A stretch of 64,000 nucleotides of DNA from assembly GCA_902535155.1 (NCBI GenBank), contig CACASB010000001.1, positions 1 through 64,000 of the forward strand. The letters are read 5' to 3'. Of this stretch, positions 1 to 64,000 are shown one piece after another. The stretch is from an uncultured Pelagibacteraceae bacterium. Lineage in GTDB: Bacteria > Pseudomonadota > Alphaproteobacteria > Pelagibacterales > Pelagibacteraceae. Every line of letters starts with the position of its first letter. Within the stretch, counting starts at the first letter, position 1. The translations under genes and the position numbers were made by a program. The notes beneath the pieces were generated by a model. That model was not told the origin of the DNA and made no database searches. It was given only the letters and a program-made list of their open reading frames with translations.

Positions 1-393
1 ACTAAGTCTTACTGTCTCCTGTGGAACTTCCTCAAATTTAAAAACGTCTTCTAAAATATTTGATAAATCTAAACCCTCGTCTAATTTAGACTTGTTTTTA
101 ATTTCTTCTCCTTCAAGTACTTTTTTAAATTTTTTACTTGAGTCATTAACTTTAATATTTTTTACAATTTTGGGATTAATTTCTGAAAAAAGAGGGATAA
201 TAAAAGCTATTAATATTATCATTAAACTTGAGCATCCCGTTAAGTATAGAGTTTTAAATTTTTCGAATCCAAACTTAAAAGTTGTTTTTTTTTTAATGAT
301 GATACCTCGAGACGATAAAAATTTCTGAAGCTTAAGAAATTGATTTACGTTGAAATTTTTTTTTATTAATTTATTTATAAAAATTTTTTTCAA
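1..393 (-). CDS. Truncated CDS running off the left edge; hypothetical membrane-anchored protein (TTG start overlapping the stop of the NifU-like gene)
   Basis: Hand translation of the minus strand gives an open frame MKKIFINKLIKKNFNVNQFLKLQKFLSSRG...TLYLTGCSSLMIILIAFIIPLFSEINPK...FEEVPQETVRLS with no stop up to base 1; one hydrophobic segment. Confidence 0.5.
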   Translation of the reverse strand, partial: MKKIFINKLIKKNFNVNQFLKLQKFLSSRGIIIKKKTTFKFGFEKFKTLYLTGCSSLMIILIAFIIPLFSEINPKIVKNIKVNDSSKKFKKVLEGEEIKNKSKLDEGLDLSNILEDVFKFEEVPQETVRLS

Positions 394-929
394 ATGGCCT
401 CAACTTCTTTAACTTCTGGAATATAATGACAAAGTAAATTTTGAACTCCTTGTTTTAAAGTTAAAGCAGCGCTAGGACAACCAGAACATGCGCCTCGAAG
501 TTCTACTTTGACTATCCCATCTTTAAATTCTTTAAATTTGATATCGCCACCATCTCTTGCTACCGCAGGTCTAATTTTAGTTTCCAATATTTTAATAATT
601 TGACCCTCTAAAGTTGATGTGTCTAGTTCTATTTTTACTTCTCTATCTGAAATGACATTTTCATTTCCGTTAGCATAATAATCGTTAATAAAAGATACAA
701 TAATATGTTTTAGCTCTTCCCATTCAAACTGATCGTGTTTATTTACAGAAATAAAATTATCAGAAAGAAAAATACCTTTTACTCCTTGTATTGATAAAAT
801 ATTTCTAATCAACTCGTTGCTAGTCTTACTGATTTCCGTAATTTCTATTGGTCCAATTAAGGATACTCTTTTCCCAGGAAGGAATTTTAATGAATTCGGA
901 TTGGGTGTTATTTCTGTTTGCACAAACAT
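390..929 (-). CDS. NifU-like Fe-S scaffold protein (Nfu N-terminal plus NifU C-terminal domain)
   Basis: MFVQTEITPNPNSLKFLPG N-terminus and C-terminal GACSGCPSA CxxC motif. Confidence 0.9.
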   Translation of the reverse strand: MFVQTEITPNPNSLKFLPGKRVSLIGPIEITEISKTSNELIRNILSIQGVKGIFLSDNFISVNKHDQFEWEELKHIIVSFINDYYANGNENVISDREVKIELDTSTLEGQIIKILETKIRPAVARDGGDIKFKEFKDGIVKVELRGACSGCPSAALTLKQGVQNLLCHYIPEVKEVEAI

Positions 930-974
930 TTATTAAATATAGGTATAAGATAAGATTTTTAAAGTAAATAATAC

Positions 975-1976
975 TCAAAAACCAAATTTTTTCTTAATAT
1001 CTTTTATTTTTTTTGATGATAATTTATAGGCTTTTTCGCTACCATCTTGTAAAACTTGATCAATATAGGAAGGATCCTGTTTTAATTTTTTAATTTCCTT
1101 TGAAATTGGTGAAATTTTTTCAACAATCACATCTGATAATTGTTCTTTGAAAAATGAAAAGTTTTTGTTTTTAAATTCATTCAACAAATTTTCAATTTTT
1201 TTTCCAGATAAGCTTGAATAAATTCCAATTAAATTCTCAATTTCAGGCCGAGATTTTAAATTGTTTATATTAGTTGGAAAAGGATTGGTGTCTGTTTTTG
1301 CTTTTTTAATTTTATTAATTATTTCTACTTCTGTATCAGTTAAGTTTATTCTGCTTAACTCAGAAGGGTCTGATTTGCTCATTTTCTTATTACCATCTTT
1401 TAAACTCATAATTCTTGCAAAGTTTTTTTGAATTAAGGGCTCCGGGATTTTAAAAAAATCTGGTGCATCAAAATCAGTATTAAATTTTTTTGAAATATCT
1501 CTAGCCAATTCCAAGTGCTGTTTTTGATCCTCGCCTACAGGAACGTGAGTTGCATCATATAAAAGAATATCTGCAGCCATCAAGACTGGATAAATATAAA
1601 GACCAACACTAGCCTTTTCTTTATCTTTTCCAGCCTTTTCTTTAAATTGTGTCATTCTATTTAACCAACCAATCCTAGCAACACAACTTAATAACCAAGA
1701 AACTTCTGAATGAGCTGATACAGACGACTGATTAAATATTATACTTTTTTTTGGGTTGATGCCACACGCTAAAAATGTTGCTGCAGTATCTCTAATATTT
1801 TGTTTTAAGATTCTCGGGTCTTGTTTTATTGTAACAGCATGTAAGTCAACTACACAAAATAAACACTCGTTATTTTCATTTTGTAGGTCAACAAAGTTTT
1901 TAATCGCCCCAATATAGTTGCCCAAATGTAGATTGCCAGTAGGTTGTACACCAGAAAAAATTTTTTTAACTCCCAT
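975..1976 (-). CDS. trpS: Tryptophanyl-tRNA synthetase
   Basis: FSGVQPTGNLHLGNYIGA (HIGH-like) and KMSKS motifs. Confidence 0.97.
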   Translation of the reverse strand: MGVKKIFSGVQPTGNLHLGNYIGAIKNFVDLQNENNECLFCVVDLHAVTIKQDPRILKQNIRDTAATFLACGINPKKSIIFNQSSVSAHSEVSWLLSCVARIGWLNRMTQFKEKAGKDKEKASVGLYIYPVLMAADILLYDATHVPVGEDQKQHLELARDISKKFNTDFDAPDFFKIPEPLIQKNFARIMSLKDGNKKMSKSDPSELSRINLTDTEVEIINKIKKAKTDTNPFPTNINNLKSRPEIENLIGIYSSLSGKKIENLLNEFKNKNFSFFKEQLSDVIVEKISPISKEIKKLKQDPSYIDQVLQDGSEKAYKLSSKKIKDIKKKFGF

Positions 1977-1977
1977 A

Positions 1978-3507
1978 TTAGTACTTTATTTTAATATCAC
2001 TCAATTTGAAAGCTTTAGTAATCAATGAAACTAAGAAATAAATTACTATACTCAATATTACTAAAAAAATCAGATAGATAAATTTATAGTTATTTTCAAA
2101 AGACAATTGGTTATCAAAATAGTAAAGTAAGTTTTGAAGGCTTATTCCCATTATAATAGTTGAAACAGTAATTCTTATAATTTGTATTATTAATTTTTTT
2201 TTTAATTTAAAATAATTTTTTTTATGTAAATAAATATATAATAAAATAGAATTAATCCATGATGATATTGATGTTGCAATTGGAATTATAATGAAGCCCA
2301 AATCTTTAAAATAATAAACACTAATTAAAATATTTGATAAAACTGATATGGTAGAAAAATAAAAAGGAATTTTAGTATTATCTCTTGCAAAAATAAAACT
2401 TGAAAATATTTTTATTAAAGAAAATGCAGGTAGTCCTAGAGAAAAAAATAATAAAGCTTTAGCAGAATTTCTAACAGTTGTTTTATCAAAAGATCCGTAG
2501 CCAAATAATGAAGATACAATCTCCTCATTTGCAATTATTAGAGCTAACATTGCTGGAAAACTTAAAAGTATTGATAATTCTAGAGATTTATTTTGTATGT
2601 TATCTATTTCCAATTGTTTATTTTGCTGAATGTATGATGATAACTTCGGAAGTATGATCGTTCCTATTGCAATACCTGCAATTGCAAGATTTATTTGATA
2701 AATTCTGTCAGCGTAATATAAAATAGAGACCGCACCTGCTTGGAATGAAGCAATTATTGTTCCTACTAAGATATTTATTTGAGTTACACCAGAAGAAAAA
2801 ATACTGGGTAATAATTTTTTAAAAAACAATTTTACCTCTTTTGTAATATTAAATTTAAATTTAAATTTTGGTTTAAAAAATTTTTTAACAAATAATATTA
2901 GAAAAATAGCTTGTACAAACCCTGCTATTGATACTCCATAAGACAAATAGATAACTAATTTTTCACCTAAAACTTTTCCAAAAACTAATATTCCAATCAT
3001 TATTATGTTTAGAATAATTGGTGCAGCCGAAGCTGCAGCAAACCTATTATGTGAGTTTAAAATAGCCGAAAAAAAAGATGCCAAACTAACAAATAATATA
3101 AAAGGGAAGGTAATTTTTGTTAATTGAATCGCTAAAGCAAATTTTTCTGGATTAGATTTAAAACCAGGAGCAATTAAAGATACAAAGAAAGGCATGAATA
3201 GCTCAACTAAAAGTACTAATGCAAATAGAAAAATAGTTAAGAGGTTGAAAATATTATTGGCAAAATTTTCTGATTTTTTTTTTCCTTTGACTAATTCTTT
3301 TGAATAACTTGGCACGAATGCAGCATTAAATGATCCTTCGCCAAATAATCTTCTAAAGGTATTTGGAATTCTAAAAGCAACAAAAAAAGCATCGGCTATA
3401 GGTCCAGAACCAAGAAATATTGCAATAAGTATATCTCTTAAATAACCCGAAATACGACTAATCAAAGTATAAAAACTAAAAGTCCCGGTTGACTTAATTA
3501 TATTCAT
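1978..3507 (-). CDS. murJ: Lipid II flippase MurJ (MviN)
   Basis: Polytopic; SRISGYLRDILIA..GPIADAFFVAFRIPNTFRRLFGEGSFNAAFVP typical of MurJ. Confidence 0.95.
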   Translation of the reverse strand: MNIIKSTGTFSFYTLISRISGYLRDILIAIFLGSGPIADAFFVAFRIPNTFRRLFGEGSFNAAFVPSYSKELVKGKKKSENFANNIFNLLTIFLFALVLLVELFMPFFVSLIAPGFKSNPEKFALAIQLTKITFPFILFVSLASFFSAILNSHNRFAAASAAPIILNIIMIGILVFGKVLGEKLVIYLSYGVSIAGFVQAIFLILFVKKFFKPKFKFKFNITKEVKLFFKKLLPSIFSSGVTQINILVGTIIASFQAGAVSILYYADRIYQINLAIAGIAIGTIILPKLSSYIQQNKQLEIDNIQNKSLELSILLSFPAMLALIIANEEIVSSLFGYGSFDKTTVRNSAKALLFFSLGLPAFSLIKIFSSFIFARDNTKIPFYFSTISVLSNILISVYYFKDLGFIIIPIATSISSWINSILLYIYLHKKNYFKLKKKLIIQIIRITVSTIIMGISLQNLLYYFDNQLSFENNYKFIYLIFLVILSIVIYFLVSLITKAFKLSDIKIKY

Positions 3508-3557
3508 AAATCATATTAGTCTTAATGTTGGCTCAATTGTATACATAATTAATAACA

Positions 3558-5843
3558 ATGAAAAAAAATAAAGTTGAACATTACTCAGATAAAGAAGCAT
3601 TAGAATTTCATAATAGCAACAAATCGGGCAAGATTGAGATTATTTCATCAAAACCAATGACTTCAAAAAGGGATCTTGCACTAGCTTATTCGCCTGGTGT
3701 TGCCGCGCCTGTAAAAGCGATTGCTGAAAACCCTGACCGAGCGTACGATTATACAACTAAAGGAAATTTAGTAGCGGTAATTAGTAATGGTTCTGCAATT
3801 TTAGGTTTAGGTAATTTAGGAGCCATAGCATCAAAACCTGTTATGGAGGGTAAGGCTATATTATTTAAAAGATTTGCAGATATAGATTCAATTGATATAG
3901 AGATTGACTCTAGTGATACGGAAGAAATAATTAAATCAATAAAAAATATTTCTAAAAGTTTTGGAGGAATAAACCTCGAGGACATTAAAGCGCCCGAGTG
4001 TTTTATTATAGAGAGAAAATTAAAAGAAATATTAGATATTCCAGTTTTTCATGACGATCAACATGGTACAGCAATAATAACAAGCGCTGCATTAATAAAT
4101 GCATGTGACATTGCTAAAAAAAATTTGAATGAAATAAATGTAGTTATTAATGGTGCTGGGGCATCTGCCATGGCGTGCGCAAAGCTCTTTATAAATTCAG
4201 GAGTAGATAAAAATAAAATCAAAATGCTTGACTCAAAAGGAGTTATTTATAAAGGCAGAGATAATTTAAATGAATGGAAAAATGAGTTTTCTATTACAAC
4301 AAATGACAGAAGTTTAAAGGATGCTATTAAAAATGCTGATGTTTTTTTAGGGTTATCACAAGCGGGGGTTCTCAAAAAGGACATGGTAAAAAATATGGCA
4401 AAAAATCCTATAATTTTTGCCTGCGCTAATCCTGATCCAGAGATTACTCCTGAGGAAATAGAAGAAGTTAGAAACGATGCAATTATTGCAACTGGCAGGT
4501 CAGATTATCCTAATCAAGTAAATAATTTAATTGGCTTTCCATATATTTTTAGAGGAGCTCTTGATGTTAGATCAAAAACAATAAATGAAGATATGAAAGT
4601 TGCTGCTGTGCATGCTATAGCTTCGTTGGCTAGAGAGAGAGTTCCAGATGAAGTAGTTGCTGCGATGGGCGGAGAGAGACCATTTTACGGAAAAGACTAT
4701 ATTATTCCATCAACTTTTGATCCAAGATTAATAAGCGTTATACCCCTAGCAGTTGCAAAAGCTGCAATCAAAACTGGCGTAGCCAGAATAGGAATTGAAA
4801 ATTTTGAGAATTACTCAGAGCAACTAAAAAATAGGCTTGATCCAACTGTAGCTGTGATACAAGGTATAAACTCACAAATTAAAAAATATCAAAAAAAAGT
4901 TGTATTTGCTGATGGAGAAGATGAAAATAATCTTAAGGCTGCAATTGCATTCAAAAACAGCAGGTTGGGTATTCCTATTTTAATTGCGAAAGAGGAGATA
5001 GTTAGGAAAAAATTGAACGAAATTGGATACGGAGAAAACTTTGATATTAAGATTATTAATTCTACGAATGAGGAATTAAGAAAAAAATATACAGAATTTT
5101 TATTTAAACGACTTCAAAGAACTGATGGATTATTAGAACGTGATTGCGATAAACTCGTAAGAAATGATAGAGTTACTTTTGGTGCGTGTATGGTTTCATG
5201 TGGAGATGCAGATGCAATGGTTACTGGCAATACTAGAAGATATTCAGCATCTTTAGAAAAAATTTCTAAAGTCATTGACCCAAGACCAGGTGAAATAATG
5301 TTCGGCTTAAATATGATAGTTAATAGGGGAAAAACTATTTTTATTTGTGATACTACAGTGATCGAGTACCCAAATGAAAAACAATTGGCTGAAATGGCAA
5401 TTTCAGCTGCTAGAGTTGTAAGGCTTTTTGGATTTGATCCCAAAATAGCTTTTTTATCTCATTCTACTTTTGGACAACCAACTACTGATAGAACGAAAAG
5501 AATAAGTGATGCAGTGGAGCTTCTTAAAAAGAAAAATGTTGATTTTAAATTTGATGGTGAAATGCAGCCAGATGTTGCTTTGGAGGATATGTTTCAAGAA
5601 CTATATCCATTTTCTGAAATTGTTGGAAATGCAAATGTTTTAATTATGCCAAGTCAACACAGTGCAGCAATATCATACAAAATGATACAATCTATGAGTA
5701 GAGCAAAATTAATTGGGCCACTTTTGATAGGTCTGGGACAAGCAATTGAGATAGCTCCATTGAGAAGTTCAACATCTGATATATTGAATTTAGCATCTGT
5801 TGCAGCATATTCAGCTGAAATAATCGATTACAAAAAAAATTAA
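3558..5843 (+). CDS. maeB: NADP-dependent malic enzyme with C-terminal phosphotransacetylase-like domain
   Basis: 761 aa; LALAYSPGVAAP, FHDDQHGTAII, C-terminal Pta-like region. Confidence 0.95.
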   Translation: MKKNKVEHYSDKEALEFHNSNKSGKIEIISSKPMTSKRDLALAYSPGVAAPVKAIAENPDRAYDYTTKGNLVAVISNGSAILGLGNLGAIASKPVMEGKAILFKRFADIDSIDIEIDSSDTEEIIKSIKNISKSFGGINLEDIKAPECFIIERKLKEILDIPVFHDDQHGTAIITSAALINACDIAKKNLNEINVVINGAGASAMACAKLFINSGVDKNKIKMLDSKGVIYKGRDNLNEWKNEFSITTNDRSLKDAIKNADVFLGLSQAGVLKKDMVKNMAKNPIIFACANPDPEITPEEIEEVRNDAIIATGRSDYPNQVNNLIGFPYIFRGALDVRSKTINEDMKVAAVHAIASLARERVPDEVVAAMGGERPFYGKDYIIPSTFDPRLISVIPLAVAKAAIKTGVARIGIENFENYSEQLKNRLDPTVAVIQGINSQIKKYQKKVVFADGEDENNLKAAIAFKNSRLGIPILIAKEEIVRKKLNEIGYGENFDIKIINSTNEELRKKYTEFLFKRLQRTDGLLERDCDKLVRNDRVTFGACMVSCGDADAMVTGNTRRYSASLEKISKVIDPRPGEIMFGLNMIVNRGKTIFICDTTVIEYPNEKQLAEMAISAARVVRLFGFDPKIAFLSHSTFGQPTTDRTKRISDAVELLKKKNVDFKFDGEMQPDVALEDMFQELYPFSEIVGNANVLIMPSQHSAAISYKMIQSMSRAKLIGPLLIGLGQAIEIAPLRSSTSDILNLASVAAYSAEIIDYKKN

Positions 5844-6436
5844 TCTTTTTGAATTCTCAAATCCTCTACCAAGAGAATACTAGCAACAACTTTATTTACA
5901 TCTAATATAGAATTTGCCTCATCAATAACTATTTCTAATTCGTTTTTATTTCTTGCTATTCCATAAATATAAATATTTTTTTTATAAGTATCTATTTGAT
6001 AATTACCTGATTTTGTATTTTTATTTACAATTAAAGCAGCTCGTAATTGAGAAGTGATTAATGTGTCTTTAGCTGATTGTTTGAAATTAAATTTTTCTTT
6101 AATTTTTATATCATTTCTTACAGATCTAACTCCACTAGTTTCCCATGCAATTTTTGTAATTTTTAATTTTTCTTCAGGATTATCAACCTTACCAGTGATA
6201 AATATTCTGCCGTCTAAAACCTTAGTTTTAACAGACAAGAAATATTTTTTTTCTTCAATTGTAAGTCTGGTAGTTAAGTTCTTTTCCATGATGGAATCAT
6301 CAATTTGTGTTCCTAAAGATCTTGGGTCAATTGCTACTGAAACTCCAGTTCCAAACAAACCTCTTGAGCTAGTACCTGAACAGTTGTTTAAGAAAAAAAG
6401 TAGTATTAGAAAATAAAAAAAAATTTTATTTTTCAT
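5840..6436 (-). CDS. BON-domain lipoprotein (DolP/YraP-like)
   Basis: Lipobox LFFLNNCSG, two BON-like repeats; adjacent to rsmI. Confidence 0.8.
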   Translation of the reverse strand: MKNKIFFYFLILLFFLNNCSGTSSRGLFGTGVSVAIDPRSLGTQIDDSIMEKNLTTRLTIEEKKYFLSVKTKVLDGRIFITGKVDNPEEKLKITKIAWETSGVRSVRNDIKIKEKFNFKQSAKDTLITSQLRAALIVNKNTKSGNYQIDTYKKNIYIYGIARNKNELEIVIDEANSILDVNKVVASILLVEDLRIQKD

Positions 6437-7268
6437 TTTTAAGTTTTAGACAAAAATTGTAAATTACTTTTTTTGGTATTTTTTTATTAGAGAATTTTTT
6501 AATGATATCTTTTATACTTTTATTTTTTAGCATTTTATTAATAATTTTTTTATCAGATTCGGTCGGAAAACTAAAAGGATTTGTACTTTCTTTTATCTCA
6601 GAGATAACAATCGTAAGTTCTCCTTTATCATATAACTTAATCTTTTTTAAGTCTTCAACTTTGCATCTAATAAATTCTTCATGAATTTTTGTCATCTCTC
6701 TACAAAGAACAATTTCTCTTTTACTAAAAAAATTTATGAATTGTTCTAAATTTTTAATCAATTTTTTTGGTGGAATAAATATAACTATTGAATAATTAAT
6801 TTTGGAAAGAAATTCCAGTTCTCTAGTTAGTTTATTTTTTTTTTCTTCTAAAAAACCATAAAAAATAAATTTGTCTGAAAAACCGCTTATTGACAAAGAA
6901 GCTATAACTGACGAAGCTCCTGGTATTGGAATAATTGGAATATCATTATTTATACATTCTCTCACCAATATTTTTCCTGGGTCTGAAATTGCTGGAGTTC
7001 CCGCATCAGTGATAATTGATATTACTTTACCACCCTTTAAATCATTTATTATATCTTTGGTCTTTTTTCTTTCATTAAATTTATGAAATGCAGTAAGTTG
7101 TGTTTTTATATTATAATGGTTTAAAAGCTTTATAGAAACACGAGTATCTTCACACAAAATTAGTTCTGAATTTTTTAGAATTTCAAGTGCTCTTACTGTT
7201 AAATCTCCTAGGTTTCCTATGGGTGTAGAAACCAGATAAAGACCTTTTTTTTGTGATTGTGATATCAT
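6426..7268 (-). CDS. rsmI: 16S rRNA (cytidine1402-2'-O)-methyltransferase
   Basis: GLYLVSTPIGNLGDLTVRALEIL, ITDAGTPAISDPG. Confidence 0.96.
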   Translation of the reverse strand: MISQSQKKGLYLVSTPIGNLGDLTVRALEILKNSELILCEDTRVSIKLLNHYNIKTQLTAFHKFNERKKTKDIINDLKGGKVISIITDAGTPAISDPGKILVRECINNDIPIIPIPGASSVIASLSISGFSDKFIFYGFLEEKKNKLTRELEFLSKINYSIVIFIPPKKLIKNLEQFINFFSKREIVLCREMTKIHEEFIRCKVEDLKKIKLYDKGELTIVISEIKESTNPFSFPTESDKKIINKMLKNKSIKDIIKKFSNKKIPKKVIYNFCLKLKNEK

Positions 7269-7299
7269 TAAATTAAAACTTTATTATATAATATATAAT

Positions 7300-8448
7300 A
7301 TGAAAAAATTACTTAATTTAATATTTTTTGTATTCATATTTTTTATTTTCACTAATAAGCTTTTTGCATTTGAGGAAAAGATTAAAATTGGGTTGTTGTT
7401 ACCTTTAAGTGGACAAAACGAAGATATTGGAAAATCGGTGTTAAGGGCTGTAAGTTTAGCTATTAATAAAATTGATGATCCAGTTTTAGAAATTTATCCA
7501 AAAAATAACTTAGATAATTCTGATGATAATATTAAAGCAGCACAAGAGCTTTACGATCAAGGTATCAGAATATTTATTGGACCAATCTTTGACAAAAACA
7601 TAAAAAATTTAGGAAAATTTAGTGATGCAGTATTTATAACTTTTTCCAATAAAAATAAAAGTACACAAAAAAATTTGATTTACGCAGGTGTGAATGCAAC
7701 TTCCCAGATGGCTGCAATTAAAAAATTTCTTGAAGATAATGATATTACAAAAACTATTTGCCTTATTCCCGAGGCCGATTTTAAAGAAGAAATTAAAAAC
7801 GGAATTTCTCAAACAAAAATAAATTTAAAAAGAATTTTTTATTATGATACAGAACCGACAGGGATTACAAAAAGAATTGAGAAAATTACAAGGTATGATG
7901 TTAGAAAACAAAATCTACTTGATGAAATTAAAAGAATAGAAAATTCTGATGATCCAAATAAAGAAAAAAAAATAAAAAATTTAGAAAAAAAGGACACTAT
8001 AGGTAAATTAGGTTTTGACTCAGTTATAATTTCAGATTTTGATGAGTCGTTAAAAAGTGTAATAACGTCACTTATTTACACAGATGTATCCACAAAAAGG
8101 GTTCATTTTATAACTCTAAATCAATGGTTCGATGATAGTTTGCTTAAAGAGGACAGTTCACAAAATATTTATTTTCCATCAATTGATAAAAAAAATTACG
8201 ATAACTTTTCGAATTTATTTTTTAAAAAATTTAAAAGTTATCCAAATCAAATTTCTTTTTTAAGCTATGACTTAGTTGGACTAGTTTATTATTTAAAAAA
8301 AAAAAGTTTAGAAAATACAAATAAAATTTTTGATCAAAAAAACGTATTTAAAGGAAAAGCGGGTATTTTTAAGATCAAAGATAAAAAAATTAGTCATGTT
8401 CTTAATTTTTATAAAGTTGAAAATGGCAAGTTTATAAAAATTTTTTGA
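7300..8448 (+). CDS. Penicillin-binding protein activator (LpoA/YraM-like periplasmic-binding fold)
   Basis: KIGLLLPLSGQNEDIGKSVLRAVSLAI; divergent from rsmI as in the yraL-yraM arrangement. Confidence 0.75.
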   Translation: MKKLLNLIFFVFIFFIFTNKLFAFEEKIKIGLLLPLSGQNEDIGKSVLRAVSLAINKIDDPVLEIYPKNNLDNSDDNIKAAQELYDQGIRIFIGPIFDKNIKNLGKFSDAVFITFSNKNKSTQKNLIYAGVNATSQMAAIKKFLEDNDITKTICLIPEADFKEEIKNGISQTKINLKRIFYYDTEPTGITKRIEKITRYDVRKQNLLDEIKRIENSDDPNKEKKIKNLEKKDTIGKLGFDSVIISDFDESLKSVITSLIYTDVSTKRVHFITLNQWFDDSLLKEDSSQNIYFPSIDKKNYDNFSNLFFKKFKSYPNQISFLSYDLVGLVYYLKKKSLENTNKIFDQKNVFKGKAGIFKIKDKKISHVLNFYKVENGKFIKIF

Positions 8449-9034
8449 TTTTTTGAAAAGCTTTGTATCTATGATCAATTTTATATTTTTTTTTCGGTAA
8501 AATTTGACCAAATGTTTTTCTTGATCCACGAGGGATAAAAATTGGATCATATCCGAAACCCTTTGTTCCAACTTTTATATTAGAAATTCTTCCATCAATT
8601 TTCCCAGTTGCAGTTTTATATTTTCCACTTGGCCAATAGATTGTTAAGGCACAAATAAAATTAGCCTTTATTTTTTTATTTCTCCAATTCAGAATTTTTT
8701 TGTCTAATTTTTTAAATACTTTCTTAATTGCTAAATCAAAATTGTTGTTTTTTCCTCCCCAACGAGCTGAATAAATACCGGGTTGATTGTTTAAAAGTCT
8801 TATTTCTAAACCTGAGTCGTCTGACATACAAATTTGATTACTCTTATCTGAAAAAAACTTGGCTTTTATGAGAGAATTTTCTTTAAAAGTTTTTCCATTT
8901 TCCTTTGGACTTTTTAAATTAAAGTCAGATGTTGAAAAAATTTTAATGTTTTTTGGCAATAAAGCTTTAATTTCTCTTAATTTACCCTTGTTATTAGTGC
9001 CAATTAGCAGTTGTGAAATTTTTTTAGATTTCAT
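8432..9034 (-). CDS. rdgB: Non-canonical purine NTP pyrophosphatase (RdgB/HAM1)
   Basis: TNNKGKLREI, SDDSGLEI, GKGFGYDPIF-like (GTKGFGYDPIFIP); 17-bp convergent overlap with the upstream CDS. Confidence 0.93.
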   Translation of the reverse strand: MKSKKISQLLIGTNNKGKLREIKALLPKNIKIFSTSDFNLKSPKENGKTFKENSLIKAKFFSDKSNQICMSDDSGLEIRLLNNQPGIYSARWGGKNNNFDLAIKKVFKKLDKKILNWRNKKIKANFICALTIYWPSGKYKTATGKIDGRISNIKVGTKGFGYDPIFIPRGSRKTFGQILPKKKYKIDHRYKAFQKIKKFL

Positions 9035-9070
9035 CTAGAAATATTCATTTTACATACCATATAAATAACT

Positions 9071-9661
9071 ATGGAAAAAGAAAACGAAAATACCTTAAAA
9101 GTAGAAAATAAAGAAGAAATAGTAAATGATGAAAGAAACTCTGAAAAAGAACAGAAGGTGGAGTTAACTTCAGAAGAAAAATTAATAGAGACAGAGGAAA
9201 AGTTAACTAGAAGTTATGCTGAATTAGAAAACCAAAGAAGAAGATACGAAAAAGAAAAAGAAGAAGCCTATGAATTTGGGGGAATGGCACTAGCGAAAGA
9301 ATGTTTAAATCTGACAGACAACTTAGAAAGATCCAAATTATCTATTATTAATGACGAAAGCCTTGAAAGAAATAATAAGGACAAAATAATTGAACATCTT
9401 GATATTATTTATAAAGATATATTATCAATTTTTAAAAAAAATCATATTGACGAAATATCTGCTCTTGGTGAAAAATTGGATCCAAACAAACACCAGGCTA
9501 TGCTTGAAATCGAGGATTCAGAAAAAGAACAAGGTATAATCGTTCAAGAAATTCAAAAAGGATTTACTCTAAAAGGAAGGTTGCTAAGACCTTCGTTAGT
9601 TGGGGTTTCAAAAAAAACTCAAAAAAACCAGGAAAAACAACAAAAAGAGGAGAAAAATTAA
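9071..9661 (+). CDS. grpE: Nucleotide exchange factor GrpE
   Basis: Coiled-coil N-terminus, LDPNKHQAMLEIE, adjacent to dnaK. Confidence 0.95.
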   Translation: MEKENENTLKVENKEEIVNDERNSEKEQKVELTSEEKLIETEEKLTRSYAELENQRRRYEKEKEEAYEFGGMALAKECLNLTDNLERSKLSIINDESLERNNKDKIIEHLDIIYKDILSIFKKNHIDEISALGEKLDPNKHQAMLEIEDSEKEQGIIVQEIQKGFTLKGRLLRPSLVGVSKKTQKNQEKQQKEEKN

Positions 9662-9673
9662 TATTTGTTATAA

Positions 9674-9701
9674 CTTGTAGATTAAAAATTAACACTTATA
9701 T
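9674..9701 (+). promoter_or_regulatory. Candidate heat-shock (RpoH-type) promoter upstream of dnaK
   Basis: CTTG at 9674-9677, 17 nt spacer, CTTATAT at 9695-9701; resembles alphaproteobacterial RpoH pattern; eye match only. Confidence 0.3.
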
Positions 9702-9721
9702 GAACGATATAACTTAACATT

Positions 9722-11644
9722 ATGAGCAAAGTAATTGGAATAGATTTAGGAACAACAAACTCTTGTGTAGCGATTATGGATGGTACACAAGCTAAAGTTT
9801 TAGAAAACGCTGAGGGAGCGAGAACTACTCCTTCTGTCGTTGCATTTACTGAAAATGATGAAAAATTAATAGGACAACCAGCTAAAAGACAAGCAGTAAC
9901 CAATCCTGAAAATACTGTTTTCGCTGTTAAGAGATTAATTGGAAGAAACTTTGATGATCCATCAGTTAAAAAAGATATAGAAACTTCACCATTTAATATT
10001 GTGAATTCAGATAAAGGAGACGCGTGGATAGAAGCAAAAGGTAATAAATATTCTCCTTCTCAAATTTCCGCTTTTATTCTTCAAAAAATGAAAGAGACTG
10101 CAGAAAAATATTTAGGCCAAGAAGTAAAAAAAGCTGTCATTACTGTACCAGCCTATTTTAACGATGCACAAAGGCAAGCAACTAAAGACGCTGGAAAAAT
10201 TGCAGGTTTAGAAGTCTTAAGAATTATTAATGAACCTACAGCAGCATCTCTTGCTTATGGATTAGATAAAAAAACTAACAAAAAAATCGCGGTTTATGAT
10301 TTAGGTGGTGGAACATTTGATGTTTCAATACTTGAATTAGGTGATGGTGTATTTGAAGTTAAATCTACAAATGGTGATACTTTTTTAGGAGGTGAGGACT
10401 TCGATAATACAATTGTTGAGTATTTATTAGCGGAGTTTAAGAAAGATAGTGGTATAGATTTAAAATCTGATAAACTTGCACTTCAAAGACTGAAGGAAGC
10501 TGCAGAAAAAGCTAAAATTGAACTTTCTTCAGCAGCACAAACAGAGATAAATCTTCCTTTTATTACAGCAGACAAAACTGGTCCTAAGCATATAAACTTA
10601 AAAATGACTAGAGCAAAACTTGAAGCTTTGGTTGAAGATTTAATTAAAAGGACTATGCCACCATGTGAAACAGCTCTTAAAGATGCTGGTCTTTCAGCGG
10701 GTGAAATTGATGAGATAGTCCTAGTTGGTGGTATGACTAGAATGCCAAAAATTATAGAAGAGGTTAAAAACTTTTTCGGCAAAGAACCTAATAAATCTGT
10801 AAATCCTGATGAGGTTGTTGCCATGGGCGCAGCTATACAAGCTGGTGTATTACAAGGGGATGTAAAAGATGTTTTACTGTTAGACGTCACACCTTTGTCT
10901 CTTGGTATAGAAACACTAGGAGGAGTATCGACAAAATTGATTGATAAAAATACAACTATACCAACTAAAAAAAGCCAAGTATTTTCAACAGCTGAGGATA
11001 ATCAACCAGCTGTATCTATTAGAGTTCTTCAAGGTGAAAGAGAAATGGCCTCAGATAATAAAGTTCTAGGTAATTTTGAATTAGTTGGAATTGCTCCAGC
11101 TCCAAGAGGGGTGCCCCAGATTGAAGTCGCATTTGACATTGATGCTAACGGTATAGTCAATGTATCTGCAAAAGATAAAGGAACTGGTAAAGAGCAAAAA
11201 ATTCAAATTCAAGCATCGGGAGGCTTAAGTGAAGAAGAAATTAATAAAATGGTTAAAGAAGCAGAAGCCAATAAAGATGCTGACAAGAAAAAAAGGGAAG
11301 CAGTGGATGCAAGAAATCAAGCAGATACTTTATTACATTCAACTGAAAAAAATCTAAAAGAGCACGGCAGTAAGGTTTCTGAAACAGACAAAAAAGCAAT
11401 TGAAACCGCATGTTCAGATTTAAGAAACTCTCTGAAAGGTACTGATGTTGAGGATCTTAAAAAGAAAACACAAGATTTAGTCCAGGCATCTATGAAATTG
11501 GGTGAGGCTATCTATAAGTCACAACAAAGCGCTAAACCAGAAGATGGTGCAAAAGATAAAAAAGAAGAAGGAAAAAAAGACGATAACGTTGTTGACGCAG
11601 ACTATGAGGAAGTAAAAGACGAAAATAAAGAAAAAAGTGCCTAA
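9722..11644 (+). CDS. dnaK: Molecular chaperone DnaK
   Basis: [17 protein letters not shown], full Hsp70 length and motifs. Confidence 0.99.
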
Positions 11645-11671
11645 TAGCTAACAATTGTTTGTCTAATAGTT

Positions 11672-12796
11672 ATGGCAAAAAGAGATTATTACGAAGTCTT
11701 AGGTGTAAATAAATCAGCATCATCAGATCAAATCAAAGCAGCTTACAGAAAACTTGCTGTAAAACATCACCCAGATAAAAACAAAGGAGATAAAGCTTCT
11801 GAAGAAAAGTTTAAAGAAGCATCAGAGGCATATCACATTTTATCGAATACAGAGAGAAAACAAAATTATGACAATTTTGGACATGCTGCATTTGAAAATG
11901 GAGGTGGTGGTGGTGGAGGTTTTGGCAACTTCGATTTTTCTAATCACTTCTCAGACATATTTGAAGATTTTTTTGGTGATTTTGGTGGAGGAGGAAGGAG
12001 AAGTAGAAAATCAAATTTTAGAGGATCTGATTTAAGATATGATCTATCTATTTCACTTGAAGAAGCTTATACAGGAAAAAAACAAGATATAAAATTCTCA
12101 ACTTCTGAAAAATGTCAGATTTGTAATGGTAGCGGTTCTAAGCCAGGAACAAGTGTTGGTTCGTGCACAATGTGTGGTGGTAGAGGTCAAATAAGATCAA
12201 GCCAGGGTTTTTTTACAGTACAACAAACATGTCCTCAGTGCTCTGGTACAGGAGAACAAATTACTAATCCTTGTGATGCTTGTGGTGGACAAGGAAAAAA
12301 ACAAGCTTCAAAAAGATTATCGGTAACTATACCTAAAGGTGTGGATGATGGAACAAGAATCAGGTTAGCTGGAAAAGGTGAGGCAGGTTCAAGGGGCGCA
12401 TCAAGTGGAGATTTATATCTTTTTATAAATGTTCATACACACGATTTATTTAAAAGAAGTGAGGAAAATTTATTTTTTGAATGTCCAATATCTATTGCTG
12501 ATGCGGCGCTAGGAGCATCTATAGAAATACCAACTATAGATGGGGGAAAAGCAAAAATTAAAATCCCCTCTGGAACTCAAAGCGGTAAACAATTTCGTCT
12601 AAGAGGAAAAGGCATGCCTTTAATGAGGAATGGTGGAGTTGGTGATTTATATGTACAAGTAAACACAGAAGTCCCTATTAATCTTAATAGAGAACAAAAA
12701 GAACTTCTTGAAAAATTTAGAGAAATCGAAAACGAGAAGTCTAACCCGAGTATTAAGAAGTTTTTTCAAAAAGCAAAAAACTTCTGGAAAAATTGA
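11672..12796 (+). CDS. dnaJ: Chaperone DnaJ
   Basis: J domain HHPDKN, G/F-rich region, four CxxCxGxG motifs. Confidence 0.99.
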   Translation: MAKRDYYEVLGVNKSASSDQIKAAYRKLAVKHHPDKNKGDKASEEKFKEASEAYHILSNTERKQNYDNFGHAAFENGGGGGGGFGNFDFSNHFSDIFEDFFGDFGGGGRRSRKSNFRGSDLRYDLSISLEEAYTGKKQDIKFSTSEKCQICNGSGSKPGTSVGSCTMCGGRGQIRSSQGFFTVQQTCPQCSGTGEQITNPCDACGGQGKKQASKRLSVTIPKGVDDGTRIRLAGKGEAGSRGASSGDLYLFINVHTHDLFKRSEENLFFECPISIADAALGASIEIPTIDGGKAKIKIPSGTQSGKQFRLRGKGMPLMRNGGVGDLYVQVNTEVPINLNREQKELLEKFREIENEKSNPSIKKFFQKAKNFWKN

Positions 12797-12810
12797 TTTA
12801 ACTTAATTTT

Positions 12811-12978
12811 ATGAATCTTGAGGTAATTGTACCAATAATAGCTTTGATAGGCGTGCTCGCGCTAGTTCTACCAGGCTTCATTCAAACTAATTATAACTTA
12901 AAGATATTAGTTAAGAATCTCTCAGTATGGATTATAGTGATAGCTATAATATTAATATTTATATATTTTATATTATAA
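12811..12978 (+). CDS. Small hydrophobic membrane protein, 55 aa (not in ORF track)
   Basis: ATG..TAA, MNLEVIVPIIALIGVLALVLPGFIQTNYNLKILVKNLSVWIIVIAIILIFIYFIL; two hydrophobic segments, 14 nt after dnaJ. Confidence 0.6.
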   Translation: MNLEVIVPIIALIGVLALVLPGFIQTNYNLKILVKNLSVWIIVIAIILIFIYFIL

Positions 12979-12985
12979 ATAATAA

Positions 12986-13165
12986 TTAATTATTTTCTGT
13001 GCAGATATCTTTTATAACTGGAACACTTGAGCAGTCACCACATTTAGTTACTTGAACTAAACATCCACTATCAAGCAATTTTACATCAACAACTCTATCA
13101 CATTTAGAGCATACTGATGAAATAGTTAATCCACATTTTTTACAACTAAATTTTTGTGTTTGCAT
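12986..13165 (-). CDS. Small Cys-rich zinc-ribbon-like protein, 59 aa (not in ORF track)
   Basis: MQTQKFSCKKCGLTISSVCSKCDRVVDVKLLDSGCLVQVTKCGDCSSVPVIKDICTENN; three CxxC motifs, eight Cys. Confidence 0.7.
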   Translation of the reverse strand: MQTQKFSCKKCGLTISSVCSKCDRVVDVKLLDSGCLVQVTKCGDCSSVPVIKDICTENN

Positions 13166-13210
13166 ATCTTAAAATAGGAAATTAAAAAAATTATTCAAGA
13201 AATAACGTAT

Positions 13211-13229
13211 AATATTGATTATCATTATC
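13211..13229. promoter_or_regulatory. Fur-box-like operator 1
   Basis: AATATTGATTATCATTATC matches GATAATGATAATCATTATC at 16/19. Confidence 0.6.
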
Positions 13230-13270
13230 ACAAAAAAACCAATTAAAAACATCTCTTTAAAAAAATCTTT

Positions 13271-13289
13271 ATGAATGATAATCATTATC
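13271..13289. promoter_or_regulatory. Fur-box-like operator 2
   Basis: ATGAATGATAATCATTATC matches GATAATGATAATCATTATC at 16/19 (16 contiguous). Confidence 0.65.
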
Positions 13290-13303
13290 AACAAAATCTT
13301 TAT

Positions 13304-14077
13304 ATGAAAATAAATTTAACTATCACAGGCTGCATGGGAAGAATGGGACAACAGCTTATTAAGTCCTCAAATAAAAATAAAAACTTTAAGTTAGTTTCGC
13401 TTACAGAAAACTTTAAGATTAATAAAAAGATAAATAATATTTTGCCCGAATTTAATAATGTTAATTCGTTCAAAAAAACTAATGTAATAATAGATTTTAC
13501 TATTCCTAAATGTACTCTAGAAGTTCTTAAAATTGCCTCTAAATTGAGAAAAAGGGTTGTTATAGGCACAACTGGTTTTACTAAAAATCAGGAAAATCTA
13601 ATAAAAAAATATTCTAAAACAATTCCAATACTTAAAGCTGGGAATATGAGCTTGGGCATTAACTTATTAATGTATCTGACTGAAATCACTTCTAAATCTC
13701 TTGGAGATAATTTCTTAAGCAAGGTTTTTGAAGTTCACCATAAGCACAAAAAAGATCATCCGTCTGGCACAGCTTTAATGCTGGGAAAAGGAATAGCTGT
13801 TGGAAAAAACAAGAACCTTAGTGATTTAATTGGAAAAAAATATCTTAATAAAAAATTTTTTCCTTATGGAAAAAAAATAAATTTTAATTCTATGAGAAAA
13901 GGTGAAGTAGTTGGTGAACATGAGGTAAAATTTTCTAGTGGTAAAGAAATTATAACTTTGAATCATGAAGCATTTGATAGAGCTTTATATTCTGAAGGTG
14001 CTCTGACCGCAGCAAAATGGTTGATGAACAAAAAGTCAGGACTTTACTCAATGAGAGATGTATTGAACTTTAAATGA
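13304..14077 (+). CDS. dapB: 4-hydroxy-tetrahydrodipicolinate reductase
   Basis: MKINLTITGCMGRMGQ; EVHHKHKKDHPSGTAL. ORF-track start 13271 lies in a Fur-box-like palindrome, so the in-frame ATG at 13304 is preferred. Confidence 0.94.
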   Translation: MKINLTITGCMGRMGQQLIKSSNKNKNFKLVSLTENFKINKKINNILPEFNNVNSFKKTNVIIDFTIPKCTLEVLKIASKLRKRVVIGTTGFTKNQENLIKKYSKTIPILKAGNMSLGINLLMYLTEITSKSLGDNFLSKVFEVHHKHKKDHPSGTALMLGKGIAVGKNKNLSDLIGKKYLNKKFFPYGKKINFNSMRKGEVVGEHEVKFSSGKEIITLNHEAFDRALYSEGALTAAKWLMNKKSGLYSMRDVLNFK

Positions 14078-14742
14078 GTTCAAAAAATGCCGATAAAATC
14101 AAAAGAGCTAAGATAGTACTAAAGATACTTGATAAGACTTATCCAAGTATTAGTGTTCCACTTAAAAGTAGAAATGTATTTACCTTATTAATTTCTGTAC
14201 TTTTATCTGCACAATGCACAGACGTAAATGTTAATAATGTAACAAAAAGCATTTACCCAAGATATTACAAACCAATTCATTTTGTAAAACTTGGAAGAAA
14301 AAAAATTGAGAAGTTAATAAGAAGAATAGGAATATTTAGAATTAAAGCAAAAAGTATTTTTTACTTGTCTAAAACTTTAGTAACAAAATATAATAGTAAA
14401 GTTCCATGTACCTTCGAACAATTAGAGGAACTGCCAGGAGTAGGTCATAAAACTGCGAGTGTGGTTATGTCTCAAGGTTTTGGATACCCTGCTTTCCCAG
14501 TAGATACTCATATTCATCGGCTTGCTCAAAGATGGGGGTTAACGAATGGTAAAAATGTTGTTCAAACTGAAGAAGACTTGAAGAGTTTATTTCCAAAAAA
14601 ATATTGGAACAAACTTCATTTACAGATTATTTTTTACGGTCGAGAATATTGTAAAGCTCGTGATTGTTACGGTATTTCTTGTAAAATTTGTACGAGTTGT
14701 TATCCTAATAGAAAAAAACCAATTAAAACTAAAAAGGCTTAG
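14074..14742 (+). CDS. nth: Endonuclease III
   Basis: LLSAQCTDVNVNNVT, LPGVGHKTASVV HhH, C-terminal 4Fe-4S Cys cluster; ATGA overlap with dapB. Confidence 0.95.
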   Translation: MSSKNADKIKRAKIVLKILDKTYPSISVPLKSRNVFTLLISVLLSAQCTDVNVNNVTKSIYPRYYKPIHFVKLGRKKIEKLIRRIGIFRIKAKSIFYLSKTLVTKYNSKVPCTFEQLEELPGVGHKTASVVMSQGFGYPAFPVDTHIHRLAQRWGLTNGKNVVQTEEDLKSLFPKKYWNKLHLQIIFYGREYCKARDCYGISCKICTSCYPNRKKPIKTKKA

Positions 14743-14743
14743 C

Positions 14744-15673
14744 ATGAAAATATTAGGTATAGGTAATGCAATTGTAGATGTGATTTGCAAAGTTGAAGAT
14801 GATTTTATCCAAAAAAATGGTCTTACGAAAAGCACTATGAAACTTATTTTCGAAGAAAAAGAATTTAAGCAACTACTATCTAATCTAAAAATCGAAAAAA
14901 CTGTTTCTGGTGGATCTGTTGCAAATTCTATAGTTGGTCTCTCTCAACTCAAAAACGAAGTTGGTTTTATTGGTAAAGTGAGTGATGATGAATTAGGTGG
15001 AAAATATGAGGAAGGATTAAAAGAAGAAAACGTTCAATACTTTTACTCGAAAAAAAAGGAAGAACTACCAACAGGTACTTGTTTAATTTTAGTAACCCCA
15101 GACTCTGAGAGAACAATGTGTACGTTCCTCGGGACAGCAGGTAAAATTAATGAAAATGATGTTGATACAGATGCCATAAAAAAAAGCGAGATCATTCTCC
15201 TAGAGGGATATTTATGGGACGAAGGAGATCCTAAAAAAGCTTTTGATAAAGCAATAATTAATGCAAATAAAGTTGCAATGTCTTTATCAGATCAATTTTG
15301 TGTTGATAGACACAAGTCTCATTTTTTAAATTTAGTCAAAAATAAATTAGATATAACATTTGCTAATGAACAAGAGATTATGTCTTTAACTGATGCTAAA
15401 AATTTTGATGAAGTAATCAATTTTGCAAAAGGTCTTAAAAAACTATTGGTTATCACAAGAGGTGAAAAAGGTGCAATTTCAATTAATGGTGATGAAATTA
15501 CAGAGTGTGGTATTCAAAAGAATCTTAAAATAGTTGATCTTACTGGTGCTGGAGATTTATTCGCTGCAGGATTTTTACATGGTCATGTAAACGGTCTATC
15601 CCAAAAAGAATGCTTGGAAAAAGGAACTGAAATGTCCTCTAAAGTCATTCAACAAATTGGTGCAAGAATATAA
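14744..15673 (+). CDS. PfkB-family (adenosine/ribokinase-like) sugar kinase
   Basis: GNAIVDV..., DLTGAGDLFAAGFLHG; start refined to 14744 (MKILGIGNAIVDV). Confidence 0.9.
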   Translation: MKILGIGNAIVDVICKVEDDFIQKNGLTKSTMKLIFEEKEFKQLLSNLKIEKTVSGGSVANSIVGLSQLKNEVGFIGKVSDDELGGKYEEGLKEENVQYFYSKKKEELPTGTCLILVTPDSERTMCTFLGTAGKINENDVDTDAIKKSEIILLEGYLWDEGDPKKAFDKAIINANKVAMSLSDQFCVDRHKSHFLNLVKNKLDITFANEQEIMSLTDAKNFDEVINFAKGLKKLLVITRGEKGAISINGDEITECGIQKNLKIVDLTGAGDLFAAGFLHGHVNGLSQKECLEKGTEMSSKVIQQIGARI

Positions 15674-15685
15674 TAATTAGTTTTA

Positions 15686-16657
15686 ATGATTGATTTTGCT
15701 GTAATAGGATCAGGAATATCAGGGGCTACAATATCTAATAAATTGAATAAGAAATACTCCATAAAGGTTTTTGAAAAAGCAAAAGGAGTTGGTGGGAGGA
15801 GTTCTTTTAAAAGATTTAAAAACAAGATAGGTTTTGATCATGGTCTTCAATATTTATCTCCAAGATCTAAAGAGTTTAAATCTTTTACGAAAAAACTTAT
15901 TAAAAAAAGAATTATTAAGCTTTGGAGAGGTAATCATGAATTTTTAAATAAAAGGGTAAAAAGAGACAAAAAACACGTCAAATTAATTGGGGTAAGAGGT
16001 AATAATGATATTAGTAAACATTTATTAAAAAAAATTAATTGTAAATTTCAATCAGAATTATCAGAAATAAAAAGACAAAAAAATTGTTGGCTTCTTAAAT
16101 TCAAAGATAATAGTAGCGCTTACACAAAGAACTTAATTATTACTGCTCCATTTCCGCAAGTAAAAAAGTTAACATCTAAGTTCGTGAAAACAAAACTTTT
16201 TAAAAACAAAGTAAAAATGAATTCAAGCCTTACAGTATTATTGATGACAAACAAAACCAGAAGTAATGTTAGTAGTTTTTTTACTAATGATAATATTTTA
16301 GGATGGGTTTCAAATGAGAATTCAAAGAGAAGGTTTAAATATAACAGAGACTTATGGGTTCTCCAAAGTACGTATGAATATGGTAGGAAACATACTGATA
16401 ATTATAGAAATAAAACAAAATACTACACTAACGTTTTAATCGATAGATTCAAAAAATTAACCAGTTTAAAAATAAAAAAAATATACTTCACACATATCCA
16501 CGGTTGGAAATATTCATCTAATTCAAAACCTTTAAAATTACAAAGTTACTGGAATAAAAAAATTGGTTTAGGAATTTGTGCTGATTGGTTTGGTGGTCCT
16601 AGACTTGAGAATGGATGGTTGAGCGCTAATAATTTGTATAAGAAAATTATCAAATAG
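15686..16657 (+). CDS. FAD-dependent oxidoreductase (amine oxidase/renalase-like)
   Basis: AVIGSGISGATISNKL, GVGGRSS, GICADWFGGPRLENGWLSANNL. Confidence 0.85.
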   Translation: MIDFAVIGSGISGATISNKLNKKYSIKVFEKAKGVGGRSSFKRFKNKIGFDHGLQYLSPRSKEFKSFTKKLIKKRIIKLWRGNHEFLNKRVKRDKKHVKLIGVRGNNDISKHLLKKINCKFQSELSEIKRQKNCWLLKFKDNSSAYTKNLIITAPFPQVKKLTSKFVKTKLFKNKVKMNSSLTVLLMTNKTRSNVSSFFTNDNILGWVSNENSKRRFKYNRDLWVLQSTYEYGRKHTDNYRNKTKYYTNVLIDRFKKLTSLKIKKIYFTHIHGWKYSSNSKPLKLQSYWNKKIGLGICADWFGGPRLENGWLSANNLYKKIIK

Positions 16658-16670
16658 ATTTTATATAAAT

Positions 16671-17357
16671 TTATTTAACAGTAAAAAAGGCATCCATTAA
16701 TAATAACTTTTGGTCTTTGTATTTGATTTTTGAAATTGAAATTAAATTATAGTTAAACTTCTTTAAGTAAGTTAAAACATCATAAAAATTTGGTTTAACT
16801 TTTTTATACCTCTCTACAAATGAGAGTTCTATTTTTATTAATCTTATATTTTTATTTTTTAAATTTTTTTCCATACCTTTTAAAACATTCATTTCTTCAC
16901 CTTGAACATCTATTTTGCAAAAATTGATAATTTGATTATTATTAAAAATCCTATCGAACTTTTCTGTTTTTACCTTAAATTTTTTTTTTAATTTTTTTAT
17001 AGATTGATACAAGTCGTTTTGCTCATACAAACTTGATTGTGATGAAATATCATATTGATAAAAAATCTTATTTTTATTTGAATTAGATAAAGCCAAATTA
17101 TAAGTATTCAAGTTAAAGTGAGAATACTTTTTTTTTAAATCTTCACTGAGACTTTTAATTGGCTCAAAACAAATTACTTTTTTAAAAGAAATAAAATTGG
17201 TCAAGAAGTCTAAATAACTTCCTTCGTTTGTTCCAACATCTACATACAAAATCTTTTTTTTTTTAAAAAAGGAATTAATTAATTTTTTTTCATCATTTAT
17301 TGATGAAAATAAATAAGATATGGCATCATCTAATTTTTGATAGTATTTAAGTAACAT
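16671..17357 (-). CDS. FkbM-family methyltransferase
   Basis: ILYVDVGTNEGSYLDFL, CFEPIKSL, KIDVQGEEMNVLKG. Confidence 0.85.
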   Translation of the reverse strand: MLLKYYQKLDDAISYLFSSINDEKKLINSFFKKKKILYVDVGTNEGSYLDFLTNFISFKKVICFEPIKSLSEDLKKKYSHFNLNTYNLALSNSNKNKIFYQYDISSQSSLYEQNDLYQSIKKLKKKFKVKTEKFDRIFNNNQIINFCKIDVQGEEMNVLKGMEKNLKNKNIRLIKIELSFVERYKKVKPNFYDVLTYLKKFNYNLISISKIKYKDQKLLLMDAFFTVK

Positions 17358-17384
17358 AATTGTATTATTTATTAATAAAAGATT

Positions 17385-18653
17385 ATGAATTTAGAGCTTA
17401 TAAAAAAAAATTACCATATCACAACTTTTATTTTACTCTATTTTAGCATTATTTTGGGTTTCATATTTGATGAAAATACAACTTCGGGACCTAAATTTGA
17501 TTTTTTTAATGTATTAAAACAATTATCTCTTTTTGAGGAAAATTTTAAATTTACTTTTCTAAATTATGATAAAATAGAAACTCCAACAAGGATATCACCA
17601 ATATTTATAATAATAATTTTCTATCTGAAGAAAATCTTTGTTGATTTGGATTTTGTGAGATTTGTTTTATTGAATATCATTCTTTTAAATCAGATTATAT
17701 TTTACAAATCTCTAAAAATAATTTTTTTCAAAAAACTTGGAATAAATAAAAAAATTCTTTTTCTAATTAGCTGTATAATATTTATTTCTCCGTCTTTGAG
17801 AGCAAATGCAATTTGGCCAGAAAGTGCAATGCTCGGTTTATTATTTTTCAATATATCGCTTTATTATTTTTTAAAGTTTAAAGAAAATAGAGAGAGGTTC
17901 CTTTTTTTTGGTTTAAATATTTTCTTTTTAGCTATCGCTGCTTATATAAGACCTAGTTTTGCTGTTTTTTCTATATTCTTTTTATTTTATCTAATTTTTA
18001 ATATTAAAAATTTTAAACAAGTAATTTTCGCAATATTGTTAAATCTTACGTTGGCGGCTCCAGCCTTTTATTATCTATTTTTTCTAGATGTTTTCTTTAT
18101 TAGTAGTGGTGTAGGGGGGAATGAATTAGATTTTAATTACTTGTCAAAAATACCAATAATTTTATCAATTGTCGTTTTTCATGCAATTCCTATTTTATAT
18201 TATAAAAGTTTTTTGATTAAAAATTTCGTTATTAGAGAAAATTACTCGATATTAATTTTTACTATAATTACTTCATTAATACTAATTTTAAATTTTAAAT
18301 ATAATATTAACTTTTCAGGCGGGGGGTTTTTTTTACACCTATCAAATTTTTTATTTGATAGTGATTATTTGTTTTTAACTTTAATAGTATTTTTTGTTTT
18401 TATCTCACTTAAAATAGTGAATTTAAATTTTAAATCAAATTTATTGATTTTTTTGATTTTAATTTTAATGGTTCCTCAATTTTCAATTTATCATAAGTAT
18501 TATGATCCTTTATTAATAATTCTTTTTTTTACAATATTTAATATCGGAATAAAAAAAGATTACTTTATTAAAAATAATTTTATAATCCTATATACGTTTA
18601 ATATTATTTATTTTATGATAACACTGGTTAACAGTTATTACCTAAATTATTAA
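17385..18653 (+). CDS. Polytopic membrane protein, possible GT-C-type glycosyltransferase
   Basis: About 10 or more hydrophobic segments; family call is tentative. Confidence 0.5.
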   Translation: MNLELIKKNYHITTFILLYFSIILGFIFDENTTSGPKFDFFNVLKQLSLFEENFKFTFLNYDKIETPTRISPIFIIIIFYLKKIFVDLDFVRFVLLNIILLNQIIFYKSLKIIFFKKLGINKKILFLISCIIFISPSLRANAIWPESAMLGLLFFNISLYYFLKFKENRERFLFFGLNIFFLAIAAYIRPSFAVFSIFFLFYLIFNIKNFKQVIFAILLNLTLAAPAFYYLFFLDVFFISSGVGGNELDFNYLSKIPIILSIVVFHAIPILYYKSFLIKNFVIRENYSILIFTIITSLILILNFKYNINFSGGGFFLHLSNFLFDSDYLFLTLIVFFVFISLKIVNLNFKSNLLIFLILILMVPQFSIYHKYYDPLLIILFFTIFNIGIKKDYFIKNNFIILYTFNIIYFMITLVNSYYLNY

Positions 18654-18658
18654 AAAAA

Positions 18659-18775
18659 ATGTCTAAAAGATATAGTGGTAAATCATTTAAGGATTCAAGT
18701 GTAATGAAAAAACCTAAGTTATCTTTTAAAGAAAAGAGAAGAATTAAAAAAGAAAAAAAGAAAAACAAAAATTGA
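18659..18775 (+). CDS. Lysine-rich 38-aa basic peptide (not in ORF track)
   Basis: ATG..TGA: MSKRYSGKSFKDSSVMKKPKLSFKEKRRIKKEKKKNKN; TTGA overlap with the next gene. Confidence 0.45.
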   Translation: MSKRYSGKSFKDSSVMKKPKLSFKEKRRIKKEKKKNKN

Positions 18776-19404
18776 TAAATAAACCAATAATTTTTTTTAA
18801 ATTAATTTTATTAAGTTTAATTTTAATTAGTTGTAGCGAAAATAATAAGTTAGAAAACGTTAATAAAATTTTATTGTTTGGAGATAGCTTAATGTCTGGG
18901 TATGGGTTAGAAGAAAATCAAGCTCTTTACTTAATACTAGAAAATGATTTAAAGGAGGCCGGATATAATATTAAAGTAATTAATGGTAGTGTTTCAGGGG
19001 ATACTTCTCAAGATGGTTTGGTTAGAATTGAAGAATATACTTTTAATGGTGAAATCGATTTGATTATTTTAGGATTGGGAGCAAATGATATGCTTAGAAG
19101 AATAAATCCAAATCAAACTGAGGACAATTTAAGAAAAATAATAGAAATTTTAAGAGACAAAAATATAAAGACAATTTTAGCAGGCATGAAGGCTCCTCTA
19201 TCAAATGGTTTAGGATATAAAAGAAAATTTGATAACATTTATCTTAAATTAGCAAAGGAATATGACTTAATCCTAATTCCTTTTTTATTAGACAAAGTAG
19301 CATTAAATCCAAAGCTTAACCAAAATGACGGTATTCACCCAAATTATGATGGTGCTAAAGTGATTTCAGAAACATTAAAAAAAAGTATAATTAATTTACA
19401 GTGA
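18772..19404 (+). CDS. SGNH/GDSL hydrolase (TesA/arylesterase-like) lipoprotein, TTG start
   Basis: LILISCSEN lipobox, LLFGDSLMSGYGL, GLGANDML, DGIHPNYDG. Confidence 0.9.
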   Translation: MINKPIIFFKLILLSLILISCSENNKLENVNKILLFGDSLMSGYGLEENQALYLILENDLKEAGYNIKVINGSVSGDTSQDGLVRIEEYTFNGEIDLIILGLGANDMLRRINPNQTEDNLRKIIEILRDKNIKTILAGMKAPLSNGLGYKRKFDNIYLKLAKEYDLILIPFLLDKVALNPKLNQNDGIHPNYDGAKVISETLKKSIINLQ

Positions 19405-21458
19405 AACTTACATATCGCCCAGAAATAGATGGCCTTAGGGCCATAGCAGTTGTTGCTGTTATCATCTATCACGCTCAAATTACAATTTTAAATTATCAAC
19501 CATTTAAAGGAGGGTTTATTGGTGTTGATATTTTTTTTGTTATTTCCGGTTATTTGATCACATCAATAATATTAAAAGAATTATTAGCCACTGGATCATT
19601 TTCATTTAAATATTTTTATGAAAGACGAATTAGGAGAATTCTTCCAGCATTGTTATTTGTGATGACTCTAACGCTTCCTCTTGGTTGGATGTATCTAATA
19701 CCAGTTTCCTTTATTGATTTTTCTAAGTCAATTTTATATTCACTAGGATTTAGTTCTAATTTGTATTTTCATTATAGTGGTCAACTATACGGTGCTGAAA
19801 ATGCTTTATTAATACCATTTCTTCATACTTGGTCACTATCTGTTGAAGAACAGTACTACATATTATTTCCAATAACTTTGCTTTTTATTTTTAAATATTT
19901 TAAAAAATATATAATTCATATCTTGTTTGTTTTTTTCTTCTCCAGCTTGTTTTTAGCTGATTGGGGAAGCAAAAATCATGCCTCTTTTGCATTTTATGCA
20001 TTACCTACAAGAGGATGGGAACTTATTTTAGGATCAATCCTGGCTTATTTTGAGTTGAAACTAAGACATAGAAATAAAAATAAATTATTTAATTTAGTCA
20101 TGCCGTCTGTTGGTTTGATTTTAATTTTATTTTCTATCCTTTTTTTTCATGATCAGATGTTTCATCCGTCATTTAAGGCGTTGATACCTGTTCTGGGTGT
20201 ATGCTTAATTATATGGTTTTCTAATAAAGACGAAATTGTTACACGAATACTATCAACTAAGCTATTTGTTGGTATAGGTTTGATTTCATATTCTTTATAT
20301 CTTTGGCATTATCCTATTTTTGCATTTGCCAGAATTATTGAATTTACTCAAGGGAATGTAATTAAAAAAATTTTATTAGGACTCATAATATTAGTTTTGT
20401 CTATTTTTTCTTACTATTTCATTGAGAGACCCTCAAGAAATAAGAAGATTAGTTTTAATAGAATAATTAAAGTTTTAGTCTCGACAATTTTTTTTCTATC
20501 CATCTTTAATTTTTTAAGTGTTAGTCAAAATGGTTATGAAAATAGAGCAAACCTTCCTAAGGTTTTGGTTAATGCAAGTAAAAAACTCGAATATAGAAGT
20601 ATGCAACAAAATAATATTTCATGTCACGATAGAATAGGAAGAAATGGTTTTTGTATATTTAACGAATTACCAGACAACATTGGTGACATAATTTTATTAG
20701 GAGACTCTCAAACAGATGCCTTATTGGGTAATTTTGTAGAACAAGTTTCAAATACTAAATTTAGATTAATACATATGAGCTATAGTGGGAACTTGTATCT
20801 ACCAAATTTTGTGAGAGTGAATAAAAAAAATAAAATTATCGTACAAGATGAAATTTGGCATGATTACAGGAGTGAATTTCTAAATAAGAAAACACATAAA
20901 AATACATATGTCATTATTTTCGGAAGATATGATTTTTACTTCGAAAAAAATTTGAAAATCTCTAATAATCTAATTGTTAAAGTAGAAGAGGATTATTCCT
21001 ACATTGAAAGAAATAAATTAGATCTGAAATATGAAGAAAGAATTAAATTATTTAAAGAAAAATTTAAAAATACAATAGAAAATTTATCAATAAATAAAAA
21101 GGTTTTTGTTTTATATCCAACACCTGTTTCAGGTGAAAAAATTTTTCAAAGAATTTTAAAAAATAAAAAAAAAATATCTGAAAATAAAAAATATTATCTA
21201 AGTGATATTGTTAACTATTCATCAAAATTTCATAAAGAATATTTTTCTGAAGAGATAGAGTTATTGGAAAGTTTAAATTCTGATAACGTCTATAAAATTA
21301 AATCAGATGAATTATTTTGTCCTGATGAACAATGTTTTCTTTACGATAATGAGAATGTATACATATTTGATACAAATCATCCTTCCTATAAAGGAAGTCA
21401 AATGATCAATGATTTGATAATGAAAAAAATTAATCAAATTGAGTTAAAATCAAATTAA
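19401..21458 (+). CDS. Acyltransferase 3 (OafA/YrhL) with C-terminal SGNH-like domain, GTG start
   Basis: YRPEIDGLRAIAVVAVIIYHA, EERRIRRILPAL-type, LLGDSQTDAL, DTNHPSYKG. Confidence 0.92.
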   Translation: MKLTYRPEIDGLRAIAVVAVIIYHAQITILNYQPFKGGFIGVDIFFVISGYLITSIILKELLATGSFSFKYFYERRIRRILPALLFVMTLTLPLGWMYLIPVSFIDFSKSILYSLGFSSNLYFHYSGQLYGAENALLIPFLHTWSLSVEEQYYILFPITLLFIFKYFKKYIIHILFVFFFSSLFLADWGSKNHASFAFYALPTRGWELILGSILAYFELKLRHRNKNKLFNLVMPSVGLILILFSILFFHDQMFHPSFKALIPVLGVCLIIWFSNKDEIVTRILSTKLFVGIGLISYSLYLWHYPIFAFARIIEFTQGNVIKKILLGLIILVLSIFSYYFIERPSRNKKISFNRIIKVLVSTIFFLSIFNFLSVSQNGYENRANLPKVLVNASKKLEYRSMQQNNISCHDRIGRNGFCIFNELPDNIGDIILLGDSQTDALLGNFVEQVSNTKFRLIHMSYSGNLYLPNFVRVNKKNKIIVQDEIWHDYRSEFLNKKTHKNTYVIIFGRYDFYFEKNLKISNNLIVKVEEDYSYIERNKLDLKYEERIKLFKEKFKNTIENLSINKKVFVLYPTPVSGEKIFQRILKNKKKISENKKYYLSDIVNYSSKFHKEYFSEEIELLESLNSDNVYKIKSDELFCPDEQCFLYDNENVYIFDTNHPSYKGSQMINDLIMKKINQIELKSN

Positions 21459-21472
21459 ATTTTGAGTTGTTA

Positions 21473-22147
21473 TTACTTTTTGATAAATAAAACATCTATA
21501 AAGCTTATACCTTTTTTAACATAGTAAACTTTTAATATTTTATGAAAAATAAAGTTTCTTTGGTACAAAAAATTAATTATCTCAGAAGGGTTGTAAGTTT
21601 TGATATTCTGTAGTCTTAACTCAATGATGCAATACTCAACAACTCCTAGTAATTTTTCCGATCCTTTTAAAACTTCGAGCTCATAACCTTCAGTGTCAAT
21701 TTTTAAAACAGTATTTTTAAGATCTTCACATGAAATTATGCTGTCGAGAAAATCTAGATTTACTTGAATTTTTTTTTCTAACTTATAATCCTCCCTTTGT
21801 AAAAAAGAGGAGGTGTGGCCAAAGTCATAAAAATCAAATATCCCTTTATTATTACCTGCTGCAAATTTGTATAATTTCCCATTAAATTTTTTTAATAAAA
21901 TATTTTCAATATGTTTCCAAAAAATTGGGTTTGGCTCAACAAAATGAAAATATGCCTTCGGAAAATTTTTGAGAAGTTCCTTAGTTCCGTGGGCTACTCC
22001 GACATCAATAACATTATCAATTTTTAAATCAGCTAAATAATTTATTTTTTTTGAGTAAAATAATTGGAAATTAAAAATTTTAAATATTTTTCGTAAAAAT
22101 TTAAGTGCTTTTAATTTTTGTTTATAATTAAGCATATTGCATAACAA
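21473..22147 (-). CDS. FkbM-family methyltransferase
   Basis: NVIDVGVAHGTKELLKNFPKAYFHFVEPNP, KIDTEGYELEVLKGSE. Confidence 0.87.
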   Translation of the reverse strand: MLCNMLNYKQKLKALKFLRKIFKIFNFQLFYSKKINYLADLKIDNVIDVGVAHGTKELLKNFPKAYFHFVEPNPIFWKHIENILLKKFNGKLYKFAAGNNKGIFDFYDFGHTSSFLQREDYKLEKKIQVNLDFLDSIISCEDLKNTVLKIDTEGYELEVLKGSEKLLGVVEYCIIELRLQNIKTYNPSEIINFLYQRNFIFHKILKVYYVKKGISFIDVLFIKK

Positions 22148-22264
22148 GGTTTAAACATATAAATTATAAAAAATATACACTCCACAAAGTAAAGTAAATA
22201 TATTAGTTGATTACAATAAAGTTTTTTTATTTCTCAGGAATCTTGGGATAATTATTTAAATTAA

Positions 22265-22296
22265 GGGGCGTTCTGTTGCTGGGTGCCCCAAACCCC
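22265..22296 (+). other. GC-rich hairpin (candidate structured RNA or regulatory element)
   Basis: GGGGCGTTC-TGTTGCT-GGGTGCCCC-AAA-CCCC; 9-bp stem including G-U pairs valid only as + strand RNA. Confidence 0.5.
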
Positions 22297-22303
22297 AAAG
22301 AAT

Positions 22304-22510
22304 TTATCCTTTAAACATTTCTAGTGCTTTATTAAGAAGATCTACTGATTTTTTGTGCTCACCACTATCGTGGGCCTTCATTCCAGCATCTCTTAATTCT
22401 TGAGCTTCTGCAATTTTTGCATCAAGATTTTTTGCCATCATTGGGCATGAACCTGCAAATACAGAACTCGAAAATAATACAAAAGATAAAATTAACGCTA
22501 GTTTTTTCAT
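22304..22510 (-). CDS. Small secreted protein, 68 aa
   Basis: Signal peptide MKKLALILSFVLFSSSVFA; helical TPR-like mature part. Confidence 0.8.
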   Translation of the reverse strand: MKKLALILSFVLFSSSVFAGSCPMMAKNLDAKIAEAQELRDAGMKAHDSGEHKKSVDLLNKALEMFKG

Positions 22511-22620
22511 AAATATCCTTCCGTGTTTTTAGATATGGTTATTGATTATTAAATTTTAAGCAACAGAGTGTCACACTAATTAAGCTATAAAATCTTAGTT
22601 ATTAAATATATATAGTCTCA

Positions 22621-22923
22621 ATGTTTATAGCTATGAATAGATTTAAGATTGTACTTGGTAAAGAAAAAAACTTTGAGAGTGTGTGGAGAAATAGAGATAC
22701 TCATTTAAAAGGTGTGCCAGGCTTTAAAGAATTTCATCTAGTTAAGGGAAACACTAACGAAGAATTCACTTTATATGCATCACACAGTATATGGAATTCA
22801 AAAGAGGATTTTATCAATTGGACTAAATCAGAAGCCTTCAGATTGGCTCATAAGAATGCGGGTCAACATCAAGACCTTTACTTGGGCGCACCTAACTTTG
22901 AGGGATTTGAGGTAATTTTATAA
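22621..22923 (+). CDS. Antibiotic biosynthesis monooxygenase (ABM/HmoA-like) family protein
   Basis: MFIAMNRFKIVLGKEKNFESVWRNRDTHLKGVPGFKEFHLVKG. Confidence 0.85.
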   Translation: MFIAMNRFKIVLGKEKNFESVWRNRDTHLKGVPGFKEFHLVKGNTNEEFTLYASHSIWNSKEDFINWTKSEAFRLAHKNAGQHQDLYLGAPNFEGFEVIL

Positions 22924-23315
22924 TGATTGAACAAAGCATTACAAATTTAACTGCAATACTTTTGGGAATTATGCTTTTTTTTTCATTTGTTGTTGCGCCA
23001 TCTACATTTAGATTTTTAAATGAAAAATATGCTAGAAAATTTATAAGGGGTATATTTCCTTTATACTACTTACTAAATCTTGGTATTAGTCTAATTGTGG
23101 TGTTATTGATCGCTTACTTGAGTGATTTTACTCTTAAATTTTACTTAATGTTGTGTATTTTTATTTTATTTTTTATCTCTAATTTTTTTTTAATGCCATT
23201 AATAAATAAATTTAAAGATAGGAAAGAGGAAAAGTATTTTAAAATATCACATTTTGTATCTGTGCTTATAAATCTGGTGCAAATGATATTTCTATCAATA
23301 ATACTAATAAAATAA
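22923..23315 (+). CDS. DUF4149-like integral membrane protein
   Basis: 130 aa, four hydrophobic segments, VVAPSTFRFL. Confidence 0.6.
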   Translation: MIEQSITNLTAILLGIMLFFSFVVAPSTFRFLNEKYARKFIRGIFPLYYLLNLGISLIVVLLIAYLSDFTLKFYLMLCIFILFFISNFFLMPLINKFKDRKEEKYFKISHFVSVLINLVQMIFLSIILIK

Positions 23316-23791
23316 TGAAATCTGATTTAAATAAAAGAACTTTTATAAAATGGTTTGGAATTACATTTTTTTCCTTTTTTTTAATACCACTTAAATTTGC
23401 AAAAGCTGTTACAAAAAAAATCATTAATGAAAATCTCACCAAAAAACAAAAAGAAATAATGTTTAATGAAGGGACAGAAAGGCCATTTACAAGTGATCTT
23501 TTGAATGAAAAAAGAGCAGGTTTTTATCATTGCGCAAACTGTGGTGCAAAATTATTTGCATCAACTACTAAGTTTGATAGTGGAACTGGCTGGCCATCTT
23601 TTACTGAAGCTTTGCCAGGTGCTTTTAAAACCAAAATTGATTACTCATTTGGAATAAAAAGAATTGAATATCATTGTGCTAAATGTGGTGTGCATCATGG
23701 TCATGTGTTCGCTGATGGTCCAAGCGAAACAGGAAAAAGATTTTGTAATAATGGTCTATGTTTAATTTTTAAGCCGACAAGTAGTAACTAA
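23315..23791 (+). CDS. msrB: Peptide-methionine (R)-S-oxide reductase with N-terminal export signal
   Basis: GTGWPSF, CAKCGVHHGHVF, RFCNNGLCL; hydrophobic N-terminus after KRTFIKW. Confidence 0.95.
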   Translation: MKSDLNKRTFIKWFGITFFSFFLIPLKFAKAVTKKIINENLTKKQKEIMFNEGTERPFTSDLLNEKRAGFYHCANCGAKLFASTTKFDSGTGWPSFTEALPGAFKTKIDYSFGIKRIEYHCAKCGVHHGHVFADGPSETGKRFCNNGLCLIFKPTSSN

Positions 23792-23795
23792 TCTA

Positions 23796-23900
23796 TTATT
23801 TTTTTCTTTTAAAACTGCCTTTGCCCTTTTTAGGTTTGATTATTCTAGGTTTATATTTTTTTGTAAACAAATCTTTTTTAAGTGGATTTTTCTTACTCAT
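23796..23900 (-). CDS. ArfA-like alternative ribosome-rescue factor, 34 aa (not in ORF track)
   Basis: MSKKNPLKKDLFTKKYKPRIIKPKKGKGSFKRKK resembles E. coli ArfA ...[21 protein letters not shown]...; ATGAGTAA overlap with the upstream regulator. Confidence 0.6.
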   Translation of the reverse strand: MSKKNPLKKDLFTKKYKPRIIKPKKGKGSFKRKK

Positions 23901-24492
23901 TGATTATGTATCCATCTTTTTTACTTTGAATAAATAAATCATCATTAAAAGTATCTTTTATTTTTTTTCTTAATCTATAAATATGAGTTTCAACAGTATG
24001 TGTTTCTAGATCATCTCTATATTTCCAAACCTCTTTTTGAAGAAAATCTACTTTAACAGGCTTATCTTTATTTTTTAGAAATATAATAGTATCAATTTCT
24101 CTTTCAGTTAATTTTAATTCATTGCCAGATTTTTTTAATTTTCTGGTATTAATATCTAAAGTATATTTGTTTACAGTAATATTTGACTGGGCTGAATAAC
24201 TTTGTTGTATTAACCTGGCATTTAATTGATCAATTAAACTTGATATTTTTATAGGAAATTTTTTAATACAATGAATTTGTTTTTCATCTGTTTTACTTTT
24301 TATAAAGGTAAAATCTTTTTGATTTACAAGAACTATTGAATTTTCCAAAATCGTTCTGTCTTTGTCTATTTTTTTAAATAAATCTTTTTTTTCATTAAAG
24401 TTATGGATCTCATAATTAAAACAGTCTTTAATTTCTGTAATAATTTTATCTAATTCTGGTATATTTAAAATATGCAATTTTCGAGAAAGCAT
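23893..24492 (-). CDS. OmpR-type winged-helix transcriptional regulator with degenerate receiver region
   Basis: ELKLTEREIDTIIFL, ETHTVETHIYRLRKKI, DGYIINE; no clear phospho-acceptor Asp. Confidence 0.85.
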   Translation of the reverse strand: MLSRKLHILNIPELDKIITEIKDCFNYEIHNFNEKKDLFKKIDKDRTILENSIVLVNQKDFTFIKSKTDEKQIHCIKKFPIKISSLIDQLNARLIQQSYSAQSNITVNKYTLDINTRKLKKSGNELKLTEREIDTIIFLKNKDKPVKVDFLQKEVWKYRDDLETHTVETHIYRLRKKIKDTFNDDLFIQSKKDGYIINE

Positions 24493-24503
24493 CAGATTAT
24501 ATT

Positions 24504-24995
24504 ATGCTATTAAAATTAAAAAATAAAGAATACTTAATTATTGATGAATTTAAGTTTAAATGCTCTATAGGTAAAAACGGTTTAAAATCAAAAAAAAAAG
24601 AGGGAGACAAATGTACTCCAAAAGGGAATTTTCGCATTGGAAAAGTTTATTATCGCGCAGACAGACTTAATAAGCCTGAAACAAATTTAAATACAAAAAT
24701 TATTACAAAAAACATGGGATGGTGTGATGACCCTTTTAATAAAAATTATAATAAAGAAATCATTCTTAATAAAAAAAATAAAGGTGAAAAACTTTTTAGA
24801 AAAGATTACGCTTATGATATTTTAATTACAATTGAATATAATACAAAAAATATACGTGCATTTAAAGGAAGTGCAATTTTTATTCATTTAACAAAAAACT
24901 ATAAACCTACCTTAGGATGTATTGCTTTAAAAAAAAATGATTTATTAGTATTACTAAAAATAATTAAACCAAATACAAAAATTAAAATTAATTAA
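24504..24995 (+). CDS. L,D-transpeptidase (YkuD-like catalytic domain)
   Basis: CTPKGNFRIG, IFIHLTKNYKPTLGCIAL catalytic His/Cys pattern. Confidence 0.85.
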   Translation: MLLKLKNKEYLIIDEFKFKCSIGKNGLKSKKKEGDKCTPKGNFRIGKVYYRADRLNKPETNLNTKIITKNMGWCDDPFNKNYNKEIILNKKNKGEKLFRKDYAYDILITIEYNTKNIRAFKGSAIFIHLTKNYKPTLGCIALKKNDLLVLLKIIKPNTKIKIN

Positions 24996-25633
24996 TCTCT
25001 AGAGCCAAATATTTTAGAACCAATTCTTATAAATGTAGAGCCTTGTTTTATGGCTTCTAAATAATCATTAGACATGCCCATGCTAATCTCCGTTAAACCC
25101 AAATTATTAGACAATTCATTCATTTTTTTAAAATAGGGTAAAGAGTCTTTATCAAATGGTGGGATGCTCATTAAACCAATTATTTTTAAATTAAATTCTT
25201 CAATACATTTCCTATAAAAATTTTCTAAATCAGCCTCATCCACCCCTCCTTTTTGAGGTTCGTTCCCTATATTGACTTGAATAAACATTTTGGGTTTAAA
25301 ATTTTTTTTAATTTGTTGTTCTGAGATTTTGCTAGCAAGTTTTAAGCTATCTAAAGAATGAATATAATCAAATAAAGGAAGTACAAATTTAACTTTATTA
25401 GTTTGCAATTTTCCTAATAGATGAAGTTTAATGTTGGGGAAGTCCTGTTTGATACTTGCCCATTTTTCAAGAGCCTCTTGAACTTTATTTTCACCAAAAT
25501 CATTGTGGCCCTCGTTTATAACTGGCAATATGTGACTGATTGGAAAAGTTTTGGAAACAGCTACTAGTTTTACATTCTTTTTTTTTGAAATTTCTTGCTT
25601 TATTAAATTATAATTTTTTAATACGTTTTCCAT
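24992..25633 (-). CDS. YggS-family PLP homeostasis protein
   Basis: LVAVSKTFP, HLLGKLQTNKVK, MSIPP, GMSNDYLEAIKQGSTFIRIGSKIFG. Confidence 0.95.
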   Translation of the reverse strand: MENVLKNYNLIKQEISKKKNVKLVAVSKTFPISHILPVINEGHNDFGENKVQEALEKWASIKQDFPNIKLHLLGKLQTNKVKFVLPLFDYIHSLDSLKLASKISEQQIKKNFKPKMFIQVNIGNEPQKGGVDEADLENFYRKCIEEFNLKIIGLMSIPPFDKDSLPYFKKMNELSNNLGLTEISMGMSNDYLEAIKQGSTFIRIGSKIFGSRD

Positions 25634-26188
25634 ATGTTCAAATCTATTTACTATTATATAGATAAATTCAATAGAGATGAAATTGACAAATTAGATATTT
25701 CAATCTCTATAATTTATAGAAATTATACAGATAAAATTAACATTAAAGAAATTAAAAATTTATTAAATTGTTGCAAAAAGAGGAATAGAAAAGTTTACAT
25801 ATCTAATAACTTAAAATTAGCTTTAAAATTTAATTTCAACGGTATTTATATACCCTCGTCGAATAAACTTTTAAATTTTAAAAATATCGCTAAGAAAAAA
25901 TTTGAGGTAATTGGATCAGCTCACAATATTAATGAAATAATTAACAAAGAAAAACAAGGCTGCACACAGATTTTTTTATGTCCAGTTTTTAAAACAAAGA
26001 AAAATAAAAGTTTTTTGGGGCCCACGAAGTTTAACTTAATTAGACTTTGTGCAAGAAAAGATATCATTGCCCTTGGTGGGATAAACAATGAAACTATTAA
26101 ATATTTAAAAATGTGTAATATAAAAGGCTTCGCAGGTATATCTTGGATAAAAAAAAACGGCCCGAGTATAAATACTGGGCCGTTTTAA
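25634..26188 (+). CDS. Thiamine-phosphate synthase-like (ThiE/TenI) protein
   Basis: VIGSAHNINEI, FLCPVFKTKKNKS, ALGGINNETI, GFAGISWI. Confidence 0.85.
   Translation: MFKSIYYYIDKFNRDEIDKLDISISIIYRNYTDKINIKEIKNLLNCCKKRNRKVYISNNLKLALKFNFNGIYIPSSNKLLNFKNIAKKKFEVIGSAHNINEIINKEKQGCTQIFLCPVFKTKKNKSFLGPTKFNLIRLCARKDIIALGGINNETIKYLKMCNIKGFAGISWIKKNGPSINTGPF
26154..26186. terminator. Bidirectional-type rho-independent terminator between the thiE-like gene and the porin
   Basis: AAAACGGCCCGAGTATAAATACTGGGCCGTTTT; minus direction followed by a T9 run; overlaps the 3' end of the upstream CDS. Confidence 0.9.
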
Positions 26189-26206
26189 ATTTAGTATAAA
26201 ATTAAA

Positions 26207-27310
26207 TTAGAACGCAAGTCCTAAAGCAATTTCAGTTACTTTTGAGTCATCAGCGTCTTCATCAAATGCTGGGTTTTCCACTTCCATTTGATAAGCTTTG
26301 ATTGACATACCACCCATTGAGTATGCAAGTTGAATTGCATCAATCTTTTGGTCTACGTCAGCAATCGCTGTCGTTGCGTGATCCTGAGCATTATATGTCT
26401 CAACTGACTCAGTGTAAGAAATTGAGAAATTGTCGTTTACGTTAAACGCAATACCAATTTGATCACCCTCTGTGAAACCACCAGATGTTCTTAGTGTTTT
26501 CGGAGAGTCTGTAGCAACTACAGCTGTTTGTGCAACACCAGCATCTACATAGAACTGTGAGTAACCAACTGATACTGGACCGAAGTTATACTTCGCATAC
26601 CAAACACCGTTGAACTCATCTTGTACTGCATCAGCTGCACCTGCTGCTGCTGCACCATTGACTGGAGTTACGTTTTCTCTTGTAGCACCATAAACACCAA
26701 TTTTAAGAGCATCGTAACCAATTGTTATACCAGCTTCTTGACCTGATCCGTATGTTGCGTTTGCTGTTTTTGCAATACCACCGTCACCTGTTTCAGCGTC
26801 GTTTGCATCAGATGCATAACCTACGTCTAAAGTTATTGACGCACCACCGAATTCAAATGTAGGTGATGTGTATGTAATGTGGTTGTTATCCATGAAGTCA
26901 CCAACTTTGTTTTGCGTAACAGTTGCAGTAATATCTGAAATCTGTTCGTAAACTTGTGGTACTTCTTCATCGTATTTGTAGTGAGCTGCACCGCTGTGAT
27001 GACCTAACAAGAACGAACCAAATGATGGTGTCGAAATTGATAAGTAACCAGACGTTAAATTGTCCTGAGTGTCAACAGTAGCTGTTGCAATAGTAAATGT
27101 TGTACCATTGTCAAGCTCACCTGAACCTGTAAAAGCAACGTCTTTATCTACACCGATTGCTTTACCAGTTGTGTTATTTATGCTGTCAGCATGACCCCAC
27201 TTGTAAGTGACATTAGCACCACCAGTGACTGAAAGCTCTCCAGCATGAGCTGATACTGCTACTAACGAACCCGCTAGAGCTGTAAGCCCAACTTTTTTAA
27301 ATTTATTCAT
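26207..27310 (-). CDS. Outer-membrane porin
   Basis: Signal peptide MNKFKKVGLTALAGSLVAVSAHA, beta-barrel-like alternation, C-terminal LGLAF; start refined to 27310 with AAGGAG upstream. Confidence 0.9.
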   Translation of the reverse strand: MNKFKKVGLTALAGSLVAVSAHAGELSVTGGANVTYKWGHADSINNTTGKAIGVDKDVAFTGSGELDNGTTFTIATATVDTQDNLTSGYLSISTPSFGSFLLGHHSGAAHYKYDEEVPQVYEQISDITATVTQNKVGDFMDNNHITYTSPTFEFGGASITLDVGYASDANDAETGDGGIAKTANATYGSGQEAGITIGYDALKIGVYGATRENVTPVNGAAAAGAADAVQDEFNGVWYAKYNFGPVSVGYSQFYVDAGVAQTAVVATDSPKTLRTSGGFTEGDQIGIAFNVNDNFSISYTESVETYNAQDHATTAIADVDQKIDAIQLAYSMGGMSIKAYQMEVENPAFDEDADDSKVTEIALGLAF

Positions 27311-27420
27311 AAAGTACTCCTTTGTTTTAATATTCATATGAATAATGGGTTTCTATCAAAATTATTGTTCTGAAAGCTCAAAATTCGCTGTAAATTAACA
27401 TTTTTTATAAATGTGTGATA

Positions 27421-27459
27421 AAAATGTCACGATAAAATCATTGGATTTTGTGACATTTT
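27421..27459. repeat. Long inverted repeat between divergent porin and DUF3576 genes
   Basis: AAAATGTCAC-GAT-AAAATC-ATTG-GATTTT-GTGACATTTT. Confidence 0.75.
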
Positions 27460-27498
27460 GTTATAATTCATAAATTTATATTTTTAAGCATATTTTTT

Positions 27499-28074
27499 AT
27501 GAAGACATCTAAATATTTAATTTTTTTGGTGAGTTTAGCAATTCTTGTAGGCCTAAACTCATGTGGTCTTTACAAAAGATCAGACGTTAAAGAAAATCCT
27601 GTAAACGTGGAAGATAGAGTTAGAAAGAATATTCAAGAGGGCAGAGGTGTTAGATTTGGTAAGGGGGCAACTAGAGGTGGGGATTTTGATTTTGCATCAT
27701 CTAACCCTTTATGGAGAGCCTCAATTGATATATTTGATTTTGTTCCACTTACAAACGCTAGTTACTCTGGTGGTATATTAATAACAGATTGGTTTTCAGC
27801 AGAAAATAAAGATTCTGACAAAACAAGGGACTTAAAAATTACAGTAAAATTCTTAACAAATGAAATAAGAGCTGATGCGGTGGATGTAACTGTGTTTGAA
27901 AAAGTTTGTGAATTAAATAAATGTAAAACAAACAAGGTTCAGTCAAAATTGGAAAATGAAATAAAACTTGCCATTTTAAAAAAAGCTACACTTATGGAAA
28001 AAGAAGGTTTCACAAAATATTATGAGACAATTGGAAAGAACAAAGGCAAAATTCTAGAGATGAAGAGAAAATAA
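27499..28074 (+). CDS. DUF3576-like lipoprotein
   Basis: Lipobox LNSCGLYKRSD; PLWRASIDIFDFVPLTNASYSGGILITDWF. Confidence 0.85.
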   Translation: MKTSKYLIFLVSLAILVGLNSCGLYKRSDVKENPVNVEDRVRKNIQEGRGVRFGKGATRGGDFDFASSNPLWRASIDIFDFVPLTNASYSGGILITDWFSAENKDSDKTRDLKITVKFLTNEIRADAVDVTVFEKVCELNKCKTNKVQSKLENEIKLAILKKATLMEKEGFTKYYETIGKNKGKILEMKRK

Positions 28075-28095
28075 TTATACATAATTAATAATTTT

Positions 28096-30639
28096 GTGGA
28101 AAGATATAATTTTAAATTAGTCGAAGAAAATTGGCAAAATTATTGGCAAAAAAATAAAAGTTTCAAAACTGAAATAAACAAAAATAAAAAGAAATTTTAC
28201 TGTCTAGAAATGTTTCCATATCCATCTGGTAAAATTCATATGGGGCATGTAAGAAATTATACTATTGGTGACGTACTAGCTAGATATAAAACATTACAAA
28301 ATTACAATGTTCTACACCCAATGGGATGGGATTCCTTTGGTATGCCAGCAGAAAATGCAGCTAAAGAAAACGATTTAGACCCTAAAGATTGGACGGAGAA
28401 AAATATCTTAATAATGAAAACACAACTTAAAAAATTGGGTCTTTCGATCGATTGGGATAGGGAAATCTCTACTTGCTCTCCTGAATATTACAAACACCAG
28501 CAAATGTTTTTCTTAGAACTTTTTGATAAAGGTCTTATTTACAAAAAAGAAAATTATGTAAATTGGGATCCTGTGGACCAAACCGTATTAGCAAACGAAC
28601 AGGTGATTGATGGTAGAGGATGGAGATCTGGTGCAATTGTTGAAAGAAAAAAGTTAAGTCAGTGGTTTTTCAAAATTTCAAAATTCTCAGATGAGCTTTT
28701 AAAAGGACTGGATAATTTGAATAATTGGCCCAACAAAGTGAAAATCATGCAAAAAAACTGGATTGGGAAATCTTATGGTTGTGAAATTGACTTTAAAATT
28801 GAGGGAAATTCTTCGGTTGAAAAAATAAAATGTTTCACTACTAGGCCTGACACGTTATTTGGGTTTTCTTTCTTAGCTTTATCAGCCGACCATCCATTAT
28901 CAAAATTTTATGAAAACGATGTCTCTTTTCAAAAATTCAAACAACAATGTTCTAAAACAGGAACTACAGAGGAGTCTATTGCTCAAGCTGAAAAAATAGG
29001 ATTTAAAACAAATATGATTGCGGTTAATCCTTTTGATAAAAATATGAAAGTGCCCGTTTATTTTGCTAATTTCGTTTTAATGGATTATGGTTTCGGTGCT
29101 GTTTTTGGGTGTCCCGCTCATGATCAAAGAGACTTTGATTTTGCAAAAAAATATAATTTACCCATCAAAACTGTAGTAAAACCCAATGATTTTAAGGGTG
29201 ATTATAACGTTGATGATGAAGCTTTTGTTGGTGACGGGGTATTAATAAACTCTTCATTTTTAAATGGTTTAAAAACTCCGAAAGAAGCAATCTCTAAAGC
29301 AATTGAAGAAATTGAGCAAAGAAATGCAGGAAAAAAGAAAGTTACTTTTAGACTTAAAGACTGGGGAATTTCTAGACAAAGATATTGGGGCTGCCCCATA
29401 CCTATAGCTTACGACGAAAAGGGAAACTTTGTTACTGTACCAAAAGAACAGCTACCGATAAAATTACCTGAAAATATAGTTCTTAAAACAAAAGGAAATC
29501 CCTTAGATCACCAGGTGGAGTGGAGAAAAATCTCTATAAATGGAAAAAGTTATAAATTGGAAACTGATACACTCGATACATTTGTAGACTCATCTTGGTA
29601 TTATCTTCGTTTTTGTTCTCCAAAAAATAAAATTTATGGATATGATTTTAATGACATTAAATATTGGATGCCTGTAGATCAATATATTGGTGGTGTAGAA
29701 CATGCGATATTACACTTGTTATACTCAAGGTTTTTCATGTTAGCCTTAAGTCATGACAATAAAAAATTCATTGATAAAGAACCATTTGAAGGCTTATTTA
29801 CTCAAGGCATGGTATGTCATGAAACTTATAAAGATAAAAAAAATAATTGGCTAAGTCCTGATGAAGTATACTCGGAAGATGGTAAAAATTTTTTTAAAAT
29901 TGAAGATCAAAAAGAGAAAGTAATTGTTGGGTCATCTGAGTCTATGTCAAAATCAAAAAAGAATGTAATTGACCCCGAAAAAATTATTGAAAATTATGGT
30001 GCCGACGCAGTAAGACTATTTATTTTATCGGATAGTCCACCTGAAAAAGATATACAATGGTCTGAGCAAGGTATGGTTGCGTCTTACAAATTTATTCAAA
30101 AGTTCTGGTTACTTCACAAGAAAGTTGTTGAAAAAATCAAATCAAACAATAAAGGTTCTAATATTGAAGGCTTGAATGTATATACTAATAAATTAATCCA
30201 AAAGTTTTCAAATAACCTGGAAAAGTTTAATTATAATGTAATTATAGCAAACATTTATGAAACGTATAATTTTTTAATAAAAGAAATCGAAAAAGATTAT
30301 AAATCTGATATTCTTAGGGAAAATTATATCAAAATTTTAACCTTAATAACGCCAGTTATACCTCATATAGCATCGGAGGCTTTTAAAGAATTAAACCATG
30401 AGGATGGCCTTCAATGGCCTAAAGCTGATGATAGGTTCTTGGATGATAAATTTGTGAATATTGTGGTTCAAATAAATGGTAAGAAAAAATCCCTTGTCAA
30501 AGTTGAAAAGGATTTAGAAGATGATGAAGTTATTAACACAGTTAAAAAAAATGAAAAAATTTCAAATTTTTTAAGTGATAAAATCTTATTAAGGCATATT
30601 ATCATTAAAAATAGATTGGTTAATTTCATAGTTAAATGA
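28096..30639 (+). CDS. leuS: Leucyl-tRNA synthetase (GTG start)
   Basis: [30 protein letters not shown]. Confidence 0.99.
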
Positions 30640-31091
30640 AAAATATTTTTTTTATAATAATTTTTCTGTTCTTAAATAGTTGTGGATTTACACCTATATA
30701 TTCATCAAAGGATAGCAATTATAAAATTATGAGTTTTCAAAAAAATATTAACAATAATCTTACAAATTATATTCAAGATAGTGTCACAATGCTTTCTAAT
30801 GACAATGCTAAAAATGTTTTAAAAATAGATCTTAATTTTAGTGAAAATATTACTGTTATTCTAAAGGATTCGAAAGGTGATCCAAAAAAAAACAGGCTAA
30901 CTATCAATGTAGATTTAGAGATTTTTGATATAAATGATAATTTAACCTTATCTGAAAAGTTTTTCGAAAGCTTTGAGTACAATATCGATGATAATAAATT
31001 TACTTTAAAACAGTACGAAAAAAATATAAGACAAAATTTAGTAGAAGAAATAACCCAGCAAATAAACACTTTTTTAGCGCAAACAATATGA
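30636..31091 (+). CDS. lptE: LPS-assembly lipoprotein LptE
   Basis: [10 protein letters not shown] lipobox; leuS-lptE-holA order. Confidence 0.88.
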
Positions 31092-32098
31092 TTTTGAAAT
31101 CCTATGAAATAAATAAAAAAGATATTTCAAGTTTCAATCTTATTTTAGTTTATGGAGAAAATACTGGATTAAAAAAAGAGATTATAAACATAATAAAAAA
31201 AAAATTTTCCGGAAAAGAAATTAAGTATGACGAAATAGATGTTTTAAAAAATAAATTACAATTCTTTAATGAATTTAAAAATAGATCATTATTTGATGAA
31301 CAAAAAATTTACATTATAGACAAATGTTCAGATAAAATATCAGAGATTATTTTTAATTTACATGAGGACGAGATCGATGACCCAATTATAATAAGTTGTG
31401 GAGTTCTTGAAAAAAAATCTAAACTTAGGAATTTAATTGAAAAATCTAAAAAATCTATAATTATACCTACATATAAAGATAACTCTGAGTCTTTGATTAA
31501 TATTGCAAAAAAAATTTTTGATGAAAAAAAAATTAGTGTGTCCTATGAAACGTTAAATCTGCTTGCTAACAGATGTAATGGAGATAGAGGGCATCTTATG
31601 TATGAGCTAGACAAAATTTCAAATTATTCATCCGATAAAAAGGTTATATCTTTAAAAGAAATATCTACACTTACTAATTTATCTCAGAATTATAGCGCAG
31701 CTGAACTTGCGGATGCATCATTAAGTAAAAATATAAAAAGGACTAGGGAAATTCTTAATGAAAATAATTATTCACAGGAAGATACTTTTTTTATTTTAAG
31801 AGTTTTTCTTCAAAAAGCAAAAAAAATACTAAATCTTTTAGAAAATATGAAGAATGAAAAAGATATAGAAAAAGTAGTAGCTGTGCATAAACCACCAATA
31901 TTTTGGAAAGATAAACCTATGGTAATAAAACAACTCAAATTATGGTCTTTTTTAACTATAAGAGATCTAATTTATAACTTGAATGATTTAGAAATTGAAA
32001 TAAAAAAAAATAATAATCTAAATTTAGTTTTATTAAAAAACTTTATTTACGAGATATTAGAAAAAGATACTAATAATTCTTCTTTATCGTCTCAATAA
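31088..32098 (+). CDS. holA: DNA polymerase III subunit delta
   Basis: LILVYGENTGLKKE, RCNGDRGHLMYELDKI. Confidence 0.92.
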   Translation: MILKSYEINKKDISSFNLILVYGENTGLKKEIINIIKKKFSGKEIKYDEIDVLKNKLQFFNEFKNRSLFDEQKIYIIDKCSDKISEIIFNLHEDEIDDPIIISCGVLEKKSKLRNLIEKSKKSIIIPTYKDNSESLINIAKKIFDEKKISVSYETLNLLANRCNGDRGHLMYELDKISNYSSDKKVISLKEISTLTNLSQNYSAAELADASLSKNIKRTREILNENNYSQEDTFFILRVFLQKAKKILNLLENMKNEKDIEKVVAVHKPPIFWKDKPMVIKQLKLWSFLTIRDLIYNLNDLEIEIKKNNNLNLVLLKNFIYEILEKDTNNSSLSSQ

Positions 32099-32912
32099 TT
32101 CTATTAAGTTGATCTAACTCTTTATAATTAAAAATTATAGATCCTTTATTATTTTTTTTGTTTTTTATCTCAACACTCATACCAATTTTTTCCATGAGAT
32201 TATGCTCTAATATTCTAATATTTGGATCTTTGTGACTTGCTAATTTTTTACTAGGTGTTTTATATGCCCTAACTAGATTTTCCGTTTGTCTAACAGATAA
32301 TTTTTTTGATAAAATTTTTTTTGTAATTGATAAACAATTTTCTAGGCCAACTAAAATTTTAGCATGTCCTGGAGATATTTTGCTTTCTTTTATCAATTCA
32401 AGCACTTCATTGGGCAAGCTTAGTAACCTTAATGAGTTAGTTATATGACTTCGACTCTTTCCGATAAACTTAGCGACTTGCTCTTGATCATAAGAGAATT
32501 CATCTATTAATTTTTTGTAACCCTCTGCCTCCTCAATAGCATTTAAGTCGTGTCTTTGTACGTTTTCAACTATTCCGAATTCTAGTGCTTTTTTATCGTC
32601 TGCTTCTATCACTACAATTGGGACTTCGTGTAAACCTGCATTTTGGGCAGCAAGCCACCTTCTTTCGCCAGCAATTATTTCGTATTTGCTATCTCCGTTT
32701 GAATTCCTAACAATTATTGGCTGAATAATTCCTCTTGATTTTATAGACTCTGTTAATTCATTTAAACTTTCTTCATCAAATTTTTTTCTCGGTTGATATT
32801 TATTTCTTGTGAGATCACTTATATTAGCTTTAGTACTTGATGTTACTTTTCCCTCACCAATTAAAGACGATAAACCTCTACCAAGTCCCTTTTTACTTTT
32901 AAAGCTTATCAT
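32070..32912 (-). CDS. parB: Chromosome partitioning protein ParB
   Basis: KKGLGRGLSSLIGE, NKYQPRKKFD, EIIAGERRWLAAQ. Confidence 0.97.
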   Translation of the reverse strand: MISFKSKKGLGRGLSSLIGEGKVTSSTKANISDLTRNKYQPRKKFDEESLNELTESIKSRGIIQPIIVRNSNGDSKYEIIAGERRWLAAQNAGLHEVPIVVIEADDKKALEFGIVENVQRHDLNAIEEAEGYKKLIDEFSYDQEQVAKFIGKSRSHITNSLRLLSLPNEVLELIKESKISPGHAKILVGLENCLSITKKILSKKLSVRQTENLVRAYKTPSKKLASHKDPNIRILEHNLMEKIGMSVEIKNKKNNKGSIIFNYKELDQLNRIIETIKKNY

Positions 32913-33709
32913 GCAGCAGTTTCTAAACTTTCTTCTTGAGCTAAAAATTCTTCTGTAAAACTAATATATGACTTGCTACCTGGGCATGATTTGTCATAAA
33001 ATATAACTGGCATACCGTGCGATGGAGCTTCCGATAATCTTACATTTCTTGGTACAACATTTTTGTAAACTTTTTCTTTAAAATAATTTCTTGCCTCAGT
33101 TTCAACCTCGTTAGAGAGGTTGTTTCTCTTATCGTACATGGTTAAAAGAATACCTCTAATTATTAGTTCGGGATTTAATCCTACTTTAATCCTCTCAATA
33201 GTTTTAATAAGTTGAGTAATACCCTCTAGGGCAAAAAATTCTGCCTGAAGAGGTACTAGGAGAGAGTGAGAGGATACTAATGCCATAACAGTCAACAAGC
33301 TAAGGGATGGAGGGCAATCAATAAGCACATAATCGTATAGTCCTCCAGAATCGTTTAAATATGCGGTCAATTTCTCCTTTAAGATATAAGCTCTACGACC
33401 ATCATCAGCTGTTTCTACTTCCAATCCAGATAGATCTACATTTGAGGTGATAATATCAAGATTAGAAAACTTTGTTTTTAAAATTGCTTCATCAATTTTT
33501 TTTGCTCCACTCAAAACTTGATAAATTGAATTAGAAGATTGATCAATATTTGATAATCCTAAACCTGTTGTAGCATTTCCTTGTGGATCTAAATCTATCA
33601 CTAAAATTTTCTTGTTATTTAAAGAAAGTCCTGCCGCTAAATTTATCACTGTTGTAGTTTTGCCTACTCCCCCCTTTTGATTTATTATTGATATAATTTT
33701 TTCTTTCAT
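32909..33709 (-). CDS. parA: Chromosome partitioning ATPase ParA
   Basis: NQKGGVGKTTTVINLA, DLDPQGNATTGLG. Confidence 0.98.
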   Translation of the reverse strand: MKEKIISIINQKGGVGKTTTVINLAAGLSLNNKKILVIDLDPQGNATTGLGLSNIDQSSNSIYQVLSGAKKIDEAILKTKFSNLDIITSNVDLSGLEVETADDGRRAYILKEKLTAYLNDSGGLYDYVLIDCPPSLSLLTVMALVSSHSLLVPLQAEFFALEGITQLIKTIERIKVGLNPELIIRGILLTMYDKRNNLSNEVETEARNYFKEKVYKNVVPRNVRLSEAPSHGMPVIFYDKSCPGSKSYISFTEEFLAQEESLETAA

Positions 33710-34341
33710 ATTTTTCTTAAATTATTTATTTTTACGATCACAGAATTCACATCTGTTAAACTTTTTATAATTTGATAATCAAACTTCCAGGATTTTAAGC
33801 ATTCATTAATTACAACTCTTCCACTTTTACCTAAGAAAAATATTAACCTGTTATATTGAACAAATTTTTTGTCTATTAATTCTAATATTGTTTGAAGTGG
33901 TTTGAATGCTCTAGCTATAATTATGTCTGCTTTCAATTTCCTCTCCTCAAAAATGTTTTTTTGTTTTACTTCGGCATTCAAATCAAAGTGCTTGATCATC
34001 TTTCTTAAAAAATTGCTTTTCTTCTGACTTTTTTCATAAAGTTCAAACTTTATTGTTGATCCTTTTTTTTTGAAAATAATTGCTAAAACTAAGCCTGGAA
34101 GACCAGATCCTGACCCTAGGTCTACACAAGTTTTAGCGTTTTTATCAATAATATCAATTACTTGCGCTGAATCTATTATATGTCTTTTGATTGAGTCCCT
34201 CTCTGAAGATTTGCTTATTAGGTTCATTATTTTGTTCTCGCTTAATAAAAATGATCTGAATTCTTCTAGGGCGGGAAATGTTTCACGTGAAACGTTTAAT
34301 GTTTCTAATTGAGAATATTTTTTAAGATTTGATTCGATCAA
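33706..34341 (-). CDS. rsmG: 16S rRNA (guanine527-N7)-methyltransferase
   Basis: [18 protein letters not shown]-terminal NVSRETF. Confidence 0.95.
34279..34294. promoter_or_regulatory. parS centromere-like site
   Basis: TGTTTCACGTGAAACG; 14-bp perfect palindrome GTTTCACGTGAAAC, inside rsmG next to parAB. Confidence 0.92.
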
Positions 34342-36209
34342 GCTATATGAGTAATAGACTTTCTTTTAAGATGTGACAATAGAATAAATACAGCCGCAGG
34401 GGTAATTCCGTCTATTCTTAAGGCTTGACCCATTGTTTTTGGCCTAATTTGCTTAAATTTAGACTTTACTTCATTAGAAAGACCTGAAAAACTATCATAA
34501 TTGATGTCAGATGGTATTTTAAGGCTTTCATCTCTTTTAAAAGCTAAAATATCTGCATTTTGTTTCTTCATGTAGCCTTTATAGTGAGCATTAATTTCAA
34601 TCTGCTCCTCGATTTCACTTGAAAAATCACCAATTTCAGGCCAAATTTTCTTAATTTTGCTCATTTTGACACCTTTTTGTGCTAAAACAGAGTTTGCCGT
34701 TCTATAAACTCCATCTTTTGCTATTTTAACTCCGTGTTTTTCTGCCTCAGATGGGGAAATTTTCAATTCATCCATTTTTTTGCTCAATTTTACTAATTCT
34801 GCTGATTTTTCATAATATAAATTCTTTCTTTCTGATTTAACTAGACCAAATTTGATACCAATCGGGGTAAGTCTTAAGTCAGCATTATCACATCTTAAAG
34901 ATAATCTATATTCGGCTCTTGAGGTAAACATCCTGTAAGGTTCAGCAACACCCTTTGTAACTAAATCATCTATCATAACTCCAATATATGCTTGAGATCT
35001 ATCTAGAATTAGTGGCTCTATTCCCTTAATTGATAGAGCAGCATTTGCTCCTGCTATTAAACCTTGTGCTGCTGCTTCTTCATAACCTGTGGTTCCATTG
35101 ATTTGACCAGCTAAATAAAAGTTTTTTATCTTCTTCGTCTCTAATGTTAAAAAAAGCTCTCTAGGATCAACATAATCATACTCTATTGCGTAACCAGGTC
35201 TTAATATTTTAACATTCTTTAAACCATTGATATTGTTACACATTTCTTGTTGTAATTCTATTGGAAGGGAAGTTGAAATTCCATTAGGGTACACTGTATT
35301 GTCTTCAAGCCCTTCTGGTTCCAAAAATATTTGATGCCTTGTCTTATCCTTGAATTTAGAAATTTTGTCTTCTATTGAGGGACAGTACCTTGGTCCCACC
35401 CCTTTTATACTTCCTGAATACATTGCGCTGCGTTTAATATTTTTAGAAATTAATTCATGCACATTTTGATTGGTGTAAGTTATTCCACAGCTAATTTGTT
35501 TGTTAATAGTTTTTTTTGTTAAGAAGGAAAAAAAAGATATTTCTTCATCTGGATGTTGTTCTTCTAAATTTGAATAATCGATCGTATTACCGTCTAACCT
35601 AGGCGGGGTCCCTGTTTTTAACCTTCCAATTTTGAATTCATATTTTCGTAACTGTTCACTTAAACCAGTAGTAGGCTTTTCATTATATCTACCTGCAGGA
35701 GTTCTTTTACCACCAATATGTATCATTCCATTCAAAAAAGTGCCTGTTGTAAGTATTACCTTGTTAGAATGAATTTCTTTTCCAGAAGAAGTTAATATAC
35801 CATTTATACTATTTTTATTAAATATAAATCCAATTACAGAGTCAGAAAAAATGCTTAGATTACAGTAGTTTACAAGTTTATTTTGCATATATTTTTTATA
35901 TAATGATCTATCACTTTGAGTTCGAGGTCCTCTGACAGCTGGCCCCCTGCTTCTATTTAATAGCTTAAATTGTATACCAGATTTGTCAGCCACATCTCCC
36001 ATAACACCATCTAAAGCATCTATTTCTCTAACTAAATGGCCTTTACCTAAACCACCAATTGCTGGGTTACAAGACATCTCACCAATAGAAGATTTATCAT
36101 TAGTAAAGAGAGCTGTATTTACTCCTAATCTTGCAGAAGCAGCTGCAGCCTCACAGCCCGCATGACCACCACCGATTACTATAACGTCATACTGTTTATT
36201 CTTTTCCAT
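34338..36209 (-). CDS. mnmG: tRNA uridine-5-carboxymethylaminomethyl modification enzyme MnmG
   Basis: [37 protein letters not shown]. Confidence 0.98.
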
Positions 36210-36303
36210 TACTTGAATTTATATTTGAAATCTTTTTTTACAAGACTATCTTTAATTTTATTAATTAATTGAAAAATAAGGTAATTTAATAGGTAATTAG
36301 GGG

Positions 36304-37635
36304 TTATTTGCCTATACAGAAATCATTGAAAATACTAGATAAAATCTCTTCTACATCAACTTTTCCAACGACCTTACCTAAATTCTTTACTGCAAATCTT
36401 AAGTCCTCAGCAGCTTTATCAAAATCTTCGTTTAAATTTTTATTTTTAAAATCTTGTAAAGAAAGAATGCAATTATTTAGATCAAGCCTGTGACGTTCTC
36501 TAGTAATAAAAACATCTGTACTTGTATATAATGATTTTTTTAAAATGTGTTTAATTTCTGATATTACTTTATCAATATTGGTTTCTTTAAGAACAGAAAT
36601 AAGAAAAGGATTATATTTTTTTAATTGCTCAGGAACTTTAAAATCATATAAATCTGTTTTATTAACTAATAAAATTGAGCTTTTATCGAATAAATCATTC
36701 AAAAAACCAAAGAATTCAACATTTTTTGGCTCTATTATTACTATTCTTAGGTCTGCTTCATCTGCTTTTTTAAACGCTAGTTTTATACCTTCTTTCTCTA
36801 TTATATCTTTTGATTCCCTAATACCTGCTGTATCTGAGATAATAACTGGAAATCCATCAAAATTTAAATGAGTTTCTAGAACATCTCTTGTTGTGCCAGC
36901 TATTTCAGAAACAATTGACACTTCCCTTTTTGAAAAATAGTTCATGAGGCTTGACTTCCCTGAATTTGGTGGACCAACTATAGCAATTTTGAAACCTGTT
37001 CTAATCTTTTCACCAACTTTATTATCATCAAGTATTTTTTTAATTTCTATTTCAATATTTTCGACTTCTTTTTTTATATTTTCAGTTATATTTTCAGGAA
37101 TATCTTCTTCGGGAAAATCTATTTTAGCTTCCATAGTTCCTAATATTTTAATTATTTTTTCTCTAATATTTTCAAATTTTAAGAAACTTTTTCCTTTTAT
37201 AATACTTTGAGCTTGATCAATCTGAATTTGTGTTTCTGCAGCTATTAAATCTCCTATTGCTTCTGCTTTTAATAAGTTTATTTTACCGTTAACGAAGGCT
37301 ATCTTAGTAAACTCTCCTGCTTCTGCCATTCTACATTTTTTTGTACTCAAAAGGTTGTTTTGTATTTCTGTAATTACACCTCTGCTTCCATGAACATGAA
37401 GTTCTGCCATATCCTCGCCTGTGTAGCTATTTGGAGCAGGAAACCATAAAATTATACCCTCGTCTATTAAGCTAGAATTGTTGATATTGTTTATTTTTAG
37501 GAGCTTTGCTTTTCTAGGAGGTGGTAAATTTTTATTTGTAATTGATTTAATAATATTACCTGTTTCTGGGCCCGATATTCTAATTACAGCCACCCCTGAT
37601 TGTCCTGGTGCTGAGGATAGTGCAAAAATCGTCAT
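36304..37635 (-). CDS. mnmE: tRNA modification GTPase MnmE
   Basis: IFALSSAPGQSGVAVIRISG, GPPNSGKSSLMN, C-terminal CIGK. Confidence 0.98.
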   Translation of the reverse strand: MTIFALSSAPGQSGVAVIRISGPETGNIIKSITNKNLPPPRKAKLLKINNINNSSLIDEGIILWFPAPNSYTGEDMAELHVHGSRGVITEIQNNLLSTKKCRMAEAGEFTKIAFVNGKINLLKAEAIGDLIAAETQIQIDQAQSIIKGKSFLKFENIREKIIKILGTMEAKIDFPEEDIPENITENIKKEVENIEIEIKKILDDNKVGEKIRTGFKIAIVGPPNSGKSSLMNYFSKREVSIVSEIAGTTRDVLETHLNFDGFPVIISDTAGIRESKDIIEKEGIKLAFKKADEADLRIVIIEPKNVEFFGFLNDLFDKSSILLVNKTDLYDFKVPEQLKKYNPFLISVLKETNIDKVISEIKHILKKSLYTSTDVFITRERHRLDLNNCILSLQDFKNKNLNEDFDKAAEDLRFAVKNLGKVVGKVDVEEILSSIFNDFCIGK

Positions 37636-37701
37636 TAATTTAGTATATAATGTGAATTACTAAAGAACATAAATAATTTTTAGATTTAATGTGAAAAATT
37701 T

Positions 37702-37715
37702 CCAGTTTAAACTGG
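37702..37715. repeat. 14-bp perfect palindrome over the rho stop codon
   Basis: CCAGTTTAAACTGG followed on the minus strand by AAATTTTT. Confidence 0.7.
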
Positions 37716-38978
37716 CTTATTCATAGAATTAAAAAATTCTGTATTAGATTTAGTAGCTTTTAATTTGGAGTTTATGAACTCAATTGCATCCATAGACCCC
37801 ATTGGAGCAATAATTCTTCTTAACACATTCATCTTTTGAAGATCATTTTTGTCAAATAATAATTCTTCTCTTCTTGTTCCAGATTTAGTTATATCTATTG
37901 CTGGATAAATTCTTTTTTCTGAAATCTTTCTATCGAGTATTGTTTCACTATTTCCTGTTCCTTTAAATTCTTCAAAAATTACCTCGTCCATTCTACTACC
38001 GGTATCAATCAATGCTGTAGCTATTATCGTTAGTGACCCTCCCTCTTCAATGTTTCTTGCAGCACCAAAAAATCTTTTTGGTCTTTGAAGAGCGTTAGCG
38101 TCAACACCTCCTGTTAAAACTTTACCTGAGCTTGGCACGACTGCATTATAAGCTCTACCTAAACGAGTTATTGAGTCTAATAATATAATTACATCTTTTT
38201 TATGCTCTGTTAGTCTTTTGGCTTTCTCAATCACCATTTCTGCTACAGCAACGTGTCTTTGAGCTGGTTCATCAAATGTGGAGCTAATGACCTCTCCTTT
38301 AACCGTTCTTTGCATGTCTGTAACCTCCTCTGGTCTTTCGTCGATCAATAGCACCATCAATGAGCACTCAGGGTGGTTAGCTGTTATAGAGTTTGCAATG
38401 CTTTGGAGTATCATAGTTTTGCCAGCCTTCGGCGGGGAGATAATTAATGATCTTTGACCTTTTCCAATTGGGCTAACTAAATCAATTAATCTTGATGTTA
38501 AATCAGGTTTTTTTTCGGTTTTGTTACTTTCTATCTCCATAACTAATTGTTTATTGGGATACAGAGGTGTTAGGTTATCAAATGCTATTTTATGTCTAGA
38601 TTTTACAGGATCTTCATTGTTAATTTTGCTTACTTGTAACAAAGCAAAATATCTCTCACCTTCTTTAGGGGCTCTTACAGGGCCTTCAACAGTATCACCA
38701 GTTCTAAGACCAAATTTTCTTATTTGATTAGGGCTTACATAAATATCATCTGCACCAGGTAGATAATTTGATTCTAATGCTCTTAGAAAACCAAAGCCAT
38801 CTTGTAATAATTGCAAAACTCCCATACCAGTTATTTCCTCACCTTTTTCAGCAAGCTTTTTAAGTATCGCAAATAAGATTTCTTGTTTTCTTAAAGTGCT
38901 AGCATTCTCAATACCAAGTTCTTCTGCATGAGTGATAAGCTGTGCGGGAGAGTTTATTTTAAGTTCTTCGATTTTCAT
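37707..38978 (-). CDS. rho: Transcription termination factor Rho
   Basis: [49 protein letters not shown]. Confidence 0.99.
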
Positions 38979-39037
38979 GTTAGGGGAAATTTTATAAAGG
39001 TGAAGATAATATAAACATTATTAGATACTTTTCAACC

Positions 39038-39472
39038 CTACATAGGCTTTAAAATGGCTAAAAAAACTATCAATATTAATAAAACCGTGGGGATTTCGTT
39101 AATTATTCTAAAAAATTTAGGAGTGTTGTTATTAATGTTCTCATTGAAAGCCCTTAAACAATGTCCAAGATAAAAATGGTAACCTGTTAGAGTAATTACA
39201 GCGACTATTTTTATTAAAAACCATTTAGCTTGTAGTAATTCTATGCCTTGAAAATGAATTATGGATACACCAAAAATCCAAGATAACAACATTGCCGGAT
39301 ACATAATATAAAAGTAAAGGCGTTTTTCCATAATTTTAAAAACACTAGATATGTCATTATTTAATTTATTTTCTGAGTGATACACAAAAATCCTTGGTAA
39401 ATATAAAAGACCTGCCATCCAAGAAATAACCGCTATTAAATGTAAAGATTTTAAAACTAAATAAAGATTCAT
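39038..39472 (-). CDS. hemJ: Protoporphyrinogen oxidase HemJ-like
   Basis: SLHLIAVISWMAGLLYLPRIFVYH; next to hemH/hemE. Confidence 0.92.
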   Translation of the reverse strand: MNLYLVLKSLHLIAVISWMAGLLYLPRIFVYHSENKLNNDISSVFKIMEKRLYFYIMYPAMLLSWIFGVSIIHFQGIELLQAKWFLIKIVAVITLTGYHFYLGHCLRAFNENINNNTPKFFRIINEIPTVLLILIVFLAILKPM

Positions 39473-40470
39473 TTTTTTACCAAATAAGTATCCACCAAAT
39501 TTTGAAGTAAATTTATATGATCCTCATTATCATTTAAACATGGTATTAAATCAAAATTTTCCCCACCAGAATCAATGAAAGACTCTTTTCCTTGAATAGC
39601 TATTTCTTCTAATGTTTCTACACAGTCTGATGCGAAACCAGGACAAATAACTAATATATTCTTTTTTCCTTGCTTTGGAATTTCTTCTAAAGTTTTATCT
39701 GTATAAGGTGTTAGCCACTCCTGTGGGCCAAATCTTGATTGAAATGTTGTCATAATTTCAATACTTTTAAATTTTTCTTTTAAAAGCCTTGTGGTTTTCA
39801 TGCAATAACAGTGGTAAGGATCACCTTTTTCAAAATATTTTTTTGGTATTCCATGATATGATGCAATAATTAGATCTGGTTTCCAATTAATCTCAGAAAC
39901 TTTCTTTTCAATAGAATTCACAATTGCGTTAACATATAGGGAATTTTCCTCATAATGAGATACAATTTGTAAGCTTGGTTGCCACCTTAATTTCATTAAA
40001 GATCTAAATACTTCGTCACAAACTGTTGCTGTTGTTGGTGATGCATATTGTGGGTAAAGAGGTAATATTATTAAATTTTCACACCCTTTTTCTTTAAGGT
40101 CCTTAATCTTTCCTTTGATACTTGGTGATCCATATCTCATAGCAAAATCTACTATTACGTTTTCCATATTTAGTTTTTTGGATAATTTTTGCGTCTGCAT
40201 CATGGTATAATATCTAAGTGGAGACATATTTTTATCCTTCATCCAAATTTCTTTGTAAGCTTTTGCTGTTTTAGAAGGTCTAAATGTTAGTATAAAAAGA
40301 TTTAAAATTACCTGCCAAATAAGAGGGTTTACTTCTATTACTCTTCTATCAGATAAAAATTCTTTAAGGTATTTTCTTATATCCCACCACCCTGTGCTAT
40401 CTGGCGTACCAAGATTAATTAGCAACACTCCAGTTTTTCCATAGTTTACTTTAGGGTGATTTTCACTCAT
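39469..40470 (-). CDS. hemH: Ferrochelatase
   Basis: GVLLINLGTPDS, SYHGIPKKYFEKGDPYHCYC, QSRFGPQEWLTPYTD. Confidence 0.97.
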   Translation of the reverse strand: MSENHPKVNYGKTGVLLINLGTPDSTGWWDIRKYLKEFLSDRRVIEVNPLIWQVILNLFILTFRPSKTAKAYKEIWMKDKNMSPLRYYTMMQTQKLSKKLNMENVIVDFAMRYGSPSIKGKIKDLKEKGCENLIILPLYPQYASPTTATVCDEVFRSLMKLRWQPSLQIVSHYEENSLYVNAIVNSIEKKVSEINWKPDLIIASYHGIPKKYFEKGDPYHCYCMKTTRLLKEKFKSIEIMTTFQSRFGPQEWLTPYTDKTLEEIPKQGKKNILVICPGFASDCVETLEEIAIQGKESFIDSGGENFDLIPCLNDNEDHINLLQNLVDTYLVKK

Positions 40471-41468
40471 GAGTAATCTTTAACTAATTTTACTAAATAA
40501 TCTACCATACTTGGGTCGGTATTTGGTAGCACACCATGACCAAGATTAAAAATATATGGTTTATTTTTAAATGCATCTAAATATTTTATAACATTTGTTT
40601 GAAGGTCTTTTTTACTGCCAATTAAAAAATTAGGATTCAGTCCACCTTGTACGGTTACATCTATAGTTTCGGAAATCTCTTTTGGGTCAGCATCATAGTC
40701 TATACTAATAACGTCTGGCTTAACAGCACTCACATAGTTTTTATAATTATTAATTCCTTTTGGGAAACATATAACGGGTATATTTTTAGACTTTACAAAA
40801 TTAACCAGATTTCTAGTAGGCCTGTATACAAATTTGTCATAATCTTTTTCATCTAAAAGACCTACCCAACTATCAAATATTTGGATAATTGTTGCGCCGT
40901 TGCTAATTTGATTCTCAATGTGAATTTTAAGGAACTTTATTATAATTTTTAATAAATCGTCAATAAATTTTATGTCTTTTAGATTGCTGCCTATATCTTC
41001 ATTTTTAGGAGATTTCTTATTTAACATGTAAATTAAAATTGTCCAAGGAGCCCCTACAAAACCTATTAGGTCTTTATCTTTCAGCTCTACTTTATCTTTT
41101 GTTTTTTTTATAGCATTATAAACAGGTTTTAATTTTTCAGAAAATTCGGATTCTCCTATTTTTGAGATTTTAGGAAAATCAATGTCTCCTAATAGTGGCC
41201 CAAAATCTTTTTTAAACTTTACTGATTGACCTAGTGCATATGGAACTAACAAAATATCTGAAAATATTATTGCGGCATCGATATCAAATCTTTTTAGTGG
41301 TTGTACTGTGATTTCAGAAGATAAGTCTTCATCTAAACATAATTTTATAAAATCAGTGTTTTTTGACCTAATGTTTCTAAATTCTGGTAGATATCTACCC
41401 GCTTGTCTCATTAACCAAATACAATTAGTGTTTGATTTTTTATTTATACAATCTAGTAAAGCAGTCAT
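40467..41468 (-). CDS. hemE: Uroporphyrinogen decarboxylase
   Basis: WLMRQAGRYLPEFR, GFVGAPWTIL, NLGHGVLPNTDP. Confidence 0.97.
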   Translation of the reverse strand: MTALLDCINKKSNTNCIWLMRQAGRYLPEFRNIRSKNTDFIKLCLDEDLSSEITVQPLKRFDIDAAIIFSDILLVPYALGQSVKFKKDFGPLLGDIDFPKISKIGESEFSEKLKPVYNAIKKTKDKVELKDKDLIGFVGAPWTILIYMLNKKSPKNEDIGSNLKDIKFIDDLLKIIIKFLKIHIENQISNGATIIQIFDSWVGLLDEKDYDKFVYRPTRNLVNFVKSKNIPVICFPKGINNYKNYVSAVKPDVISIDYDADPKEISETIDVTVQGGLNPNFLIGSKKDLQTNVIKYLDAFKNKPYIFNLGHGVLPNTDPSMVDYLVKLVKDYS

Positions 41469-41752
41469 AATAATAGATATAGTAATACTTATATTATTTG
41501 TAGTAGAAATGTTAATATTGAATATTACTATTTTTTAACACTTTTATAACATTTTTTTCACATTTAATTTGTTTAAATAAATCATAAAAATTAAGGTGTT
41601 TTTATATATTATAATTTTTATTCAAAAATTAGTATATTGGTTATAAACATGTTTTAATATGTTATTAAAAAGCTTTTTTTTTACTTTAAATAATCAAATT
41701 TTTAGGTTTGTTTATAAATTAATATTAATACAAAAATCTTTATAATTTATAC
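41469..41752. other. Predicted chromosomal replication origin (oriC) region
   Basis: Gap between hemE and ppsR (DUF299), about 13% GC by hand count; divergent flanking genes; degenerate DnaA-box-like TTATAAACA at 41641-41649 and its reverse complement at 41709-41717. Confidence 0.65.
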
Positions 41753-42577
41753 ATGAGTAATACATATGAAATTTATTTAGTATCTGATTCAACTGGAGAG
41801 ACGTTGGAGAGAATATTTCTTGCTATTAAAGCTCAGTTTAAAAATTTCAATTACAAAACTCATTATTTTTCATTTACCAGAACCGAAAACCAAATTTTAA
41901 AGATTATAGAAAATTCTGCTAAAAATAAAAACTCTATTTTTTTATATACAATAGTTGATAATAATCTTGCTCAATTTTTATCAACAGAGTGTAATAAAAA
42001 AAAAATACCCTGCTTTGGAGTACTAGGAGATCTTATTTTAACTTTTTCAAAATTATTAAACCAAGAAGCAAATCATATTCCAAGCGGTCAACATATCATG
42101 AATGAGGATTACTATAAGAAGATCGAAGCAATACAGTTTACCATGAATCATGATGATGGAAATTCTCTAGAAGATATAAATAAATCCGACATTATTTTAC
42201 TGGGAGTAAGTAGAACTAGTAAAACACCAACTTCAATTTATTTAGCCAACAAAGGCATGAAAATCTCAAATATACCTTTGATAAACGATCAATCAGTTCC
42301 TGACTTTTTAAAGGAGAAGCCAGATTGCACATGTGTTATCGGTTTAACAGCTGAACCAGATAGGCTGGTCGATTTAAGAAAAAATAGAATGCAATCCATA
42401 AAAGAAAATGAAAATAAAAACTATATAGATTTTGAAAAGATTAAGAATGAAATTGAAACTTCTAAAAAATTATTCCAAAAATATAATTGGCTGACAATAG
42501 ATGTCACAAGAAAATCAGTAGAAGAAACAGCTGCTTCAATTCTAAAGATTCACGACATATTTAATCAAAATGAATAA
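41753..42577 (+). CDS. ppsR: Pyruvate,phosphate dikinase / PEP synthase regulatory protein (DUF299)
   Basis: EIYLVSDSTGETLERI, LLGVSRTSKTPTSIYLANKG. Confidence 0.93.
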   Translation: MSNTYEIYLVSDSTGETLERIFLAIKAQFKNFNYKTHYFSFTRTENQILKIIENSAKNKNSIFLYTIVDNNLAQFLSTECNKKKIPCFGVLGDLILTFSKLLNQEANHIPSGQHIMNEDYYKKIEAIQFTMNHDDGNSLEDINKSDIILLGVSRTSKTPTSIYLANKGMKISNIPLINDQSVPDFLKEKPDCTCVIGLTAEPDRLVDLRKNRMQSIKENENKNYIDFEKIKNEIETSKKLFQKYNWLTIDVTRKSVEETAASILKIHDIFNQNE

Positions 42578-43154
42578 AATTGTATTAGCTTCTAAAAGCG
42601 AAGTAAGAAAAAAAATTCTATTAGAGAATGGAATATTTTGCAATGTTCAACCATCTAAAATTGATGAAGATGTTATAAAACAGTCCCTGCTAAAAGAAGG
42701 TGCGTCGCCAGAGATCATATCAAAAAACCTAGCGGAATTAAAAGCAAATAAAGTAAGCAATAAAATACCAGAAGAATTGGTTTTGGGAGCAGATAGTGTA
42801 ATAGATCTAAATGGTGAAATAATATCAAAACCAAAATCTAGAGAAGAGGCGCTTGATATTTTAAAGCAAATGAATGGAAAATCTCACTTTTTAATTAGTT
42901 CTGTTTGTATATCACAAAAAGGAACTATGATATGGAATCATACTGATAAAGCGGAGTTAGTTATGAAAGATTTTAGTGAAAATGAACTTAAAAAATACTT
43001 GACTAAAATTTCAGACAAAAATTTATATGCATACAACGTTTATCAAATAGAAGGGGAAGGAAAGGAACTATTTAGTGAAATAAGAGGGGATAAAAACACA
43101 ATAATGGGCCTACCAATTACAAAGATCAAGGCTTACTTAGAGGAATATAAATGA
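42570..43154 (+). CDS. maf: Maf-like nucleotide pyrophosphatase
   Basis: IVLASKSEVRKKILL, LGADSVIDLNG. Confidence 0.93.
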   Translation: MNKIVLASKSEVRKKILLENGIFCNVQPSKIDEDVIKQSLLKEGASPEIISKNLAELKANKVSNKIPEELVLGADSVIDLNGEIISKPKSREEALDILKQMNGKSHFLISSVCISQKGTMIWNHTDKAELVMKDFSENELKKYLTKISDKNLYAYNVYQIEGEGKELFSEIRGDKNTIMGLPITKIKAYLEEYK

Positions 43155-43933
43155 AAAAATATTTTGTGATTGGTAATCCTATTAGCCACTCTCTCTCACC
43201 GGAGTTGCATAATTTTTGGATTAAAAAAAATAATATCAATGCACTATATAAAAAAATAAAGTTAGAAGAGTCAGATCTAAAGAATTTTATTGACAAGTTA
43301 AGAAATGATGAAATTCACGGTATAAACGTAACGGTTCCATTTAAAAATAAAGTTATAAAATACTTGGATAAACTTAGTCTGGAAGTTGAAACAACAAATT
43401 CTGTCAACACTATTTACAAAAGTGGAAATGATATAATTGGTCATAATACAGATGTTGCGGGTTTCGAATTGGGACTTAGGCACTCCAAAATTAATGTTTT
43501 ACATAAATCAGTATTTATACTAGGCGCGGGTGGAGTAGTCTCCTCAATCATATTTTCTTTATTAAGTATGGGTTGTAAAAAGATATATTTAACTAACAGA
43601 ACTATCGAAAAGGCCGAGAATATTAAAAATAAATTTGATGAAGTGGAAATATTGAAATGGGGTGAAATACCAGATTTTGATATTGTTATAAATGCTACTA
43701 GTGTTGGTTTAAAGGGGGATAGTTTAGACTTAGTACTTAATGTAAAAGATAAAATTTTTTATGATGTTATTTACAATCCAAAAGAGACACAATTTTTGAA
43801 AGAGGCAAAAAAAAATGGTAACAAAATCGAGAATGGCAAATTTATGTTTATTTATCAAGCCAATCAATCATTTTCAATATGGAACAATGTGATACCTAAA
43901 ATTGACGACGAGGTGTTAAAGATATTAGGATGA
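43151..43933 (+). CDS. aroE: Shikimate dehydrogenase
   Basis: VIGNPISHSLSPELHN, GINVTVPFKNK, VFILGAGGVVSSI. Confidence 0.96.
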   Translation: MKKYFVIGNPISHSLSPELHNFWIKKNNINALYKKIKLEESDLKNFIDKLRNDEIHGINVTVPFKNKVIKYLDKLSLEVETTNSVNTIYKSGNDIIGHNTDVAGFELGLRHSKINVLHKSVFILGAGGVVSSIIFSLLSMGCKKIYLTNRTIEKAENIKNKFDEVEILKWGEIPDFDIVINATSVGLKGDSLDLVLNVKDKIFYDVIYNPKETQFLKEAKKNGNKIENGKFMFIYQANQSFSIWNNVIPKIDDEVLKILG

Positions 43934-44517
43934 TTAAAATTAGTTTAGTAGGGGACATTGGTTCAGGAAAAACATATATTTCACGGCTGTTTAAGGCACC
44001 GTATTTTTGCGCAGATATTGAAGTTAAAAAAATATATAGAAATAATAGAAAATGTTTTTTTGCTCTAAAAAAAAAATTTCCTAAGTTTATTAAAACATTT
44101 CCTGTAAAAAAAAAAGAATTATCAAATGTAATTAGAAATAATATATCCGACCTTAAAAAAATTAGTTTGATAGTCCATCCCATTGTCAGAAAAAAACTAA
44201 ACGTATTTTTGAAAAAAAATAAAAAGAAGAAAATAATCGTTCTAGATATACCTTTATACTTAGAAAATAAAATGAATAAAAAAGATGATATTATAATATT
44301 TATTAAAACAAAAAAAAGTGACGTTGACAAGAGACTTAAAAAAAGAAAGAGCTTTAGTAATAGAATATTGAATACCCTTAGAAAAAAACAATTGCCACTT
44401 AATAAAAAACAAACTAGGTCAAATTATATTTTAACGAATAATTTTAATAGTATAAACATAAAGAAGAAGGTTAAAATATTAAAAGATAAAATTTTAAATG
44501 ATAGAAGTAGTTCTTGA
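43930..44517 (+). CDS. coaE: Dephospho-CoA kinase
   Basis: KISLVGDIGSGKTYISRLF, VLDIPLYLE; between aroE and dnaQ. Confidence 0.9.
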   Translation: MIKISLVGDIGSGKTYISRLFKAPYFCADIEVKKIYRNNRKCFFALKKKFPKFIKTFPVKKKELSNVIRNNISDLKKISLIVHPIVRKKLNVFLKKNKKKKIIVLDIPLYLENKMNKKDDIIIFIKTKKSDVDKRLKKRKSFSNRILNTLRKKQLPLNKKQTRSNYILTNNFNSINIKKKVKILKDKILNDRSSS

Positions 44518-45157
44518 TACAGAGACAACAGGCTTATCAGTAGCCAATGGTCACCGAATTGTTGAAATCGGGTGCATAGAACTAAAAAATCAAGTGCCCA
44601 CATCTAAAACTTTTCACTGTTATTTAAATCCCCAAAGAAAAGTTTCTGAGGATGCAATGAAAGTACACGGTTATACAGATGAGTTTTTATCCGATAAAAA
44701 GTTTTTCAGAGATATTGCGAATAATTTTTTAAGCTTCATTGAAAATAAAAAATTAGTAATTCATAATGCTGAATTCGACATTTCACATCTAAATAATGAG
44801 CTAAAATTAATTGGTAAAAATCCAATAAACAAAGAAAATGTTATTGATACATTAGATATAGCTAGGGAAAAATATCCCGGTTCTCAAATTAGTTTGGATG
44901 CACTTTGTAAAAGGTTTAGAATCGATAATTCAAGAAGAAAACTTCATACAGCATTAATTGACTGTGAGCTTTTATCTAAAGTTTATATTAATTTGATAGA
45001 TCAAAAAGAGCCAAAATTAGAGTTTGCTGCAGAAGAGTTAAAATCATTAAATAAAAATATAAAAATTGATTATTGTAAAAAGATTATTGGTCCATCTTTT
45101 GAGGAGGTGGAAAATCATAAAATATTTAAAAAAAAATATTTAAAAAAAAACGCTTAG
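44498..45157 (+). CDS. dnaQ: DNA polymerase III subunit epsilon
   Basis: VVLDTETTGLSVANGHRIVEIG, HNAEFDISHLN, HTALIDCELLSKVY. Confidence 0.97.
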   Translation: MIEVVLDTETTGLSVANGHRIVEIGCIELKNQVPTSKTFHCYLNPQRKVSEDAMKVHGYTDEFLSDKKFFRDIANNFLSFIENKKLVIHNAEFDISHLNNELKLIGKNPINKENVIDTLDIAREKYPGSQISLDALCKRFRIDNSRRKLHTALIDCELLSKVYINLIDQKEPKLEFAAEELKSLNKNIKIDYCKKIIGPSFEEVENHKIFKKKYLKKNA

Positions 45158-45576
45158 CCTTTTCTTTCTTCAAATAATTTTTTGAAATCTACTCTATTTT
45201 CAAATTTAACATCTGGGTAACCAGAATAGGTTAAAATATCTAGAAATATTTTTTCAATTTTAGGATAAACCTCTGTAGGAACATCTTTTAAAAAAATTGG
45301 TTCTAAAACTTCTTTAGTATTTACATCTTCATCAATTTTAACAATTACTGCATAAACCATTTCAAAATAACTATGTTTTATGCTTTCCTCATTTTCCTTA
45401 AATTTTGTTGATATTGATACTTCGGCCATTTTACTTTTTAGAGGCTTTGTATTGATATCAATAAATAGTTTATATTTTGAGATATTTTCTTTTGTAAAGA
45501 TGTAACTTTCAATGTCTTTAGTTTCAGCAGAAATATCTTTTATAAATTCCCCAAGTATTCTGTATTTTTTCTCCAT
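45154..45576 (-). CDS. secB: Protein-export chaperone SecB
   Basis: YRILGEFIKDISAE..., SecB-like fold and context. Confidence 0.85.
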   Translation of the reverse strand: MEKKYRILGEFIKDISAETKDIESYIFTKENISKYKLFIDINTKPLKSKMAEVSISTKFKENEESIKHSYFEMVYAVIVKIDEDVNTKEVLEPIFLKDVPTEVYPKIEKIFLDILTYSGYPDVKFENRVDFKKLFEERKG

Positions 45577-45980
45577 TATTTATCTTTATCCTCATATTCA
45601 CCTTCTATCAAATCATCTTTAATTTTATTTTTTGTATATTTTTTGCCTATAAACTTAAAAATTAAATTTCTAGTTAATGGTATAATTAAAAGAAAGCCAA
45701 CAACATCTGTCGCAAATCCTGGAATGATTAAAAGTACAGCAGCTACTGCTAAAGCAGCTCCAGACATTATTTCATAAACAGGTATTTGGTTTTTATAAAT
45801 TTGTGTAACCCCAGACTTTAAAGTGCTTAGCCCCTGCAATCTTACAAAGTAAATACCAATTATTGCAGTCGTAAGAATTATTAAAATCGTATTAAAAGCC
45901 CCTATTTGACCTCCAATTTCAATAAAAAGGTATATTTCTAAAAGAGGAACTAACAGAATAATTAAAAAAAGTGTGTTCAT
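45576..45980 (-). CDS. FxsA family membrane protein
   Basis: LLVPLLEIYLFIEIGGQIGAFNTILLI-type, ALLIIPGFATDVVGFLLIIP-type. Confidence 0.9.
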   Translation of the reverse strand: MNTLFLIILLVPLLEIYLFIEIGGQIGAFNTILIILTTAIIGIYFVRLQGLSTLKSGVTQIYKNQIPVYEIMSGAALAVAAVLLIIPGFATDVVGFLLIIPLTRNLIFKFIGKKYTKNKIKDDLIEGEYEDKDK

Positions 45981-46038
45981 TTGTCATTAATCTAATTTGC
46001 TAGTTGAAATTAAGCAATAGAGTAAATAGTATAATAAT

Positions 46039-46626
46039 ATGAGTTATAGCTTCGAATATATAGATATAATACTTTTAGCAATGATAGCGGGTTTTATTTT
46101 TTTAAGACTTAGAGGTATTTTGGGAAAAAAATCTGGTTTCGAGGAAGACATAACACAAAGCTTTCCTCACGAGTTTCCAAACACAAAAACCGTTAAAAAA
46201 ACAAATTTTGATGTATTCGATGATAAAGCTAAATCAGAATTTTTGTCAGGCGCAAAGGTTGCTTATGAAACGATAATTACAGATTTTTCTAATGGAAATT
46301 TAAAAAATATTAAAAACCTTTTAGAAAGAAAAGTTTTTAAACAATTTGAGGAGGCTATAGTAGAAAGAGAAAAACAAGGCAACAAATCTGAGACTACTTT
46401 CATAGGCATTAATTCTGCTGAAATAAAAAATCATGAGCGGAATGGCAATTTTCTTGAAGTAACTGTTGAATTCGTAAGTGAGATTATTTCATGTGTAAAA
46501 GATAAAAATTCAAAAATTGTAGCAGGTGATCCAGAAAAAGTTAAAAAAGTTTATGACACCTGGAAATTTTCAAAAGATGTAAAATCAAACGATCCAAATT
46601 GGTCATTGATTGAAACTAGTGTGTAA
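46039..46626 (+). CDS. Tim44-like domain protein
   Basis: IDIILLAMIAGFIFLRLRGILGKKSGFEED, FLSGAKVAYETIITDFSNGN. Confidence 0.9.
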   Translation: MSYSFEYIDIILLAMIAGFIFLRLRGILGKKSGFEEDITQSFPHEFPNTKTVKKTNFDVFDDKAKSEFLSGAKVAYETIITDFSNGNLKNIKNLLERKVFKQFEEAIVEREKQGNKSETTFIGINSAEIKNHERNGNFLEVTVEFVSEIISCVKDKNSKIVAGDPEKVKKVYDTWKFSKDVKSNDPNWSLIETSV

Positions 46627-47037
46627 TTGAGTAAAAAATTATCTAACAAAGATATAAAAGATTGGAAAAATTTCGTAGAAAGTAACGAAAAAGTTCACAA
46701 TAAAGATAACACCATAGATCAAATAAAATTTAAGAGAGAAGCAACGATAGATCTTCATGGATTTTCCCTAGAGCAAGCTAACAGAAGTGTAGAAAAATTC
46801 ATTACCGATTGTTTTAAAAAAAAAGTATTAAAATTGAATATTATTACGGGAAAGGGACTAAGATCAAAAGTTGATAAAGATCCTTACCAGTCAAAAGATT
46901 TAGGTATTTTAAAATATTCCGTGCCAGAATTTATAAAATCAAATACTGATTTGATGAAAATTATAAAAAAAATTGACGATCAAATAGACAATAAAAATAC
47001 AGGTTTTTTTTTCGGTATTCTTAAAATTATAAAATAA
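46627..47037 (+). CDS. Smr domain protein (TTG start)
   Basis: [32 protein letters not shown]. Confidence 0.9.
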
Positions 47038-48391
47038 ACTTTGATAAGTCGTTATCTTTCACTAACTGTCCAAGATTTTCTTTTACATATTTAGAGTCTA
47101 TCACAATTTTTTCTCCAGATCTATCAGTTGCGGTGAAACTAATTTCATCAAGAATTCTCTCAATTATTGTATGAAGTCTTCTTGCACCAATATTTTCTAC
47201 AGATGAGTTAACTTCAGTTGCAAGATTAGCAATAGTCTCGATACCGTCCTCAGAAAATTCTAAATCAACATTTTCTGTTTTAAGTAATGCTTTGTATTGT
47301 TTGATCAAACTATTATCTGGTTCTTTTAAAATTCTTTTAAAGTCATCACTTGTAAGAGCATCTAATTCCACTCTTATGGGTAATCTTCCTTGAAGCTCAG
47401 GCAATAAATCTGATGGCTTCGCTAATTGAAAAGCACCAGATGCAATGAATAAGATATGGTCAGTTTTTACTGGTCCATACTTTGTGCTAACTGTGGTACC
47501 CTCAATTAATGGAAGCAGGTCTCTTTGAACACCTTCTCTTGAAACATCCCCTCCAACTCTGTCAGTTCTCCCTGAAATTTTGTCTATTTCATCCAAAAAA
47601 ACTATACCATTGTTCTCAGTAACATTTTTTGCTGATTTTATAATCTTATCTTGCTCAATTAGTTTGTCCGCTTCTTCATTTAGTAAAATTTCGTGAGATT
47701 CTTTGATAGTCATTTTTTTCTTTTTTGACTTACCTCCCATAGATTTTCCTAACATATCACCAATATTTATCATTCCAATGTTGGCGCCTGGCATTCCTGG
47801 AATTTCAAAACTTGGCATGTTATTAGATTCGTTAGTTGCAATTTCTATTTCATTATCATCTAAGTCTCCGTCTCTAAGTCTTTTCCTGAAACTCTCTCTT
47901 GTTGCAACAGATGCTTTATTTCCGACTAAAGCATCCAATACTCTCTCTTCAGCTAATTTTTGAGCTTTTGCATGAACTTCTTTTCTTTTTTTAACCTTTT
48001 CCATTGCAATAGCTATTTCAAGTAAGTCTCTGATAATTTGTTCAACGTCTCTTCCAACGTATCCAACTTCAGTAAATCTTGTAGCTTCAACTTTTACAAA
48101 AGGTGCCTCAGCTAATTTTGATAATCTCCTAGATATTTCAGTTTTACCAACTCCGGTTGGACCAATCATTAAAATGTTTTTTGGCAATACTTCATCTCGC
48201 ATATCCCCTGTTAGAGCTTGTCTCCTCCATCTATTCCTTAACGCAATAGCTACAGCTCTTTTAGCTTTATTTTGACCAACAACATATCTATCTAATTCTG
48301 ATACAATTTCTCTTGGCGATAATGAGTCAATATGGTGTTGTTTTTTTTCCTCAGCTTTTTTTGGGAATGTTTTTACGTTAGATTTTTCCAT
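47027..48391 (-). CDS. hslU: ATP-dependent protease ATPase subunit HslU
   Basis: [43 protein letters not shown]. Confidence 0.98.
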
Positions 48392-48906
48392 TAAATTTTT
48401 TCAACTCTTATATTGTTATTTGTAAACACGCATATATCAGCAGCGACCTGTATAGCCTTTTTCGCAACCTCCTCTGCCTTCAACTCTGTATCCATTAATA
48501 CTTTTGCAGCAGCTAAAGCGTAATTTCCACCTGAACCAATTCCAATGACGTCTCCTTCAGGCTCTAGAACATCTCCTGTTCCTGAAATAATAAAACTTTT
48601 TTCTTTGTCACCAATTGCCATAAGAGCTTCTAGTCTTCTCAAATATTTGTCTGTTCTCCAATCTTTAGCTAATTCAACAGCAGCTCTCGTCAAATTTCCT
48701 GCATGTTTTTCTAATTTTGCTTCTAATCTTTCAAATAAAGTTAATGCATCAGCTGTTGATCCAGCAAATCCGGCGATCACATTTCTTTTCTCAATTTTAC
48801 GAACTTTATTGGCATTACTTTTGATCACTGTATTTCCCATACTTACTTGACCATCGCTTGCCACAACTACGTCATTATTTTTTCTTACTAGTACTATTGT
48901 TGTCAT
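48391..48906 (-). CDS. hslV: ATP-dependent protease peptidase subunit HslV
   Basis: [29 protein letters not shown]. Confidence 0.98.
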
Positions 48907-48996
48907 ATTGATTAAATGGATATTAATTTTAAATGTTCAAGTGTTAATTTAACTGTTATTGATATAAGCGGATAATGCATATATATCTTACTAAAT

Positions 48997-49587
48997 ATGA
49001 AACGAAAAGCAGAGATAAGTAGAAAAACTAAGGAAACCAAAATTGATGTGGCAATAAACATCGATGGCAAGGGTAAATTCAAAATAGATACAGGCATTGG
49101 TTTTTTGGATCACATGTTAGAACAATTATCAAAACATTCTTCTATTGACTTAAATGTAAAAGCTAAAGGTGATACACATATAGATCTTCATCACACAACC
49201 GAAGATACAGGTATTGCAATTGGCGAATGTTTAAAAAAAGCATCAAAAAAATTTATAGGTATTAAAAGGTATGCTCACACAATGATTCCTATGGATGAGA
49301 CTTTAACCAGAGTTGCTTTAGATGTATCAAATAGACCATACCTTATTTGGAAGGTTGATTTAAAGGTAGAAAAGCTTGGTGAAATGGATACTGAATTATT
49401 TAAAGAATGGTTCCAAGCGTTTTCACAGGCAGCTGGAATAACATTACACATAGAGAATTTATATGGTGACAATAGTCACCACAAGGTGGAGTCTTGTTTT
49501 AAAGGCTTAGCAAGATCTTTAAGAAGTGCACTTGAGATTGATCCACGAAATAAGAACGTAATACCATCGACCAAAGGTTCTTTATAA
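48997..49587 (+). CDS. hisB: Imidazoleglycerol-phosphate dehydratase
   Basis: [31 protein letters not shown]. Confidence 0.98.
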
Positions 49588-49593
49588 GAATTA

Positions 49594-50220
49594 ATGAACG
49601 TAATAATTGTTGATTACAAATCGGGGAACATAAGTTCTGTTATCAATTCATTCAAAGAAGTAGCCAAAGATAAAGTTAAAATTCATGTTACTTCTGATCT
49701 AAAAAAAATAAAATCGAGCGACAAAGTTGTTTTACCAGGGCAAGGCTCATTCAAAAGTTGTACCGATGCATTAAATAGTATTAATGGCCTAGTTGAAACC
49801 CTAAATGAGTTTGCAATTAACAATAAAAAACCGCTGCTTGGCATTTGTGTTGGTTTACAAATGTTTGCCGACGTAGGATATGAAGAAACCGAAACAAAGG
49901 GCCTAGGTTGGATATCTGGCAAGGTTTCAAAAATTGATAATAAAAATGGAAAGTATAAACTTCCTCATATAGGCTGGAACCAAATTGAAATTGTAAAAGA
50001 AAGTAAAATTTTTAAGAATATAGAAAATAATTCTCATATGTATTTTGTACATAGTTATGAGTTTATACCAAATGATAAAAATTTAATTTCTTCAACAACG
50101 GATTATTCATCAAAAATTATATGTTCTGTCGAAAAAGAAAATATATTTGGGACTCAATTTCATCCAGAAAAGAGTGATAAAATAGGATTACAACTTATCG
50201 AAAATTTTATAAATTTATAG
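49594..50220 (+). CDS. hisH: Imidazole glycerol phosphate synthase subunit HisH
   Basis: VVLPGQGSF, LLGICVGLQMF, FGTQFHPEKS. Confidence 0.97.
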   Translation: MNVIIVDYKSGNISSVINSFKEVAKDKVKIHVTSDLKKIKSSDKVVLPGQGSFKSCTDALNSINGLVETLNEFAINNKKPLLGICVGLQMFADVGYEETETKGLGWISGKVSKIDNKNGKYKLPHIGWNQIEIVKESKIFKNIENNSHMYFVHSYEFIPNDKNLISSTTDYSSKIICSVEKENIFGTQFHPEKSDKIGLQLIENFINL

Positions 50221-50222
50221 TT

Positions 50223-51077
50223 ATGAAAAATATTGACTTATCTACTTTAGAAGGAAAAAAAGTAACAGTTTTAATTGAGAAGGCAGATAAGTTATTAAAA
50301 GAAAATCTTGAAGGCAAAATTCATGCTCATAAGATTTATAATTTAATTTTAGATCAAATTCCTACGAAATATGATGAATCTAATTTACATGTACTAAGAG
50401 GTGTGTTGAGGCAAAAAATCTGGAATTGTGAAAGAAGCTTTTTTTGGAATGAAAAATTCTTTTCACAATCTGGTCAAGATAAGATTTTAAAAGATCACTT
50501 TTTTAAGGATAAAAAAAAAGGGTTCTTTGTGGAGATCGGAGCGTTTGATGGGATTGAAGGAAGCAATTGCTTTTATTTTGAAAATGCTCAGGCATGGGAC
50601 GGTATTGCAATTGAGGCATCAAAAATTCAATTCAATAAGTTAAAAAAAAATAGAAAATGTAAATTATTCAATGAAGCAATAAACTCAAAAGAAAAAGATG
50701 TGGAATTTATTGAAGTTCAGGAGGGACTTACTCAAATGAGTGGTATAGATGATGAAAATTTTATAGCCAAAGAATTTATAAACAAAGACCCAAACAGTAA
50801 GATAGGTAAATTTAAGACAAAAACAGTGACCTTTGAAAAAATTGTACCCACTAATATGATCATAGATTATTTGTCTTTGGACATAGAGGGTGGAGAAATG
50901 GATGTTTTGGAGTCTATTGATTTTAGCAAATATAAAATAAAGGTTATTTCAGTTGAAAATAATAGTCCTGATAAAATTAATTTTGAATTATTCTTTAAAA
51001 AAAAAAATTATTCGTTTTTTGATAGAGTGGGACAAGATGAAATATTTTTTAATAATGATTTCTTTAAACTAAACTAA
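50223..51077 (+). CDS. FkbM-family methyltransferase inside the his operon
   Basis: FFVEIGAFDGIEGSNCFYFE, YLSLDIEGGEMDVLESI. Confidence 0.88.
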   Translation: MKNIDLSTLEGKKVTVLIEKADKLLKENLEGKIHAHKIYNLILDQIPTKYDESNLHVLRGVLRQKIWNCERSFFWNEKFFSQSGQDKILKDHFFKDKKKGFFVEIGAFDGIEGSNCFYFENAQAWDGIAIEASKIQFNKLKKNRKCKLFNEAINSKEKDVEFIEVQEGLTQMSGIDDENFIAKEFINKDPNSKIGKFKTKTVTFEKIVPTNMIIDYLSLDIEGGEMDVLESIDFSKYKIKVISVENNSPDKINFELFFKKKNYSFFDRVGQDEIFFNNDFFKLN

Positions 51078-51793
51078 TGAAAATATTTCCAGCAATAGAC
51101 ATCAAAGATAAAAAGTGTGTAAGATTACTTAAGGGAGATTTCAAAAACAAAACTGAGTACGAAATTTCTCCAGTTGAACAGGCTGAAAAATATAAAGATC
51201 ATGGATTTAAAAATTTACATATTGTTGATCTTGATGGAGCTTTGATTGGCGAAACTGTAAATATAGATATTATACAGGATATAATTATTAAATTTGATCT
51301 AAAGATTGAGATTGGTGGAGGCATAAGAAATCTTGACAGTATTCAAAAATATATTGATGTCGGTGCTGAGAAAGTTATTTTAGGAAGTGCTGCAATTAAA
51401 AATAAAAAGTTTTTGAAAGAAACATGTAAAAAATTTCCAAATAGAATTGCTTTAGGCTTGGATGCTAAAGATGGGTATTTGTCAGTATCCGGATGGAAAG
51501 AAAATTCTAATCAATTAACTTTAGATTATTTAAAAGAAGTTAATGATTATGGTGTTAGCAGACTGATTTATACTGATATAAATCGAGACGGGATGAAACA
51601 GAGCCCAAATTTCGAGGAAACAGCAAAAGTTGCCGAATTATCAAACTGTCCTTTAATTATATCTGGAGGAGTTTCGTCAATAGATGATATTAAAAAAGCC
51701 AGGAACATGGAAAATATTGAGGGTATAATAGTTGGTAAAGCTATTTACGATGGTGATATTAATTTAGATGAGTTAGTTAAAGAAGATGCTTAA
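51077..51793 (+). CDS. hisA: Phosphoribosylformimino-5-aminoimidazole carboxamide ribotide isomerase
   Basis: [27 protein letters not shown]. Confidence 0.97.
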
Positions 51794-52541
51794 AAACCGA
51801 ATTATACCTTGTCTAGACGTTAAGAACGGGCGCGTTGTAAAAGGTATCAATTTTGTGGACTTAAAGGATGCAGGTGATCCAGTTGAGCAAGCAAAAATTT
51901 ATAGTGATGGCGGCGCAGATGAGATTTGCTTTTTGGATATTACTGCTTCAAACGAGAATAGAGATACAATTTATGAAGTAGTTAAGAAAACATCCAAGAA
52001 ATGTTTTGTTCCTTTAACTGTTGGAGGGGGAGTTAGAAGTATAGAAGATATTTATAAACTACTTCATTGTGGTGCTGATAAAGTTTCAATAAATACTGCA
52101 GCAGTTCAAAATTCGAAAGTAGTTATCGATAGTTCAAAAAAATTTGGCTCTCAATGTATTGTTGTTGCAATAGATGCAAAACGAAATGGAAAAAATTGGG
52201 AAATATTTACCCACGGGGGAAGAAACGGCACCGGTATAGATGCAATAGAATATGCAAAAAAAATAGAAGAATGTGGTGCAGGTGAATTGCTAGTTACTTC
52301 AATGGACAGAGACGGAACTCAAGTTGGTTATGATATTGATCTCATGTTTAAAATATCATCAACTGTTAATATACCGGTGATTGCATCTGGAGGAGTCGGT
52401 AATCTTAATCATTTAGTTGAGGGAATTAAATTAGGAAAAGCGAGCGCCGTTCTTGCAGCTTCAATATTTCATTATGGAAAACATTCCATCAAAGAAGCAA
52501 AGGAATATTTGGATTTAAAAGGAATTCCTGTTAGAATTTAG
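51786..52541 (+). CDS. hisF: Imidazole glycerol phosphate synthase subunit HisF
   Basis: [28 protein letters not shown]. Confidence 0.98.
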
Positions 52542-52542
52542 A

Positions 52543-52815
52543 ATGCTTAATGTATTAGAGGATTTATTTAATCTTGCAAGAGCAAGAAAAACAAATCCAA
52601 TTGAAGGTTCGTATACTAATAAATTATTAAAAGACAAAAATTTTAGTAAAGAAAAAATTTTAGAAGAAATCAATGAACTAATCGAGTCTGTTGATAAAAA
52701 CGGTAATAAAATCCACGAAGCAGCAGATGTCTTATATCATTTAATTATGTATTTAGAATCTAATGAAATAAAAATTGAAGATGTGATGACGGAACTAAAA
52801 AAGAGAAAAAAATAA
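52543..52815 (+). CDS. hisE: Phosphoribosyl-ATP pyrophosphatase
   Basis: KILEEINELIES, HEAADVLYHLIMYLE; his operon context. Confidence 0.92.
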   Translation: MLNVLEDLFNLARARKTNPIEGSYTNKLLKDKNFSKEKILEEINELIESVDKNGNKIHEAADVLYHLIMYLESNEIKIEDVMTELKKRKK

Positions 52816-52837
52816 TTGATGAGATTGAGGTTATGGA

Positions 52838-53203
52838 ATGACCTATGATGATAACAATATATTTGCAAAGATTTTAAGAGGAGAGATACCTTGTGAAAAA
52901 ATTTACGAGGATGAATATGTTTTATCTTTTTACGATATTAATCCTCAAAAGAAAATTCACGCCTTAGTAATACCAAAAGGCAAATACATCGATTTAGATG
53001 ATTTTGCATCAAAGGCCTCTGAAAAAGAGATTTCAGCATTAATTAGAGGCGTCAACACTGTTGCAAAAAAATTACAAATTTCTTCTGATACGGGAAAAGG
53101 ATATAGAGCTATAGCGAATATAAATGAAAACGGTGGACAAGAGGTACCCCATCTACATTTTCATCTTTTTGGTGGAGAAAAAGTTGGTAAAATGGTGGAA
53201 TGA
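52838..53203 (+). CDS. HIT-family (HinT-like) protein
   Basis: NIFAKILRGEIPCEKIYED, GGQEVPHLHFHLFGG. Confidence 0.96.
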   Translation: MTYDDNNIFAKILRGEIPCEKIYEDEYVLSFYDINPQKKIHALVIPKGKYIDLDDFASKASEKEISALIRGVNTVAKKLQISSDTGKGYRAIANINENGGQEVPHLHFHLFGGEKVGKMVE

Positions 53204-53709
53204 TGATTCCTGTAGAAAGAAATTTTCTGGAAATAAGAGATTTAAAAAGTCTTAGATTTAATGCATCTAAACAAAATAAATTTTTAATTAAAAAAATTAA
53301 ACCTGATTTTCAATTAAATAAATTTTTCTATAAGCAAGTAGGAAAGAAACATAGATGGATAGACAGACTTAGTTGGACGGACGAAAAATGGATTAATTTT
53401 ATTTCTAATAAAAATTTAGAAACTTATGTTATTAGTGAGTCTGAAGACTTGATTGGCTTTTTTGAACTTCTGTATAATCCAAAGTTAAAAGAAACAGAGA
53501 TTTCTTATTTTGGTCTTCTAGAGGAGCATATAGGAAAAGGTATTGGAGGATATGCTTTAAGTGAGGCAATAAAAAAGTCATTTGAAAAAAATATCAAAAG
53601 AGTTTGGCTTCATACATGCACACTTGATCATCCAAACGCTTTAAAAAATTATATAGCAAGAGGTATGAAAGTCTTTAGAAAAGAAAATATTAACATATTG
53701 GATAGTTAA
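53200..53709 (+). CDS. GNAT-family N-acetyltransferase
   Basis: GLLEEHIGKGIGGYALSEAI, VWLHTCTLDHPNALKNYIARGMKV. Confidence 0.9.
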   Translation: MMIPVERNFLEIRDLKSLRFNASKQNKFLIKKIKPDFQLNKFFYKQVGKKHRWIDRLSWTDEKWINFISNKNLETYVISESEDLIGFFELLYNPKLKETEISYFGLLEEHIGKGIGGYALSEAIKKSFEKNIKRVWLHTCTLDHPNALKNYIARGMKVFRKENINILDS

Positions 53710-54257
53710 TTAAATTTCTCTAGGTCAAAAATATTCTCATTGATAATTTTATTTATATCTTTAATCCTAATTTCAGTTAAAACTGAATTATTATAGATAT
53801 CTGTGGTTTTCCAACCTTTTATATGTAATTTTTCTTTATCAAAGAAAACTTTTATATCAGTATCTTGATATTTTAAATTAGTAAATAGTTCCCCATATTC
53901 ATTTCTTACATTGTTTTTTATAATTTGATTAATTAAGTACTGCTTATCTAAAATTGAATAAAAAGTTGTATTTTCTAATTTATAAAAATTTGGAATATTT
54001 GAGTTTTTACTTTTGACAATTAGATTTTTACCATCAGAAACAAGAATTTTCCCTGAATTATCATACTTACAATTTATTTTTCTATTAAAAACTAAAATGC
54101 AATAACCAGTTTCTTTGTTTTGATTAATTTGTTGTATAAACTTAAAACTGTAATTATTAGCCTTTTCTAAATTATTTATTATTTTTTTTGATACATCTGA
54201 ATAAACTTTAGTTATTAAAAAAAAAAAAATTGAGACACTTATGAAGAAAAATCTCAT
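53706..54257 (-). CDS. lolA: Outer-membrane lipoprotein carrier protein LolA-like
   Basis: Signal peptide, FKFIQQINQNKETGYCILVFNRKINCKYDNSGKILVSDGKNL; next to ftsK. Confidence 0.82.
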   Translation of the reverse strand: MRFFFISVSIFFFLITKVYSDVSKKIINNLEKANNYSFKFIQQINQNKETGYCILVFNRKINCKYDNSGKILVSDGKNLIVKSKNSNIPNFYKLENTTFYSILDKQYLINQIIKNNVRNEYGELFTNLKYQDTDIKVFFDKEKLHIKGWKTTDIYNNSVLTEIRIKDINKIINENIFDLEKFN

Positions 54258-56327
54258 TAGAGAACTTCTCTTTTTCCTACATGGTTAGCTTTACTAATAA
54301 TTCCTTTTTCTTCCATCATATCAATTATTCTAGCTGCCCTGTTATAACCAATTTGGAGTTTTCTCTGGAGAAATGATGTCGAGGCTTTTCTTTCTGATTT
54401 TATAATTTCCAAAGCAGTTTCGTATAATTCGTCAAGCTGTTCATTATTTTTATCACTATTAGAATGATCTTCTGTTTGATCTGATAAATTTAATATTTCA
54501 TCCACATACTCAGGTTCACCTTGTGATCTTAAAAAATTATTAATGTTTTCTATTTCGTTTTCAGAGACAAATGGTGCATGAATTCTTGTTATTCTATTTG
54601 CTGAAGACATGTAAAGCATATCGCCTTTTCCTAAAAGTTGCTCAGCACCTTGTTCACCAAGTATAGTTCTGCTGTCTATTTTAGAGGAAACTTGAAAGGA
54701 AACTCTTGTAGGAAAATTTGCTTTAATGGTTCCTGTTATAACATCAACACTAGGTCTTTGAGTTGCCATTATTATATGTATCCCAGCTGCTCTAGCCATT
54801 TGAGAGAGTTTTTGAATACAATTTTCAATTTCTTTACCCGCAACCAGCATTAAATCTGACATTTCGTCAACTACTACTACAATATAAGGCATAGGTAGTT
54901 TATTTTTAGAATTATATCCTCCGATATTTCTTACACCTACTTTTGTCATTAATTTGTATCTATTCTCCATTTCTTTTACCACCCAGCTCAAAACAGTAGC
55001 AGCTTTTTTTGCTTCAGTAATAACCGGACATAAAAGATGTGGGATTCCTTCGTACGTTGAGAGTTCTAACATTTTTGGATCAATCAAAATAAATTTGCAT
55101 AAGTCTGGTTTGTGCCTATATAAAAGGGAAAGCAATATAGTATTTATACATACCGACTTACCCGATCCGGTTGTGCCTGCAATTAACAAGTGAGGCATTG
55201 ATGATAAGTCACCAATTATGGGTTGTCCAGATATACTTTTTCCAAGTGCAATAGGTAAAATTAAATCTTTACTACTAAATTTTGAACTATCCAATATTTC
55301 TCTTAATGACACATTATCTCTCTCTAGATTAGGTAACTCGATACCTATTGAACTTGAACCTGGAATAACCGAAATTCTTGCAGACTCTGAACTTGTATTT
55401 CTAGCTATATCATCTGATAAATTTATAATCTTAGAAACTTTCACACCAGCCGCAGGCTCAAATTCATTTAAAGTTACAACTGGTCCAGAACTAATCTTTC
55501 TAATTTTACCCTCTACGCCGAAGTCTAGAAGTATTTTTTCGAGAAACTCTTCGTTTATATCTTTTCTCAAATTATTTTTTTTACTTTTCTCTTTTGATTG
55601 TTCTAATAAGTCAAGATTGGGCAAATTAAACTCTCTTTTATCGTCATAATTCTTTTCATTTTTTTTATCAAAAGAAAAAGTTTCTTGAATATTATTATTT
55701 TCAACAAACATTTCTTTTTTAGTATTTGCTACTTCATTTGAGCTAATATTTTTTTTATTTTTAAAAATTTTTTTGATAGATGATAACCATTTTAATCTAA
55801 AGTTAATACTTATAAGAAATAATACTATGAATAGTAATAATTGAAAATAATATGACAATTCAGAGTGCAAATTTACAATTTTAAAAAATATTTTGTTATA
55901 GAAATAGTCTCCTACAAAACCACCATTTCCATTGATTATTAGAAAGAAAGCCTCATTATAAAATTGAGTAAGAAAAATAGTTCCAATTATAGAATAACAA
56001 ATTATGTAAAATAGACAGTTAAGAATTTGTATTAAATTTTTTTTGATAGATTATCGCTATTGATAAAAATATCAAAGTTATTGGTAAAAAATATGATATT
56101 AAACCAATTGACTGAAGTAAAAAATCAGCTCCAATACTCCCATTTATTCCTAAAACATTATTTATGCCTATATTTTTTGGATAAATAAAATTTGGATCAT
56201 TTGGATTATAACTAATTAAAGCCACAAGCATAAGTATTGAAAGGGCTAATATTGAAATCCCAATAAATTCGATCAACCTTTTTAAGGCAAAATCTTTAAT
56301 TTTTTCAATATTATTTTTAATATTCAT
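54257..56327 (-). CDS. ftsK: DNA translocase FtsK, apparently interrupted by a 1-nt frameshift (ORFs 54257-55870 and 56019-56327)
   Basis: C-terminal PHLLIAGTTGSGKSVCIN and winged helix; N-terminal TM part in another frame; deleting one A of the A8 at 56037-56044 joins both. Confidence 0.9.
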
Positions 56328-56386
56328 AAAGAATCAAATTTATCACTTTGTATCATTTAATATTTGTTGTTAAAATTAAAAAAATT

Positions 56387-57481
56387 ATGACTATTTGTTT
56401 AATAGGAAAAAATTTAACGACGTTAGTATTATCAAAAATTTTAATTAATAAAGGTATTAAAGTAGATTTGTATTACTCTAACAATAAAATAGTGAAAGAT
56501 ATGTCCAAAACAATCTCCAGAACAATTGGATTATCTAACGACAGTATTGAATTTTTAGAAAGTCAAAAAATACTAAGTAAAAAAAAATGTTGGGATATTA
56601 AAAAGATTAATTTGTACAAGGGTGAAAATTCTAAAAGTTTTTTAAATTTTAATTCGCAGAAGAGTAGTTTTTTTATGGCTTACTACAATGATTTTTATAA
56701 GACGTTAGAAGCTTCGTTAAAAAAAAAAAAACTAATTAATATAAAGAAAGAAAAAAACCAAAAATCTTTTTCAAATATACTCAGAAAAAATTATGAAATA
56801 ATTATTATTAGTGACACAAAAAATCATTTATTTAAAAAATATTTTAGTAAGCACGTTAAAAAAAACTACAACAGTATAGCTTTTACAACCATTATTGAGC
56901 ATAATAAAATAGTAAATAATGTTGCAGAACAGTATTTTACGAAGTTCGGGCCATTGGCATTTTTACCTATTTCAAATACAAAAACTTCTATAGTTTTTTC
57001 TATATTTGATAAAGATCTTACAAAAAATAATTCTAAAGTTTTAAAATTAATAAAAAGTTATAACCGTCTTTATAAGATAAAGTATGTTAGCCCTCTACAA
57101 CAATTTCCAATAAATTTATCTCTTTCGCGTAATTATTTTCATAAAAACATTTTATCATTTGGAGATGCCTTGCATAAGATTCACCCCCTAGCAGGTCAAG
57201 GATTTAATATGACCCTAAGAGATGCTAAAATTTTAAGTCAATTAATTAAAAAAAAATTGGACCTTGGATTAAATTTAGATACAGTTTTAGAACAGTTTGA
57301 GATTGAAAGAAAAAATTCAAATTTCGTTTTTGCTATGGGAGTAGATTTTTTATACGAATTTTTTAAATTAAATAACAGATATAACATAAAATCCATCGAC
57401 AATCTTTTTAAGTTTATAAATAAAAATATTTTTATTAAAAAGAAATTAGAAAGTTTTGCTGATAAGGGATTTATTTTGTAA
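56387..57481 (+). CDS. UbiH/VisC-like FAD-dependent hydroxylase (start refined)
   Basis: MTICLIGKNLTTLVLSKIL, LSFGDALHKIHPLAGQGFNMTLRDAKIL. Confidence 0.85.
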   Translation: MTICLIGKNLTTLVLSKILINKGIKVDLYYSNNKIVKDMSKTISRTIGLSNDSIEFLESQKILSKKKCWDIKKINLYKGENSKSFLNFNSQKSSFFMAYYNDFYKTLEASLKKKKLINIKKEKNQKSFSNILRKNYEIIIISDTKNHLFKKYFSKHVKKNYNSIAFTTIIEHNKIVNNVAEQYFTKFGPLAFLPISNTKTSIVFSIFDKDLTKNNSKVLKLIKSYNRLYKIKYVSPLQQFPINLSLSRNYFHKNILSFGDALHKIHPLAGQGFNMTLRDAKILSQLIKKKLDLGLNLDTVLEQFEIERKNSNFVFAMGVDFLYEFFKLNNRYNIKSIDNLFKFINKNIFIKKKLESFADKGFIL

Positions 57482-58126
57482 CTATTGTAACGTTTTGTTA
57501 CTAAAGTTATCTGAAGAATAAAGCTTGATTATTTGTTCTAATTTCTTTTTCCTAAATACTAAATCTTTCGCCTCCAAAAGCATTTGTTTTTCCTCTTTCG
57601 AAAATGGAGAAGCCATTGAAAGGGTATTTAAGGTTTGATCTAAACTTTGTTTTTCAAGTTCATTCCAATTTATCACATAACCTTGCTTTTCAAAAATATT
57701 TTTAAGATCATTAAAGATAAGATTTAGATCTGAAAAATTAATATTTACTTCTTCATTATTTAAATCATTTTCAAATCCTTTGTAACTTATTTTAAACTCT
57801 CTAAAAGGTTTTCCATTATTTACTTCATCAATTATGTTAAACCTAGTTATTCCATTTAAAACTATTACATATCTACCATCATCTGTTTCATTAAAACTAG
57901 ATATTTTGCCTAAGCATCCTACTTTAAAAAGTTCTGTTTTTTTTGGGTTTACTAATCCTTTTGGTTGAATCATGCCAATCATGCGATTAGACTTTATACT
58001 TTGATCAATCATCTGGAGATATCTTGGTTCAAAGATGTTAAGCGGTGCTGAAGTTTTTGGAAAAAATATAAAATTTGAAAGTGGAAATACTGGGATGATA
58101 CCAGGCAAATTATCAATTTTATTCAT
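57482..58126 (-). CDS. LON substrate-binding (N-terminal) domain protein (start refined)
   Basis: GIIPVFPLSNFIFFPKTSAPLNIFEPRYLQMIDQ. Confidence 0.9.
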   Translation of the reverse strand: MNKIDNLPGIIPVFPLSNFIFFPKTSAPLNIFEPRYLQMIDQSIKSNRMIGMIQPKGLVNPKKTELFKVGCLGKISSFNETDDGRYVIVLNGITRFNIIDEVNNGKPFREFKISYKGFENDLNNEEVNINFSDLNLIFNDLKNIFEKQGYVINWNELEKQSLDQTLNTLSMASPFSKEEKQMLLEAKDLVFRKKKLEQIIKLYSSDNFSNKTLQ

Positions 58127-58226
58127 ACCTAAAAAAATTAACAAATTATTACTAAAAGATCTATGTTCATATTGATGCATTATTGTATTAAAAAAGTAGC
58201 TTATTATTAAAAAAATATAATAATTT

Positions 58227-59660
58227 ATGAATAAATTAAACGATGAAAGCTTGTATTCTAGAGGGCTAGAATATTACAAAAAAAATCAATTAGATAATTC
58301 ATTAAATTTTCTAAATAAAATTAAAAAAAAAAATTTAAATACATTAAAATTAATTTCTCAGATATATATAACAACTAATGATTTTAAGAATGCAAAGATA
58401 GCCCTAGTTAAAATTCTTGGATTAGATAAAGAGAACTTGTTTGCTCTAAATTCCTTAGGAGATTTAAATAAAATTGAAAAAAATTACTTAGATGCAGAAA
58501 AATTTTATAAAAAAACAGTTTCTATTGATGAAAATTTTGTCCCTGGCTATTTTAACTTGGCGTCAATTTATGAAGTTAATGGTGAATTAAAACTTGCAAA
58601 AAAAAATTATCTCAAAGTAGTTGAAATTGATAATAAAAATTATGCAGCATATTTTAATTTACAAAGATTAGAGGAAAATTTAATTACAGAAAAAATAATA
58701 AAAAAAATCAGTAATGAGCTAAATATTAATCAAAATTTAAAAGATAAAAATATTGCGTATGGTCATTTCGTGCTTGCAAAGGATTATAGAAAAAAAAAAA
58801 AAATAAACATGGAGATAAAAGAATTGTCTAGAGGTCATAAAATTTTTTTCGATTCAAATCCAGCAAACAAAGAAGCCACCAAATATTGGTTAGAAATAGT
58901 TCCAGAAATGACAAATAAAAGATTTATATTTGAAGATACTGACAAAAATAAAATTGAAATAAGTAATATAGAACCAATTTTTATTTTTGGAATTCCAAGA
59001 TCAGGAACAACTTTAGTAGAAACGATAATTACATCTGGAGAGGAAAAAATTTATAATGCTGGTGAAAATTTTATTTTACAAAAAGCTTTGGAAAACTCAC
59101 AATTAAATAAAAAAATATTTGAGTCAGAAGAGTCTATAAAAGTAGATATCGGTTTTTTGAGAAAAAATATTATTAACAGTTATATGGAACAATTTTCTAT
59201 CAAGTCTGGTAGTTTTAAGTTTATTGATAGAACAATGACAAATTTCTTTTTTTCTGAGCTTTTATTAGAACTATTCCCGAACGCTAGAATTATAAATTGT
59301 AGAAGAGATAGTTTTCATAACCTTGTAGCAATTTATCAACAATGTTTAAATAATTTACCATGGTCTCATAATGTCAGAGATATTAGAAAGTATATCTCTA
59401 TTTATAATTCTAAATTAAAAAATTTGAACAGAACTTACAATAAGAATATATTAGATGTTGAATTAGAAAAACTAACGGAATTTCCAGAGAATATTTCAAA
59501 AGAAATAATGTCTTTTTGCAAACTGAATTGGTCTGAAAAAGTTCTCAAATATTATGAAAGAAAAGACCTAATATGCACTACGGCAAGCAATATACAAATA
59601 AGAGAAAAAATTTTTAAATATGATAGCGCAAAATTTTTACCCTACCGAGAATATTTTTGA
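58227..59660 (+). CDS. TPR-repeat sulfotransferase
   Basis: N-terminal TPRs; PIFIFGIPRSGTTLVETII PAPS-binding-type motif. Confidence 0.88.
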   Translation: MNKLNDESLYSRGLEYYKKNQLDNSLNFLNKIKKKNLNTLKLISQIYITTNDFKNAKIALVKILGLDKENLFALNSLGDLNKIEKNYLDAEKFYKKTVSIDENFVPGYFNLASIYEVNGELKLAKKNYLKVVEIDNKNYAAYFNLQRLEENLITEKIIKKISNELNINQNLKDKNIAYGHFVLAKDYRKKKKINMEIKELSRGHKIFFDSNPANKEATKYWLEIVPEMTNKRFIFEDTDKNKIEISNIEPIFIFGIPRSGTTLVETIITSGEEKIYNAGENFILQKALENSQLNKKIFESEESIKVDIGFLRKNIINSYMEQFSIKSGSFKFIDRTMTNFFFSELLLELFPNARIINCRRDSFHNLVAIYQQCLNNLPWSHNVRDIRKYISIYNSKLKNLNRTYNKNILDVELEKLTEFPENISKEIMSFCKLNWSEKVLKYYERKDLICTTASNIQIREKIFKYDSAKFLPYREYF

Positions 59661-59725
59661 TCATTTAATAAAAAAGTCTATTGCTTAATTTCATAAAAGC
59701 ATTTAGTTTCAACTTAGTTTTATAT

Positions 59726-59800
59726 GCGGGCGTAGCTCAGTGGTAGAGCGTCTCGTTGCCAACGAGAAGGTCGTGGGTTCAAGTCCCATTGCCCGCTCCA
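59726..59800 (+). tRNA. tRNA-Gly (GCC), CCA encoded
   Basis: GCGGGCG..TGCCCGC acceptor, TCTCG-TTGCCAA-CGAGA anticodon arm, GTGGGTTCAAGTCCCAT T-arm, TCCA end. Confidence 0.97.
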
Positions 59801-59811
59801 AAAAAATTATT

Positions 59812-60150
59812 ATGGACGATTTATCAAAAAAAAAATGTGTACCTTGTGAAGGAGGTATTCCATCCTTCAATCTAGGTGAAATTCATAAATATCTAAAAAA
59901 AGTTGATGGATGGGACGTCAAAAAAAATGAAGATGAAAATTTCTATCTTTTAAAAGAATTTAAGTTTGAAAATTTTGTAAATGCTCAAGATTTTGTTACT
60001 AAAGTAGGAGCTATTGCTGAAACAGAGGGTCATCATCCAGATATATGGTTTGGCTGGGGATATGCAAAAATTAAAATATTTACTCATGCTATAAATGGAC
60101 TAGCAGAAAGTGACTTTATCCTCGCTGCTAAAATTGATAAAATAAATTAG
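59812..60150 (+). CDS. 4a-hydroxytetrahydrobiopterin (pterin-4-alpha-carbinolamine) dehydratase
   Basis: CVPCEGGIPSFNLGEI, EGHHPDIWFGWGYAKI; start refined (ORF-track start 59740 lies within the tRNA). Confidence 0.93.
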   Translation: MDDLSKKKCVPCEGGIPSFNLGEIHKYLKKVDGWDVKKNEDENFYLLKEFKFENFVNAQDFVTKVGAIAETEGHHPDIWFGWGYAKIKIFTHAINGLAESDFILAAKIDKIN

Positions 60151-61685
60151 TGTCTAAAATGTCTAGTTTTTGAAAAAACTAATACAGTGTTTGTATTGTT
60201 TGCAAATTTTATAATTTCTTTGTCTCTTATTGACCCATAGGGCTGAATAATTGCTTTTACACCAGATTGCACAAGTGACTCAATTCCATCAACAAAAGGA
60301 AAAAAAGCATCTGAGGCAGCAACTAAATTCTCTGTGTTATGATTAAATTTTTTCATTTTATTTACTGCAATTTCACAACTATCTAATCTGCTAGGTTGCC
60401 CTGAACCAATACCCACCGTTGAATTATTATTTGTTAATACAATTGCATTAGATTTTACAAATCTACAAATATTAAAAGCGAAAATAAGGTCATTAAACAA
60501 TTTTTTATTAGGTTTTTTTTTTGATACAACCTTGAACATATTTTTATTAAAATTTTGATTATCAGAATTTTGTAAAATAAAGTTATTAGAAAGTGTATTC
60601 AAAACTATTTGATTCGAAATATGTTTTTGGTTATTTTTAATAATTCTTAAATTCTTTTTTTTTTTTAAAATTGACAAAGCTTTAATATCAAAATCGTTTG
60701 CAACTATAACTTCAAAAAATTTATTGCTTATCTCTTGAGCAGTTTCAGATTTAATTTTATAATTACAAATAATTACTCCACCAAAGGCACTTATCGGATC
60801 ACAATTAAAGGCCTGTTTAAAGCTAGAGAATTGATTTTTATCAATTGATACTCCCGATGGATTAGCATGCTTAATAATAGTTGTACCTACTCCTTTTGGT
60901 AAGCTATTTATAATATCAAGTCCGGAATAAATATCGTTATAATTATTGTAACTTAATTTCTTACCATTTAATTTTTCTAGCTGATTAACATCCCCCTCAG
61001 AGTAAAACGCTCCTGATTGATGTGGATTTTCTCCATATCTTAATTTGCTTAATAATTTACCATTTAATGTTATTTTATTTGGATACCTATTATCAACAAT
61101 TTTGTTAAAGTATTTTGAAATATTCGCATCGTAATAAGCTGTTTCATTAAAAGCCTCTTGTGATAATTTTTTTCTAAAATTAAGAGATGTTGAACCTTTA
61201 TAACTATTCATCTCGTGAATTAAATTATCTAATTGATAATTAGATGTTATTACAGCTACATCCTTAAAGTTTTTCGCTGCAGATCTTACTAATGCCGGAC
61301 CACCAATATCAATATTTTCAATCACCTTATTTTCATTCCTAGTGTTAAGAACAGTTTTTTCAAAAGGATAAAAATTAACAATCACAAGGTCTATATTTTT
61401 AAAATCTTGTTTTTTTATTTGATTTAAATGTTTTTTGTTATCTCTCTTAAAAAGTATCCCAGAGTGTATTTTTGGATGAAGAGTTTTTACCCTACCGTCT
61501 AAAATTTCCTGAAACCCTGTAAAATCACTTATTTCGATACATTTAAATTTGAGCTTTCTAATATATTTATAAGTTCCTCCAGAACTTAAAATTTCAACTT
61601 TAAATTTTCTAAGAGTTGGTAAAATTTTATTAAGTTCAGACTTGTCAGAAACTGATATGAGAGCTCTTGTTATTTTTCTGTTCAT
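60147..61685 (-). CDS. purH: Bifunctional AICAR transformylase/IMP cyclohydrolase
   Basis: RALISVSDKSEL, LSSGGTYKYI, LRYGENPHQSGAFY. Confidence 0.98.
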   Translation of the reverse strand: MNRKITRALISVSDKSELNKILPTLRKFKVEILSSGGTYKYIRKLKFKCIEISDFTGFQEILDGRVKTLHPKIHSGILFKRDNKKHLNQIKKQDFKNIDLVIVNFYPFEKTVLNTRNENKVIENIDIGGPALVRSAAKNFKDVAVITSNYQLDNLIHEMNSYKGSTSLNFRKKLSQEAFNETAYYDANISKYFNKIVDNRYPNKITLNGKLLSKLRYGENPHQSGAFYSEGDVNQLEKLNGKKLSYNNYNDIYSGLDIINSLPKGVGTTIIKHANPSGVSIDKNQFSSFKQAFNCDPISAFGGVIICNYKIKSETAQEISNKFFEVIVANDFDIKALSILKKKKNLRIIKNNQKHISNQIVLNTLSNNFILQNSDNQNFNKNMFKVVSKKKPNKKLFNDLIFAFNICRFVKSNAIVLTNNNSTVGIGSGQPSRLDSCEIAVNKMKKFNHNTENLVAASDAFFPFVDGIESLVQSGVKAIIQPYGSIRDKEIIKFANNTNTVLVFSKTRHFRH

Positions 61686-63307
61686 ATTTTTCTAATTTCC
61701 CATTTTATTTTTTCTTCTTCACCTGTGATTTCTCCATGTACATAAATATTTTTATTTTCGGCGTAGGAGTCTTTTTTGCCGAAATATAACCCTGTTTCAA
61801 TGCCAAAATTGCTATGATTACAAGAGAATCTCCATCCAGATTTTTTTAGTTGTAATAAAATAGACTGCTTGTCTTGAGTCTTTATTGCATTTGTGCTTGG
61901 CAGTAAATGAAATCTTATGTCAAAACAAACTTTTTGAAATTTTTTTTTGCTAATGATTATATCTTCTCCTATATATTTAAATTCTTTTGGAAAAAATTTA
62001 ATACTTCTTTGATGAAGAATACCGTATTCTTTAAAATAACCGTCATGTATTCCTTGCATTTCCCAAATTTCGTCGTCATGAAAAATTTTTTTGTTTGTTA
62101 CTTTCACATTATTTTCCAAAGAAAAGTAACCCAATTTATCTTTTTTAAATTTACACGAAGATCTGTCATCAATTGAGAGGGTAGAGTGTGCTGCTGTTGA
62201 TTTAGATAAAATATTTAATTTATGATTATACTTTTGAAAGTACCCGCAATTAGTGATTACTTTTTCTTTATCGTGAAAAATCTCAAAAGATAAGGCGCCA
62301 GATTGATAATCAGCAGAATATTTCTTATCTGGTGTTGGTCCAAAATCAATTATAATCTTATCTTTTTTATTTTTAATAATTGAATAACCTCCAACACTAT
62401 TAAATTTGTTCTTAAATTTATAACCATGTTCTTTTATATATTTTTTAAATTCAGTGGTATCTAAATTATGGTTGCCATTAAATAAAAAAGTACCATCGTT
62501 TTCTTCAAAATAAAAATTAAAGGATTGGCCGAGATAGAATATAATTTCATTTAAATATTCTGGAATATCAGTATTAGAGTCTCTTAGTAATTCTCTTATT
62601 AAAACAAAATACTTTAAATAAAAAATTATCTGTCTTGGGTTTCTAGATTTTGGAAAGCCATCATTATCGAAAATTGTATTAATTATTTTTTTTAGTAATT
62701 GAAATCCAATGCTTAAGTATTGCATCTGATGTTTAAAACATAAACCACCCATAATGATAGCAGAACATCCAATCATTTTGTCGTTTACAAGTTCAGTATT
62801 TTTTATTTCATTAATTAAATGATTTAATTGTTTTTTTATAATTTTTGTAAAATTTATTTTAAAATTTTCATTACCTTCATGATAAAAGTAGTTGCTATTT
62901 GCTATCCAAGAAATAACTCTTTTTGAAAGTGTATCTAGTTCCCAACTTTTAGAACTGTAATTATGATTAAAATTTGCCCAATTAGATATCACAGATCTAG
63001 TAACTTTTTTCGAGGACTTTAAATCGATAGTGAATAACCAAAAAAAACTATGAAGTTTTTTAAAGTCTTTTTCTGACAAATTTTGATTTTCCCAGATACT
63101 TTCTATATTGTAATTCTCAATCCTATTTTTCCGGTCTTTAACTTTCATTATACAATCAAATATCTTAAGGTGTGGAATATACTCAAAACCACCATTAAAA
63201 ACTTTTGAAATTTTATTATTATAAATACTTGAGTTTAAGTAAATTTTTCTAATTTGTTTCGCAATATATAAAAAAGGATTATTTATAGAATTTTCTTTGT
63301 AACCCAT
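61682..63307 (-). CDS. Heparinase II/III-like protein
   Basis: KSWELDTLSKRVISWI, SVGGYSIIKNKKDKIIIDFGPTPDKKYSADYQSGALSFEIFH. Confidence 0.85.
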   Translation of the reverse strand: MGYKENSINNPFLYIAKQIRKIYLNSSIYNNKISKVFNGGFEYIPHLKIFDCIMKVKDRKNRIENYNIESIWENQNLSEKDFKKLHSFFWLFTIDLKSSKKVTRSVISNWANFNHNYSSKSWELDTLSKRVISWIANSNYFYHEGNENFKINFTKIIKKQLNHLINEIKNTELVNDKMIGCSAIIMGGLCFKHQMQYLSIGFQLLKKIINTIFDNDGFPKSRNPRQIIFYLKYFVLIRELLRDSNTDIPEYLNEIIFYLGQSFNFYFEENDGTFLFNGNHNLDTTEFKKYIKEHGYKFKNKFNSVGGYSIIKNKKDKIIIDFGPTPDKKYSADYQSGALSFEIFHDKEKVITNCGYFQKYNHKLNILSKSTAAHSTLSIDDRSSCKFKKDKLGYFSLENNVKVTNKKIFHDDEIWEMQGIHDGYFKEYGILHQRSIKFFPKEFKYIGEDIIISKKKFQKVCFDIRFHLLPSTNAIKTQDKQSILLQLKKSGWRFSCNHSNFGIETGLYFGKKDSYAENKNIYVHGEITGEEEKIKWEIRKI

Positions 63308-63314
63308 GCAATGT

Positions 63315-63974
63315 CTAAATAGTTTTTAAAAAATTTATGTTTTTCTTTATGTCTCCATTATTCTCTTTGAAAATTGTTGTGCCTGAAACTAATACATTTG
63401 CTCCAGCTTCAAGAACTTCTTTAAAATTTGAGAAATTTATTCCACCATCAACTTCAATATCAAATTTGAAACTGTTCTGATCTTTAATTTCACTTATTCT
63501 TTTAATTTTTTTTAGAACATCTTTAATAAATTTTTGACCTCCAAATCCCGGAAAAACACTCATTACTAAAACTAAGTCAATTTGATCTAGATATTTTTCT
63601 ATTAATTCAATTTTTGTGTCTGGATTTAAAGATAAACCTACTTTTTTTTTATATTTTTTTATCTCATCAATCGACTCTTGCAATGAAGTGGTTGCTTCTG
63701 GATGTATTGTAATTATATCAGCACCACTTTCTGCATAATCTTTTATATATTTGTGCACAGGTTTAATCATCAAATGTACATCAAAAGGAATGTTAGTATA
63801 TTTCCTTAAAGCTTTTATAACTGGAGGACCTATAGTTAGATTTGGTACAAAGTGACCATCCATAACATCTACATGGATCATATCAGCTCCACTACTCTCT
63901 AAATTTTTGATTTCTTGACCAAGCTTGCTAAAATCGGCAGATAAAATAGAGGGTGATATTTTTATTTTTTTCAT
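63315..63974 (-). CDS. rpe: Ribulose-phosphate 3-epimerase
   Basis: ISPSILSADFSKLGQEI, HVDVMDGHFVPNLTIGP. Confidence 0.98.
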   Translation of the reverse strand: MKKIKISPSILSADFSKLGQEIKNLESSGADMIHVDVMDGHFVPNLTIGPPVIKALRKYTNIPFDVHLMIKPVHKYIKDYAESGADIITIHPEATTSLQESIDEIKKYKKKVGLSLNPDTKIELIEKYLDQIDLVLVMSVFPGFGGQKFIKDVLKKIKRISEIKDQNSFKFDIEVDGGINFSNFKEVLEAGANVLVSGTTIFKENNGDIKKNINFLKTI

Positions 63975-64000
63975 TAATACTTATTTATTAGTATCAATTT

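Follow-up and report, generated by a model that had tools for sequence, protein, structure and literature searches.

The experimentally mapped replication origin of Caulobacter crescentus (Cori) and the predicted origin of Rickettsia prowazekii lie between hemE and a gene of the COG1806 (DUF299) family, in an intergenic region that is rich in AT and carries several DnaA boxes (PMC1914354); a parS site is located a few kb away. The basal unwinding system (BUS) of Bacillus subtilis and many other bacteria is made up of a DnaA box, a spacer and DnaA-trios (PMC8287927, PMC6669920), and the oriC of Pelagibacter HTCC1062 has been stated to be identified by hand, its anatomy not being given (PMC4033161). 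No description of SAR11 DnaA boxes or trios was found in open-licence papers; DoriC may list SAR11 entries. Few cells in the ocean are as abundant as SAR11 bacteria, which are mostly known as fragments. Here we analyse a 64-kb stretch of DNA from a member of this family (below, "the window"), in which a first-pass annotation had predicted a chromosomal origin in the gap between hemE and ppsR. Skew in relatives, conservation of the gap, enrichment of DnaA boxes and a trio/box module all support that prediction, and the 284-bp gap at positions 41469–41752 is very probably the oriC of this SAR11-family bacterium.

The genes flanking the gap, and their order, are those of the Caulobacter and Rickettsia loci. 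To the left hemE (40467–41468, minus strand; TIGR01464) and to the right ppsR (DUF299/PF03618; 41753–42577, plus strand; family models) are both transcribed away from the gap, as had been read from the open reading frames, and family models agree with the order proposed at the time, rho, hemJ, hemH and hemE being on the minus strand to the left and ppsR, maf, aroE, coaE and dnaQ on the plus strand to the right. The parABS locus had been placed about 7 kb away; parA (32909–33709) and parB (32070–32912), both on the minus strand, are confirmed, and a parS centromere site with one mismatch (34279–34294, plus strand) lies 7.2 kb from the gap, so that all three are to its left at 7–9 kb. The complete same-genus chromosome G012 (one contig, 1,343,202 bp) has a single parS-like site genome-wide, 7.5 kb from its own gap. 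Among other alphaproteobacterial families, represented by one locus each, 27 of 28 have hemE across the gap, and their hemE/ppsR gaps are mostly 330–530 bp long, compared with ~280 bp in SAR11. Judged by its sequence, the location is that of an ordinary alphaproteobacterial origin, with boxes that have drifted towards AT.

The gap contains 36 G+C in 284 bp (12.7%, close to the earlier hand count of about 13%), and is the lowest-GC stretch of its length in the window, with only 0.011% of such stretches equally low. Because the complete relative G012 carries many equally AT-rich spots (at least 15 other 250-bp stretches at 10–13% GC, its own gap having 14.6%), AT-richness is weak evidence and was dropped as an argument for an origin; extreme AT content alone is undiagnostic.

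The genome from which the window comes is in 36 contigs and 75% complete, and GC skew was run on the relatives G012 and G067, the latter from another genus. The cumulative skew of G012 has its minimum at 1,290,841 and its maximum at 615,774; the valley is flat (~1.225–1.31 Mb), and the gap, at 1.262 Mb, falls within it, with a cumulative skew of −3127 versus −3253 at the minimum. A gene-strand-corrected fit to third codon positions gives a best origin at 1.272 Mb, resolved to no better than tens of kb (bootstrap 95% interval ~1.16–1.32 Mb), and its penalty is delta chi2 2.2 at the gap versus 13.4 at dnaA, which is at 1.199 Mb, 62 kb from the gap. In G067 (800 of 1,211 kb covered) the minimum is at 159,778, the gap at ~141.6 kb, a perfect parS at 121,789 and dnaA at 69 kb. 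Both relatives thus have a skew switch at or near the hemE/ppsR gap, to within tens of kb. The first-pass annotation had named a skew minimum elsewhere, for example at dnaA, as the observation that would count against it; in G012 the gap is inside the valley and dnaA is disfavoured. An origin located at dnaA or close to it, as many bacteria have, with hemE/ppsR as a syntenic relic 62–72 kb off, would fit the fact that in every complete genome dnaA is found in the same region, ~62–72 kb away from ppsR, and that the sequence upstream of dnaA is likewise very AT-rich. Such an origin is nevertheless extremely unlikely and was rejected in view of the fit penalty at dnaA, the concordant skew of G067 and the finding that 4.9 kb of sequence preceding 15 dnaA genes holds only one relaxed DnaA box, where a dnaA-linked oriC should have boxes adjoining dnaA.

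No strict TTATCCACA box is present in the gap of the window or in any of 75 same-genus gaps, so the absence first noted for this gap holds more widely, and the suspicion that the box set is degenerate was borne out, specifically by TTATNAACA and TTWTNCACA in place of TTATCCACA. Inverted copies of TTATAAACA had been put forward as the best candidates; the sites at 41641–41649 (plus strand) and 41709–41717 (minus strand) were correctly seen, but the list was incomplete, lacking TTTTTCACA, its 11-bp partners TTTATAACA and TTTTTAACA, the inverted TGTTATTAA and the trio/box module at 41489–41518. Three of the boxes form plus-strand direct repeats with an 11-bp period, namely the weak boxes TTTTTAACA (41532–41540) and TTTATAACA (41543–41551) and the exact TTWTNCACA match TTTTTCACA (41554–41562). 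The weak box TTATAAACA at 41641, whose position is conserved in the alignment of relatives, makes up a conserved inverted pair with the weak box TGTTATTAA to its right (41660–41668, minus strand), and the box-like TGTTTATAA at 41709–41717 is common to the closest relatives only. A further minus-strand box, TGTTAATAT (41510–41518; TGTGAATAA or TGTTAATAA in relatives), recognised by alignment and profile, adjoins the trios. In the gap of the window alone TTWTNMACA occurs four times versus 0.47 expected (P about 0.001).

Aligning this gap across SAR11 genomes, a check suggested at the outset, showed that its length is kept, that the boxes are enriched and conserved in position and that a DnaA-trio module is present. 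In the 75 same-genus genomes the gap is 261–289 bp long with a median identity of 57%, in a genus whose HemE proteins are often ~60% identical. TTWTNCACA, which was fixed before counting, occurs 75 times in these gaps versus 5.6 expected from dinucleotide shuffles, and TTATNAACA, which was taken from the alignment and then counted, 175 times versus 12.4. The relaxed boxes are ~13-fold enriched, partly as 11-bp-phased direct repeats (spacings of 11 and 22 bp occur 35 and 32 times versus about 0.1), and the enrichment of control motifs is much weaker. As the gaps are related sequences the box counts are not independent; a set thinned to 19 gaps below 70% identity gave 21 versus 1.45 for TTWTNCACA and 35 versus 3.06 for TTATNAACA. 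In the other genera of the family TTATNAACA is retained (26 versus 1.9) and TTWTNCACA hardly at all (3 versus 0.9), and no other among 219 intergenic regions of G012 equals its gap in number of TTWTNCACA or TTATNMACA. The DnaA-box cluster expected of a hemE/COG1806-type oriC is therefore present above chance, in the form of relaxed boxes only.

The SAR11 gap differs from the Caulobacter and Rickettsia origins in its AT-shifted boxes, with none at consensus, and in showing no enrichment of the sites for CtrA (TTAA-N7-TTAA, 18 versus 11.5 expected, sd 4.7, not significant) or of CcrM GANTC sites (2 versus 4.9), and no clear enrichment of IHF sites (one in the window; 3 versus 1.6 in 19 gaps). 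Missing CtrA sites are not decisive, because some accepted Wolbachia and Ehrlichia origins lack them too (PMC1914354).

At the hemE end of the gap the DnaA box TGTTAATAT is part of a module TTATATTATTTGTAGTAG-AAA-TGTTAATAT (41489–41518), which has a BUS-like layout of 3-nt-periodic DnaA-trios, a 3–4-nt spacer and a TGTKAATAA box. The DnaA-trio-like element TTATATTATTTGTAGTAG (41489–41506, plus strand; found with the profile) has a 5'-T-A-N periodicity of 3 and ends in the trios TAG TAG, and the spacer AAA (41507–41509, plus strand) is 3 nt here and 4 nt in most relatives. In 83–99% of 72 gaps there is a T at each of positions −19, −16, −13, −10 and −7 from the TGTKAATAA box, mostly followed by A, with a 4-nt spacer and then the box. 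Of 97 gaps, 89 have at least three T-A-N trios among the five, consecutive or not (the mean being 3.46 versus 1.74 in shuffled sequences). The strict published rule, which asks for at least three consecutive middle-A trios next to a DnaA box with a spacer of no more than 16 nt, holds for many relatives and not for the window, where the trios TAT TAT TTG TAG TAG include four of five T-A-N with a break at the third; in the genus TAT and TTG are as frequent as TAG. A leave-clade-out profile, whose training gaps all shared under 62% identity with the target, ranked the module first in the complete G012 genome (24.6 versus 7.3 for the next) and first in the window (17.2 versus 2.1), the latter with a spacer range of 3–5 nt that was set after the 3-nt spacer of the window had been seen; with the spacer fixed at 4 nt the module of the window ranks only 60.

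In its 3-nt repeats in T-A-N register, its short spacer and the DnaA box facing the repeats, the module is like the BUS, and the order of the parts matches (PMC8287927). It is unlike the BUS in its TGTKAATAA box, in a spacer that is AT-rich instead of GC-rich and in the drift of the genus trios to TAT and TTG; in the sister family f2 the layout is almost textbook (TAGTAGTAGTAG-TTGTGCC-TGTG). The strand of the module is presumably that of the B. subtilis BUS as well. In nearly all gaps of the other alphaproteobacterial families a de novo motif search found a 3-nt repeat rich in G and T, mostly on the hemE side and often running into TGTGGAT. The SAR11 gap has drifted too far towards AT for a trio profile from those families to find it genome-wide (rank about 14,500 of 2.7 million), and kinship of the modules therefore rests on position, strand and pattern.

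Since every one of these sequence signals is DnaA-related, and skew does not separate sites a few kb apart, the gap might also be a place where DnaA binds for regulation or titration (at DnaA-controlled promoters, or as a datA/DARS-like element), near the origin rather than at it. Titration has no need of a trio unwinding module, the same location is the mapped origin in Caulobacter (PMC1914354) and the module ranks first in the whole of G012, and we give this possibility very little weight, as little as an origin at dnaA.

The surroundings of the gap change in two lineages. In genus g7 the heme genes are gone from the locus and the order is rho-[346–353 bp]-ppsR, and in sister family f2 (G175–G192), where none of 18 genomes has a PpsR match, it is hemE-[271–280 bp]-maf in the four genomes examined. 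The g7 and f2 gaps retain box or trio motifs, with box counts that differ by genome (one f2 gap is without any TTWTNMACA), and two f2 genomes have near-textbook trios, the one given above and TAGTAGTAGTTGTACC-TGTGAAT. This persistence suggests INDEPENDENCE from flanking genes, the gap and its motifs remaining after loss of hemE or ppsR. It bears on the simplest other account of the gap, that it is only the divergent hemE/ppsR promoter region, its AT-richness and repeats being promoter architecture and the origin lying elsewhere. Divergent genes do need promoters in the gap, and a very AT-rich gap is like many other SAR11 intergenic spots; because the motifs persist without hemE (g7) or ppsR (f2), however, a plain promoter reading fails, and it also leaves the 11-bp-phased DnaA boxes, the trio module and the skew switch unexplained, so we regard it as very unlikely. 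We note that the g7 genomes that have lost hemE, hemH and hemJ beside the origin are G067, G075 and G087 (L189–L191), and that a distant HemE homologue (35%) is found elsewhere in G067 and G075. HemE and PpsR were both not found in G139, G148 and G172 (94–96% complete), which reflects either a real loss or a break in the assembly at the origin, and a search of viral contigs for PpsR relatives found none.

The sequences show where the gap lies, the skew, how the boxes are enriched and spaced, the trios and the conservation; if the gap is the origin, a course of DnaA binding, melting and helicase loading can be inferred. DnaA would bind the array of weak boxes, that is, the minus-strand box at the hemE end, the three 11-bp-phased plus-strand boxes and the inverted pair in the middle. 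A DnaA filament would start at the hemE-end box, which adjoins the 3-nt-periodic DnaA-trios, pass onto the trio strand and unwind the AT-rich DNA in the direction of hemE; melting would let DnaB load, forks would depart both ways from the gap, and ParABS at 7 kb would segregate the new origins. The DNA-binding helix of DnaA is canonical (RDHTT), so it does not account for the shift to TTATNAACA; our simplest guess for the drift from TTATCCACA to TTATNAACA is AT mutation pressure combined with cooperative binding. More tentatively, and with the balance somewhat against it, the origin of the SAR11 family may have gone over to a private box code, TTATNAACA, and have given up consensus DnaA boxes altogether, initiation proceeding through cooperative phased weak boxes and trios and without CtrA or GANTC-methylation control. 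If so, the loss of these controls is perhaps affordable for a slow-growing, streamlined cell.

A base-level model of the origin that can be used on contigs would allow growth rates to be estimated from metagenomes by origin-to-terminus coverage, and would give draft SAR11 genomes a correct zero point. Since the origin module persists without hemE or ppsR, a sequence signature can replace the flanking-gene rule for alphaproteobacterial origins.

Several neighbouring genes are of interest in their own right. The heme cassette adjoining the origin (39038–41468 in the window; L164, L167–L172) differs between genomes, its slot being occupied by two distantly related ferrochelatases (~30% identical) in different genomes, and the neighbour is HemJ in some genomes but in others a protoporphyrinogen dehydrogenase of the HemG type. 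In the complete genome G088 (C1:358203–359182; L168, L175) the origin-side hemE is in two frames, the result of a frameshift or a sequencing error. The gene at 45154–45576 of the window encodes a SecB that scores 48.7 against a curated cut-off of 143 bits and is hence very divergent, and an FkbM-family methyltransferase gene (50223–51077) lies within the his operon, flanked by hisH and hisA.
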